Assembly: GCA_009788065.1 (NCBI GenBank)
Contig: WQSF01000010.1
Location: 1 to 50,321 of the forward strand
Length of the DNA stretch: 50,321 nt
From: Treponema sp.
GTDB lineage: Bacteria; Spirochaetota; Spirochaetia; Treponematales; Breznakiellaceae
Direction of reading: 5' to 3'
Within the stretch, counting starts at the first letter, position 1. Each line of letters begins with the position of its first letter. Shown here one piece after another: positions 1-50,321 of this stretch. Both the position numbers and the translations under genes were made by a program. The notes under the pieces are model-generated. The model made no database searches. It was not told the DNA's origin and saw only the letters and a program-made list of their open reading frames with translations.

Positions 1-114
1 GCAGAATATATCGAAGGGGTTGTTCATCAGGAAGAGGGGTATCTTATTCTTCTTGAAATTAGAGATCTCTTCAACCCGAAAGAACTTCAAAAAATTGCAG
101 ATCTGCGTAAGTAA
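1..114 (+). CDS. cheW: CheW-like chemotaxis coupling protein, C-terminal end (partial)
   Basis: An open frame enters from the left edge and stops at TAA 112-114, giving 37 residues. The segment around YIEGVVHQEEGYLILLEI resembles the last beta strands of CheW, where an 'I.Gi....g.lilLLdl' pattern precedes a short C-terminal helix. CheW links chemoreceptors to the CheA kinase at the inner membrane. Only the tail is visible, so a CheW domain inside a larger protein, for example the end of a CheA or CheV, is not excluded. The following gene starts 26 bases downstream on the same strand. Confidence 0.55.
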   Translation, partial: AEYIEGVVHQEEGYLILLEIRDLFNPKELQKIADLRK

Positions 115-140
115 AAAATCTCAGGCAGGTTCTTGTTAAC

Positions 141-1256
141 ATGAAAATCGAAATTTATTCTCCCACAATCAGGCGCAAGGAAATGGACGCGGTGCTAACC
201 GCGATGGTGGAAGAAAGAATCGGTCCCGGAGACCGGGGCAGGCTTTTAATTCAAACCGCAAAAGAACAGCTTCATTTTGATTACGCGCTTGCCCTTAGAA
301 GCCCCGCTGTCGCTCTTCATACCGCGCTTAAGGCTCTGGAAGCGAAACCGGGACAGGCTGTTGTAATTTCGGCTCTTTCTCCACAGTATTATCTTCAGGT
401 TTTAAACGATTTACATTTACAGCCTCTTTTTTGTGATGTGACATTTGATTTTCCGTGTATGTCAAGGGAATTAATCGAAAATGTTCTTGCTAAAAAACCG
501 TCCGACATGGAAGCCTGCGCCATAGTCCTTCATCATACTCTGGGTTTTGTTCCCGATGTTTTTTCAATAACCGAACTTGGGCTTCCTGTTATCGAAGACA
601 TTTCGCAGAGTTACGGAAGCTGGTTTAAAACAGACGTTAAGAAAGACAAGCAAGAAACTGAACAAAATAAAAAAGAAAAAGAAGAGCCTGTTGCGAATAT
701 CGGCGGAGTGTTCTGTATTCTTGGACTTGAAGAAAGAGACATGCTGACATCAGGCGGAGGCGCGCTTCTGTTTTCAATGAACAGGAAAGACAGCGCCGCT
801 CTTCGCAGTTTTGCCGGTATCGCGAATGAATATTGTCTTCCCGATATTAACTCCGCTCTTGCGATTGTTCAGTTTAAAGAAGCGCAAAAAAATATCGACA
901 GAAGAATGGATATTGCGAAGGTTTACCAGCAGGCGGGTTTGTCGCTTGCGTCAAGGACAAAACATAAACGTTTTATCCCGGTTATTGACTCAAGATCCGA
1001 AAGTTCTTACGAATACTGCAATTATTCTTTTTCTCTTGTTTTGGAAACAGGGTTAAAAGATGTAATCGCGTACGCAAAGAAAAAAGAAATAGAAATAGAA
1101 AATGCCTTTGAAAATACAATCGCCGGTATGGGGCTTTGCGGCGACTGCCCTGTAAGCAGTTCATTATGCCTTCGCACTGTTTTATTTCCTATATACCCAA
1201 GACTGCGTTCCGTGGATGTGGAACGTGTATCACGTCTCATAATGACCCTTCCATAA
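141..1256 (+). CDS. DegT/DnrJ/EryC1-fold protein lacking the PLP lysine
   Basis: This 371-residue protein has the layout of the DegT/DnrJ/EryC1/StrS sugar aminotransferase family (fold type I, PLP). It has an N-terminal 'EMDAVLTAM..ERIGPG' region, a substrate loop, and the VIEDISQSYG strand that carries the PLP-nitrogen aspartate. Where the family has an S-F-H-x-x-K-x-x-T-x-x-E-G-G block, this protein reads ERDMLTSGGGALLF, so the catalytic lysine position holds Arg and no nearby Lys can replace it. A Lys/Glu-rich insertion of about 25 residues precedes that strand. It therefore probably cannot form the internal aldimine and may be structural, regulatory or a non-PLP enzyme. It sits between cheW and nadK on one strand, 12 bases ahead of nadK, which suggests a housekeeping position rather than a sugar cluster. 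Confidence 0.65.
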   Translation: MKIEIYSPTIRRKEMDAVLTAMVEERIGPGDRGRLLIQTAKEQLHFDYALALRSPAVALHTALKALEAKPGQAVVISALSPQYYLQVLNDLHLQPLFCDVTFDFPCMSRELIENVLAKKPSDMEACAIVLHHTLGFVPDVFSITELGLPVIEDISQSYGSWFKTDVKKDKQETEQNKKEKEEPVANIGGVFCILGLEERDMLTSGGGALLFSMNRKDSAALRSFAGIANEYCLPDINSALAIVQFKEAQKNIDRRMDIAKVYQQAGLSLASRTKHKRFIPVIDSRSESSYEYCNYSFSLVLETGLKDVIAYAKKKEIEIENAFENTIAGMGLCGDCPVSSSLCLRTVLFPIYPRLRSVDVERVSRLIMTLP

Positions 1257-1268
1257 AGGCGGGCGCTT

Positions 1269-2159
1269 ATGGGTAAAAAAGTTGCGTTATTTGTTAACCG
1301 TCTTAAAGAAAACGCGCCTGAGCTGGCGCAAAAAATAAAAACCGAGCTGTCAAAACGCGGAGCGCAGGTAGAAATATTCGCGGTGGAAGAAGAGCCCGCC
1401 TCCGTGCCTTCCGGTATATGGGATATTGTATTCTCTCTTGGCGGAGACGGAACTGTTTTATACATCGCGCGCAATATGGCTCCCTTGGGAGTGCCTATCC
1501 TGCCTGTCAACTTTGGCACTCTTGGATTTATCGCGGAAGTGGAAAAGGAAAACTGGCTTGATGTTTATTTAAAATGGGAAAGAGGAGAAGCGACAATATC
1601 GCGGCGCTGTATGCTGGATATTCATGTTGAGCGCGGTTCAAAAACTATAAATAAAAATATCTGCCTTAATGACGCTGTTATTTCATACACGGAAATCGCA
1701 AAATTGATCATGCTCGACGTTCATTTGGAGCCTGATTCAAACGAACAGATACAGGAAACAAACACAATTTTAGGCTCTTACAGGTGCGACGGCCTTGTCG
1801 TGGCGACTGCCACAGGCTCAACCGCGTATTCGCTGGCGGCAGGCGGACCGATTTTAGACCCCGAAATGGAAGCTTTAATTTTGAATCCGATCTGCCCGTT
1901 CGCGCTTTCATCAAGACCTTTAGTGCTTCAGGCGCGCCAGACAATTGTGATAACTGTCGCGGATAAGCAAAGATCGGGAGTGCTTTTAACGGTTGACGGG
2001 CAGGACACTTTTCCGCTTGAATGCGGTGATAAAATTTACATTAAACAGGCGCCGTTCAGCGCGCAGCTTATTTTTAACGGACGTTACGCGTATTATTCCG
2101 CGCTTAGAAAAAAACTTTTCTGGTCTCCATCTATGACGGAAGGAGATAGAAATGCTTGA
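1269..2159 (+). CDS. nadK: NAD kinase
   Basis: The protein phosphorylates NAD to NADP in the cytosol. Its 296 residues match the family length. The diagnostic GGDGT motif lies at about residues 58-62, followed by the conserved NFGTLGFIAEV segment, an NDAVI motif and the ATATGSTAYSLAAGG block that binds NAD. The C-terminal 'LTVDGQ' strand is also present. It overlaps recN by 8 bases, so the two are probably translated from one message. The same nadK-recN adjacency occurs in several bacterial groups. Confidence 0.95.
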   Translation: MGKKVALFVNRLKENAPELAQKIKTELSKRGAQVEIFAVEEEPASVPSGIWDIVFSLGGDGTVLYIARNMAPLGVPILPVNFGTLGFIAEVEKENWLDVYLKWERGEATISRRCMLDIHVERGSKTINKNICLNDAVISYTEIAKLIMLDVHLEPDSNEQIQETNTILGSYRCDGLVVATATGSTAYSLAAGGPILDPEMEALILNPICPFALSSRPLVLQARQTIVITVADKQRSGVLLTVDGQDTFPLECGDKIYIKQAPFSAQLIFNGRYAYYSALRKKLFWSPSMTEGDRNA

Positions 2160-3894
2160 AGAGCTGTCGATCAGAAATTACGCGTTAATTGATTCTATCA
2201 CGCTTACTTTCCGTTCGGGCTTTAATGTTCTTTCCGGTGAAACAGGAGCCGGCAAATCGATAATAGTAGGTTCGTTGGGTTTTTTAATGGGCGGTAAAGC
2301 TGAAATTGACGTAATTCGCTCTGGATGCGAAGACGCTTCGGTTTCCGCTGTTTTATCCGTTAATAAAAACAATACCGATGTTACAGACTGGCTAGCCGCG
2401 CGCGATATCGAATGTGACGAAGATACAATCATCGTAAGAAGAAATATTAAAAAAAACGGAAAATCGTCGATCTATATTCAGAATGTCCCTGTAACGAGGC
2501 AGGATTTAACGGAGTTTACGAGTCTTTTATTCGATCTTCACGGACAGCACAACCATGAATCGCTTTTAAAAAAAGACAGCCATAGAATATTTTTGGATCG
2601 TTTCGCGGGAATTGAAGATGAAGTAAAAGATTTTTCAAAAACTTTTCTTGAATTAACCGATAAGCGCAAATCGATGGAGAGTTCATTAAAAAGCGAACGC
2701 GAAAGGGAAGAACGCCTTGAGATTTTAAATTACGCCGTTGATGAAATTACAAAAGCGGGAATTCACACAGGTGAAATACGCGAACTGGAAAACGAACTGC
2801 AAAAACTTTCCGATTTTGAAAAATTGGCAGGTTTTATAAATACCGCGGCGGTTAATTTTACAGAAGGAGAACATTCCTGCTTAAGCCTCGCTCGCAAGGC
2901 TAAAAACGCGCTGGACAGCGCGGCGGCTGTTGATTCATCACTTGGAGAAATTAACAGAAGACTGGAGAACCTTTATTACGAAGCGGAAGATATCGCAGGA
3001 GATTTTCGTTCGTACAAGGATGCTCTGTCTTTTGATCCGCAAAGACTGGAAGAGGTAAACGAACGTCTTTCCCTTTTATATAAACTTAAAAAGAAATACG
3101 CAAAAGATTTACAGAGTACGGGAAACGAAGAAGAGGCGGTTTTACAGTATAAAACAACCGCGCAGGCGGAAATCGAAGCGCTTTCCTGCGCCGAAGAAAA
3201 CCGCGAAAAATTAAAAACAGAGATAAGCGTTTTGGAAAAGGTGATTGTATCAAAAGCGCAGAATTTAAAAGAGAAAAGAACAGCCGCTTCGGCTAAATTG
3301 GGCGGTATAATCTGCGGCATTTTAAAAAATCTTGGAATGCCAAACGCGCGTTTTCAAGTGTCGATTCTGCCAAGGCAGAACGCAGGGCAAACTTCTTACG
3401 GACCGTACGGGGCTGAGGACGCGGAGTTTTTAATATCCGCCAATACAGGCGAACCGCTCAAGGATTTATCAAAAATCGCTTCCGGCGGAGAACTTTCAAG
3501 GGTAATGCTCGCTATAAAAACCGCTCTTTTAAAAGACGAAGGCGCGGATATAAACCGGAAAGAGCAGGAAGGGGTGGAAACGCTCATCTTCGATGAGATA
3601 GATGCCGGAATCGGGGGTGAAGTCGCCTTGAAAGTCGGGGAATATTTAACAAAAATAGGCAAATTCAAGCAAATTTTTTGCGTTACACATCTCGCGAGTA
3701 TTGCAGTTCGTGCCGATAATCATTTTAAGGTAGAAAAAAGAACCGAAGGCGGCAGAACTTATACCGGTATAGGGCCATTGAGTGCTGAAGGCCGGAGAAA
3801 GGAGATTGCCAGGATGCTGGCAGGGGACTCAGGCGCAGCCGCGCTTGCCCACGCAGATGACCTTATGCAGAAGTACAGTAAACGGAGCAGTTAA
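2152..3894 (+). CDS. recN: DNA repair protein RecN
   Basis: RecN is an SMC-like ATPase that acts at DNA double-strand breaks. The 580-residue length is typical. A Walker A motif GETGAGKS is at residues 29-36, a central coiled coil rich in Glu, Lys and Leu spans roughly 160-360, and the C-terminal head carries the signature SGGELSR followed by the Walker B segment TLIFDEIDAGIGG and a late VTHLASIA H-loop. The start ATG 2152 lies inside the end of nadK and is preceded by GGAG about 7 bases upstream. The stop TAA shares its last base with the next ATG (TAATG), which suggests translational coupling. Confidence 0.95.
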   Translation: MLEELSIRNYALIDSITLTFRSGFNVLSGETGAGKSIIVGSLGFLMGGKAEIDVIRSGCEDASVSAVLSVNKNNTDVTDWLAARDIECDEDTIIVRRNIKKNGKSSIYIQNVPVTRQDLTEFTSLLFDLHGQHNHESLLKKDSHRIFLDRFAGIEDEVKDFSKTFLELTDKRKSMESSLKSEREREERLEILNYAVDEITKAGIHTGEIRELENELQKLSDFEKLAGFINTAAVNFTEGEHSCLSLARKAKNALDSAAAVDSSLGEINRRLENLYYEAEDIAGDFRSYKDALSFDPQRLEEVNERLSLLYKLKKKYAKDLQSTGNEEEAVLQYKTTAQAEIEALSCAEENREKLKTEISVLEKVIVSKAQNLKEKRTAASAKLGGIICGILKNLGMPNARFQVSILPRQNAGQTSYGPYGAEDAEFLISANTGEPLKDLSKIASGGELSRVMLAIKTALLKDEGADINRKEQEGVETLIFDEIDAGIGGEVALKVGEYLTKIGKFKQIFCVTHLASIAVRADNHFKVEKRTEGGRTYTGIGPLSAEGRRKEIARMLAGDSGAAALAHADDLMQKYSKRSS

Positions 3895-4706
3895 TGGCGA
3901 AGACTTCCGATTCAGATCGGCAAATGTACCATGACAAAGTTAAAATCTATGTGTCCATGACCAAGGCGTTATTGGATACCGAGAAAAAACTTTCGGTGGA
4001 AGCCAGAAAAAACACTCCGCACGCTCCGCTTCAAAAACTGACCCTTACTGACGAGATGCTTAATCTTGCGTCATATTATATCGCCATTAACGGAATGTCT
4101 CAGGCAGTCATTAAAAATAAAAACGAAGAAGCGCTTAACGACGCGAGAAAATCGCTTTATAAAGCTGTCATTTACCTTGAAGAAGTTGTCAGTAATTCTA
4201 TAGACGCTCCCTATTCTGATTATGAGGATAAGGTTGCGACCATCGAATCTTATAATCCGAATCAGAGATTCAGCCTGATATGTAAAATGGGGCTTGCGAT
4301 TGATATGCTTGAACAAGCTTACGGCGATAATTCAAAATGGAGATGGACGTTTGTAGAGCTGGAAGGACGTTTCGCGGCTGTCGCTAAAAATATTGTAGAT
4401 TTAAAAAATGTTTATGTAAACGCAAGCCCGGGATCTGAATATTATGACTCAAGCGTCTACCATCTAAGATTAATTAAAAAGCTTTTGGCGCAATCAGCCG
4501 ATCGTTACCGTGAAAAATATGAATTAAGCACAGGGCAGACTCTGGATTTTAAAACAGGGATCAACTTTCTGGCAGCCCTTAGGCGTATGCACATCGTTCT
4601 TGCGGAAAATGAGGAATCTCAGGAGATTAAAAAGAAGCTTACAATATGGACGACAAAACTTGAGACCGATTTAAAGAAGCAGGAAGAAGCCAAAAAGAAA
4701 AAATAA
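3894..4706 (+). CDS. Hypothetical protein, soluble, helix-rich
   Basis: I do not recognise a named domain in this 270-residue protein. It has no signal peptide or membrane segment and looks mostly alpha-helical, with a charged lysine-rich tail (EEAKKKK). The start overlaps the recN stop by one base, and the following ABC exporter gene begins 11 bases after its stop, so it belongs to the nadK-recN transcription unit. Its position and codon use match its neighbours, so it is a real gene. It may be a spirochaete-restricted family, but that is inference from failing to place it. Confidence 0.75.
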   Translation: MAKTSDSDRQMYHDKVKIYVSMTKALLDTEKKLSVEARKNTPHAPLQKLTLTDEMLNLASYYIAINGMSQAVIKNKNEEALNDARKSLYKAVIYLEEVVSNSIDAPYSDYEDKVATIESYNPNQRFSLICKMGLAIDMLEQAYGDNSKWRWTFVELEGRFAAVAKNIVDLKNVYVNASPGSEYYDSSVYHLRLIKKLLAQSADRYREKYELSTGQTLDFKTGINFLAALRRMHIVLAENEESQEIKKKLTIWTTKLETDLKKQEEAKKKK

Positions 4707-4716
4707 CAGCTAACAA

Positions 4717-6525
4717 ATGAGCCGTCAGCAATCGTCAATCAAAGAATATAAATCGCTCTTTCCTTATCTTTCGCGTTACAAATACCGCTATGCCGTCGGT
4801 ATTATCTTTCTTGTAATCGTCGATGCGGCGCAGATCGCCATTCCGCAGTTTTTACGCAAGGCTATTGATTTAATTTCAAGCGGCGAATTTGAGCTGAAAC
4901 AGATAATTATTTTATCACTCTGGATGATCGGTATAATGACTCTTGTGTCCGCAGGCAGATTTTTATGGCGTTATTTTATAAACGGCTCGTCAAGGCGTAT
5001 CGAAGCAGAACTGCGCGAAAATCTGTACGCGCATCTTCAAAAATTATCGTGGGATTTCTACCAGAAAAATAAAATCGGTGATTTAATGGCGCGCTCTATC
5101 AACGACTTACATGCCGTAAGAATGTCTATAGGCATGGGAATTGTCGCTCTTTTCGATTTTGCTTTTATGGCGACAGCTATTTTAATAATTATTTTTATCC
5201 AGGATGCACAATCGGCGCTTGTTTCGATAATCCCGCTTCCTTTAATTACGGTTTTAATTCTTCTTTTCGGCAGCATGGTCGGTAAAAAATTCCGCGCCGC
5301 GCAGGAAGCGTATTCAAATATGAGCGAGAAAACTCAGGAAACTTTCGCCGGTATCAGCGTAATAAAATCATTTGTAAAAGAATGGTGGTTTATTAAAAAG
5401 TTTGCCGATTCCAATGAGGACTACAGAAAGGCGAATATGGAACTTGTGCGCCTTTTCGGTTTCTTTTTTCCGTTTGTTACATTTCTTTCGGGTCTAACGA
5501 TCTTAATAATGCTTGGGATCGGAGGCGTCCGGGTGATAAACGGCCTTATGACTCCGGGAAGCCTTGTAGCGATGTTCCGTTACCTGTCAATGTTAATCTG
5601 GCCTTTAATGGGCGCGGGCTTCATGGTGAATATAATCCAGAGGGGAGCTGTCAGCCTGGGAAGGATTAACGAGATTATGAATACAGAGCCGTCGATTAAG
5701 GATTCAGAAAATATTTCTTATGAGGCGTGCGAAGGATACAAAGACAGTGATAATGCAATCGAAATTAACCGGCTTGAATTCGCGTACTCGGATGATAATA
5801 AAGTTCTTGACGGGATCGATTTAAGCGTTAAACAGGGTGAATGGCTCGGGATCATGGGAAAAACAGGGTCCGGAAAATCTACGCTAATAAAAACTTTTAT
5901 GAGGATGGTTGATCCGCCCAAAGGACAAGCGCGCGTTTTCGGCCGCGATGTCCATGATATTCCTTTATCAGAACTCAGAAAAATTTTCGCGGTATGCCCT
6001 CAGGACACATACCTTTTCTCTGATACAATCGCAAACAATATAACATACGGATTAAACGCTGATCCCGCATCTTCTTCCGAAGTTTGCGAGAACTCTTCTC
6101 TTGATAAATTAAATTATGTAATAGAACTCTCTTCATTAACAAAAGATTTAGAAATCTTCCAAAATGGAAAAGAAACCCTTGTCGGCGAGAGGGGGTTAAC
6201 GCTTTCAGGCGGACAGAAACAAAGGACAGCGATCGCAAGAGCCGTAATCATGAACAGCGAAATATTGATTTTGGACGATTCGCTTTGCGCTGTTGACAAT
6301 GAAACAGAGCAGAGGATTTTAGAAGCGTTAAAAAAAGAAAGAAACGGACGTACAACGATAATAATCTCCCATCGTGTGTCTACATTAAAATACGCGGATA
6401 ATGTGCTTGTGCTGGACAAAGGTAAAGCGCTTGAATACGGAACTCCTTCGCAGTTGTCAGCAAACGGCGGATTTTACAGCCGCATGGCGGCATTCCAAAG
6501 ACTAGAGGTAAACGCAAATGGCTGA
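4717..6525 (+). CDS. ABC exporter half-transporter, degenerate-site subunit
   Basis: This 602-residue half-transporter has six predicted membrane segments in the first 310 residues and a nucleotide-binding domain after about residue 345. Visible motifs are Walker A GKTGSGKST, signature LSGGQKQR, Walker B ending LILDDSLCAVD and H-loop SHRVSTL. The residue after the Walker B aspartate is Asp instead of the catalytic Glu. In YheI/YheH and TM287/288-type exporters this marks the subunit that forms the non-hydrolysing ATP site. The next gene, overlapping by 8 bases, supplies the complementary subunit. The pair probably exports a lipid, peptide or drug-like substrate across the inner membrane; the substrate cannot be read from sequence. 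Confidence 0.9.
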   Translation: MSRQQSSIKEYKSLFPYLSRYKYRYAVGIIFLVIVDAAQIAIPQFLRKAIDLISSGEFELKQIIILSLWMIGIMTLVSAGRFLWRYFINGSSRRIEAELRENLYAHLQKLSWDFYQKNKIGDLMARSINDLHAVRMSIGMGIVALFDFAFMATAILIIIFIQDAQSALVSIIPLPLITVLILLFGSMVGKKFRAAQEAYSNMSEKTQETFAGISVIKSFVKEWWFIKKFADSNEDYRKANMELVRLFGFFFPFVTFLSGLTILIMLGIGGVRVINGLMTPGSLVAMFRYLSMLIWPLMGAGFMVNIIQRGAVSLGRINEIMNTEPSIKDSENISYEACEGYKDSDNAIEINRLEFAYSDDNKVLDGIDLSVKQGEWLGIMGKTGSGKSTLIKTFMRMVDPPKGQARVFGRDVHDIPLSELRKIFAVCPQDTYLFSDTIANNITYGLNADPASSSEVCENSSLDKLNYVIELSSLTKDLEIFQNGKETLVGERGLTLSGGQKQRTAIARAVIMNSEILILDDSLCAVDNETEQRILEALKKERNGRTTIIISHRVSTLKYADNVLVLDKGKALEYGTPSQLSANGGFYSRMAAFQRLEVNANG

Positions 6526-8362
6526 CAGTTATTTTGATACCGATGATATTACAAAAGAATACGACAGTCGTCTTGTAAGGCGTATTCTTGCGTATCTTAA
6601 ACCGTACAAGGGTCTTGTAATTCTAACGCTTGCCGCTCTTGTTATTTCAACTCTTGGCGAGCTTGTAATACCTGTGCTGCTTCAGCGGATAATCGATGAC
6701 GCAATAATGGTTAAAAATATTACATTTTTAACTAAAGGCTGTGTTTTTTATTTAATAATACTTGTTTTTGTTTTTGCTTTTACATTTATTCAAACATGGG
6801 CATCCAATCTGATGACGCAGCATGTAATGAAAGATATGCGCATAGAACTTTTTAAAAAGACTGTTTCACAATCAACAGGATTTCTTTCGCGGCATCCTGT
6901 GGGAAGGATCGTAACTCGTTTAACAAGCGATGTTCAGACAATGGATGAATTCTTTACAACCGTACTTGTCGCTTTTCTGAAAGACATTGCCATAATGGCT
7001 GGAACTCTTGTTACAATGTTCATTCTTTTTCCAAAAATGGCGGCAATCGTATTCATCACGCTCCCTCCTGTTTTTTTAATAACTCTTATAAGCCGCCTTA
7101 AAGCGCGCGACGCTTTCAGAAGGCAGAGAACAGCGTCTTCAAAAGTTTATTCGTACCTTGCGGAGAGGCTGGCAGGGATGCAGGTTGTCCAGCTTTTTAT
7201 GCAGGAGAAAAAAAGCCGGAATGAATTTTCAAAAAGCAACCGCGAACTTTTGGACGCGAATCTTGGAGAGATGTATGTATTCGCCACATTCAGACCGTTA
7301 GTGGAATGGTTTTCCACTTTCACGATGGCTGTCGTTATAGTTGTTGGAAGTAAGATGGCTCTGTCTCTTTCCGTTTCTATCGGAGTTTTAATCGCGTTTA
7401 TCAGTCTTGTCCAGATGTTTTTCCAGCCTGTTACAGACATTGCGGAAAAATACACAATGCTTCAGTCCGCGATGGCAGGCGGAGAAAAAGTTTTTAAATT
7501 GATGGACACGAATGAACAGATTCCAGATACCGGTGTCAGCGCTATAGACGTGCAAGGCTCAGTTGAATTTAATAATGTTCATTTTGCTTATAAAAAGGGA
7601 GAAGATGTTTTAAAAGGCTTGAATTTTTCCATTAAGCCGGGGCAGATGGCGGCAATCGTCGGATATACAGGCGCGGGCAAGACGACAATCATTAATGTTC
7701 TTACCCGTCTTTGGGATATAAATCAAGGCGAAATAAAGCTGGACGGCATCCCGATTAAAAATATTCCCCTTGATCAACTGCGCCTGAGTATAATGCCTGT
7801 TACACAGGATGTTACTTTATTCTCGGGAACTGTAGAAGAGAACATCAGTCTTGGACTTGATCTTTCGCAGGAAGAAATAATTGAAGCCGCAAAAACCGCG
7901 TATGCCCATGAATTTATTTCCAATCTGCCTGAAGGATATAAAACAGAACTTTCTGAAAGAGCGGCGAATATTTCTACGGGTCAGAGACAGCTTATAAGTT
8001 TCGCGCGCGTAATCGCACACAATCCCCGCGTTGTCATTCTTGACGAGGCAACAAGTTCCATAGACACAGAAACTGAGAGACTGATTCAACTTGGTATTAA
8101 AAAAGTAATGGCGGGAAGAACTTCTTTTGTAATTGCGCACAGACTTTCTACCATAAGAGACGCTGATCGTATCTTTGTACTTTCAGGCGGCAGAGTAGCG
8201 GAGGATGGAAACCATGACGAACTTATCGCGTACAACGGACTTTATTCAAGTCTTTACAGATTACAATACGAGGGTTTGGACACAGGAGTTGGGACACAGG
8301 AACCGCGGATTAGCACGGAACCTCAACCGAACCCAAAGGGTGAAGGTTCCCCTCTTGATTAG
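6518..8362 (+). CDS. ABC exporter half-transporter, catalytic-site subunit
   Basis: This is the 614-residue partner of the preceding exporter subunit. It has six membrane segments followed by a nucleotide-binding domain with Walker A GYTGAGKTT, a degenerate signature NISTGQRQ (Thr in place of the first Gly of LSGGQ), Walker B VVILDEATSS with the catalytic Glu, and H-loop AHRLSTI. Its intact Walker B pairs with the intact signature of the upstream subunit, while its weak signature faces the upstream Asp-type Walker B, which is the usual asymmetry of heterodimeric exporters. The last 25 or so residues, rich in Pro, Gly and Glu, fall outside the family fold and overlap a dispersed-repeat copy at 8301-8319, so the natural C-terminus may have been replaced. 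Confidence 0.9.
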   Translation: MADSYFDTDDITKEYDSRLVRRILAYLKPYKGLVILTLAALVISTLGELVIPVLLQRIIDDAIMVKNITFLTKGCVFYLIILVFVFAFTFIQTWASNLMTQHVMKDMRIELFKKTVSQSTGFLSRHPVGRIVTRLTSDVQTMDEFFTTVLVAFLKDIAIMAGTLVTMFILFPKMAAIVFITLPPVFLITLISRLKARDAFRRQRTASSKVYSYLAERLAGMQVVQLFMQEKKSRNEFSKSNRELLDANLGEMYVFATFRPLVEWFSTFTMAVVIVVGSKMALSLSVSIGVLIAFISLVQMFFQPVTDIAEKYTMLQSAMAGGEKVFKLMDTNEQIPDTGVSAIDVQGSVEFNNVHFAYKKGEDVLKGLNFSIKPGQMAAIVGYTGAGKTTIINVLTRLWDINQGEIKLDGIPIKNIPLDQLRLSIMPVTQDVTLFSGTVEENISLGLDLSQEEIIEAAKTAYAHEFISNLPEGYKTELSERAANISTGQRQLISFARVIAHNPRVVILDEATSSIDTETERLIQLGIKKVMAGRTSFVIAHRLSTIRDADRIFVLSGGRVAEDGNHDELIAYNGLYSSLYRLQYEGLDTGVGTQEPRISTEPQPNPKGEGSPLD

Positions 8363-8487
8363 GCGGATTAAGATTAGAGTGAAGAAAAAATAAAAAATAA
8401 TCTGCGTAAATCCTGCACTAAGAAAAAGCTGGTAGATTGTGAGAAGATAGAAACAACACGGCGATAAATCCGTGCTAATCCGTGGTT
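8301..8487. repeat. Imperfect inverted repeat of 'ATCCGTG'-type dispersed sequence
   Basis: The arm at 8301-8319 reads AACCGCGGATTAGCACGGA. The arm at 8469-8487 is its reverse complement with one mismatch (18 of 19). The stretch between holds further degraded relatives, such as ATCTGCGTAAATCCTGC from 8400. The left arm lies inside the coding end of the ABC exporter and the right arm in the 190-base gap before the next gene (8363-8552). This gap otherwise holds only a weak promoter-like TATAGT at 8541-8546, six bases ahead of the next ATG. The motif resembles short dispersed repeats I recall from many environmental genomes. Whether it is mobile, structural or selfish is unknown. Confidence 0.55.
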
Positions 8488-8552
8488 CGTGGTAAAAATT
8501 CTTCTTAAATGTTGTGGAAATTAGCGATTTTATCCGTTAATATAGTAATAGA

Positions 8553-9779
8553 ATGATAAAAAGGCGCTTTTTGGTATTTTTGCACCTCTTTTTGCTGACT
8601 GCGGTTTGCGTTTTTGCGCAAAACAGGGATTTTATTCCTTATGTATCGCAGATTAGAGTCGAATCAAGAAGTAATCTGATAAGGCTTACATGGCTGGATT
8701 CTCCTGACGCAAGGGGACCTGTTTATATTTACAGATCCGTGCGTCCCTTTGCAGGTTCAATCCCTGCGAACATCAGGCCTGTCGTGGTACGTTACGGAGA
8801 GCAGTATTATATCGACGATTCAGACGATATGGAAAATGTTTATTACTTTGTAGCCGCAAGCGATTTAACAGGACAGCGCTACGATATAATTCTCCCGCGT
8901 ATAAACAGTATAAGCCTTATTCCGGGTCAGACTTCGCAGGAATCTGTTGGCTCAGCCGATTTTGAAATACCGTCTGTTGAACCCGTACAGGGTATTTCCA
9001 ATTTACGCGCGACTCAGGACGGTGAAAGGGTAATCATTACATTTAACACTAACGGGCCGCGTAAAAACGCCATTCTTTACAGAAGCATGACGCAGATTCG
9101 TACTCCGCAGGATTTATTAAACGCCGTTATTGTGCAGTCCAGAATAGATTCGCCGTTTGTCGATTTTCCGGTTCCTGTTCCCGGACTGGAATGGTTTTAC
9201 GCTGTAATTTATGAAGATGAAGTTGCAAGCGGCAATATGGGAATTAAACCGGGGGTTAACGCGACCAGTACCGCAGTGACAGTTACCAGCGAACAAACAC
9301 CGGAGCGTCCTCTGCGCCCTATTCCTCTGCCTGTCCTTACGTTACGCAACACTATGCCGGACAGCCATTTTATGACTGAAATCCCTGAACAGGCGGCGGC
9401 TCCCTTAAGTTCCGTTTCTGAAAATATTTTACGCGGTACGAAGATGCCGTCTAAGACGCCGTTAACATTAAAAAAACCGCGTGTTTTCGCTGTTGATCTT
9501 GTCGCTCCTACGGGCGGCGAAGAATCGGCTCTGTTTCAGATTATTACAGAATATTTTGTAACATTCCAATGGGAAACGGCGAGAATTAGTTTACAGCATT
9601 ATCTATCGCTGCCAAGATCAAAAGATATCGAAGCCAGGGCGCGTTTTTACCTTGGGCAGACATTGTACTATACAGGCAACCACCGCGAAGCGCTTATGGA
9701 ATTTTTAAAGATACGATCCATTCACGCGGCGGAAGCGAACAACTGGATAGAAGCTGTTTTAACCGCGATGGTTTATTAA
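8553..9779 (+). CDS. Secreted protein with Fn3-like modules and TPR-like C-terminus
   Basis: The 408-residue product starts with a clear signal peptide (MIKRRFLVFLHLFLL, cleavage near VFAQ), so it is exported to the periplasm or envelope. Residues from about 35 to 115 and 140 to 220 show beta-rich repeats such as IRLTWLDSP and VIITFNTNG, resembling fibronectin type III folds. The last 80 residues contain helical pairs (ARFYLGQTLYYTGNHREAL) typical of tetratricopeptide repeats. No enzyme motif is visible. There is no Shine-Dalgarno sequence before ATG 8553. It converges on the next gene, whose stop lies 9 bases away. Confidence 0.75.
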   Translation: MIKRRFLVFLHLFLLTAVCVFAQNRDFIPYVSQIRVESRSNLIRLTWLDSPDARGPVYIYRSVRPFAGSIPANIRPVVVRYGEQYYIDDSDDMENVYYFVAASDLTGQRYDIILPRINSISLIPGQTSQESVGSADFEIPSVEPVQGISNLRATQDGERVIITFNTNGPRKNAILYRSMTQIRTPQDLLNAVIVQSRIDSPFVDFPVPVPGLEWFYAVIYEDEVASGNMGIKPGVNATSTAVTVTSEQTPERPLRPIPLPVLTLRNTMPDSHFMTEIPEQAAAPLSSVSENILRGTKMPSKTPLTLKKPRVFAVDLVAPTGGEESALFQIITEYFVTFQWETARISLQHYLSLPRSKDIEARARFYLGQTLYYTGNHREALMEFLKIRSIHAAEANNWIEAVLTAMVY

Positions 9780-9788
9780 CAAGCGTTA

Positions 9789-11759
9789 TTAACGCAGAGT
9801 TCTTAACAATGCGCGTAACTCTGGATTTGCCGCGGTTTCGCCTGTTTGCTGAACCTGTCTTTTACTCTGAAGAATAATTTCATCTCCTGGTTCGATTCGA
9901 TCAAAAAAACCGTTTCTTTGTAATGAGCCGATTGATATTTCTTCATCGATATTTGTAATTGTAAGTTTTCCGACAAGTTCGTCGTTAGAATACACAAGAG
10001 CCAGACCTTCGTTAGCAGGCTGAGGCCGTCCGCGTTTTACAACATCGTAAACGGTTTCTGTAACTATTCCGTCCGCCTTCCCCTTGTTAATAAGTGCCTG
10101 TCCCTGCCTGCGGATTAAAAGTCTTCCGCGAACCGGCATGGAGGATGATAACTGGGTGATTATCGTGCGGCTCGCGTCGCGAAGCCTGTCCGATCCTGTT
10201 CTGAACGCGTAAAGGGTACCCGCAGGAGAGCCCGTTCTACCCGTGAATATTTCCGCTTTTATGGATATGTCGCGTTCGTTCTCTGTTACAGAAACAAGAA
10301 TAAAATAATCCGCGCCACCTTCTCTTGCCAATCTGAAAGCCTGGGAAAAAGACGCTTGCCTGTGATTAAGATTCATCGGCGCAATGTTGCGGTCGTGTAC
10401 CAAAAGTTCCCTGATTACTCCCGCCGCTACAGAACCTGCGTCCGCGTGATAAAAACTGGATTGGCCTGCCAGTGAGAAGACGGCTATTTTCCAATGTCTT
10501 TCAACAAGGTCAACAGGATTTACCTGCCATTGTTTAAAAAGCGCATTTGATAAAAGCGAAGAATACGCTTCAACCGCGTCGTCAAGGCTTCGATCAGAAA
10601 CTCCCTGATCCTTTAGGAAGAGAAGCTCCTCAAGGTACCGCGCCGGGTAGCCTGAAAGCCTTAACAATTCCGCGTAATCCCGTCTGTCCGCCGCGAAGGG
10701 GTATAATCTTAAACCTCTTCTGTATTCAAAAAGCGCCTGCTCGATTAAATTGCGTTCGCGGTAGCTTTTTGCCTTATTGAAATGCCATGCCGCAAAACGG
10801 CTGCGCCTAGGATCTTCTAAAACTGTGGAAGAAATAACAGTTTCCTCCAGAATGGCGCGGATAAATTCATCATTCTCGTTAAAAGCGATCGCGTTTGTAA
10901 GAACTGTTATCGCTTCCTGCTGTCGTTTTAACATAATTAACGAAAGCCCTTTTAAATACCACGCGCTCATGTCCTGTCTGTTTTTAGCTATTAAATTATC
11001 GCAAAGACGCGCGGCTTCTTCGTATTCGCCGTTTCGATAACGCAGGATGGACATTAATGATTGAGTCGGAAGATGATCGCTTTTATAAAAAAGAGAATTT
11101 TCAGCGTAACGGATCGCTTCTGCAATCCTGTTGTTCATGGAGTAGATATAAGAAGCGTAATAAAAAACACGGTAGTCGCCGGGATGCCGGGTAAGAGCAT
11201 TATTTATATACGTAACCGCCGTGTCGCCGTCGCCGAGCGAAAGCGTAACAAGCGCAAGCGATACTAAAAGCTTTCGATCGTCAGGATAACGGCGAACCGC
11301 GTCGCGGTAACGCAGCATCGCTTCGGACGGTCTGCCTCTGGCAATATCAAGTTCGCCTGCCGCAAAAAGGGTCTCTCTGTTGTACGGCTCTATTTTCAAG
11401 ATTTCATTAACAAGACCTGCCGCCGTTTCAAGCTGTCCAAGCGCGATGTGGATAAAAACTTCAAGATTTGCCACGTTCATATTAGTTCGGGCGAGCTGTC
11501 TCGCCTTTCTAACCCATGTAAGCGCTTCGTCAAATTCCGCCAGTTCGTAATAACATTCCGCAAGGGATGCCGTTCCCTCGGCATGCGCCGGATTTAATCT
11601 TGTACATTCCAGAAATGATTCAACAGCCGAATACCAGTTTTCTTCCGCCATAAAAGCTTTTCCGCGTTCGTAAAACTGGACCGCCTGCTGTGACTGCGCA
11701 TGGAGGTTAACGGCAATTATTAAAAAAATACATGGAAAGAATAATATTTTTCTGTACAC
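9789..11759 (-). CDS. Secreted tetratricopeptide-repeat protein
   Basis: The 656-residue protein has a signal peptide (MYRKILFFPCIFLIIAVNL, cleavage after LHAQ) and then about ten TPR helical pairs covering residues 25-400, for example AEGTASLAECYYELAEFDEA. The region 420-540 has an alpha/beta character seen in spirochaetal envelope proteins, and the C-terminal 100 residues form a beta-rich domain. It is probably a periplasmic scaffold for protein partners. The start is GTG 11757-11759, preceded by a run of G about 3 bases upstream. It lies downstream of corC, separated by 22 bases, at the end of the phoH-pgpH-ybeY-corC operon. Confidence 0.8.
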   Translation of the reverse strand: MYRKILFFPCIFLIIAVNLHAQSQQAVQFYERGKAFMAEENWYSAVESFLECTRLNPAHAEGTASLAECYYELAEFDEALTWVRKARQLARTNMNVANLEVFIHIALGQLETAAGLVNEILKIEPYNRETLFAAGELDIARGRPSEAMLRYRDAVRRYPDDRKLLVSLALVTLSLGDGDTAVTYINNALTRHPGDYRVFYYASYIYSMNNRIAEAIRYAENSLFYKSDHLPTQSLMSILRYRNGEYEEAARLCDNLIAKNRQDMSAWYLKGLSLIMLKRQQEAITVLTNAIAFNENDEFIRAILEETVISSTVLEDPRRSRFAAWHFNKAKSYRERNLIEQALFEYRRGLRLYPFAADRRDYAELLRLSGYPARYLEELLFLKDQGVSDRSLDDAVEAYSSLLSNALFKQWQVNPVDLVERHWKIAVFSLAGQSSFYHADAGSVAAGVIRELLVHDRNIAPMNLNHRQASFSQAFRLAREGGADYFILVSVTENERDISIKAEIFTGRTGSPAGTLYAFRTGSDRLRDASRTIITQLSSSMPVRGRLLIRRQGQALINKGKADGIVTETVYDVVKRGRPQPANEGLALVYSNDELVGKLTITNIDEEISIGSLQRNGFFDRIEPGDEIILQSKRQVQQTGETAANPELRALLRTLR

Positions 11760-11781
11760 TGTCCCCCCCTTAACTAAACAA

Positions 11782-12528
11782 TCATTCCTTTTTTTGCGTT
11801 ACAATTTTTATCGAATTGATCTTGTGGCCGTCCATCTCCTGGATTATAAAGTCATAGTCTTTATACACTATTTTTTCGTTTTTAACAGGTATTTTGCCGA
11901 AAAGATCGAAAACAAACCCTCCAAGCGTGTCGAAGTCGTCTACAGGAAGCAGTAAACCCGTCTCTTCGGCAAGAAATTCAAGGTTGACTCTGGCGTCGCA
12001 AAGCCATACTCCGTCCGAGAGTTCCATAACATCATCGGTTTCATGATCGAACTCGTCTTGAATGTCGCCGATTATTTCTTCTATTATGTCTTCCATCGAA
12101 ACAATGCCTGACACTCCGCCGTATTCGTCGACAACAACAGCGATATGAACCTTTTTGCGGCGCAGTTCGCGAAGTAAATCGTCTATATGTTTGGAAACAG
12201 GAACAAAGAATGGTTTTCTTACAAGTTCGTTTATGTTAAAAGGTTTTTGGTTTAATATAACTTTAATTACGTCTTTTACATGAAGGATGCCGATTACCTT
12301 ATCTACGGTATCCTGATAAACGGGGAAACGCGAATGTTCGCTTTCGCAGATTAAAGAGAGCAGTTCTTCTTTTGAAGCGCTGGCTGAAAGAAAAACTGTG
12401 TCTGTTCTTGGAACCATTACTTCTTTAACGGTGGTGTCGGACAATTCGACAACTCCGCGGATCATCTGTCTTTGATCCTCTTCCAGCTCCTTTATTGCCT
12501 GTAAATTTAATTTAAAAGGGGCTTTCAA
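11782..12528 (-). CDS. corC: CorC/HlyC-family CBS-domain protein
   Basis: The 248-residue soluble protein has the CorC/TlyC layout: an entry motif TVKEVMVPRTD, two CBS domains (residues 35-155, including YGGVSGIVSMEDIIEEIIG) and a C-terminal CorC_HlyC transporter-associated domain containing FDTLGGFVFDLFGKIP. It lacks the DUF21 membrane domain of longer relatives. Proteins of this type are linked to magnesium/cobalt homeostasis or, in spirochaetes, have been called haemolysin TlyC; the haemolysin label is doubtful. The start is TTG 12528, which overlaps the ybeY stop as TTGA, so translation is probably coupled. Confidence 0.9.
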   Translation of the reverse strand: MKAPFKLNLQAIKELEEDQRQMIRGVVELSDTTVKEVMVPRTDTVFLSASASKEELLSLICESEHSRFPVYQDTVDKVIGILHVKDVIKVILNQKPFNINELVRKPFFVPVSKHIDDLLRELRRKKVHIAVVVDEYGGVSGIVSMEDIIEEIIGDIQDEFDHETDDVMELSDGVWLCDARVNLEFLAEETGLLLPVDDFDTLGGFVFDLFGKIPVKNEKIVYKDYDFIIQEMDGHKINSIKIVTQKKE

Positions 12529-12995
12529 TCTTTTCCCCCGGCTGGAATGATATGTTCGTTGTTAAATTTACTCAGTATTTTCTCCTGTAAAACAAGCATT
12601 GGCTCGTTTGAATCGGTGGTTTGATGGTCCATTCCGTCTAAATGAAGGATACCATGAATTAACAGTCTTCGTAACTCCTCATCTTCGGTTATTTCGAAAT
12701 ATTGGGCGTTTTCACGCAGGGTTTCAAGCGAAATGACAATATCTCCGGGAAGATAAATGTCTCTGCCGCCGTCTTTTACGGTTTCACCCAAATTAAACGA
12801 TAAAATATCAGTAGGCTCGTCCTTATTCCGGTATTGATTATTCAGGTTTTTTATTGTTTTATTTCCGCAGAAAAGAATCGACAACTCCCAATTATCGCGC
12901 TTTATTTCTTCAAGGATTTTTACCGCGTAAGTACAGACAGCGTCGCTCCATGCGGGCGGTGATATTTCTTCAGTGTTGATTGTTACATTATTCAT
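12525..12995 (-). CDS. ybeY: Endoribonuclease YbeY
   Basis: YbeY is a zinc-dependent endoribonuclease involved in rRNA maturation and ribosome quality control. The motif HGILHLDGMDH supplies the three zinc-binding histidines of the HGxLHLxGxDH signature. I place the start at ATG 12995 instead of the longest frame at 13106. This gives 156 residues, the usual size, begins with MNNVTINTEE, overlaps the upstream stop by 8 bases and has AGGA 11 bases upstream. The N-terminal 37 residues of the longer frame are Arg/Gln-rich and overlap the upstream gene in another frame. It lies between a PgpH-like gene and corC, the usual phoH-ybeY-corC neighbourhood. Confidence 0.92.
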   Translation of the reverse strand: MNNVTINTEEISPPAWSDAVCTYAVKILEEIKRDNWELSILFCGNKTIKNLNNQYRNKDEPTDILSFNLGETVKDGGRDIYLPGDIVISLETLRENAQYFEITEDEELRRLLIHGILHLDGMDHQTTDSNEPMLVLQEKILSKFNNEHIIPAGGKD

Positions 12996-14469
12996 CTTGC
13001 GCGTCATCCTGCTTCTGGCTTGGGTGTGTCTGATTTGCCTGCTGTTCTTCCTTCTGTTTGGGGTATTCGATTCTTGAATGATAATAGCCCGCGAGCACTC
13101 TAACAAATGTTTTTTTTATTATTTCAAGGTCGCGGAAGGATAAATCGGATTCTGAAAGCTGTCCGTGATCGATTTTCGCTTCAAAGAGCTGTTGGATAAA
13201 TTTATCGATTTTATTGGCGGTAGGTTTGTTCAGGGTGCGAACCGCGGCTTCCGTGATGTCGGCAAGCATTACAATCGCCGATTCTTTTGAACGCGGAGGA
13301 GAGCCGGGGTATGAAAAATCTTCCGAGTTAACGGACACTTCTTGTTCTGTCGCCTTGTTATAAAACCATGAAATAATCGAATTACCGTGATGCTCGGCAA
13401 TTATCGCTATTACATCTTTTGGAAGTCCAAGACTTTGAGCTTTTTCCACGCCCAATTTAACGTGGCTTCGGATTATCGTGGCGGAAAGGCGCGGAGCGAT
13501 TTCGTCATGTCTGTTGTGGTCTGTTTGATTTTCTACAAAGTAATCGGGGTTATCCATTTTGCCGATGTCGTGGTAATAAGCGCCGACGCGCGCGAGAAGC
13601 GGGTTCGCCCCGATATCCTGACAAGCCTGTTCGGCAAGGTTTGCTACCATTAAAGAGTGGGTATAAGTACCGGGCGCTGTTGTGAACAGTTTGCGTAAAA
13701 TCGGCGCGTTCAAATCCGACAGTTCCATAAGCCTGTAGGGAGTTACCGCGTTTAACACATGTTCAAGAGGCGGAAGACAGCCGATGGTTAACATTCCGCA
13801 GGCGATACCGTTAAGAGCAGCCCAGAAGATCAAGATAGGGTATTCGTTTAAATGGGCTTCGCGCAGGAGAAGGACAACAACGATGGAAAAACACTGCGCG
13901 AGAGCTATTATTAAACCGGCTTTTATAAGGCTCATTCTGTTTTGCGTTTTATGAAGCACTGTTGAAGCGACCGCTCCCGACACAAGCGCGATAATGTAGG
14001 AATAATTGTCAAACGCTCCGGCGAAATACGCGCCTAACGGCATGGCGATTGCAAAAATCATGGCAGGTCTTTTCCCTAAAAAGACCGCGATCAGCATTAT
14101 GAAAAGAGCGGTTGGAACCGTAAGAGCGACAGGAAAATTGCCGGAGCCGGGAGACAGATTATTTATAATGACAGAGCCTATTATGTAGGAGCCTGTAAGA
14201 GAGGCAAGAAGATATTTCTCGCTGTTGCTTAATTGTTTTCCAAGGATGGTTTGTCCCTGTAAAATTATAAAAATAATGTAAATGCTGAGCAAAAGGAAAA
14301 CAGAGCCGAAAACAGAACGCAGATCGTTTAGAGCTTCATAATTCTCGCTTGCGATAACAACAAAAATGCCTGCGACGCATAAGCCGAAACTGAAGAGAAC
14401 AGGTCCTGAGCGGAAATAACTCAGTACCAATAAAATATCTTTTTTTAATGTATTATTTTTCTCTTTCAT
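12988..14469 (-). CDS. 7TM-HD membrane phosphohydrolase, PgpH-like
   Basis: The 493-residue protein has seven to eight membrane segments in residues 15-240, followed by a cytoplasmic HD domain. Metal-binding positions are visible in GTYTHSLMVANLAEQ, YYHDIGK and later AEHHGNS. In Firmicutes, PgpH with this HD type cleaves the second messenger c-di-AMP. PgpH carries a large extracytoplasmic 7TMR-HDED domain of several hundred residues, which is absent here, so the sensor half is missing. It overlaps phoH by 17 bases upstream and ybeY by 8 bases downstream. The catalytic call is good at family level; the substrate is inferred. Confidence 0.85.
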   Translation of the reverse strand: MKEKNNTLKKDILLVLSYFRSGPVLFSFGLCVAGIFVVIASENYEALNDLRSVFGSVFLLLSIYIIFIILQGQTILGKQLSNSEKYLLASLTGSYIIGSVIINNLSPGSGNFPVALTVPTALFIMLIAVFLGKRPAMIFAIAMPLGAYFAGAFDNYSYIIALVSGAVASTVLHKTQNRMSLIKAGLIIALAQCFSIVVVLLLREAHLNEYPILIFWAALNGIACGMLTIGCLPPLEHVLNAVTPYRLMELSDLNAPILRKLFTTAPGTYTHSLMVANLAEQACQDIGANPLLARVGAYYHDIGKMDNPDYFVENQTDHNRHDEIAPRLSATIIRSHVKLGVEKAQSLGLPKDVIAIIAEHHGNSIISWFYNKATEQEVSVNSEDFSYPGSPPRSKESAIVMLADITEAAVRTLNKPTANKIDKFIQQLFEAKIDHGQLSESDLSFRDLEIIKKTFVRVLAGYYHSRIEYPKQKEEQQANQTHPSQKQDDAQDE

Positions 14470-15415
14470 CGTATGCCTGTATTATCTTTTTTATTAAAGG
14501 GTTTCTAGCTACGTCGCCCGTATGCAGGAAGGAAAAATTCAACCCTTCAACTTCTCTAAGTATTTCCAGAGCGTGTAAAAGCCCAGATTCGTTTTTTCGC
14601 GGAAGATCAATCTGAGTTGTGTCTCCTGTAATTATCGCGCGCGTACCCGAGCCGATCCTTGTAAGGAACATTTTCATCTGCTCCTTTGTCGTATTCTGCG
14701 CTTCATCGAGAATTACCATACAGTCGTTAAGGCTTCTTCCCCTCATGTATGCAAGAGGTGCGATCTCTATCGATCTTGTCTCTTCCATTCTGTTGATAAC
14801 ATCGTAAGGTATAAGAGATTCCATAGCGTCATAAAGAGGTTTAAGGTACGGATCTATTTTTTGAGCCAAATCGCCGGGCAGGAATCCGAGATTTTCTCCG
14901 GCTTCCACAACAGGGCGGGTAAGAACGAGTTTTCGTGTTTTTTTGGAAAGCATCATTTGAAGGGCGTGCGCGATTGCGAGGAATGTTTTGCCGGTACCGG
15001 CCGGCCCTATGCAAAAGCAGATATCGTTTTCTCTCATTCCCTGTATGTATTCGGCTTGATTTCTTGTTCTGGGATAGACGCGGTTAAAGCCGTGCGGGAT
15101 TTGAATCATGGAGTCGCGGAAATACGAGCTGTCTTTTTCTTCAGAGGCTGATTTTGGCATGCCTTCGGCAAGGGCGCGGATGTAATCTGCGGAAGGCTGT
15201 TCGCCTTCTTTAACCGCTGTGATAAGGTTATCCATCATTGTTCTAAAGCGTTTAATACCGATCTCATCCCGGCTTTCAAAGTGAATTTCATTGCCTCTCG
15301 CCGTGATAAAACCGCCAAGAGAACCTTCTATTACCCTCAGATTTCCGTCATTTGCGCCGCAAACCCCGGACAGCAGTTCCTTGTTATCAAAAGCTATGGT
15401 TATCCCGTCGTCCAA
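14453..15415 (-). CDS. phoH: PhoH-like ATPase
   Basis: The 320-residue protein has a Walker A motif GPAGTGKTFLA and Walker B with the MVILDEAQN segment, plus TRPVVEAGENLGFLPG, all classic for the PhoH/YbeZ family of RNA-linked ATPases that work with YbeY. An N-terminal region of about 110 residues precedes the ATPase domain as in YbeZ. The start is TTG 15413-15415, chosen because a strong GGAGGAGG lies just upstream. It heads the operon phoH, pgpH-like, ybeY, corC, TPR. A promoter-like pair at 15433-15460 would place the transcript start inside or just ahead of the ribosome-binding site. Confidence 0.92.
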   Translation of the reverse strand: MDDGITIAFDNKELLSGVCGANDGNLRVIEGSLGGFITARGNEIHFESRDEIGIKRFRTMMDNLITAVKEGEQPSADYIRALAEGMPKSASEEKDSSYFRDSMIQIPHGFNRVYPRTRNQAEYIQGMRENDICFCIGPAGTGKTFLAIAHALQMMLSKKTRKLVLTRPVVEAGENLGFLPGDLAQKIDPYLKPLYDAMESLIPYDVINRMEETRSIEIAPLAYMRGRSLNDCMVILDEAQNTTKEQMKMFLTRIGSGTRAIITGDTTQIDLPRKNESGLLHALEILREVEGLNFSFLHTGDVARNPLIKKIIQAYDEREK

Positions 15416-15432
15416 AAATGCCTCCTCCTCAT

Positions 15433-15460
15433 TTTATAACCCGGCTTATGCGCTGGTCAA
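15433..15460 (-). promoter_or_regulatory. Putative sigma70 promoter of phoH operon
   Basis: On the minus strand, TTGACC (15460-15455) and TATAAA (15438-15433) are separated by 16 bases. The predicted start near 15426 leaves a leader of only about 11 bases before the TTG start, within the GGAGGAGG sequence. The unusually short leader lowers confidence. Confidence 0.5.
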
Positions 15461-15517
15461 GTCTGCGTAATGCCTCAAAAACGGCAGGCGGCGACGAAAC
15501 GCAGGATACTTTCCGTA

Positions 15518-15547
15518 TTGACTTTAGGTATGATAGCAAAATATAAT
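15518..15547 (+). promoter_or_regulatory. Sigma70 promoter of the acyl-lipid cluster
   Basis: TTGACT (15518-15523) and TATAAT (15542-15547) are separated by 18 bases, close to consensus, and face the sugar transferase gene at 15619. The predicted start near 15554 gives a leader of about 65 bases. It is divergent from the phoH promoter, the two being about 58 bases apart. Confidence 0.7.
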
Positions 15548-15558
15548 GTCCGAAGAGA

Positions 15559-15576
15559 CGCCTTGAATGAAAGGCG
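15559..15576 (+). promoter_or_regulatory. Stem-loop in the 5' leader of the cluster
   Basis: CGCCTT (15559-15564) pairs exactly with AAGGCG (15571-15576) around a six-base loop, about five bases after the predicted transcript start. A T-run at 15596-15600 is 20 bases beyond, too far for a standard terminator. It may stabilise the mRNA end or do nothing. Confidence 0.3.
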
Positions 15577-15618
15577 CGCTGTAATGAAGAAAGGGTTTTT
15601 ACGGTATAAGTTACTGAC

Positions 15619-16389
15619 ATGATAGAAAAAACGATACACTATGTTTGGCTTGGGAGCAGGGAAATTCCTGAAAAGTATAGCGCTTTTATACGCGGCTGGC
15701 GGGCGTTTCATCCTGACTGGGAAATAATCAAATGGAATGAAGAAAATTTTGACTGCGAGGGCAATTCCTGGGTTAAAACAGCAATCGAACAAAAAAATTG
15801 GGCGCTTGCCGCTGATGTTATGCGAAGTTATATTCTTTTACACCACGGCGGCGTTTATCTGGATACCGACATCGAACTTTTTAAACCGCTCAACGATTTA
15901 ATAACCGAAAACGACTTTTTTATCGGATATGAAACGGATTTTTGGTTTGGCTGCGCTGTTTTGGGTGCGAAAAAAGGGCACAGAATAATCAAGGAAGTGT
16001 ACGAGAGGTACCTTACGCCCTGTGAAAAACTTGACAACAGTTCAAATATGTTATGCGTTTTAAATTTCAGCGCTTCGATTAAAAGGCTTTATAACTCCAA
16101 ATTGGACGGAAAAACCCAAAAAATACAGGACAACGCTTTGCTTCTTTCGCCGGAATATTTCTTTCCAAAAAATTACATAACCCACAGGATAAAAATTACT
16201 GACAATACAATGGCGATACACCACCTCTCGTCAATATGGTACTCTTTAGGTAAGCGGATAGGAATAAAAATCGCCAAAGGTTTGCGGCTGATTCTTGGAA
16301 GATATATATTCGGCTGTTTTGAAAGAATTGCAAGGTTAAATATGCTTGGGAAACTGGATAGAGAATACAAAAAGAAATGCCGGAAATAA
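15619..16389 (+). CDS. Sugar-nucleotide glycosyltransferase, DXD sugar-binding family
   Basis: The 256-residue protein starts with IHYVWLG and contains WALAADVMRSYILLHHGGVYLD-type sequence leading into the DTD motif at residues 82-84. This is the pattern of the DXD-containing Gly_transf_sug family (OCH1-like, also capsule and toxin glycosyltransferases). The DXD motif binds the metal and sugar nucleotide. No signal peptide is present; a basic C-terminal tail may lie on the inner face of the membrane. It is the first gene of the AT-rich acyl/glycolipid cluster, directly after a good promoter. A role in adding a sugar to a lipid or polymer is inferred from context. Confidence 0.85.
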   Translation: MIEKTIHYVWLGSREIPEKYSAFIRGWRAFHPDWEIIKWNEENFDCEGNSWVKTAIEQKNWALAADVMRSYILLHHGGVYLDTDIELFKPLNDLITENDFFIGYETDFWFGCAVLGAKKGHRIIKEVYERYLTPCEKLDNSSNMLCVLNFSASIKRLYNSKLDGKTQKIQDNALLLSPEYFFPKNYITHRIKITDNTMAIHHLSSIWYSLGKRIGIKIAKGLRLILGRYIFGCFERIARLNMLGKLDREYKKKCRK

Positions 16390-16419
16390 AAAATTATAAG
16401 AATAAATTAGGAATATTTA

Positions 16420-18348
16420 ATGGGAAATTATGCTAAAATCATCAAGGAAGACATTAGCGCGATTTTAAAGTCCGACAAAACATTAAAGGATGTTTACAGT
16501 GTTATATTTTCACATTCAAACTTTATTGCCTATGAAAAACTTGTTGATTATGAAATTAACGCGGTAACCTATGCGGCGTATGATTTAGAGATAAAGGCGT
16601 TTGCCGCATATATAAAACATACGTACCCAAACGCTGCCTCGGAATATATAGGTATCGATCTTGGCAATACACCGAATTTTTTAATTGCGTTTTGGGGTGT
16701 TTTAATGAGCGGGAACAAACCGTACTTAATTAATTCATTTTACACACTGGAACTTAGAATAAAACTTCTTAAAAAATTGAATGTTAAACTCGTGATAACA
16801 GGCTCCGCCGACTATAACGATTTTTCAATAATAAATATCGATTTTTTTAATAAAAAATGCCCGCAAATAACAGATGAATTTTGGGAGAATGAATTTGCGC
16901 TTTCCTCCGCACTGACGGGGCTTGAAGCAAAGATTTGCGTATTTGACGGAGAGGCTGTTGTAAATCAAATATTATGTACCCCGAACATGATTAAAACCAA
17001 TAAGTGGCTGATAAACGACTACCAAAAAAGAATCAAGGTTGCCATGATTGTGCCGCTTTTCCACATTTTCGGAATAATGGCGAGTTATTTTTGGTTCGCC
17101 TTTTTCGGGCAAACAATGGTTTTTCTAAAAGACAATTCACCGGACACTATCAGGGGAACGATAAACAGGCACAAGGTGACGCATATTTTTGCACCTCCGA
17201 TTTTGTTCCATAAATTATATAGAAGTATAATAAACGGTATTTCGCAGGAAAGTGAAAAGAGAAAAAAGAAATTTAAAAAAGGGATAAAACTCAGCTTTTC
17301 CTTACAAAATATATTTCCTTCGTTCGGCGTCGCGGTTTCAAGAAAACTTTTTAAAGAAGCTCTTACCGCCTCGTTCGGAATGTCGCCGAGGTTTATGATT
17401 TCTGGCGGTGCGCATATAGACTGCGAAGCGCTAAAAATTATTAATTGTATCGGTTATCCTCTTTTTAACGGTTACGGTACGACGGAAACGGCGATTACCG
17501 GAGCAAATTTTGCATTAAAAATAGATACAAGAACCAGCGGCTCAATCGGGAATCCATTTAAAAATGTAAGCTATACATATGACGAGGATGAAACTTTAAC
17601 TGTTTCGAGCGACGCAGTTTGCAAACGAATAATCTCGCTAGACAGCGAACTGTTAAACGATGAGGAAAGCGCCGGAGATTGCGCGGTTAAAACAAATGAT
17701 CTAATAAAAATAATAGACGGCCAGCTTTTTGTTATCGGACGAAAGAATGATCTGTATGTCGGTGAAAACGGTGAAAATATCAGTCCCGATGCAATTCAAA
17801 ACAAATTAAGTGTTAAAATCGCAAACAGATTTTGCGTTTTAGAGATAGACGGAAGGCTTTCCATTGTCCTTGAGTATAATAAAATAATGCCGGGCGATAT
17901 TATCGCTAAAGAAATCGAGCAAATAAAAAACACACTGGCAAAAATTGACTGCGGGCATTATGTTAGCGATATTTTTGTGACATATGAGCCCATTGCAAGT
18001 CAAAATACGATAAAAGTTTCTCGCGCTCTTCTTAGAAAAAACATTGATGAGGGCGAGGTTATATTAAAAGAATATAAAAAATTATGCGGCGGTGAAAAAA
18101 GACAAAACGACGGGTATGAAGATGAAACAATGTCGGTAATCAGGCAGGCGTTTAAAAAAGCGGCGGATACGGACGCGGAGATTCGATCTAACGAAGACTT
18201 CTTCCTGGATTTAGACGGTGATAGTCTTGGTTATTTTTCGCTTGTTTGCGAACTTGAAAGTATATTTAACATTCAATTTAATCCTGAAAAAAACAAGGGC
18301 TTGCGCACTCCGGGTGATTTTTATAATTACATAAAGGAAATGCTATGA
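16420..18348 (+). CDS. AMP-dependent acyl/aryl ligase fused to an acyl carrier domain
   Basis: The 642-residue protein has an ANL (acyl-CoA synthetase/adenylation) domain over residues 40-540 with the diagnostic FNGYGTTET motif and the late IGRKNDLYV segment that carries the hinge region. The usual P-loop-like S/T/G-rich motif is not obvious and appears degenerate. The last 80 residues form a carrier domain in which DGDSLGY places the phosphopantetheine serine at about residue 602. The enzyme would activate a carboxylic acid with ATP and load it onto its own carrier arm. It is followed by an overlapping (ATGA) acyltransferase gene, which could take the loaded acyl group. The acid substrate is unknown. 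Confidence 0.85.
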   Translation: MGNYAKIIKEDISAILKSDKTLKDVYSVIFSHSNFIAYEKLVDYEINAVTYAAYDLEIKAFAAYIKHTYPNAASEYIGIDLGNTPNFLIAFWGVLMSGNKPYLINSFYTLELRIKLLKKLNVKLVITGSADYNDFSIINIDFFNKKCPQITDEFWENEFALSSALTGLEAKICVFDGEAVVNQILCTPNMIKTNKWLINDYQKRIKVAMIVPLFHIFGIMASYFWFAFFGQTMVFLKDNSPDTIRGTINRHKVTHIFAPPILFHKLYRSIINGISQESEKRKKKFKKGIKLSFSLQNIFPSFGVAVSRKLFKEALTASFGMSPRFMISGGAHIDCEALKIINCIGYPLFNGYGTTETAITGANFALKIDTRTSGSIGNPFKNVSYTYDEDETLTVSSDAVCKRIISLDSELLNDEESAGDCAVKTNDLIKIIDGQLFVIGRKNDLYVGENGENISPDAIQNKLSVKIANRFCVLEIDGRLSIVLEYNKIMPGDIIAKEIEQIKNTLAKIDCGHYVSDIFVTYEPIASQNTIKVSRALLRKNIDEGEVILKEYKKLCGGEKRQNDGYEDETMSVIRQAFKKAADTDAEIRSNEDFFLDLDGDSLGYFSLVCELESIFNIQFNPEKNKGLRTPGDFYNYIKEML

Positions 18349-19313
18349 ACGCGGTTTTATATTATTCTCATCTTGCAATAGCATTGCTCCTTCAGGTATT
18401 TTTGTTCAAGACTAAAACTTATTATGAGGACAGCCGCAGAGAAAATAAAAGAATTAAAGGCAGCGCCGTAATTATATCAAATCACCGCTCCCCATTGGAC
18501 GGTCTTGTTATCGCGCTTAGGTACTTTTATAAAAGATTGCACTTTATTGCCGAAAATTTTTACAAGTACAGATTGAAAATAGTAAAGTTTATTTTAAGCG
18601 TAGCAGGGGGGATTTTCGTTGACAGCGAAGTTAAAAATTTGGATTTTATTGAAAAAAGCAGGAAGATAGCCGCAAAAGGCAGAGCTATTATGATTTTTCC
18701 AGAGGGCGGTTTTAAGCATACATACGAGCCGATTAAATTTTCCGCAGGATATATAATGCTTGCGATTAAAATGGGAGTAAAAATAGTTCCGATTGTTAAC
18801 GATTTTAATTACGGGCTCTTTAAGAGGGTGCGCTTAATGATTGGAAACGGCATAGATTTATCCGGCTATTCAAACGCAGAACTTACCAAAGCAAAGCTTA
18901 AAGAAATAAATGATGAAATATATAATAAATTTTTGGCGCTTTTCTATGAATTAAAAAGGAAAAAAGCTGAAAAATTTTTGTTTAAATACGAATTTGTCCA
19001 ACCTAAACCTGGTGATGTCGTCCGCGTTAATGCCGGTTCTTACTGCCATTACGGCGTGTATTTAAGCGCCAATGAAGTTATTCAATTTGGCTGCGCCGTA
19101 AACAAAGCGGGAGAAAATATAGTTGTCAATTCTGTTTCTTTAAGTGAGTTTTGCGGCGCTAAAATTCCCGAAGTCCGCGCGATCAAAAAGCGATTTATCA
19201 GAAAATTAGATGACATAGAAAGGTATGCAAGGTCCTGTCTTGGACAAGGCGGATATAGCTTAATAAACAACAACTGTTTTGATTTTGCAAATAGAGTTAC
19301 TCTGAAAATTTAA
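18345..19313 (+). CDS. PlsC-type acyltransferase fused to an LRAT-like (permuted papain) domain
   Basis: Residues 1-205 form a lysophospholipid-type acyltransferase with the HX4D motif NHRSPLD (His47, Asp52) and FPEGG at 118-122, plus an N-terminal membrane helix. Residues 220-322 form a second domain with GDVVRV, then CHYGVYL (His235), VIQFG, and finally NNNCFDF (Cys311). This His-then-Cys order and the NC..F pattern match LRAT/H-rev107 relatives of the NlpC/P60 superfamily, which shift or hydrolyse acyl groups through a thioester on Cys. Both halves therefore act on acyl chains. It overlaps the AMP-ligase/ACP gene by 4 bases (ATGA). I do not know this fusion from characterised proteins. Two-step acyl transfer or lipid remodelling is inferred. 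Confidence 0.8.
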   Translation: MNAVLYYSHLAIALLLQVFLFKTKTYYEDSRRENKRIKGSAVIISNHRSPLDGLVIALRYFYKRLHFIAENFYKYRLKIVKFILSVAGGIFVDSEVKNLDFIEKSRKIAAKGRAIMIFPEGGFKHTYEPIKFSAGYIMLAIKMGVKIVPIVNDFNYGLFKRVRLMIGNGIDLSGYSNAELTKAKLKEINDEIYNKFLALFYELKRKKAEKFLFKYEFVQPKPGDVVRVNAGSYCHYGVYLSANEVIQFGCAVNKAGENIVVNSVSLSEFCGAKIPEVRAIKKRFIRKLDDIERYARSCLGQGGYSLINNNCFDFANRVTLKI

Positions 19314-19329
19314 AGAGGAAGAATATTTT

Positions 19330-20298
19330 ATGCATAATCCCTTGGTAATTACCGGTATTTATGCAGCCGTCATTATTGCGGCTGTCAGCGTACTTGTATT
19401 CCTGCTTTTAGTTTTGTTGATTTTTTTAAATACCACATACCGCAGTCCCTTTAAAAAAAGAATCAGAGAGTGCACAAGAAAAAAAGACGAATCACAAATG
19501 TGTATGTTTTCCGAAGGAGTGGCATGGTCGCAAAAATTTAAGGATGTAACAGAGCAACTTCATATAGTAAGCGAAGGTCTTAATTTATACGGCGAATATA
19601 TTAATTTCGGGTTTGACAAATGCGCTGTAATCCTGCAGGGAAGGGGAGAGTCGCTGATCTATTCTTACTATTTTGCCGATGTTTACGCTAAAAACAAACA
19701 AAATATTCTTGTTTATGATGTTCGCTCGCATGGTCTTAGCGACGGGAAATATCAAACCGGAGGCATAAAGGAAAGTGACGATTTAATTTTATGGATTAAA
19801 TTGATAAACGAAAAATATAATATATCTGATTTTACAATTCACGGCATTTGTATCGGCGGCGCGACGGCGGTTTATGCGTATAGTAAACTTAAAAACGAGG
19901 GTAACGGTTTACTGAAGAGGATAGTGATTGACGGATTATATAAAAGTTATTACGAGTTATTTAAAGCCCACCCCAAAGCTTATAAAGTACCTATACTCCC
20001 TGTTGTTTACGCCGCTACTTATGCGGTTTTTTTTCTTATATTTATACTTGCTAAAGTCAGACCTTTTAAGGAAACTCCGTTAAAATATATGAAAGATATT
20101 GATATTCCGATTTTATTTATCTGGAGCGCTATGGATAAATTTTCCGCTAAGCCGGACAGCGAAGAACTGTTTAAAGCGTGCGCGTCGGAGCATAAAGAGA
20201 TTTGTTTTTTTCCCAAAGGCAGACACTCGCATGTCAGGGCTTCACAGAAAACGGAATATGATGATTTAATCGCCAATTTTTTAAAAAAGCATATGTAA
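19330..20298 (+). CDS. Membrane-anchored alpha/beta hydrolase with Cys nucleophile
   Basis: The 322-residue protein has one N-terminal membrane helix (residues 8-33) and an alpha/beta hydrolase domain. The strand YDVRSHGLSDG and the nucleophile elbow HGICIGG (Cys174) are visible, with an acidic residue around WSAMDKFS and the histidine in GRHSHV. The family normally has GxSxG; a GxCxGG elbow is known in dienelactone hydrolase. In this context it may release or trim an acyl chain (thioesterase or esterase). It lies 16 bases after the PlsC-LRAT gene with a good GAGGAAGA ribosome-binding site. Catalytic activity with Cys is inferred and not certain. Confidence 0.8.
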   Translation: MHNPLVITGIYAAVIIAAVSVLVFLLLVLLIFLNTTYRSPFKKRIRECTRKKDESQMCMFSEGVAWSQKFKDVTEQLHIVSEGLNLYGEYINFGFDKCAVILQGRGESLIYSYYFADVYAKNKQNILVYDVRSHGLSDGKYQTGGIKESDDLILWIKLINEKYNISDFTIHGICIGGATAVYAYSKLKNEGNGLLKRIVIDGLYKSYYELFKAHPKAYKVPILPVVYAATYAVFFLIFILAKVRPFKETPLKYMKDIDIPILFIWSAMDKFSAKPDSEELFKACASEHKEICFFPKGRHSHVRASQKTEYDDLIANFLKKHM

Positions 20299-20339
20299 TT
20301 AGTTTTTTATTAAGGGGTGGAAAAATAGAAATTATTAAT

Positions 20340-23018
20340 GTGCTAAAAAAAATACTTTTAATTGTATTGGCGGCATTTGTCATAACTCCGCTGTTATCAG
20401 AGGAGAACATCAGCTCCGCAGGAGCCTCGGTGCGGGTTACCCGCGATGTGGAGATCGTTGTTGTAGATGCCGAACTTGACCTGCCTCTTAAGAGCGCAGT
20501 TATACGTTCATGGGATGGGAGCGTCTATATATGTAATGAAGACGGCATAGCCGTTATTACCGCGCCTGATGACAGACAGGTTGTAATTCAAGCGTCTTAT
20601 CCCGGCTATGTTACAGGAAGACTTGTTATTTCAATACAGACAAATAATTATATATTGGAGCTTTTATTATCGGGTATATTACAAGCCCGTGAACTGGTGG
20701 TGGAAGCGCCCAGATATGCCGCAAATGAAACAAGAACAGGGAGGAGCACCGCGATTTCCGGGCAGGATATAAGTCAGACTTCTGAAATTAGCGGTGTCGA
20801 AGATGCGATAGCTTCCGTTAAACTTCTGCCGGGTATAATCGCTACAGAATTTGCCGACGCCATGCCGAGCATTCGGGGCGGAGAGCCGCAGGACGTAAGC
20901 GCGTCACTTGACGGTTTTTATATTGATTTTCCGTATTATTGGGGCGGCGCTTTTTCGATTTTTGATCCGCGCATGGTAGAAAGCGCGCAACTCTCTCACG
21001 GGGTTTTCTCCAGCCGCCACGGAAACACCATTTCCGGTTTAATTGACATAACAGGTAAAAAACCGTCCCCGGCTGAAACTGAAGCTGAATTAGGCATCAG
21101 CGCAAGCGCGGTCAGCGTTAACCTTTCCTTCCCGCTTATGGGTAAGGGCGGTATTTTATTCATGGGGCGCGTTACTTACATCGATCCGTTTGTCGCTCTT
21201 GCAAAGCAAGCAGTTAAAATACCCGGATTTCCCGATGACCTTGCAGATTTAATAAACTCGATAAAAACGGCGCCATTTATCAGAAGCGCAACCGCGACTG
21301 GGAATTATCGTTTTACCGGCAAGCTTGAATTACGCGCTACGGCTTTCTTTGGCGCCGACGGCGTTGGAGTAAAATACGAAAATTCATTCAATATGGACGG
21401 TCTTAACGGTAATGAAAAATTTTTATTCGATTATACCCATTATCAGGGATTTTTAACAACGTCTCTTCTTCTGACCCCCCGAAGCGATATGCTTGTAAAG
21501 TTTTTTGCAGGGGCAGGTTTTCAGGATAAAAATTATGAAGAAGAAGAAAGCAGTGATATTTACGAGAAATATTTTTCACAAAATTTTAAAGACAAATACG
21601 GTGTTTTAAATGATCCGGAACTTGCTGATTTAAACGCTCCTTACATTTTATCAACAGAAACAATATCCGCAAATTCTGAATTAGTTAAGAACATACAGGG
21701 GCGGCTTGATTATGACTGGGAGATTGCAAACGGTTTTTTATTTGCCGCAGGTTTGCAGGAAATGATTAAAATACGCAGAGTATCAGGCACTCAAAATAAA
21801 CGCATAGAAAACAGATTGAGCGATTTTGATGATAAAGAATCAATTTTTATTTCCATGGGCATCTTACCTGATGATCCGCGCCGCGTTTTTCTGGAAGATT
21901 TTATAATTGTAAGCGCTCCCGCTGTTATAAACTACGATATTCCCGGTAATACTGTTTTTACTTCATCGCTCTACGGACTTATCGAATACAATTCGCCTGC
22001 AAGGCGGTTTGGCTCGGAGCTAGGACTGCGCATAGATCACTATTACCTTTTAGGCGGCAGTCTATCGCTTGGGACAAGGCCGGTTTTAAATCCAAGGCTT
22101 AATCTGGATTTTAATATTTTAAGAGACCGCTTCATTTTCGAATCTATAAACTTAACCGCGGGAACGGGTCTTTTTTCGTCTATGCCGGATATGGCAATGG
22201 CGGAAGAGCAATTTTTAATAAATGAAATTAAACCAACCCGTTCATGGACATCCGTTGTTGGAGCCGAACTGAAATTTTCTTACGGAATGTTTATCAATAT
22301 CGAAGGTTATTACAAACACATATATGACAGAATGTACGCCCCTTTAAATTTTAATCTTGAAGGCAATGCTGACACTCAATATTATTTTAACGGCAGAGGA
22401 AGAAGCTGGGGAATTGATCTGATGCTGAAAAAGAACCGTTCCCGGTTTTGGGACGGATGGATTTCATATTCTTATAATTGGACACAACATCGTGATCCGG
22501 ATGCGGGAGACTTTGAAACGAGTATAAATTCTAAAGCCATAAGCAATGATTGGTATTTTCCATATTACCATCGTTTTCATTCTTTGAATCTTGTTTTGAA
22601 TGTAAGGCCGGTTCAGCGCATTAATATATATATCCGTTTCGGACTTGCAAGCGGAGAGCAGATTTTAAAACGCGCCGGCTCGGGACCGGAAAGTTATCCC
22701 GTATATGTATACGATTCTCATACAGATAATGGATATTTTATCGAAAAATATTACTGGAACGAAGAGCGCGATAAAGACAACCGCACGACTCCGTTTATGC
22801 AAATGGATATAAAAATATCTTTTTTTTACAGTAATAAAGCGGGAAGGGTAAGGTTCGAAGCGTATTCCGCTCTGGAAAACATACTTTCACTTTTATACAC
22901 TTCTCAGGGGAACACCTATTTTAACCCGTACACAGGCGAAGTTGCCAAGGGAAGAACTTCGGCAAGTTATAGTCTGCCTTTTCCCATACCTTCTTTTGGT
23001 TTTAAATTCAGTTATTAA
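20340..23018 (+). CDS. TonB-dependent receptor-like outer-membrane protein
   Basis: The 892-residue protein has a signal peptide (LLIVLAAFVITPLLSEE), a carboxypeptidase-regulatory-like beta domain (residues 30-115), a plug domain (130-235, with SIRGGEPQDVSASLDGF) and a long beta-barrel ending in the aromatic residue of FGFKFSY, as expected for BAM-assembled outer-membrane proteins. No clear TonB box is visible at the N-terminus. It may import a ligand or serve as an outer-membrane conduit linked to the adjacent lipid-export genes. The start is GTG 20340; the best SD-like run (GGGGTGG, 20314-20320) is about 20 bases upstream, so an ATT start at 20331 or 20334 is an alternative. Confidence 0.85.
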   Translation: MLKKILLIVLAAFVITPLLSEENISSAGASVRVTRDVEIVVVDAELDLPLKSAVIRSWDGSVYICNEDGIAVITAPDDRQVVIQASYPGYVTGRLVISIQTNNYILELLLSGILQARELVVEAPRYAANETRTGRSTAISGQDISQTSEISGVEDAIASVKLLPGIIATEFADAMPSIRGGEPQDVSASLDGFYIDFPYYWGGAFSIFDPRMVESAQLSHGVFSSRHGNTISGLIDITGKKPSPAETEAELGISASAVSVNLSFPLMGKGGILFMGRVTYIDPFVALAKQAVKIPGFPDDLADLINSIKTAPFIRSATATGNYRFTGKLELRATAFFGADGVGVKYENSFNMDGLNGNEKFLFDYTHYQGFLTTSLLLTPRSDMLVKFFAGAGFQDKNYEEEESSDIYEKYFSQNFKDKYGVLNDPELADLNAPYILSTETISANSELVKNIQGRLDYDWEIANGFLFAAGLQEMIKIRRVSGTQNKRIENRLSDFDDKESIFISMGILPDDPRRVFLEDFIIVSAPAVINYDIPGNTVFTSSLYGLIEYNSPARRFGSELGLRIDHYYLLGGSLSLGTRPVLNPRLNLDFNILRDRFIFESINLTAGTGLFSSMPDMAMAEEQFLINEIKPTRSWTSVVGAELKFSYGMFINIEGYYKHIYDRMYAPLNFNLEGNADTQYYFNGRGRSWGIDLMLKKNRSRFWDGWISYSYNWTQHRDPDAGDFETSINSKAISNDWYFPYYHRFHSLNLVLNVRPVQRINIYIRFGLASGEQILKRAGSGPESYPVYVYDSHTDNGYFIEKYYWNEERDKDNRTTPFMQMDIKISFFYSNKAGRVRFEAYSALENILSLLYTSQGNTYFNPYTGEVAKGRTSASYSLPFPIPSFGFKFSY

Positions 23019-23030
23019 AAGTTCATTGCG

Positions 23031-23059
23031 TTGACAAACATAAAAATCTTGTATATAAT
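23031..23059 (+). promoter_or_regulatory. Perfect-consensus sigma70 promoter before the DUF3261 gene
   Basis: TTGACA (23031-23036) and TATAAT (23054-23059) are separated by exactly 17 bases, the ideal sigma70 promoter. The expected transcript start near 23066 is almost on the ATG at 23068, so the message may be leaderless. It would drive the DUF3261-LolA-MMPL export genes independently of the upstream ones. Confidence 0.75.
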
Positions 23060-23067
23060 AATGACAT

Positions 23068-23640
23068 ATGCGCGCTATGAAGCTTCTTTTCTTTTTCCCG
23101 GTCTGCGTTGTCTGCGTTCTTTCATGCGCGTCAGGCGCCGGAAAAGGCGCGTTAAGTGTAAATATTACAGACAACTCAAAATTCGTTTTGCTGCCTCCGC
23201 AAGGAATTGAACAAGCCATGGACATGGCTCAATATTTATCTACCGAATTCATGGGACATAGTATTTTCTTAACTTCCTGGGTAAAAGCGGATGAAAACGC
23301 AATAGAGATGACTTTATTTAACGAGCTGGGCGCAAGTATGGGAGAGCTTTCTTACAAAGACGGCGCGGTTCATTTCTCATCGACTGTTATTCCAAAATCC
23401 TTTATGAGGGCTTTTAAGCCTGAATATATTATAGCCGATTTTCAGCTTTGTTTTTACGATCCGGTCATGCTAAGCAATTCACTGAAAGACAGCGGTCTTG
23501 TTTTTGAAACTAAGGACGGCGGCCGCCGTATTTTAAACGGGAATGAAGTTATAATAGAGATTAAAAAAACGGAGAATACTGTTGAACTTGTAAATTATTT
23601 AAAGAAATACTCTTATACTCTGGAGGGAGATTTTCATTGA
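23068..23640 (+). CDS. DUF3261 lipoprotein
   Basis: The 190-residue protein has a lipoprotein signal with a lipobox ending VLSCAS, so it should be lipidated at the Cys around residue 20. The pattern IIADFQLCFYD followed by a predicted helix and RRILNGNEVIIEI matches DUF3261, a small beta-rich lipoprotein family usually encoded next to LolA-like and MMPL genes in aryl polyene-type clusters. Here it is followed by exactly those two genes. No ribosome-binding site precedes either ATG 23068 or the in-frame ATG 23077, consistent with a leaderless start. Its function in those clusters is unknown to me beyond the export or anchoring association. Confidence 0.75.
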   Translation: MRAMKLLFFFPVCVVCVLSCASGAGKGALSVNITDNSKFVLLPPQGIEQAMDMAQYLSTEFMGHSIFLTSWVKADENAIEMTLFNELGASMGELSYKDGAVHFSSTVIPKSFMRAFKPEYIIADFQLCFYDPVMLSNSLKDSGLVFETKDGGRRILNGNEVIIEIKKTENTVELVNYLKKYSYTLEGDFH

Positions 23641-23679
23641 ATCCGATAGCGACGGCTGTTTCAATAAAGATAAAATGTT

Positions 23680-24333
23680 ATGAAAAGAAAAAGTAAAATA
23701 TTATTTCTATGTCTTTTTTTTATAATTTCTTCGGTATGGGCGCAGGAAGATGTTTTCCGTTATCCGCTTACGGCGCAGACCATGAATACTTTTAATACAA
23801 CTTTTGCGAATCTTGCGGAGAAACCTATTATCAAAGGAAATTTTGTACAGGAGAAATACTTGAACCGCTTTGATAGATCGCTTGTTTCTTCCGGCAATTT
23901 TATAATCGCGGTAGAGCAGGGTATGGTTTGGGAAACATTAAAACCTTTTCCTTCTACAATGATACTTGGAAAGAACTTTATTATGCAGTCAAGACCGGAC
24001 GGGCGAAAATCTGTTATAAGCGCTCAGGGGAACGAAACCTTTACTCAGATGGCTGATGTTATAAGCGTTGTATTTTCCGGTCAGAGTCAAGGGCTTTTAG
24101 AAAACTTTAAAGTTTACTTTTTAGGCAGTGTTTCTAATTGGAATATGGGGCTTTTACCCCGTGACAGCGCTTTTGCTTCTTTTGTTGCGAAGATAACAAT
24201 GAGCGGTGATTCCGCGATACGATCTATACGATTATTCGAACAAAGCGGCGATTTTATAACATATACGTTCTCAAACCTTAGTAATCCGTCTGGACTTAGC
24301 GATCATGAAGAAGCTTTTTTCTCAATTCCATAA
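23680..24333 (+). CDS. LolA-family carrier protein
   Basis: The 217-residue protein has a signal peptide (KILFLCLFFIISSVWAQ) and a LolA/LppX-like fold: a helix followed by KGNFVQEKYLNRFDR, SSGNFIIAVEQGMVWET and several beta strands forming a half barrel with a hydrophobic groove. LolA chaperones lipoproteins across the periplasm; cluster-encoded paralogues are thought to carry lipid products. Because the gene sits between DUF3261 and an MMPL exporter, the second role is more likely. The next gene starts inside its end with a 29-base overlap. Confidence 0.85.
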   Translation: MKRKSKILFLCLFFIISSVWAQEDVFRYPLTAQTMNTFNTTFANLAEKPIIKGNFVQEKYLNRFDRSLVSSGNFIIAVEQGMVWETLKPFPSTMILGKNFIMQSRPDGRKSVISAQGNETFTQMADVISVVFSGQSQGLLENFKVYFLGSVSNWNMGLLPRDSAFASFVAKITMSGDSAIRSIRLFEQSGDFITYTFSNLSNPSGLSDHEEAFFSIP

Positions 24334-26680
24334 TTTAATGCTTCAAAAGAAGCAGGGTATGTTCCTTACTCTTTGGTTTTTGTTACATTTGGGCATCCCC
24401 GCTCTGTTGGGTCTGTCGTTGTTTTTCGCGCCTCCTTTAAGTTTAAGCACACAACTTTTGGATTTGCTTCCGAATAGAGATATGTCAAAAGTTGCCGAGG
24501 CGGACAATGTTCTTACAGAAAGAAACGGCCGTGAAACAGTCATCCTTTTTGCGTCTCCCGTTTTTGAAAAAGCTAAAGATACGGCTGTTTCTTTTTATAA
24601 TGAATTTAAAAACGCCGAAGGGGTTGATAGCGCCTCTCTTCTTTTTGATTCTCACGCTATCGCAGAAATTACCGAGTATTTCTACAAATACCGTTTTGTT
24701 AATGCCGGAAAAAGCACCATTGAATTGCTTGAATCAGGCAATACCTCAGAAATTGCTATGGATGCTCTGGCTTCGGTTTATGGAGCGTTTAATTTTATTC
24801 CGCTTGATAATATAGACAAAGATCCTTTTCTTCTTACTGAAAGACGGATGAGAGAATTCCTTTCATCGTCTATGCTTGCAAGCGGGAACCTTGGCATCAA
24901 AGAAGATGTTTTATCTGTCCAAAAAGACGGGATTTGGTATGTTATCCTTAGAATGACGCTATCCTCTCAGGCGGTTTCTGTCACCAATATTGCAAACAAT
25001 ATCGTTTCAGAAATTTATTCCGCCGCGGCGTTGATTAAAGAAACCGAACCGGAATTAAAATTATATTTTTCGGGATTTCCTTTTCACAGTTACGAAAGCG
25101 CTTCCAGTACGCAAAAAGAAATAACCATTCTCTGTACTATTTCGCTGGTTTTTATCCTCTTGCTTTTTTTATTAATTTTCCGTTCGCCCATTCCTGTTAT
25201 CTTTTCGATACTGGATGTATTAATTTCTTTGGTGTTATCAACAACCGCCGTTTTCTTAATTTTCAGAAAAATTCATGTTTTCACATTTATTTTTGGCACA
25301 ACCTTGATAGGAATATGCATAGATTATTCTATTCATTTTTTTATTTCATGGCGGGGAAACGCCGCGTTAAAAAGCGGAAATGAAGTTCGTTCTTCCATTT
25401 CCAAGAGCCTTTTAATGTGTTTTATATCTTCTACAATTTGTTTCTTTTCCATTCTCTTTACGCCTTTCCCCATTTTTAAACAATTTTCAGTTTTTACAAT
25501 GGTAGGATTAATCAGTTCTTATCTTACCGCCAACTGCATCTTTCCTCTGTTAAAACTGCCTGATGAAAATAAAAGGCATCTTAAATTTCTGGATAGAAAA
25601 AAAATATTTATATCTCCTGTATTTAAAATAATATTTGCTTCGGTTTTGGTCGCAATAATAATAATTATTCTTTGCTTTAATCCCCATGGTATGAAAATAA
25701 AAACCGATCTAAATTCTCTTTACACAATGTCGCCATTCCTTGAAGAATCGGAAAAACAAGCGGCTGTAGTTCTGGATCACGGCTCGTCACCATGGTATTT
25801 TATTATTTCCGGCGCTACCGCAGAGGAAACTTTGGAGAACGAAGAGCGTCTTACCCTGCAGTTAGAAGAAGAAATCGCTAAGGGGAATCTGGGATCATTT
25901 CTGGGAACTTCGATGTTTGTCCCTTCGCTGGAAAAACAAAAAAAAGCATATAAAGCCATGAGCGCTCTTTTGCCTCTTGCCGGATTGCAATACAAAGACC
26001 TTGGATTCCCGTCTGAATATGAAGAAATGTTTTATAGAGAATTCAATAAAGGAGAAATTTATTATTCTCCAGAAGATGACATAGCTTTGGCGGAGGTTTC
26101 TAATCTTTGGATAGGTGAAATAAACGGATTATATTATTCTTGTGTGTTTCCTTTTCATGCTAGAGATACATTCATATTTAAAGCCATTGCAGATGAACAT
26201 GATTCTGTGTATTTAGTTAACAAGGAAGAAGATATAAACCGCGATTTAGACACCCTTACAAGGTTTATTGTGTTGTTGTTTTTTATAGCTTATTTTATTA
26301 TTGCTGTTATAATTTTTATTATTTATCCATTAAAAGAGAGTATAAAAATTTGTATAACTCCTGTTTTGGGAATACTCGCCGTTTTGGCTGTCCTGGCTGT
26401 TCAAAATATATCCTTGGGGTTTTTACCGATTTCCGCTCTTATTTTAGTTTTTGGCTTGGGAATTGATTTTAATATTTTTATGTCCGGCAACAAAAACGGA
26501 AAAGAAAAAAAACTTGTACGCCTTGCGGTGTTTTTATCTTTTATTACATCAGGACTTTCATTCGGCATTTTAACTTTTAGCAAGTTTACGCCGGTTAATA
26601 TTTTTGGGTTTACTGTCGCGGCGGGATTGGCGGCGGCATTTTTATTCACAATGCTTTTGCATGGAATAGCGGATGATTAA
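24305..26680 (+). CDS. MMPL/RND-type lipid exporter
   Basis: The 791-residue inner-membrane protein has the duplicated RND layout: one membrane segment near residue 20, a periplasmic loop, five segments around 265-420, another segment at about 445, a second periplasmic loop and five segments around 635-785. The GTTLIGICIDYSIHF segment in the first half and LILVFGLGIDFNIF in the second are the paired TM4-like motifs with Asp that couple to the proton gradient. MMPL proteins flip or export lipids. With the adjacent LolA-like and DUF3261 genes it forms the export module of aryl polyene-like clusters. The substrate here is not known. Confidence 0.88.
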   Translation: MKKLFSQFHNLMLQKKQGMFLTLWFLLHLGIPALLGLSLFFAPPLSLSTQLLDLLPNRDMSKVAEADNVLTERNGRETVILFASPVFEKAKDTAVSFYNEFKNAEGVDSASLLFDSHAIAEITEYFYKYRFVNAGKSTIELLESGNTSEIAMDALASVYGAFNFIPLDNIDKDPFLLTERRMREFLSSSMLASGNLGIKEDVLSVQKDGIWYVILRMTLSSQAVSVTNIANNIVSEIYSAAALIKETEPELKLYFSGFPFHSYESASSTQKEITILCTISLVFILLLFLLIFRSPIPVIFSILDVLISLVLSTTAVFLIFRKIHVFTFIFGTTLIGICIDYSIHFFISWRGNAALKSGNEVRSSISKSLLMCFISSTICFFSILFTPFPIFKQFSVFTMVGLISSYLTANCIFPLLKLPDENKRHLKFLDRKKIFISPVFKIIFASVLVAIIIIILCFNPHGMKIKTDLNSLYTMSPFLEESEKQAAVVLDHGSSPWYFIISGATAEETLENEERLTLQLEEEIAKGNLGSFLGTSMFVPSLEKQKKAYKAMSALLPLAGLQYKDLGFPSEYEEMFYREFNKGEIYYSPEDDIALAEVSNLWIGEINGLYYSCVFPFHARDTFIFKAIADEHDSVYLVNKEEDINRDLDTLTRFIVLLFFIAYFIIAVIIFIIYPLKESIKICITPVLGILAVLAVLAVQNISLGFLPISALILVFGLGIDFNIFMSGNKNGKEKKLVRLAVFLSFITSGLSFGILTFSKFTPVNIFGFTVAAGLAAAFLFTMLLHGIADD

Positions 26681-26710
26681 TGAATTAACAGCAAAGCACC
26701 GTGACGGGCA

Positions 26711-27859
26711 TCAGCCTACCTTTCTGTCTTTCCAGAAAAAACCTTTGCCTGATACCGATCTATACCACGACCATCCTGCCATGTAAATTAGATTAAGATA
26801 CATAATAGGCCATAAAAAACTATAAAGCCAGTTTATTTTCAATTTTAAAAACGTGATTATCCATGCGAGGGAATAGAGTACAACAACGGTGAGTATATAC
26901 AATGTCCACGGACTTGATTTAATAATGCAGAAGATTAAAAGAGGAAAAGGAAAAAATAAAAAGAAGAAGAAGATTAATATCATAATAAAAATAAGAAAAC
27001 CGCTCTTTCCAAAAAAATCAAAAGTGTTTTTTCCAATACCTTCTATTGCCTGCTTGTATCCGTTATACATACGGCATTTAATGTGATCGCAGATATTTAA
27101 AAAGCGGGTGTTATATCCTTTCTTTTTTACAAGACGGGAAAGAAAAATATCTTCGCTTGTTTTTTTTCTGAACGCTTCGCAGCCTCCGATATCGTCGAAA
27201 ACACTTCGTTTAATTATAATAAATTGACCGATTGCCGCGGAAAACCAGTTTACTTTTTTTACATAACGATTGAAAGAAAGCGGGATAACAAATACTCCTA
27301 AAAAAAACATTGCAGGAACTGTGAGAATTTCTCCTAAAGAACCGAATATCTGTCCGATATAACCGGAAATTAAATCAACTTTAAGCCCTGCAAGGTTATT
27401 AACTGCCCATGCGATACTTGACGGTGTGTGTATTGTATCCGCGTCAGTAAAAATTAATATTTCTCCCTTTGCCTGTTTTGATAACTGGTGCATGGCAAAA
27501 GGTTTACCGTACCAGTCGGAAGGAAGGCTTTCTCCGTTTATTACTTTTACGCGGCTGTCTTCATTTCCGATACGGTTTAAAATATTTAATGTACCGTCTG
27601 TTGAATTGTCATTCAACACCAGAATCTCGAAATTTTTATACGATTGGTTTTGAAGTGATTTTATACAACATTCTATATTTTTTTCTTCGTTACGCGCGGG
27701 AACAAGCACGGAAACAAACGGCTCGTTAATAATTTTTGAAGATATAGAAAACCGCCGCATTTCATAATGGTTTACAAGAGAGAGCAGGAAAAAATAAAAA
27801 GCAGCCGCTGTCAGGACTGGATAATAAAATCGGCTTAGTAATTCTATCAGCTCTGTCAC
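26711..27859 (-). CDS. GT2-family glycosyltransferase, CrtQ-like, membrane-bound
   Basis: The protein is a family 2 glycosyltransferase with SVLVPARNEE, VLNDNSTDGT and the metal-binding DAD in FTDADT, then an ED motif (KKTSEDIFLSR) and three to four C-terminal membrane segments. The LPSDWYGKPFAMHQL stretch resembles carotenoid or hopanoid-linked glycosyltransferases (CrtQ, HpnB). It probably glycosylates a lipid at the inner membrane. I prefer the start GTG 27859, which overlaps the upstream stop as GTGA (382 residues). A TTG at 27898 would add 13 residues but follows an in-frame TAA directly and lacks a ribosome-binding site. Its 3' end is 30 bases from the MMPL stop, with no hairpin between. 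Confidence 0.85.
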   Translation of the reverse strand: MTELIELLSRFYYPVLTAAAFYFFLLSLVNHYEMRRFSISSKIINEPFVSVLVPARNEEKNIECCIKSLQNQSYKNFEILVLNDNSTDGTLNILNRIGNEDSRVKVINGESLPSDWYGKPFAMHQLSKQAKGEILIFTDADTIHTPSSIAWAVNNLAGLKVDLISGYIGQIFGSLGEILTVPAMFFLGVFVIPLSFNRYVKKVNWFSAAIGQFIIIKRSVFDDIGGCEAFRKKTSEDIFLSRLVKKKGYNTRFLNICDHIKCRMYNGYKQAIEGIGKNTFDFFGKSGFLIFIMILIFFFFLFFPFPLLIFCIIKSSPWTLYILTVVVLYSLAWIITFLKLKINWLYSFLWPIMYLNLIYMAGWSWYRSVSGKGFFWKDRKVG

Positions 27860-28044
27860 ATTTCGTCCGATGATATTTGGCAACGTAAAAGCGAACAATT
27901 AATAGAGCTAAGACTGCGCCTGGCCTTGGCTAATTTAAAAACCTGAAAAGCAAGCGGCGTAAACGCGATTTTCTGCGCTTCATGTCTTGCATCTATTGCT
28001 CTAATATTATCATTAAAGTAGTTTTTATTATTATATATTGACAT
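27856..28044 (-). pseudogene. Methyltransferase N-terminal remnant, coupled to the GT2 gene
   Basis: A 62-residue frame starts at ATG 28044 with AGGA five bases upstream. Its residues NDNIRAIDARHEAQKIAFTP and the following LAFQVFKLAK resemble the N-terminal region of a class of SAM-dependent methyltransferases in which 'AQkIAFaPlvFQ' precedes the dimer helix. The rest of such an enzyme (about 250-300 residues with the glycine-rich SAM site) is missing; after residue 42 the sequence is unrelated and ends at TGA 27856-27858, which overlaps the GTG of the GT2 gene. I interpret it as an internally deleted gene whose expression signals still serve the glycosyltransferase. It could instead be a genuine small protein. 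Confidence 0.45.
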
Positions 28045-28057
28045 AACATTCCTGTAC

Positions 28058-28087
28058 ATCATAACGTTTTTCATGGTTTTTTGTCAA
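28058..28087 (-). promoter_or_regulatory. Sigma70 promoter of the remnant-GT2 pair
   Basis: On the minus strand TTGACA (28087-28082) and TATGAT (28063-28058) are separated by 18 bases. The predicted start near 28051 is about 7 bases before ATG 28044, so the leader is extremely short and would begin inside the AGGA motif. Confidence 0.6.
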
Positions 28088-28132
28088 TAACACGGTATAT
28101 AATTTTATCCTTATTAAGGCAAAAATTTATTA

Positions 28133-28146
28133 TCCGTTTGCACGGA
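28133..28146 (-). terminator. Weak hairpin downstream of the lptD-like gene
   Basis: On the minus strand TCCGT-GCAA-ACGGA forms a 5-bp stem with a GNRA-type loop, 18 bases after the lptD-like stop. A T-run follows only after eight more bases, so termination efficiency is doubtful. Confidence 0.25.
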
Positions 28147-28164
28147 CGGTCAGATTTTGTATCG

Positions 28165-31100
28165 TTACTTTGATGTCCATCTTTCAAGTTTACCGTCGTA
28201 CGCAAGTTCGGATTTTATTTCCGAAATCGGCGTCCATTGTACAAGGAACGAAATGTCAGAAACAATCTTGTATACAGGAGGAGACATATTCATAAACGGA
28301 TGCGGGTATGTGCTGATTGTCAATTTTGCGCTCCAGTCTCCCAGATAATGTGTTAAATTAAGATTAAATCTGTGCATTTTAAAAGCGGATCGGCTTCGTT
28401 TTTCATCGTTAAAGAAATTGAATGAATCAAAAAAATCAATAAAAGGATTATTTTGCGGACCGTCCTCATACATGACAGTCAGGTGTTCCATGCTCTTAAT
28501 ACCTTTAAAGTAACGCCAGATTGCCGAATTCCGCGATTCTGCCGCCAAACCTATTTCCAGAAAATTGGTTACTTTCAAATTGAATCCCAAAGAAAACCTG
28601 AAGACTGAGTTGGTGTACTGTTGCAAGTCATAAGTTAACGACGTGCTTACATCAAACGACAGGTTCAAATGGTTTTTAAAAAAATTAATATTAGAAGATC
28701 TGTGGCTGTATGAAAGCGACAATTCTTTCGGATTCAATACAGGATCTCCTTCCTGTTTCCACGGATTGTTTGTGTCGGCATTATTAAAAACATATTTTGG
28801 AGTATTAACCATTATAAATTCCGCTCTGAAATTCCATAAAGAAAGAGTAGACCTTAAATTGGTGATTTTATTATTATCTTCAGGATTTATTACAATATAT
28901 TGAACGAACGATCCTATTTTTCCGAATCTTAAAGTTTCTCTAAAATCATACGGTTTGACTATCCAGTCAGGATTTGTTTCCGGTTTTTCCATGCGGAAAT
29001 TAAAATTTGTTTCTGTTATCCACGCTCTGAATACAGCGCCGGCTGTAATAAGTCCGTCCATCGGCGGCAGTTCAACGCTAAAAGTGATAGATTGAGATTT
29101 GTCAAAAACATTAGCGGCTAAATTCGCGGACAGTCTGTGGCTGGTAAGACCAAGCACATCCTTGTTTCTGTCTTCTTTTTCCCACAAGCCCCATTCAGGC
29201 GTTAATTCGGGTCCGTCTCCGTCAACATATTTTTTTGATCTTACCAATGTACCTCTGAAAGAATACTGAAGGTTTGATTGTCCGAAAATTGAATTCTTAT
29301 ACAAAGGTCTTACAGTTCCGTTATATGAATAGGTTGTATTATAATATGTCTTGCTGAATTGGGATTGTTTTTCTTTTTTTACTGCGTCTTCATTAATTAA
29401 ACCTGTAACAGGATCGATATAAATTTCTTCGTTAAGGTATGTGTAATCCATAAAATTGGCGTTACCTGTAAAAGTAAAAACATTAGAATATAAACCGCCT
29501 GAATGATCCAGATGAAAATTTAAATTGGCGTTTAAACCGAAATTTGTCAATACAGATTTAACATCGCTCCAGTCAACATCTTCGTACGATTTCCAATCCT
29601 GAAACATAAAATTTAGCTCCGAGGCGGCGAAAGGCGACAACTGGTAATCAAAGCTGAATTTTGTGTTTCCCGATGACGGTATATTGAAATTCTGGCTTAA
29701 TACAGGCGGAATTAAAACGTCGTTAGACGTTATTTTGTCTGATGTTTTTTCTTCATTGGAAGGCCATGGGGATATTGGAACTCCGATTCCGTTAAAAGGA
29801 TCGTTAGGTGTTTTTGAATCCGGGTTTTTATTTACATTCGGCTGTTTGCTTCCGCCGATTGTAAGCGGGGTGCCTGCGACAGAAGCAGAAATGTTATATA
29901 TGGACAATTTATCAGGCGCGAAAAAAAACCGGTTCGGCGAATCTTTATTGACGCTGGAAATTGCCGCATCTTGTATCCTTACAAAGGATAATGTTGTAGA
30001 GATGGTTGAGATTGAAACCCTGGAAATGTAAGGATTCAGTTTGGGAAGAGACGGATTTAAATTACCTGTCATTTGCCAATGAAACGGGTTAAGGTCTGTT
30101 GTTGACAGGGTGCTTGAGTCTGTTGACGCTCCCTGCTGAATCATGTTCATCCAGTCCATATTTTCGGAGCGGATCGCAAAATCGCTGTCCATATAGGGAT
30201 CGGAATAAAAGGGAATGTTCCATGTAAATCCCCCGTACTTGCCGCTGATACCGCTTGAGAATTTCATTTTGTAACGAAAGGGTACCAAAGTAGAAAACAG
30301 ATTTGATTTATTCCAGTCAAAAGTGCCGTCAAAATTATTGGCGGCGTATGGCGTATATCCTGTTGTCGTGCTTGTCACAGTTCTTGAGAAACCTAACCCC
30401 AATGAAAATTCCAAAGGATTCAGGATTTTCACCTTTGGCGTGTTAAGTTCAATTCCCGTGTAGATGCCAAGGTTTGTATAGTAATCGAACATAGCTTTTA
30501 AAGTGACTTCGTCTTTGGCGACCGCTTTTTTTGACGTGCTTCTAAGGAACAATCCTTCCAGTTTTTTTTCTTTGTCGTTTGAATTGCCTAAAATTTTACT
30601 TAAGGAGCTGACTTCTGAATCATCGGCTTTAGGTCTTCCTAAAATATAAGTTGTTGTTTGAACCAATCCGCCCTCTCTGCTGCGGTATCCAAGGACAGGG
30701 TGAAAAACAAGCTGGTCAGTAGGGAAATAGAAGAAGGGGATATATAAAACAGGAATTTCTCCTACGCTTAAAACTGCGTTTAATATCGCAAAATCAGAAC
30801 CGGGAAGCAGCCATAATTTTGACGCTCTTATTGACCAATACGCTTCTTCGGAATTTGCGTTTGATATTTTCGCTTTATTTAAAATTGTAACATCCTGATC
30901 GCTTCTGTATAAAACGGAACCTGAAAAAAGATACGCTGAATCACCGTCTTCGAAAGATGAACTCCCGTCAAGAAAAACGCTTGCCCAGTTATCGATATTA
31001 ACAGTTAAACTTTTACCTCTGAATGTTTCGGCGGAGCCGGTTTCGTTTTTTTCATATACGATATTTCCTGTTGCAGTAAGCATATTTCTTGTGCGGTTAA

Positions 31101-31575
31101 AAAGTATTTCGTCCGCTCTAATATTGTGAACAGCGTCTCCGTCTTTCAGGCTGATTCTGACATCGCCTTTTAATCTTGCGTAATCTTCGTCAACTACCTG
31201 TATGGAAAAATATTCGGAAGTCTGCGCCGATTCAATGGTAATTATTTTTCTGCTTTCATTATTCTGTTCAGTCTCCGGCACTTTAAAATGATCGCTGATT
31301 CTTTTAACAAGCTCCGCTCTTGTGCCGCCTTCCGAAAGCCCGAGAGTACGGCACCATACGGCAAGTTCGCTTAATGTGGATGTTTTAAGTTCCATATCGA
31401 CACGCTGTCTTTCCTGCCGCGACAGCATTTCAACTTCTTCAATTTCATTCATAACCTCGGCTTGTTCCCGAGCAGGCGCGTTTAATAAATTTTCCTCTTG
31501 CGCGAATATTTGCGAGTTAATACAAAAGAATAATAACAAGAATATTAATAATTCTTTTCTGGCTGCCGCTTTCAT
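28165..31575 (-). CDS. lptD: LptD/OstA-like outer-membrane protein with a SAP-like motif
   Basis: The start is ATG 31575, overlapping the uvrA stop as ATGA and leading into a signal peptide ([19 protein letters not shown]). This gives 1136 residues, longer than typical LptD. After a helical segment, residues about 65-105 contain [19 protein letters not shown] and [13 protein letters not shown], a SAP-type helix-loop-helix. Next comes an OstA/LptA-like beta-jellyroll (AEDILF-like strands, '[14 protein letters not shown]') and a large barrel of alternating hydrophobic and aromatic strands. LptD inserts lipopolysaccharide into the outer membrane in other diderms. Treponemes keep the gene although classical LPS is doubtful, so its cargo may be another glycolipid. 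Confidence 0.8.
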
Positions 31576-34421
31576 TTTCTCCCGGTTTTGCCTGGTTTTT
31601 CCCGTTTCAGCATATCGTTGATGTAGAACCCTGTGTATGAAGAAGTGCATTTGGCTACTTGTTCAGGCGTGCCTGTAGCGATTATTTTCCCGCCGTTGTC
31701 GCCGCCTTCAGGTCCAAGATCGATAATATGATCCGCCTGTAAGAGCACATCAAGGTTATGTTCTATCATTATAACGGTATTTCCCTGGTCTACCAACCGT
31801 TGAATAACGTCCATTAACTGCTTAACATCTGCAAAGTGAAGTCCCGTTGTAGGCTCGTCTAGAATGTACAGAGTTCTTCCTGTGGAGCGTTTTGAAAGCT
31901 CGAGCGCAAGTTTTACCCTTTGGGCTTCTCCTCCCGAGAGGGTAAGCGCCGATTGTCCGAGTTTTACGTAACCGAGACCGACGGAAAGAAGAGTCTGCAT
32001 TTTTCTGGAAATCTGCGGAATGGGAGCGAAGAAAACGGCGGCTTCCTCGATGGTCATATCTAATACCTCGTGGATATTTTTACCCTTATAGCGGATTTCC
32101 AGAGTCTCCCTGTTAAATCTTTTTCCCTGACAGACATCGCACGTTATGTAAACATCTGGTAAAAAATTCATCTCGATTCGTATTGTTCCGTCTCCTTCGC
32201 AGTTTTCGCATCTGCCGCCGCGCACATTAAACGAAAAACGCCCGGCTTTGTATCCTCTCATTTTCGATTCTGGCAGGTTTGCGAACATATCTCTTATCGC
32301 CGTAAACCCTTCCACATAGGTGATGGGGTTGGATCTGGGCGTTCTGCCGATCGGGCTTTGATCTATGTCGATTACTTTATCGATATGTTCATAGCCCTCC
32401 AGTTTTTTATACGCGCCTTCGGTATGATTGGAGCCGTAAATTTTATTGGCAAGAGCCGGATATAAAACATCAGAAAGCAATGTTGATTTTCCTGAACCTG
32501 ACACGCCTGTAATGCATGTAAAAACGCCTAAGGGTATTTCTACATTGATGTTTTTTAGATTATGTTCGTTTGCGCCGCGAATTTTTAAAAACGCGCCATT
32601 GCCTTTACGTCTTTCTTTTGGAATATCGATACGAAGATTTCCCGCAAGGTACTGGCCTGTAAGACTTTCTTTTACTTTCATCACCTGCGCCACATTGCCC
32701 TGCGCGACGACATTTCCGCCGTGAACGCCGGCGCCGGGACCCAAATCTACGATATGATCCGCCGTGCGTAATGTCTGCTCGTCATGTTCAACGACTATTA
32801 ATGTGTTGCCAAGATCGCGAAGGTATAAAAGCGTATCGATTAAACGCTGGTTATCCCTCTGATGAAGCCCGATACTGGGTTCGTCTAAAATGTACAGAAC
32901 CCCTACAAGGCTGGAGCCGATTTGAGTCGCAAGCCGTATCCTCTGGGCTTCACCGCCTGAGAGGGTAGAGGCTTTGCGTTCAAGACTGAGGTAATCAAGT
33001 CCGACATTTTTCATGAAGCCAAGACGCGCGTTAATTTCCTTTAGTATCTGATACGCGATTTTGTTTTCGTTCTTGCCAAGTTTTATATTTTCGAAAAATT
33101 TTAAAGAGTCCGTTACGGAAAGTTTTGATAACTCCCAAATATTTTTTCCCGCTACCGTAACAGCCAGCACTTCGGGCTTTAATCTTTTGCCATCGCAATC
33201 ATCGCAATGCGTCTGGCTCATGAATTTTTCAAGCCAGTCTTTAACCCCCTGCGACTGGGTTTCTATGTAGCGCCTTCTTAGTTCTTCTAAAATGCCGGGA
33301 AACTGCGTGTTGTATTGAAAATGCCCTGTTTTGTCACGGTTAACATATTTTACTTTAACTTCCTCGTCTGTGCCGTATAGAATGGCGTTTACTATTTTTT
33401 TTGGTAATTTATTAAACGGCGTATCAAGGCTGAAATCAAAATGTTTGGAAAGAGCTTTAAACCTGCTTGAATGCCACGCGCTGTCGGGATTATACGGGAT
33501 AACGCCGCCCTCGTTATATGATAAAGATTTATCTGGAATTACAAGATCGGGATCAAATTCCATTTTTGTGCCGATACCGGAACAGCCTGCGCATGCGCCG
33601 AACGGATTGTTAAATGAAAAAAGACGCGGCTGAAGTTCCGGGATCGAAACGCCGCAGTCTGGGCATGAATTTTTCTGCGAAAAAATCTGCTCGTGATTCT
33701 TTCCGTCTTCGTTACTCAATACGATTAAAAGTCCGTCTGCGGTCTGCACGGCGGCTTCGACGGACTCAGCCAGACGCGAACGGATATCTTTGCCGATAAC
33801 GATTCTGTCCACGATAATTTCTATACTGTGTTTTTTTTGCTTGTCCAGTTTAATGCTTTCATCAAGATTGACGGGAACTCCGTCTATCCTCGCGCGCGCG
33901 AATCCGGCTTTACGCGCGTCTTCGATTATTTTCTGATGCTCCCCTTTTTTTCCGCGGATTACAGGAGCAAGAAGCTGAATTTTTGTACCTTCATTGTATT
34001 GTAAAATCGTTTCAACAATTAAATCGACAGGCTGTTCGCGGATTTCCTTGCCGCAGACAGGGCAGTGGGGAATGCCGGTTCGCGCGTAGAGGAGGCGGTA
34101 ATAGTCGTATATTTCCGTTACCGTGCCTACAGTGGAACGCGGATTGCGATGGGTAGTTTTCTGTTCGATTGAAATCGCGGGAGAAAGCCCTTCGATATAG
34201 TCCAAATTGGGCTTGTCCATGCGTCCTAAAAATTGCCGCGCATAGGCTGAAAGACTTTCCACATACCGCCTTTGCCCCTCGGCGAAGATTGTGTCAAAAG
34301 CCAGTGAACTTTTGCCTGAACCTGAGAGCCCTGAAATAACGATTAATTTATCACGAGGCAGTTCAAGGTCGATGTTTTTAAGGTTATGCTCGCGCGCTCC
34401 CTTGATGATTAATTTATCCAT
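31572..34421 (-). CDS. uvrA: UvrABC excinuclease subunit A
   Basis: The 949-residue protein has the double-ABC architecture of UvrA, the damage-recognition ATPase of nucleotide excision repair. It has Walker A motifs [14 protein letters not shown] near the N-terminus and [11 protein letters not shown] around residue 650, two LSGGEAQR signatures, and the zinc-binding CxxC pairs CPVC/CPDC, CDDC and CENC/CDVC. The length and motif order are complete. The ATG at 34421 has no ribosome-binding site, and a TATACT at 34433-34428 lies six bases ahead, so the message may be leaderless. Its stop overlaps the lptD-like start (ATGA). Confidence 0.97.
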
Positions 34422-34427
34422 AACATT

Positions 34428-34456
34428 AGTATAGCGGTTTTTAAAAATGTAGGGAA
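34428..34456 (-). promoter_or_regulatory. Possible uvrA promoter
   Basis: TATACT on the minus strand (34433-34428) is a good -10 element, but the -35 position 17 bases upstream reads TTCCCT and matches poorly. The predicted start falls on the uvrA ATG. Confidence 0.3.
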
Positions 34457-34462
34457 GATCGG

Positions 34463-34491
34463 TTGAAGGTAATATAATTTATGTTTATAAT
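34463..34491 (+). promoter_or_regulatory. Sigma70 promoter of the HATPase/cNMP regulator
   Basis: TTGAAG (34463-34468) and TATAAT (34486-34491) are separated by 17 bases; a second TATAAT follows at 34492-34497. The leader would be about 20 bases and contains AAAAGGAG, ending 5-6 bases before ATG 34518. Confidence 0.65.
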
Positions 34492-34517
34492 TATAATGAA
34501 CCTGAAAAGGAGCCGTT

Positions 34518-35807
34518 ATGAGTATATTAGGGATAATCAATTCCGATCCGGAAATACGTCAAAGTATAGAATTTACTTTTAAAAATAAAAACGATCAGGA
34601 TCTGTTATTTTTAATTCAAAATGACGAGATAATAGAATTCATAAAATATACCATGCCCGAACTGGTTGTAATAAATTTTTCCGATCCTGTAATAAAAATT
34701 GACAAGATAATTAGACAAATAAAAAACGACAGATTAATTTTTAATTTTGGGATTATCGGGATATTTGATTCGTCGAAACGCAGAGAAGAAGAACTGCTTG
34801 AAAAATACAAAAGCATAAATGTTCTTGCGATGCTTGACAATTACTGTATAAGATCCCACCTTTTAAAAAGTATAGAAATTATCGAACAGAATTATCAGTT
34901 AATATTTCAAAAAGAATTTACAAAAACATTTTTAGAAGGAGCGTGCGGCAAATTTATTATCGACAACGATGTGCGCGCAGTGCCGCTTTACGCGAGTATC
35001 GGAGCTACGATTCTGTCTCAGAGAGGACTTATCAATTCCGACAGAAAGATGCACCTTCAGCTCGCTTTAATCGAACTTATAATGAATGCGATTGAACACG
35101 GAAACTGCGGCATTAGTTATGAAGAAAAAACAAAAAGCATGGAAGAAGGAGTATCTTCCCTTGATTTAATCACGGAAAAATGCAAAGACCCGGCTGTAAA
35201 GAAAAAAAAGGTGTATTTTAACTGGGACATAAAACCTGATAAAACTACATTTGTTATCCGCGACGAAGGCAAAGGTTTTGACGTTAAATCTTTGTTAAAA
35301 GAAATTAAAAATCAGGACAATTTCAGCCTGCACGGGCGCGGTATTAAAATGGCAAAAAAGCTTTCCAGTAAATTGCGATACAATGACAAGGGAAATCAAG
35401 CGACAATGGTTGTTAATCATGATAAATTAATAGAAAACGACGTTCCCGCCGGTTTTAAACAAGAAAAAGTTATAAAAGTAAGAAAAGGGCAGGTTGTAAT
35501 AAAAGAAGGAGATTCCAGCGATTACCTTTACTATATATCATCCGGTACTTTCGAAGTCCTCCACAACGGCGCGAAAGTAGGCTCTCTTTCTGCGCACGAT
35601 ATTTTCATGGGCGAAATGTCATTCCTTCTCAATCAAAGAAGATCCGCCACAATTAAAGCCACAAGCGCAGGCAAATTAATTCAAATGACGCAGAAAACAT
35701 TTATTAACATTATACGCGAATATCCCCATTACGGAATATTTCTTTCCAAACTTTTGGCAAAGAGGATAGTGCGCAGCAATGAGCAGGCAGCATCAAAGAA
35801 ACGGTAA
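34518..35807 (+). CDS. Signalling protein: receiver-like, SpoIIAB-type ATPase and cyclic-nucleotide domains
   Basis: Three modules are visible in 429 residues. Residues 1-125 look like a response-regulator receiver fold (ILGIINSDPEIRQ, VVINFSDP) with a degenerate phosphorylation site. Residues about 165-315 form a HATPase_c domain of the anti-sigma/RsbW type: N-box LIELIMNAIEHGN, G1 box RDEGKGFD and G2 box LHGRGIKMAKK. Residues 320-420 form a cyclic-nucleotide-binding jellyroll (VVIKEGDSSDYLYYISSG, FMGEMSFLLNQRRSATI). No DNA-binding region is evident. It probably senses a nucleotide or partner and acts by a partner switch or by kinase activity; an anti-sigma role is possible but unproven. It stands alone between the divergent uvrA and a convergent toxin-antitoxin pair. 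Confidence 0.8.
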   Translation: MSILGIINSDPEIRQSIEFTFKNKNDQDLLFLIQNDEIIEFIKYTMPELVVINFSDPVIKIDKIIRQIKNDRLIFNFGIIGIFDSSKRREEELLEKYKSINVLAMLDNYCIRSHLLKSIEIIEQNYQLIFQKEFTKTFLEGACGKFIIDNDVRAVPLYASIGATILSQRGLINSDRKMHLQLALIELIMNAIEHGNCGISYEEKTKSMEEGVSSLDLITEKCKDPAVKKKKVYFNWDIKPDKTTFVIRDEGKGFDVKSLLKEIKNQDNFSLHGRGIKMAKKLSSKLRYNDKGNQATMVVNHDKLIENDVPAGFKQEKVIKVRKGQVVIKEGDSSDYLYYISSGTFEVLHNGAKVGSLSAHDIFMGEMSFLLNQRRSATIKATSAGKLIQMTQKTFINIIREYPHYGIFLSKLLAKRIVRSNEQAASKKR

Positions 35808-35808
35808 T

Positions 35809-36198
35809 TTAAAGACATGTTTCTAAAAATTCATTTGGGCTTACTATTTTATTTTCTTTTGGGAAATATATTTTATTTCCGGTAATTAGAAAATCGGCAA
35901 TGCCTGTTTTAAACACTTCATAAAACTTTTTATCAGTTTCATCTTTAAACTTGGCATTGGAATAATCGGCGTTTACATATTCGCCTTCATGATGAATATA
36001 AATAATTAATTCGTTTATTATTTCATCATCAAATTTAAAGATGCCTCTTGATAATACTTTAAGATATTCAAAAATAATTCTGTTATCATAAAGGATTTTT
36101 ATTTTACCGTTCAGCAAGGTAGATATTATTTGCGCAGGTTTTCCGTAAGCGCTGATAAAAGCTGAAACAAGAACATTTGTATCAATTACAACTTTCAT
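35809..36198 (-). CDS. PIN-domain toxin (COG1569-type)
   Basis: The 129-residue protein begins VVIDTNVLVSAF, the PIN nuclease strand with the first metal-binding Asp, continues with a middle acidic position in FEYLKVLSR, and ends with TGIADFLITGNKIYF, which holds the third Asp cluster. PIN toxins cut RNA, often tRNA or mRNA. It overlaps the antitoxin gene by 17 bases, the usual arrangement of type II pairs, and is complete. Its stop lies 2 bases from the stop of the convergent regulator gene. Confidence 0.85.
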   Translation of the reverse strand: MKVVIDTNVLVSAFISAYGKPAQIISTLLNGKIKILYDNRIIFEYLKVLSRGIFKFDDEIINELIIYIHHEGEYVNADYSNAKFKDETDKKFYEVFKTGIADFLITGNKIYFPKENKIVSPNEFLETCL

Positions 36199-36487
36199 TT
36201 TCCGCTCTTATTTCTTCTCTGGCTTCCTTTATAACAGAATTTATTTCTTCGAGGGTCATTTTATTATTGCCGAGAGAAACGGATATTTCCTGCATTTTTC
36301 TTACGGCGTTAATTGCTCTTACCTGTCTGTATGCGGAAATAGTATCTTCCAATGTTTCGTCTGTTAAAGGGGTTAAAAGCGCGATAGGTTTTCCGTTATT
36401 TGTAATTACCATCTCATGCTCCGCAGTAAGCTTTTTCCAAATAACAGCCGGGGAAGTTCTAAAATCTCTTACCGTTACAAATTCCAC
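36182..36487 (-). CDS. Phd/YefM-type antitoxin
   Basis: The 101-residue protein has the Phd/YefM N-terminal pattern: VTVRDFRTSPAVIWKKL, then VITNNGKPIALLTPL, which forms the DNA-binding beta-alpha dimer. The C-terminal half is charged and helical, as expected for the toxin-neutralising tail. The start is GTG 36485-36487 with AGGAG six bases upstream. It most likely binds its own promoter together with the PIN toxin. Confidence 0.85.
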   Translation of the reverse strand: MEFVTVRDFRTSPAVIWKKLTAEHEMVITNNGKPIALLTPLTDETLEDTISAYRQVRAINAVRKMQEISVSLGNNKMTLEEINSVIKEAREEIRAENESCN

Positions 36488-36507
36488 AATTATCTCCTGT
36501 CACTTAA

Positions 36508-36536
36508 AAAATATCATATTGTCACACGAATGTCAA
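36508..36536 (-). promoter_or_regulatory. Promoter of the toxin-antitoxin pair
   Basis: On the minus strand TTGACA (36536-36531) and TATTTT (36513-36508) are 17 bases apart. Repeated TGTCA half-sites around 36519-36536 and an ATAT-C-ATAT element could be the antitoxin operator, but this is speculative. Confidence 0.5.
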
Positions 36537-36561
36537 CAAAATATTTAAAAATTAACTTCTA

Positions 36562-36590
36562 TTGAATTACGCTTTATTTTCCGCTATGAT
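36562..36590 (+). promoter_or_regulatory. Sigma70 promoter of prfB
   Basis: TTGAAT (36562-36567) and TATGAT (36585-36590) are separated by 17 bases. Transcription would start near 36597, and AGGAG (36602-36606) lies six bases before the prfB ATG. Confidence 0.65.
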
Positions 36591-36612
36591 TCTCTGTATA
36601 CAGGAGAAAATC

Positions 36613-37726
36613 ATGCTGCTTTCCGAACTGGGCGCGCCCATTCAAGATTTATTTTCAAAAATTAACGACACATGGAGGCGTCTTTGAAGACGCGGGATTT
36701 GCGCAGAGGATTGCAGAGATAGAGGCTAAAACCTCGGAGCCGGGTTTCTGGAACGATCAGGAAGCGGTCGAAAAATCAATGTCGACAATGAAAAGCCTCA
36801 AAAGCCGTTACGAGCCATGGAAAATTCTGCGCGATGAAATCGCAGATTTACAGACGCTCTTTGAACTCGCCATGGAAGCAAAGGATGAGAATGAAACCGC
36901 AGGAGTCGAAGCTTCGCTTAAAGAGCTTTCTGACCGCTACGACAAGCAGAATGTTTTTGAATTGATGGCAGGTGAAATGGATAAAAATCCGTGCTTTCTT
37001 ACCGTTCACTCAGGCGCCGGAGGAACCGAAGCTTGCGACTGGTCGCAGATGCTCTACCGCATGTATCTCCGCTGGGCGGAGCAAAAAGGTTTTACAGTCG
37101 AAGAAGTTGACAGGCAGGAGGCGGAAGGCGGGATTAAATCCGCCACATGCAGAATCGAAGGCGATTACGCCTACGGTTATCTGAAAGGCGAATCGGGGAT
37201 TCACAGGCTTGTAAGAATCAGTCCGTTTGATTCAAACGCGCGCCGCCATACTTCTTTTGCATCCGTTTATTTATTTCCTGTTATTGATGATACAATTGAT
37301 GTAGAAATAAAACCCGAAGATTTAAGGGTGGACACTTACCGCGCGGGCGGCGCGGGCGGCCAGCATGTTAATAAAACAGACAGCGCGGTTCGTTTTACGC
37401 ATCTTCCTACAGGCATCGTTGTCGCTTGTCAGAACGAGCGAAGCCAGATTAAAAACCGCCAGATTGCTATGAGTATGTTAAAGGCACGGCTTTACGAACA
37501 TTACAGGCAGGAGAAAGAGAAAGAAAACGCGAAATATTCACAGGAGAAAAAAGATATTTCCTGGGGTAACCAGATAAGATCGTATGTGTTTCAGCCGTAT
37601 ACGATGGTAAAAGATTACAGGACAAAGGTTGAAAAGGGAAATATTCAGGCTGTTATGGACGGGGATATAGATCCTTTTATCGAAGAGTACCTGAAATTTT
37701 CATGGAATAACAAGGAGTGCATTTGA
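36613..37726 (+). CDS. prfB: Peptide chain release factor 2, with programmed +1 frameshift
   Basis: RF2 releases nascent chains at UGA and UAA. Translation starts at ATG 36613 (MLLSELGAPIQDLFSK), runs 24 codons to CTT followed by an in-frame TGA at 36685-36687, and continues after a +1 shift at GAA 36686 to TGA 37724-37726, giving about 370 residues. The RF2 stop-recognition motif SPF (VRISPFDSN) and the catalytic GGQ (GGAGGQHVNK) are present. AGGAG lies six bases before the ATG. It is the first gene of a run through the PEGA protein, ftsY and the Lol-like system, with a TTGA overlap to the next gene. Confidence 0.96.
36674..36687 (+). promoter_or_regulatory. prfB autoregulatory frameshift site
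   Basis: GGAGG (36674-36678), a three-base spacer, the slippery CTT (36682-36684) and TGA (36685-36687) reproduce the standard RF2 frameshift signal with the same spacing as in Escherichia coli. When RF2 is scarce, the ribosome slips +1 and makes more RF2. The base after TGA is A, not the usual C. Confidence 0.93.
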
Positions 37727-39204
37727 TTTTAAATATATTGCGCCTTTTCCTGATTTTTCTCTCGTTAACTTCGTATGTGTTTGCGAAAGGCGGCGCCGAT
37801 TCAGACGCGGACGCTGTTATGAAAAACAACGAATGGGTGCTTTGTATTACAGAATTTGATACCTCGTCTCTTACGGGAGATAAAACAAATATCTCAAGCA
37901 TTGCCGCAAGAGAATTAATGGAAAAATTCTCAGCGATAAGTTTTCATACGCGCATTTCTCCTGAATACGCCTATTACGAAGAATATGAGTGGGCAAAAAT
38001 ACGATCTGCAGCGGCAAAATCTCTTGCGGCAAAAGCGGAAGAAAGAGCGCGTTTCATTTTTCAGGGAGAGCCAGACTGGAAATACCGTCAGAATATAAAA
38101 AGGGTAGACAGTGATATAGAAAAACTGCGGATAGCTCTTGAAGAAGCGGACAGTAAAGCTCCGCTTATAAATAATGAACCTGTTTTTAAACTGACTTCAG
38201 GAAACATGGATCTTGTGTTTCCCGCCGCGCCCGCTTCTGGCGGCGAAGTCAGATTCTGCGTTTCCCAGAGAGCGGACGCCGCTCTTTTTGGATCAATTTA
38301 TGACTATCACGGCAGATATTTTTTATCTGTAAAACTTTTTACACTCTACAACAAAGCTTTTATTTGGGAAGACAGCGTTATATTTTCGCATAACGATCTA
38401 AAGGACGCTCTTGATGAAGTAATAAAAAGACTGGTAATTGTTCTTTCCGGTAACCGTCCCGCCGCTCTTGCGATTAAATCTCAGCCGGAAGACGCGCTAA
38501 TTCTTGTTAACAGAACTTTTGCGGGCAGGGGGGAGACAGGTCTTGTTGAATATCCTCCGGGAACTGTCATTGTAAGCGCGTCAGCTCCCGATCATGAGAG
38601 TATTACCTTTGAGACAGAATTAAAACCCGGAGAGTTAACAGAAATTAGTTTAATGTTAAATCCTGTTGAATTCGGTGATATTGAAATATTAAGCGGCGAT
38701 TCCGGTTATCTTTATCACGGCGCTTTGTATGTCGGGGAAGCTCCCTTAACCCTGCGCCTTCCTGTCGATAGTATTCAATATTTGGAAATGAACGCGAATA
38801 GCGGAAAAAAAGGATCGATAGTGTTTAACACTTCGCAAATACCGGATTTTTCACATTCGGTAGAATTAAAAACAGGCAAGCCCCTAAAAAAAGGCAAGGT
38901 TGAAAGAGTACGTAAACATTATTATTGGGTATGGGGAGCCCAGTGGATTACCGGAATCGCCGCATGGATTGGTTATTGGTCATACGCGCAGGAGAGAGCT
39001 TATTTTGGCGATCCTGAAGTAAAAATGTTTCAAGACGGAACATTTCTCAGTAAATTTTCATTGGGAAGCATTATCGCCTTTGGCGCTACTTCGGCATACG
39101 GAATCTTCCAGATGGTCAGGTACCTTATTATCGCAAGCAAGGATGAAACGAGACTGCCTAAAACAGACAAGATAGGCGCAAGCAGGAAGGGCAGGGTTAA
39201 ATGA
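37723..39204 (+). CDS. Secreted/membrane protein with PEGA domain
   Basis: The protein has about 493 residues. An N-terminal signal segment (LNILRLFLIFLSLTSYVFA) is followed by an alpha/beta region, a helical stretch rich in Ala and Glu (85-145), a PEGA-type beta domain at about 245-315 (IKSQPEDALILVNRTFAG) and, near the C-terminus, two membrane segments around WITGIAAWIGYWSYA and GSIIAFGATSAYGIF. PEGA domains are found on bacterial surface and envelope proteins. I choose TTG 37723, which has AAGGAG five bases upstream and overlaps the prfB stop as TTGA; GTG 37717 would sit on the ribosome-binding site. Function is unknown. Confidence 0.75.
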   Translation: MILNILRLFLIFLSLTSYVFAKGGADSDADAVMKNNEWVLCITEFDTSSLTGDKTNISSIAARELMEKFSAISFHTRISPEYAYYEEYEWAKIRSAAAKSLAAKAEERARFIFQGEPDWKYRQNIKRVDSDIEKLRIALEEADSKAPLINNEPVFKLTSGNMDLVFPAAPASGGEVRFCVSQRADAALFGSIYDYHGRYFLSVKLFTLYNKAFIWEDSVIFSHNDLKDALDEVIKRLVIVLSGNRPAALAIKSQPEDALILVNRTFAGRGETGLVEYPPGTVIVSASAPDHESITFETELKPGELTEISLMLNPVEFGDIEILSGDSGYLYHGALYVGEAPLTLRLPVDSIQYLEMNANSGKKGSIVFNTSQIPDFSHSVELKTGKPLKKGKVERVRKHYYWVWGAQWITGIAAWIGYWSYAQERAYFGDPEVKMFQDGTFLSKFSLGSIIAFGATSAYGIFQMVRYLIIASKDETRLPKTDKIGASRKGRVK

Positions 39205-40067
39205 AAATCGGCGAAAGGATAAAAAACTTTTTTCAGGGGAAAACCGCGCTAGACGATGAAACATTCGATGATCTTTGCGATTTATTAATAGAAGGCGATT
39301 TTGGAGCTTCTCAAGGTTATAAAACGGCTGAAAAATTAAAAAGTATTTGCAAAAAAGAAAAAGTCGATGATATGCCTGAAAAACTCGCGCAGCTTCTTGA
39401 ATGTGAATTAAAAAACGCAAAACCGGCGCCGCAAATTATTTCCGATCAGCTTACGGCGATTTTACTGCTTGGCGTAAACGGCGTTGGAAAAACCACCACT
39501 GCGGCTAAACTTTCAAATCTTCTGAGCACGCAATTCAATAAAAGAATAATTTTAGCCGCCGCAGATACGTTCAGGGCTGCCGCGATTGATCAATTAAAAA
39601 TTCACGGCGAAAAACTTGATATGCGCGTTGTCGCGCACAAACACGGAGGAGATCCGGCGGCTGTTGTGTTTGACGCTCTCGAAGCCGCGCTGTCAGGCGG
39701 CGCTCAGGTTGTTATCGCCGATACCGCCGGAAGAATGCATACAAAATCGGCGCTTGTGGAGGAGTTGCGCAAGATCGACAGAGTTGTAGAAACAAAAGCG
39801 AAAGAAGCCAATTATTTAAAATTACTTGTTCTGGACGCTACCACAGGAAGAAACGCCTTTGCGCAAGCGCAGACATTTCATGACGCTGTAGCGCTGGACG
39901 GTGTAATATTAACAAAATACGATTCAACTGCAAAGGGAGGAGTGGTTTTCTCCCTTGCTTCTGAATTAAATTTACCTGTCGTGTTTATATGCGCGGGTGA
40001 AAAATACGGGGACATCGAATTTTTCGATCCTCATAAATTTGCGAGGGAATTTGCGGGTATCGGGTAA
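39201..40067 (+). CDS. ftsY: Signal recognition particle receptor FtsY
   Basis: FtsY is the SRP-receptor GTPase that docks ribosome-SRP complexes at the inner membrane. The 288-residue protein contains only the NG domain: an N-terminal four-helix part, then G1 GVNGVGKTTT, DTFRAAAIDQL, ADTAGRMHT, the TKYDSTAKGG motif and the closing GEKYGDIEFFDP. The acidic A domain of enterobacterial FtsY is absent, as in many other phyla. Its ATG overlaps the upstream stop (ATGA), preceded by a G-rich run. Confidence 0.96.
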   Translation: MKIGERIKNFFQGKTALDDETFDDLCDLLIEGDFGASQGYKTAEKLKSICKKEKVDDMPEKLAQLLECELKNAKPAPQIISDQLTAILLLGVNGVGKTTTAAKLSNLLSTQFNKRIILAAADTFRAAAIDQLKIHGEKLDMRVVAHKHGGDPAAVVFDALEAALSGGAQVVIADTAGRMHTKSALVEELRKIDRVVETKAKEANYLKLLVLDATTGRNAFAQAQTFHDAVALDGVILTKYDSTAKGGVVFSLASELNLPVVFICAGEKYGDIEFFDPHKFAREFAGIG

Positions 40068-41403
40068 AAAAATAATTCCTATTGCAGTTCTCGTTCTTAT
40101 CCTGTTTGCGGCAATTCTTGCCCTTACAGATGAAATAGATATGGTTCTACCCGCTTTAACTGTTGAGGAAGAGCCTTCAGAGAGTATAGAAAATGAAATT
40201 GAAACCGGTATCAAAAGTGACAAGGACATACCTCCGTGGGTAAAACCTGTCCGGTGGTTTAAATCAAATCCTGGCGGTATGGCTCTGGAGGAGATGCAGT
40301 CGCGTTTTGCCGCGCTGCGTCACAAATACGCGCTCGCGCTGGATATTGCGCACAGGGATGAATTACCCGATTATTTGATTCCGTATTACAAAGATGAGTA
40401 TCTTTTAGAAGTAAGAATTTTATACAAAGACGGAGAGCAGCAGCGCTCCCAATGGATATTCAGGGACGAAAACGGGAAAACAAGGTTAAACGCAGTTTTT
40501 ATGGAGCCGTCGTCAGAAATTGTTGTTATGGAAGATTTGTCGGCTGTTCAGGAATCAGCCGCTATTGCTTCTGAAGAAACAGAAATGGAAGAAGATCAGA
40601 TTGTTTTGGAAGATACTCAAACTCAGGATGAAATTCAGGACGAAGAAGAAAAAATAGCGCATACAGACAAGATAGATGTTAAATATAAAAAAGGTTTTCT
40701 TGAAATTTTTAACGAAGATTCATTTTTAATTGTCGAATACCGGTATTTTGAGAACGGAAAAATCGCGATGACAGAATACGCGTTAAAAGATAATTTGTTA
40801 ATAAAAGCTGAATATATGGAATGTGACATCGGCGAAAATGACGGAGAATATAAAACTTTGTACATCGATTATTACCGTTATAACCGTTCATTGTCTTTAA
40901 GAAACATAGAACGTGTTTTTTATAAAGATTCGCGTTTCGAAGATCCTGTCAGAGTGGCGTTCCCCATGAGAATAATGGACGCGGTTCACGGGGGAATTTT
41001 TATCAGCGAAAGGCTCAACATATATCCTGATTTTTTTGGAGATGTATATGTTGATTCAGGCTCTAAAATGATTTTTGATACCGACAACAGGGGGAGGATC
41101 ATGAGCCAGACGCTTTATGACAGTGAAGATAAAGTAATCTGGACTATACACAATATCTGGCAAAATGATCGTATTGTTTCTTCTTCAAAAACAGAAGGCG
41201 ATTCTGTTCTCTTGGCTGAATTTGCGTATAATTCAAACGGCGACAGAATTCTGGAAAGAAATTCTAAAAACGGCAAGCTGGAAAGGGTTGTACGCGCTGA
41301 AGAAGGCGCCGAAATAGAAGAGCTTTATATTAATAACACGCTTGTTCTTCGCGCTGTTTGGGAAGACGGAAGGAAAATATCCGAGACAAGGGTTAGAAAT
41401 TGA
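40051..41403 (+). CDS. Membrane-anchored hypothetical protein next to Lol-like genes
   Basis: After one N-terminal membrane helix (IIPIAVLVLILFAAILAL), the protein of about 450 residues is extracytoplasmic, with an acidic low-complexity stretch around residues 180-215 (EETEMEEDQIVLEDTQTQ) and several beta strands of a repeating 'Y..G....Y' type (YRYFENGKIAMTEYALKD, AEFAYNSNGDRILERNSKNG) that may form an antiparallel sheet. I recognise no named family. The start is uncertain: TTG 40051 with GAGG four bases upstream keeps the membrane helix at the N-terminus, and the longest frame begins at 39997 inside ftsY. It is followed by a TTGA-coupled LolC-like gene, suggesting an envelope role. Confidence 0.65.
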   Translation: MRVSGKKIIPIAVLVLILFAAILALTDEIDMVLPALTVEEEPSESIENEIETGIKSDKDIPPWVKPVRWFKSNPGGMALEEMQSRFAALRHKYALALDIAHRDELPDYLIPYYKDEYLLEVRILYKDGEQQRSQWIFRDENGKTRLNAVFMEPSSEIVVMEDLSAVQESAAIASEETEMEEDQIVLEDTQTQDEIQDEEEKIAHTDKIDVKYKKGFLEIFNEDSFLIVEYRYFENGKIAMTEYALKDNLLIKAEYMECDIGENDGEYKTLYIDYYRYNRSLSLRNIERVFYKDSRFEDPVRVAFPMRIMDAVHGGIFISERLNIYPDFFGDVYVDSGSKMIFDTDNRGRIMSQTLYDSEDKVIWTIHNIWQNDRIVSSSKTEGDSVLLAEFAYNSNGDRILERNSKNGKLERVVRAEEGAEIEELYINNTLVLRAVWEDGRKISETRVRN

Positions 41404-42689
41404 ATAAATCATGGGTTTTATTTGTAGCGTCGCGTTATATTTTTAAAGGACGAAGCAGTTCTCCTGTTCTCGCAGTGCTTGGAATCGCTGTGGGCGTGCT
41501 TGCGCTTATTGTTATAATCGCCGTCATGAACGGTTTCCAGTTGGGGTTTATCGAAAGTATTTTAGAAGTGTCGTCCTATCATTTGCGTTTGGAAAATATT
41601 GACAATCATAATGTCGGCGAAATACAAAATATTTTGCTCTCTGTTCCCGGAATTACAGCCGCAATTCCCTTTAAGGAGTATCAAGCGATTGCAAGAGGAA
41701 GAAGAACATTACAGCAAGCTGTTTTAATCAGGGGAGTAAATGAAAATACGCCCGAACTGGACAGCGCGATGATGAACAGGCTGGATTTTGAAGAAGGTTA
41801 TTTTAATTTAACAAATCAAAAAGACGCGCTTTTGGGCGCGGAACTTGCGCGCAGATTGGGCGTAAGTATCGGCGATGAAGTTACATTTTTTTCTATAACA
41901 GGGCTTTTATCTGCGCAGGACGGAGCGGGTGTTGATACCCATACTGTCGCGGGAATTTTCAGAACCGGCTTTTATGAATATGACTGCAGTTGGGTTTTTA
42001 TGAATATTGAAAATTCTTCTTTTTTGGCTAATGAGAGCGATTTAAAAATAGGAATTAAACTTACAAACCGTTTTAATGATAAAAAATCACTTGAACAGGC
42101 AAGGAAAAAATTGACAGGTTTTGAAGCAGTTAAATTAACAAGCTGGCGCGATTATAACCGCTCTTTTTTTGGAGCGCTTAGAACCGAGAAACTTTTTATG
42201 TTCATTCTTGTCGCTCTTATTTTTATTGTGGTAGCCTTAAATATATTCCAGGCGCAGAGAAGATCGGTTCATCAAAGGCTCGATGAAATCGCCCTTATGC
42301 GCGCTGTCGGCGGCTCAGAAAAAGCGGTGCGTTTTGTGTTCGTGTGCGACGGCGCAATCATCGGGATTACAGGCGCCACGATCGGGCTTTTAATAGGGCT
42401 TGCTGTAGCGTCAAATATACCGCAGTTTTTTTTGTTAGTCGAAAATATTGTAAACTGGTGTATCGGCATCGTTAATATTTTAGCGGGTCTTTTTGGAGCG
42501 GGAGTGGCAGGCGATTTCGCGGTGTTTTCTCCGACCGTTTTTTATATTAAAGAAATTCCTTCCCGTATTCTGACGCGCGAAGTGGTACTAATTTATATGT
42601 TCGGATTTTTATCTGCTCTTTCGGCTGCATGGTTTGCCTCCCGAAAAGCTGCAAAAATAAAACCGGCGGAGGCTCTTAGATATGAATGA
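41400..42689 (+). CDS. LolC-like ABC permease (FtsX/MacB fold)
   Basis: The 429-residue permease has the LolC/E layout: one N-terminal membrane segment (LAVLGIAVGVLALIVIIAVM), a periplasmic MacB-type domain (residues 50-250) and three C-terminal segments (265-290, 310-335, 390-415). The FQAQRRSVHQRLDEIALMRAVG loop is the typical FtsX coupling region that contacts the ATPase. With the next two genes it forms a LolCDE-type complex that frees lipoproteins from the inner membrane for LolA. The start is TTG 41400, overlapping the upstream stop as TTGA. Confidence 0.88.
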   Translation: MNKSWVLFVASRYIFKGRSSSPVLAVLGIAVGVLALIVIIAVMNGFQLGFIESILEVSSYHLRLENIDNHNVGEIQNILLSVPGITAAIPFKEYQAIARGRRTLQQAVLIRGVNENTPELDSAMMNRLDFEEGYFNLTNQKDALLGAELARRLGVSIGDEVTFFSITGLLSAQDGAGVDTHTVAGIFRTGFYEYDCSWVFMNIENSSFLANESDLKIGIKLTNRFNDKKSLEQARKKLTGFEAVKLTSWRDYNRSFFGALRTEKLFMFILVALIFIVVALNIFQAQRRSVHQRLDEIALMRAVGGSEKAVRFVFVCDGAIIGITGATIGLLIGLAVASNIPQFFLLVENIVNWCIGIVNILAGLFGAGVAGDFAVFSPTVFYIKEIPSRILTREVVLIYMFGFLSALSAAWFASRKAAKIKPAEALRYE

Positions 42690-43377
42690 TACGCTGAATA
42701 TCCTTTTAAAAGTTTCGGGAATCGTAAAGAATTATGTTTCAGGAACGGAAACCCTTCATATTTTGCAGGGTATTGAATTTGATATAGAAGAAGGAAAATC
42801 CGCAGCGATAATGGGTATAAGCGGAAGCGGAAAGAGCACGCTTTTAAATATTATAGGAGGTCTTGATCGCGCCGACGAAGGAAGCGTTTTTATCGGCGGT
42901 AAAGAAATAACTTCGTTATCTGAAAAGGAAATGTCTTTGTATCGATCAAAACAGGCGGGTTTTATTTTTCAGTTTCATTATCTTTTAAAAGATTTTACCG
43001 CCCTTGAAAATATCATGCTGCCTGCGTATATCGCCGGAATGAAGAAAAAAGAAGCCGTTGAAAAGGCGAAAGAGCTGCTTTCCGATGTCAGGCTGGAAAA
43101 CAGAAAGAACCATTTTCCATCCCAGCTTTCAGGAGGCGAGCGCCAGAGGGTGGCGGTGGCGCGCGCGATGGTAAATAATCCCGCTTTGATTCTTGCGGAT
43201 GAGCCAACCGGAAACCTAGATCCGCAAAACAGCGATATTGTCGCGCAGCTCTTGTTTGAGAACGCGCAAAAATGGAATAAAACATTAATTGTGGTTACGC
43301 ACGATAAAAAGGTCGCCAATAGAGCATCCATGCGCCTTGTGCTGGAAGACGGCCGTCTGCGCGGAGAGCAAAATTGA
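42682..43377 (+). CDS. lolD: LolD-like ABC transporter ATPase
   Basis: The 231-residue ATPase has Walker A GISGSGKST, Q-loop FQFHYLLKDFTALEN, signature LSGGERQR and Walker B LILADEPTGNLD, followed by VTHDKK with the switch histidine. These match the MacB/LolD subfamily. ATG 42682 lies within the end of the upstream permease (8-base overlap), and the stop overlaps the next permease start as TTGA. It powers lipoprotein release together with the two flanking permeases. Confidence 0.93.
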   Translation: MNDTLNILLKVSGIVKNYVSGTETLHILQGIEFDIEEGKSAAIMGISGSGKSTLLNIIGGLDRADEGSVFIGGKEITSLSEKEMSLYRSKQAGFIFQFHYLLKDFTALENIMLPAYIAGMKKKEAVEKAKELLSDVRLENRKNHFPSQLSGGERQRVAVARAMVNNPALILADEPTGNLDPQNSDIVAQLLFENAQKWNKTLIVVTHDKKVANRASMRLVLEDGRLRGEQN

Positions 43378-44639
43378 AGGCAAGAGCGTCATTTTTTATC
43401 GCAATAAGATATCTTTGGGGACGCGCGCGAGAAGGGGTGCGTTATCTGAGAGGAGCCGCCGCCGGAATCGCCGTAAGCCTTGTCCCGATTATTGTCACTC
43501 TTATTGTCGCAGACGGAATGATTAGGGGAATTACTGACAGGTACATGGAACTTGGAACAGGGCATTTACAGGTTGTAGATTATAACGATTACGGCGGCGA
43601 AGATGAAACAATAAAATATATCAGCGGACTTGACGGCGTTAGGGGAATATGGAAAGAACAGCATGGAATGGGAATGATAGCCGGAAAGAGCGGTAAAACA
43701 GGGGTTACTGTACGCGCAATCGAACCTTCTTTTTGGGATGAAAAGGGCAGTTTATCATTTTTAAAAATTATAGACGGTACCAATAAACCGGAAACAGACC
43801 GCGATATTGTGTTAGGTGAAACACTGGCGCAGAATCTGGGAGTAAGAGCAGGGGATACAGTGCGTTTAATGACTGTAATACCGACGCAGGACGGAAGAAT
43901 GTCTCCAAGAACGGCGTCTTTTACCGTCAGAGGTATTTTATCTTGCGGATATAACGAGCTGGACGCTTTATGGTGTATAACAAATTACGAGGGCGCGAAA
44001 CGCGTTTTTTCTTCAGAGCAGTCGTCATCGACGTATATAATAAAAATTGATGATCCGTATAAAAAAGCCGATGATTTCGTAATGGAACTGCACGTGAAAC
44101 TTCCTGCAAGTTACAGCATCTTTACATGGAAAGATCTTTTACGTTCGCAGTACAGCTCTTACCAGACGACAAGGCAGTTATTATTATTTATTATGGCATT
44201 AATTGTAATTGTCGCAGCGGTTAACGTATCATCGGCAACAAGCATGCTTGCGCTTGAGAGGCAGAGAGACATTGCGGTTTTAAAAGTAGCCGGCTCAGGC
44301 GTAAGAGGCATTACGGATATATTTTTATGGGGCAGTTTTCTTACAGGCTTAATAGGCGGGCTGATAGGCATTATCGCCGGGCTTCTGATAGGAAGTCATA
44401 TAAACGAGATACTCAAGTTATTGGAAAAAATAATTAATATATTTACTGGTCTGTTTAACGGAAACGAAGTAAAGATTTTAGATCCCGGTTTTTATCTTGA
44501 AACAATTCCCATAATTATTGACTGGAACGCTGTGCTTATTATCTGGCTGTTTACGATCTTATGCTCTGTAACAGCCTCATTGATTCCAGCCGTAAAAGCA
44601 GGTAAACTTAAACCTATGGAGCTTCTAAGAAAAACTTAA
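43374..44639 (+). CDS. LolE-like ABC permease (FtsX/MacB fold)
   Basis: The 421-residue permease has the same topology as the gene two positions upstream: a membrane segment around AAAGIAVSLVPIIVTLIV, a periplasmic domain, and three C-terminal segments, with LALERQRDIAVLKVAGSG as the coupling loop. Two different permeases flanking lolD indicate a LolC/LolE heterodimer instead of a single LolF. Translation starts at TTG 43374, coupled to lolD. The next gene follows after 16 bases. Confidence 0.88.
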   Translation: MKARASFFIAIRYLWGRAREGVRYLRGAAAGIAVSLVPIIVTLIVADGMIRGITDRYMELGTGHLQVVDYNDYGGEDETIKYISGLDGVRGIWKEQHGMGMIAGKSGKTGVTVRAIEPSFWDEKGSLSFLKIIDGTNKPETDRDIVLGETLAQNLGVRAGDTVRLMTVIPTQDGRMSPRTASFTVRGILSCGYNELDALWCITNYEGAKRVFSSEQSSSTYIIKIDDPYKKADDFVMELHVKLPASYSIFTWKDLLRSQYSSYQTTRQLLLFIMALIVIVAAVNVSSATSMLALERQRDIAVLKVAGSGVRGITDIFLWGSFLTGLIGGLIGIIAGLLIGSHINEILKLLEKIINIFTGLFNGNEVKILDPGFYLETIPIIIDWNAVLIIWLFTILCSVTASLIPAVKAGKLKPMELLRKT

Positions 44640-44655
44640 AAGGAAACGAGATAAA

Positions 44656-45501
44656 ATGAAAAGAATAATTTATTTTGTTTTAGTATGTTTTATTTTATTC
44701 TCATGTAAATCTAAACCTGTCGCGCAGGAGGAGAAAGCCTCTCCTGTCACTCTGAAAAAAAGCAATATGGCTCTGATTGCAGGCGGCGATTTCACAATGG
44801 GAAGCCCTGTTAATGAAAGAGATCGTTTCAACTCAGAAGGACCTCAGCGCAAGGTCACGTTAAACGCGTTTTACTTATGTATATACGAGGTGACTCAGAA
44901 AGAGTTTCATGAAATAACGGGATTTAACAACAGCACTTTTAAAGGCGACAAACTTCCTGTTGATATGGTGTCTTGGTTTGAGGCTGTGGAATACTGCAAC
45001 GCTCTCAGTAAAAAAGAAAGATTAAAACCGGCGTATGAGATTTCAAAAGAAGAAGTAATATGGGACAGATCGGCAAACGGCTACCGCTTGCCGACAGAGG
45101 CTGAATGGGAATACGCCAGCCGCGCAGGGACTGTAACGCCGTTTTTTACCGGAAATAATATTACAACATCTCAGGCGAACTACGACGGCAACTGGCCGTA
45201 CGGTGATAATCCGCGCGGCGAATACAGAAGAAAATTTATCGATGTCGGATCGTTTTCCCCAAATCAGTGGGGGATATACGACATGCAGGGGAATGTATGG
45301 GAGTGGTGCTGGGACTGGTTCGGCAGTTACGGCGAAAAAGATCAGGAAAACCCCGCCGGAGTATCAGGCGGCTCTACGCGCGTCCAGCGCGGCGGCTCGT
45401 GGGGCAGTACCGGAAAGGAGCTTCGCTCCGCTTTCAGGAGAAGTTATTATCCCAATGAGAGAGTCATCTCCGCAGGCTTTCGCGTAGCGAGGAACTATTA
45501 A
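44656..45501 (+). CDS. FGE/SUMF1-fold lipoprotein without catalytic cysteines
   Basis: The 281-residue protein begins with a lipoprotein signal ending FILFSCKS, so it is lipidated at Cys17. The FGE-sulfatase fold is clear: MALIAGGDFTMGS, VTQKEFHEITG, GYRLPTEAEWEYASRAG, GNVWEWCWDWFG, RVQRGGSWGS and AGFRVAR. True formylglycine-generating enzymes have a pair of cysteines after GGS; here the site reads GGSWGSTGKELRSAFR with none. It is therefore more likely a binding or structural relative, a type often found in many copies in spirochaetes. Its stop overlaps the stop of convergent carB by 3 bases within TTAA. Confidence 0.88.
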   Translation: MKRIIYFVLVCFILFSCKSKPVAQEEKASPVTLKKSNMALIAGGDFTMGSPVNERDRFNSEGPQRKVTLNAFYLCIYEVTQKEFHEITGFNNSTFKGDKLPVDMVSWFEAVEYCNALSKKERLKPAYEISKEEVIWDRSANGYRLPTEAEWEYASRAGTVTPFFTGNNITTSQANYDGNWPYGDNPRGEYRRKFIDVGSFSPNQWGIYDMQGNVWEWCWDWFGSYGEKDQENPAGVSGGSTRVQRGGSWGSTGKELRSAFRRSYYPNERVISAGFRVARNY

Positions 45502-48500
45502 TACTCTTCCCAAGCTTTAATTTCCAACTCCGCTCCGTTATGAACAGTTTCAAGCGCGTCTATAAATTCTTTGGCGACTTTTATGTTTGTAAAAAGCGGG
45601 ATGTCAAAATCTATCGCCATGCGGCGGATGATGTAGTCGTTCTTTAACTCAAGTTCTGCGTTGTTCTTTGGAATGTTGATGATTATGTCGATGCCGCGTT
45701 TCTTAATTAAATCCGCGATGTTAGGCTCTTTTTTTTCCAACGGCCATGCAAGAGGTGTTACAGGAAGTTTGTTGTCTGATAAAAACTTGGCGGTTCCGCG
45801 TGAGGCGAATAGGGTGTGACCCATTTTTACCAGTTTTCGCGCTGAATCCAAAAAGTCCAGTTTGTCTACGATCGGGCCTGTGGAAAGTAGAACTTTTGCG
45901 GGTCCTTTCGGGATTTTATAGCCGACAGAGAGCAGGGCTTTTAATAACGCGTCTGAAATGCTTGAACCTATGCAGCCAACCTCTCCTGTGCTTGCCATTT
46001 CAACTCCGCTGATCGGATCGGCGCCGTGCAGGCGCGAAAAACTGAACTGCGCGGCTTTTACTCCTACGCATTGCAGTTCCAGCGCGGAGACAGGCACTTT
46101 TTCCACTTGTTCGCCAAGCATCGCTTTTACCGCGAGATCGATCATGTTTACGCGGCTTACCTTTGAACAAAACGGGAAACTTCGTGACGAGCGCAGATTG
46201 CACTCAATTACGCGCACATGGCTTCTTTGCGCGAGGAATTGAATATTAAACGGCCCTGTTATATCCAGAGCTTTCGCGATTTTTTCGCTTATCTGGCGTA
46301 TCTTTCTAAGCGTTTCTACATAGAGTCTTTGCGCCGGAAGAACAACAGTCGCGTCCCCTGAATGAACGCCCGCGTTTTCGATATGTTCTGTAATCGCGTG
46401 GAAGAGTATCTCTCCGTTTTTCGCCACAGCGTCAATTTCTATTTCTTTGGAATTTTCCACGAACTTGGAAATAACAACAGGGTGTTCTTTTGACACATCC
46501 GAGGCTAGATTTAAAAATTCCTCAAGACTGGAATCGTCCCAAGCCACGTTCATTGCGGCTCCTGACAGCACATAACTCGGGCGGATCAAAACGGGGTATG
46601 CCGCGCTTTTTGCGAATTCTTTCGCTTCTTCAAAATTGGTAAGTTCTTTCCAAAGAGGCTGTTCAATTCCAAGTTTGTCTAAAAGAGCGGAAAATTTATT
46701 ACGGTCTTCGGCGCTGTCAATTGACTGCGGCGTTGTTCCGTAGATGTGTACTCCGGCATCGTATAATTTTGTCGCAAGGTTGTTAGGTATCTGTCCGCCC
46801 ATCGAAATAATTACGCCGTCCGGGTTTTCTCTGTCATAAATATCCAAAACGCGCTCAAGAGTAAGTTCTTCAAAATAGAGCCTGTCGCACATATCGTAGT
46901 CTGTAGAGACGGTTTCAGGGTTGCAGTTTACCATTATCGAATAACGTCCGATATTGCGGACGGTTTGTACGGCGTTTACACAGCACCAGTCAAACTCGAC
47001 ACTCGATCCGATTCTGTAAACGCCGGAGCCTAGAACCATTACGCCCCTGTTTGAAGCGCTCACATCGTCAATTTGAACACCGGGATGCGGAGAAGCGGCG
47101 GCGCCGTATGTCATATAAAGGTAATTGTTTTTCGCCTGATATTCGCCTGCAAGAGTGTCAATCTGTTTAATCGCGGGCAGGATGCGATTTTCTTTGCGGA
47201 GCGATCTTACATCAATTTCCGATAAACCGGCAAAGAATGCGATTCTGGCATCGGAGAATCCCAGCCATTTTGCGCGCGCAAGAAGTTCAATATCAATGTC
47301 TTTGCTGTTTGTTTCGCGTAACATTTTTTCTGTTTTCCAGACATTTGCGATTTTATTTAAAAACCATTTGTCAATTTTTGTAAGTTTGTAAATCTTGTCG
47401 ATTGACCAGCCTTCGGCTATTGCACGGTAAATAACATAAATGCGCCTGTCTGTCGGGCGGCTTAAAGCGTCGCGAATTTTTGCGTTAATGTTGCCTGAGC
47501 CTGTGAAACTTGCGCCGCAAAGCGAGTCGTCTCCAGCAAGTCCGGGAGCGCCGATTCCTGTCATGCGAAGCGCTTTTTGAATCGCCTCTTCAAATGTTCT
47601 TGCGATGGACATAACTTCGCCGACGGATTTCATTTCCGAGCCGATACGTAAATCAACATTTTTAAACTTGGTTAAATCCCAGCGGGGGACTTTTATAACA
47701 ATGTAATCAAGCGCAGGTTCAAAACATGATTTTGTCGCATGGGTTATGCGGTTGTCAATTTCCAAAAGCGAATGTCCAAGGGCGATTTTCGCCGCGATAA
47801 ACGCGAGAGGGTAGCCTGTCGCTTTGGAAGCGAGAGCTGAACTTCTAGAAAGGCGGGCATTTACTTCGATAATACGGTAATCTTCTGAAAACGGATCGAG
47901 GGCAAACTGGATGTTACATTCCCCGACAATTCCAAGATGGCGGATAACGTCGATGCCGATTCTTCTAAGTTTTCCAAGTTCGGAATCTGTTAATGTAAGA
48001 GCGGGAGCTACGACAATACTTTCGCCCGTATGAATACCCAGCGGGTCGAAGTTTTCCATGCTGGCGACTGTTATACAGTTGTCAAACGCGTCTCTTACAA
48101 TCTCGAATTCTATTTCCTTCCAGCCGCCGAGCCATTCTTCAACAAGGACCTGAGGCGGCGTGTCAATTTCGTTTTTCCTCGCGAAAACAAAAGCGCATCT
48201 TTTTGTAAGCTCGGCTTCATCTTTGCAAATACCCGATCCCGCGCCGCCGAGAGCGAAAGCAACGCGCGCCATTACAGGGTATCCGATTTCGTTAGCCGCT
48301 TTTAAAGCAGAAGAAGTGTCAGTTACCGCGAAACTGCGGGGAGTAAGGGCGTTAATTTCGTTCAGGCGGTCAACAAACAACTGTCTGTCTTCGGTGTCTT
48401 CTATGGTTTTTACCGGTGTGCCGAGAACACGCACATTGTTTTTCGCCAAAGTGCCGTCTCTGTTAAGCGCGACGCCGCAGTTAAGAGCGGTCTGTCCGCC

Positions 48501-48773
48501 GAAGGAGAGCAGCATGGCGTCGGGTTTTTCTTTCTCGATTACCCTGCTGACATATTCGGGCGTTATGGGAAGAAAATAAATGGAGTCCGCCATTCCTTCG
48601 CTTGTTTGAATCGTTGCGATATTGGGATTAATTAAAACAACTTTTATGCCTTCTTCGCGAAGCGCTTTAATTGCCTGAGAGCCCGAATAATCGAATTCTC
48701 CCGCCTGTCCGATTTTTAAACCGCCGGAGCCGAGGATAAGAACTTTCTTTGGAAGAGCTGCGTTAGCCGTCAT
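45498..48773 (-). CDS. carB: Carbamoyl-phosphate synthase large subunit
   Basis: The 1091-residue subunit makes carbamoyl phosphate from bicarbonate, ammonia and two ATP for pyrimidine and arginine synthesis. Two homologous ATP-grasp halves are visible, each starting with an IGxxxEFDYS- or IGSSVEFDW-type motif (KIGQAGEFDYSGSQA; RIGSSVEFDWCCVNA). Each half also has NPN-type and ECNxQ-type segments. The C-terminal 140 residues form the MGS-like regulatory domain (LFASRGTAKFLSDN). The length is full. ATG 48773 shares one base with the carA stop, so it is the last gene of icd-carA-carB. Confidence 0.96.
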   Translation of the reverse strand: MTANAALPKKVLILGSGGLKIGQAGEFDYSGSQAIKALREEGIKVVLINPNIATIQTSEGMADSIYFLPITPEYVSRVIEKEKPDAMLLSFGGQTALNCGVALNRDGTLAKNNVRVLGTPVKTIEDTEDRQLFVDRLNEINALTPRSFAVTDTSSALKAANEIGYPVMARVAFALGGAGSGICKDEAELTKRCAFVFARKNEIDTPPQVLVEEWLGGWKEIEFEIVRDAFDNCITVASMENFDPLGIHTGESIVVAPALTLTDSELGKLRRIGIDVIRHLGIVGECNIQFALDPFSEDYRIIEVNARLSRSSALASKATGYPLAFIAAKIALGHSLLEIDNRITHATKSCFEPALDYIVIKVPRWDLTKFKNVDLRIGSEMKSVGEVMSIARTFEEAIQKALRMTGIGAPGLAGDDSLCGASFTGSGNINAKIRDALSRPTDRRIYVIYRAIAEGWSIDKIYKLTKIDKWFLNKIANVWKTEKMLRETNSKDIDIELLARAKWLGFSDARIAFFAGLSEIDVRSLRKENRILPAIKQIDTLAGEYQAKNNYLYMTYGAAASPHPGVQIDDVSASNRGVMVLGSGVYRIGSSVEFDWCCVNAVQTVRNIGRYSIMVNCNPETVSTDYDMCDRLYFEELTLERVLDIYDRENPDGVIISMGGQIPNNLATKLYDAGVHIYGTTPQSIDSAEDRNKFSALLDKLGIEQPLWKELTNFEEAKEFAKSAAYPVLIRPSYVLSGAAMNVAWDDSSLEEFLNLASDVSKEHPVVISKFVENSKEIEIDAVAKNGEILFHAITEHIENAGVHSGDATVVLPAQRLYVETLRKIRQISEKIAKALDITGPFNIQFLAQRSHVRVIECNLRSSRSFPFCSKVSRVNMIDLAVKAMLGEQVEKVPVSALELQCVGVKAAQFSFSRLHGADPISGVEMASTGEVGCIGSSISDALLKALLSVGYKIPKGPAKVLLSTGPIVDKLDFLDSARKLVKMGHTLFASRGTAKFLSDNKLPVTPLAWPLEKKEPNIADLIKKRGIDIIINIPKNNAELELKNDYIIRRMAIDFDIPLFTNIKVAKEFIDALETVHNGAELEIKAWEEY

Positions 48774-49894
48774 TATTTTCCCTCCCTTATCTGATCAAAA
48801 AAGCGGTCGAATAAGAACTCCGTGTCGCGCGAACCGGGACATCCTTCGGGATAAAACTGCACCGCGGAAAACGGTTTGTTTTCACATCTAATGCCTTCCA
48901 CTGTGCCGTCGTTGGCGTTGGTAAACCACTGCTTCCATTGTCCGTTAAGACTGTCAATTCTTACTGCAAATCCGTGGTTCTGTGATGTAACATAACAGTT
49001 GTTTGAGCCGTCTTCTATACTCGGTTGATTCTGGCTTCTGTGTCCAAACGGCAGTTTGTATGTATCGGCGCCTGCGGCAAGAGCCATTATTAAATTTCCA
49101 AGACCGATGCCGAACACCGGTTTGTTACCCGACAACGCTTTGCGTACTGTTTCAATCGCTTTTTTATATTCTTTCGGATCACCCGGTCCGCTGGAAATTA
49201 CGAGAGCGTCGTAATTAACGCTTTCAATGTCCATGCCGCAGGGGATACGGATAACTTCCGCGCCGCGGTTTAAAAGGCATCGGATAACATTCGCTTTCGC
49301 GCCGCAGTCGAGTAAGGCTATTTTTATATCTGATTTTTTAGCGGCAGGATGATAAGTTTTAATTTCTTTAAGCGCCGTACCGTCATGATTTGACAAATTT
49401 ATATTTTTAAACGAAACATCGCCGAAACCCTGTTTGGATTTTCCTTCCACAAGTATTTTTCCAAGCATTGTACCGCGGACGCGGAGGCGAAGCGCAAGCG
49501 CTCTTGTATCAATACCGTAAACGCCTGCGGTTTTGCTTTTTTCCATCCATGTTGAAAGAGAAATTTTCGCCGAATAATGGCTCGGCTCTTCGCATAAATC
49601 GGAAATAACAAGACCTGAAACCTGAATCTTTTCCGATTCCAGAACGACGGGAAGCCCTTGCTCGTCAGAAAAAGGCGTTCCGTTTTTGTTTACATTCACG
49701 CCGCAATTCCCGACAATCGGCCAGGTTAAGACCACAATTTGTCCTTTGCATCCCGGGTCTGTAAGAGCCTGGGCAAGCCCGGACATTCCTGTGTTAAAAA
49801 CAACTTCCCCCGCGACGCATTTATTTTTCCCGAAAGCCCAGCCGTAAAATTCACTGCCGTCTTCCAAAACCAGCTTCGCTTGTAATTTTTCCAT
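48773..49894 (-). CDS. carA: Carbamoyl-phosphate synthase small subunit with inactive glutaminase site
   Basis: The 373-residue protein aligns by eye along the whole CarA family: N-terminal domain (LEDGSEFYGWAFG), then a class I glutamine amidotransferase domain with LVISSGPGDP, FGHRSQNQPS and TSQNHGFAV. The nucleophile elbow, normally GICLGHQ, reads FGIGLGNL, so the catalytic Cys is Gly264 (codon GGT at 49105-49103). The catalytic His of the 'HPE' motif is Tyr348 (QFYPEG); Glu350 is kept. Glutamine hydrolysis should therefore be impossible, while the scaffold for CarB is intact. The synthase is likely ammonia-dependent. The start ATG has AAGGA seven bases upstream and lies 10 bases after icd. 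Confidence 0.93.
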   Translation of the reverse strand: MEKLQAKLVLEDGSEFYGWAFGKNKCVAGEVVFNTGMSGLAQALTDPGCKGQIVVLTWPIVGNCGVNVNKNGTPFSDEQGLPVVLESEKIQVSGLVISDLCEEPSHYSAKISLSTWMEKSKTAGVYGIDTRALALRLRVRGTMLGKILVEGKSKQGFGDVSFKNINLSNHDGTALKEIKTYHPAAKKSDIKIALLDCGAKANVIRCLLNRGAEVIRIPCGMDIESVNYDALVISSGPGDPKEYKKAIETVRKALSGNKPVFGIGLGNLIMALAAGADTYKLPFGHRSQNQPSIEDGSNNCYVTSQNHGFAVRIDSLNGQWKQWFTNANDGTVEGIRCENKPFSAVQFYPEGCPGSRDTEFLFDRFFDQIREGK

Positions 49895-49904
49895 TGTATT
49901 TCCT

Positions 49905-50321
49905 TTATTTTAATCTGTCAGCGATTGCGTCAATAAACTCCCATGAATTAAGAACCTTATCAGGCTGCGGCTCTGAAAGCCTTGCCAAATCGCCTGTCAT
50001 TATTCCGTCTTCGATTACGCCGACAACCGATGTTTCAAGTTTTTTCGCAAAAGCAGAAAGTTCAGGCGTGTTGTCAAGTTCCGCGCGTTTGGCAAGAGCG
50101 CCAGTCCACGCGAAAATGAGAGCCGCGGGGTTTGTGCTTGTTTTTTCGCCTTTCTGCCAGCGGTAGTAGTGCTGCTGCACTGTTCCATGCGCGGCTTCGT
50201 ATTCAAATACGCCCGAAGGTGAAACAAGAACGCTTGTCATCATGGCAAGGCTTCCTGCCGCGCTTGCGATCATGTCGCTTTGAACATCGCCGTCGTAATT
50301 TTTGCACGCCCACAAAAAGCC
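49905..50321 (-). CDS. icd: NADP-dependent isocitrate dehydrogenase, C-terminal part (partial)
   Basis: The frame runs off the right edge, leaving 138 C-terminal residues. The sequences [36 protein letters not shown] and [20 protein letters not shown] match the homodimeric NADP-IDH subfamily that includes the eukaryotic cytosolic enzymes, instead of the monomeric or E. coli-type forms. It converts isocitrate to 2-oxoglutarate, the carbon skeleton for ammonia assimilation. carA starts 10 bases after its stop, so the genes are probably co-transcribed. Confidence 0.93.

Follow-up and report, generated by a model that had tools for sequence, protein, structure and literature searches.

A single protein of 322 residues, encoded by a spirochaete genome, joins a PlsC-type acyltransferase to an LRAT domain. 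With a probability of about 0.5, we read this fusion as a membrane-bound bifunctional lipid enzyme that would deacylate and reacylate a membrane lipid within an Aas/LplT-like module. The reading builds on direct observations: two domains whose catalytic residues are conserved, their fold and operon, and the retention of PlsC and LRAT as separate neighbours in other bacteria. The gene lies in a stretch of DNA of 50,321 nucleotides (hereafter the window, meaning the whole stretch analysed). This comes from a spirochaete metagenome-assembled genome (MAG) of 2.1 Mb, in 98 contigs and 70% complete, whose close named relatives are Treponema MAGs. All features are listed in Table 1.

To our knowledge, bacterial LRAT-family proteins are poorly characterised beyond LnsA and a few effectors. 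Through the fusion and its split relatives, a single clade of LRATs becomes linked to a defined acyl-ACP pathway, and so function becomes testable. The lipid-processing gene set containing the fusion is apparently undescribed so far; the literature searched, with subscription papers outside its coverage, held no account of a PlsC and LRAT fusion or operon.

Table 1. Coordinates of features in the window and, where a locus handle (L number) is given, at related loci.
Feature	Position	Strand	Details
GT32-type glycosyltransferase (Gly_transf_sug)	15619..16389	+	PF04488 1.3e-16; cassette gene 1
AMP-forming ligase with fused C-terminal ACP (ligase-ACP)	16420..18348	+	PF00501 7.7e-28; PF00550 6.1e-6
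ACP (phosphopantetheine) domain of ligase-ACP	about 18136-18333	+	
PlsC-LRAT fusion	18345..19313	+	322 aa; ATG at 18345, stop ending 19313
PlsC (LPLAT) domain of fusion	18435..18797	+	residues 31-151; PF01553
PlsC motif H47/D52	18483-18500	+	
PlsC motif FPEG	18696-18707	+	
LRAT domain of fusion	18999..19298	+	residues 219-318; PF04970
LRAT residue H235	19047-19049	+	
LRAT third residue Q247	19083-19085	+	
LRAT residue C311	19275-19277	+	
Membrane-anchored alpha/beta-hydrolase	19330..20298	+	PF12146 1.6e-10; Cys-nucleophile box HGICIGGATA; cassette gene 4
TonB receptor plug protein	20340-23018	+	
DUF3261 protein	23068-23640	+	
LolA2-flexi-like protein	23680-24333	+	
MMPL exporter	24305-26680	+	
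FlxJ-family methyltransferase remnant	27856..28074	-	NF053543 5.2e-5; profile 2-39 of 352
LRAT-PPTase fusion	L155:8729-9772		
LRAT-PPTase fusion	L157:8879-9925		
LRAT-PPTase fusion	L059:8851-9864		

The fusion gene and its two domains

Both halves of the protein exceed the relevant Pfam cut-offs (E-values are for the whole protein). The PlsC family, PF01553, is matched with 72.4 bits against a cut-off of 23 (E = 4.1e-20). For LRAT, PF04970, the score is 44.5 bits against 24.3 (E = 2.3e-11), and loci L077 and L079 also pass. The opposite-strand frame, over the same interval, is interrupted by stops. An initial annotation of this DNA had described a chain of this length with PlsC and LRAT-like parts; Pfam and fold matches bear this out. 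Its placement of HX4D (H47-RSPL-D52), FPEGG (residues 118-122), His235 and Cys311 is exact in the translation.

The catalytic residues are well conserved. Thus His47, Pro119-Glu120-Gly121, His235 and Cys311 are invariant among aligned fused homologues, in line with the initial annotation, which had staked its assignment on conservation of the last His and Cys. The HX4D and PEG motifs are intact in 11 of the 12 fused members, the exception being a Bacilli copy (L160) with HX4N. In comparisons where dS was not saturated, dN/dS was ~0.1-0.2 for both halves, indicating purifying selection. An assembly artefact was considered and ruled out, given the identical full-length frame in 11 other genomes (12 in total) and the selection on both halves.

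With TIGR00530 (1-acylglycerol-3-phosphate acyltransferase), the PlsC half scored 56.2 bits, far under the cut-off of 102.95; hence, we leave the acceptor unassigned. The Aas equivalog, NF005959, was not reached either (24.5 versus 886 bits), the ligase being encoded by a separate gene. Compared with known PlsC/LPLAT enzymes (PF01553; Thermotoga PlsC, 5kym), the fusion shares the HX4D and PEG motifs, the fold and an N-terminal membrane helix, but differs by its C-terminal LRAT domain and its score below the TIGR00530 cut-off.

Predicted fold and LRAT catalytic site

An AlphaFold2 model was built on an eight-member alignment. Mean pLDDT is 63, with the LRAT half at ~80 and the PlsC half at ~50. 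The top Foldseek matches were Thermotoga PlsC and human HRASLS3/PLAAT3 and PLAAT4. Using VIA-align, the LRAT half (residues 218-322) was matched to human AdPLA/PLAAT3 (4fa0) with a Z score of 14.1 and an rmsd of 2.2 Å, over 98 residues. Across PLAAT3 and PLAAT4 structures, Z was 13-14 and rmsd about 2.2-2.6. The PlsC half (residues 4-210) matched Thermotoga PlsC (5kym) with Z 9.1 and rmsd 4.4; many unrelated VIA-align rows, at Z 4-5 for this half, were left out. The fold proposed earlier for residues 215-322, of the NlpC/P60 or LRAT kind, is therefore what the PLAAT3 match indicates, with His before Cys.

The catalytic site departs from that of LRAT/PLAAT proteins (HRASLS; human PLAAT3). While the permuted NlpC/P60 fold and the His...Cys order are shared, the fusion has Gln/Glu in place of His as third residue, NNNC[FL]DFANR in place of NCEHF, no C-terminal hydrophobic anchor, and PlsC attached. 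In sequence alignments with HRASLS2, His235 falls opposite the first His and Gln247 opposite the second. Gln or Glu fills the third catalytic position in all operonic and fused LRATs examined, as against His in nearly all stand-alone spirochaete LRATs. Note that, according to a published mutagenesis summary, the third residue of LRAT is possibly non-essential (PMC3142127). Only a 4-residue tail follows the Cys helix of the fused LRAT. Four stand-alone spirochaete LRATs (L010, L033, L038 and L042) end in a hydrophobic tail, resembling the PLAAT anchor, which operonic and fused LRATs lack.

The altered motif, NNNC[FL]D versus canonical NNCEHF, and the Gln/Glu third residue might mean that LRAT here is without catalytic activity, and binds lipid or acts as a scaffold. 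This is very improbable, in our view the least probable reading we considered, since His and Cys are invariant in all 12 members and dN/dS is near 0.1-0.2 where measurable.

A conserved cassette surrounds the fusion

Using family profiles built here, we found four genes common to the fused copies: GT32, ligase-ACP, PlsC-LRAT and alpha/beta-hydrolase. The ligase-ACP and fusion genes overlap by 4 bp (ATGA). The ligase-ACP gene lies directly upstream in all cassettes examined, so that the coupling claimed by the initial annotation extends well beyond the window. Across the ligase-ACP family, the A10 Lys and the ACP Ser are conserved. In the fused lineage, A5, A8, A10 and the ACP Ser are intact, but the A3 P-loop is degenerate (SSALTGLEAK in the window copy). 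Because of this, activity of the ligase-ACP is not certain. The hydrolase has a Cys-nucleophile box, of the HGICIG type, in nearly all main copies. PHA synthases likewise have Cys in place of Ser in the nucleophile box. Hence, going by this motif, the cassette hydrolase might also work through an acyl-Cys.

Three further Treponema genomes (G015, G020 and G571) encode the full fusion, as do Bacillota. Cassettes of G020 and Bacillota also contain a FakA-like protein, DegV, and glycosyltransferases of the MGDG-synthase and GT2 types; an MFS_2 transporter lies within two of them. The window has a trimmed, four-gene cassette, with FakA, DegV, MFS and MGDG genes missing beside it. A DegV query of the 70%-complete window genome, in a search without a positive control, gave no match. 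At 37%, the G+C content of the cassette (15619-20298) is below the 42% of the window, as would fit mobility.

The glycosyltransferases raise an alternative: glycolipid maturation. Here, GT32 and the MGDG-synthase-type enzyme would add sugar, PlsC would acylate the glycerol or the sugar, and LRAT would move a second chain between lipids. This last step corresponds to the intermolecular acyl transfer suggested in the initial annotation, where it would close a hypothetical relay of acid to ACP and ACP to glycerolipid. GT32 accompanies nearly all fused copies. In G015, G020 and G571, as in Oscillospiraceae and most copies from Bacilli, it keeps its place in the cassette; genes of the MGDG-synthase-like and GT2 kinds occur in Bacillota and G020. 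Even so, we consider the scheme unlikely. Neither GT32 nor the MGDG-type gene is found in the split systems of Bacilli and Clostridia, described below, so that glycosylation is no inherent part of the PlsC/LRAT pairing.

PlsC and LRAT as separate neighbours, and LRAT-PPTase fusions

Elsewhere in Bacilli, the fusion profile finds its best matches in separate neighbours, in the order ligase-ACP, PlsC, PlsC, second ligase (LIG2), ACP, LRAT. In total, 10 of 25 Bacilli LRATs are beside PlsC; by a rough binomial estimate, assuming a 3% background, the probability by chance is ~1e-9. One LRAT classed as isolated (L118) has its PlsC 4 kb away, and the match is weak. By eye, the 'isolated' Bacilli LRATs adjoin CTP synthase-like and ROK kinase-like genes, not lipid genes. 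Operonic, fused and PPTase-fused LRATs share one side of a branch in the LRAT tree (SH-aLRT 96). Since LRAT is missing from some operons that have this ligase-ACP and a double PlsC (L162-L164, L167 and L168), it is an add-on. Tandem PlsC-PlsC fusions also occur in Bacilli operons of this type (L104:9182-10489, L162, L164 and L167).

In Clostridia, and one spirochaete (G410), LRAT is instead fused to a 4'-phosphopantetheinyl transferase (PPTase; PF01648 in L155), with a free ACP gene adjoining. The L155 operon runs ligase-ACP, PlsC, PlsC, LIG2, ACP, LRAT/PPTase, hydrolase, DegV, MFS, FakA, hydrolase. An MFS gene is present in several of these operons.

These arrangements bear on what LRAT might act upon. 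Conceivably, Cys311 takes the acyl group from the phosphopantetheine thioester of ACP, and passes it to the PlsC product or to water, for transfer or proofreading. Orthologous LRATs are fused to PPTase beside a free ACP gene, and every complete LRAT-bearing operon of the split type also holds an ACP domain. However, the PPTase fusion may reflect operon adjacency alone, and those LRAT/PLAAT and permuted NlpC/P60 lipid enzymes that have been characterised take acyl groups from phospholipids (PMC4624172, PMC12994826). We thus give an ACP-directed LRAT a low probability.

Proposed function and closest known systems

Our preferred reading is a lipid-acylation module that resembles Aas and depends on ACP, with a PLAAT-like acyl-Cys enzyme built into it. 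Deacylation and reacylation are favoured by analogy to Aas-LplT, in which Aas (PlsC plus acyl-ACP synthetase) works with the transporter LplT, a characterised analogue (PMC11416262). The likeness is in the PlsC domain, the putative acyl-ACP synthetase and, in several operons, an MFS-type transporter. The systems differ in that ligase and ACP form a separate protein here, LRAT, GT32, FakA/DegV and PPTase are added, and the MFS gene belongs to the MFS_2 family.

Briefly, the N-terminal helix and PlsC domain would, on the cytoplasmic side of the membrane, transfer an acyl chain to a hydroxyl group on a lyso- or glycero-lipid. The donor would most likely be the ACP of the co-translated ligase-ACP. 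Judging by the enzyme families, the LRAT domain would use Cys311 as nucleophile, His235 as base and Gln247 (or Glu) as third residue, forming an acyl-Cys intermediate. It would strip an acyl chain from a membrane lipid, or transfer it; the direction of remodelling and the lipid are inferred. Together, the two domains could perform Lands-type exchange in one chain. Where the FakA and DegV genes are kept, their fatty-acid handling would supply this lipid salvage or remodelling module. FakA-like and DegV proteins, present in most cassettes, recall the FakAB fatty acid kinase, but are combined here with ligase-ACP, PlsC and LRAT. The arrangement suggests deacylase and reacylase as a single working unit.

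Two other bacterial systems offer partial likeness. Tox-Act1, a permuted NlpC/P60 enzyme that acts on the acyl chains of phospholipids, has been shown to be a phospholipase for PE and PG (PMC12994826). Unlike the fusion, it is a secreted antibacterial effector with an immunity protein, has no PlsC fusion, and lies outside a lipid operon. LnsA, of lipoprotein N-acylation in S. aureus, is also a permuted NlpC/P60 acyl-handling enzyme in a bacterium. However, export is predicted for LnsA, and LnsB is its partner, whereas the fusion has a PlsC-type membrane helix. Annotation of the mapped fusion neighbours showed no LnsB-like gene. We give a role in lipoprotein N-acylation little weight, as LRAT would be tied to a cytoplasm-facing PlsC.

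Flexirubin-type neighbours in Treponema

Flexirubin/aryl-polyene-type envelope genes, of the kind at 20340..26680 in the window, are linked to the cassette in three of four Treponema copies, but lie outside the core system. For G015, a complete flexirubin/aryl-polyene-like cluster encloses the cassette, with KS, dehydratase, FlxJ-family methyltransferase, tyrosine ammonia-lyase-like and LolA2-like genes. In G571, genes of the cluster type adjoin the cassette. The FlxJ remnant in the window adjoins a GT2 gene, and is a 5' piece covering the first ~39 profile positions; G015 has an intact homologue (L053:2722-3861, 1.1e-131). For the flexirubin cluster KS, the assembled window genome (G000) has no close match, the best being 38%. 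The sequence suggests that a flexirubin-type cluster in the window has decayed or been deleted.

Might the fusion then tailor a pigment, joining a flexirubin or aryl-polyene acid to an outer-membrane lipid anchor? Copies in the window, G015 and G571 are beside LolA2-flexi-like, DUF3261, MMPL and flexirubin-type genes, and G015 adds the ammonia-lyase, KS and FlxJ-type methyltransferase. Nevertheless, this role is highly improbable. The window methyltransferase is a remnant, the KS match is just 38%, and flexirubin-type genes are absent from G020 and all Bacillota copies. Because of this absence, the flexirubin cluster does not define the function of the fusion.

Distribution and movement between phyla

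Among 200 genomes of the family, four encode the full fusion (G000, G015, G020 and G571). The LRAT half, used to scan 84,980 species genomes, picked out eight loci, all eight with the PlsC fusion. These are Treponema G015, G020 and G571, two Oscillospiraceae, one Clostridiales, one Bacilli and one Candidatus Fibrimonas contig, the last being only 3.7 kb and possibly misbinned. Searches at family and class level found further fused copies in Bacilli (G830, G1119 and G1124). The total is 12 full-length fused genes, across Treponema, Oscillospiraceae/Clostridiales, Bacilli and the Fibrimonas-binned contig. Note that all are from metagenome bins, where binning errors are possible. Genome G1127 was left out of the full fusions; an LRAT piece is in a cassette there, but the frame upstream looks like that of a Wzc-like protein. 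In the LRAT tree, the 13 fused-lineage rows are on one side of a branch (SH-aLRT 99), consistent with the fusion having arisen once.

In a concatenated tree of four proteins, G020 grouped with Oscillospiraceae; the copies of the window, G015 and G571 went with the Clostridiales one. Monophyly of Treponema was rejected (AU p 0.0019). Since the AU test rejects Treponema as one clade, these sequences indicate that the fused cassette has moved between phyla. Binning errors could affect this picture, although, by eye, genes flanking the G020 cassette, for instance, resemble ruvA, ruvB and queA. The pattern suggests that spirochaetes and Bacillota sharing a gut have exchanged a lipid trait.

Tentatively, and with somewhat less confidence than we place in the enzyme itself, we propose a horizontally mobile, undescribed lipid acyl-exchange system of gut bacteria. 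In this, ligase-ACP would feed one or two PlsC proteins, and a Gln/Glu-triad LRAT subfamily would pass on, or recycle, acyl chains via a cysteine thioester. If so, the PlsC and PPTase fusions would show CoA/ACP-type and acyl-Cys-type transfer coupled in one bacterial pathway, and the mobile system would make a new membrane lipid or constitute a one-polypeptide Lands cycle.

Searching viral contigs with the fusion found no relatives, and a plasmid search matched the PlsC half only. One Lachnospira eligens plasmid has a cluster (L084:8962-15530) of PlsC, ligase, ACP, patatin, flavodoxin, SGNH hydrolase and PlsC genes, in which patatin may be the deacylase.
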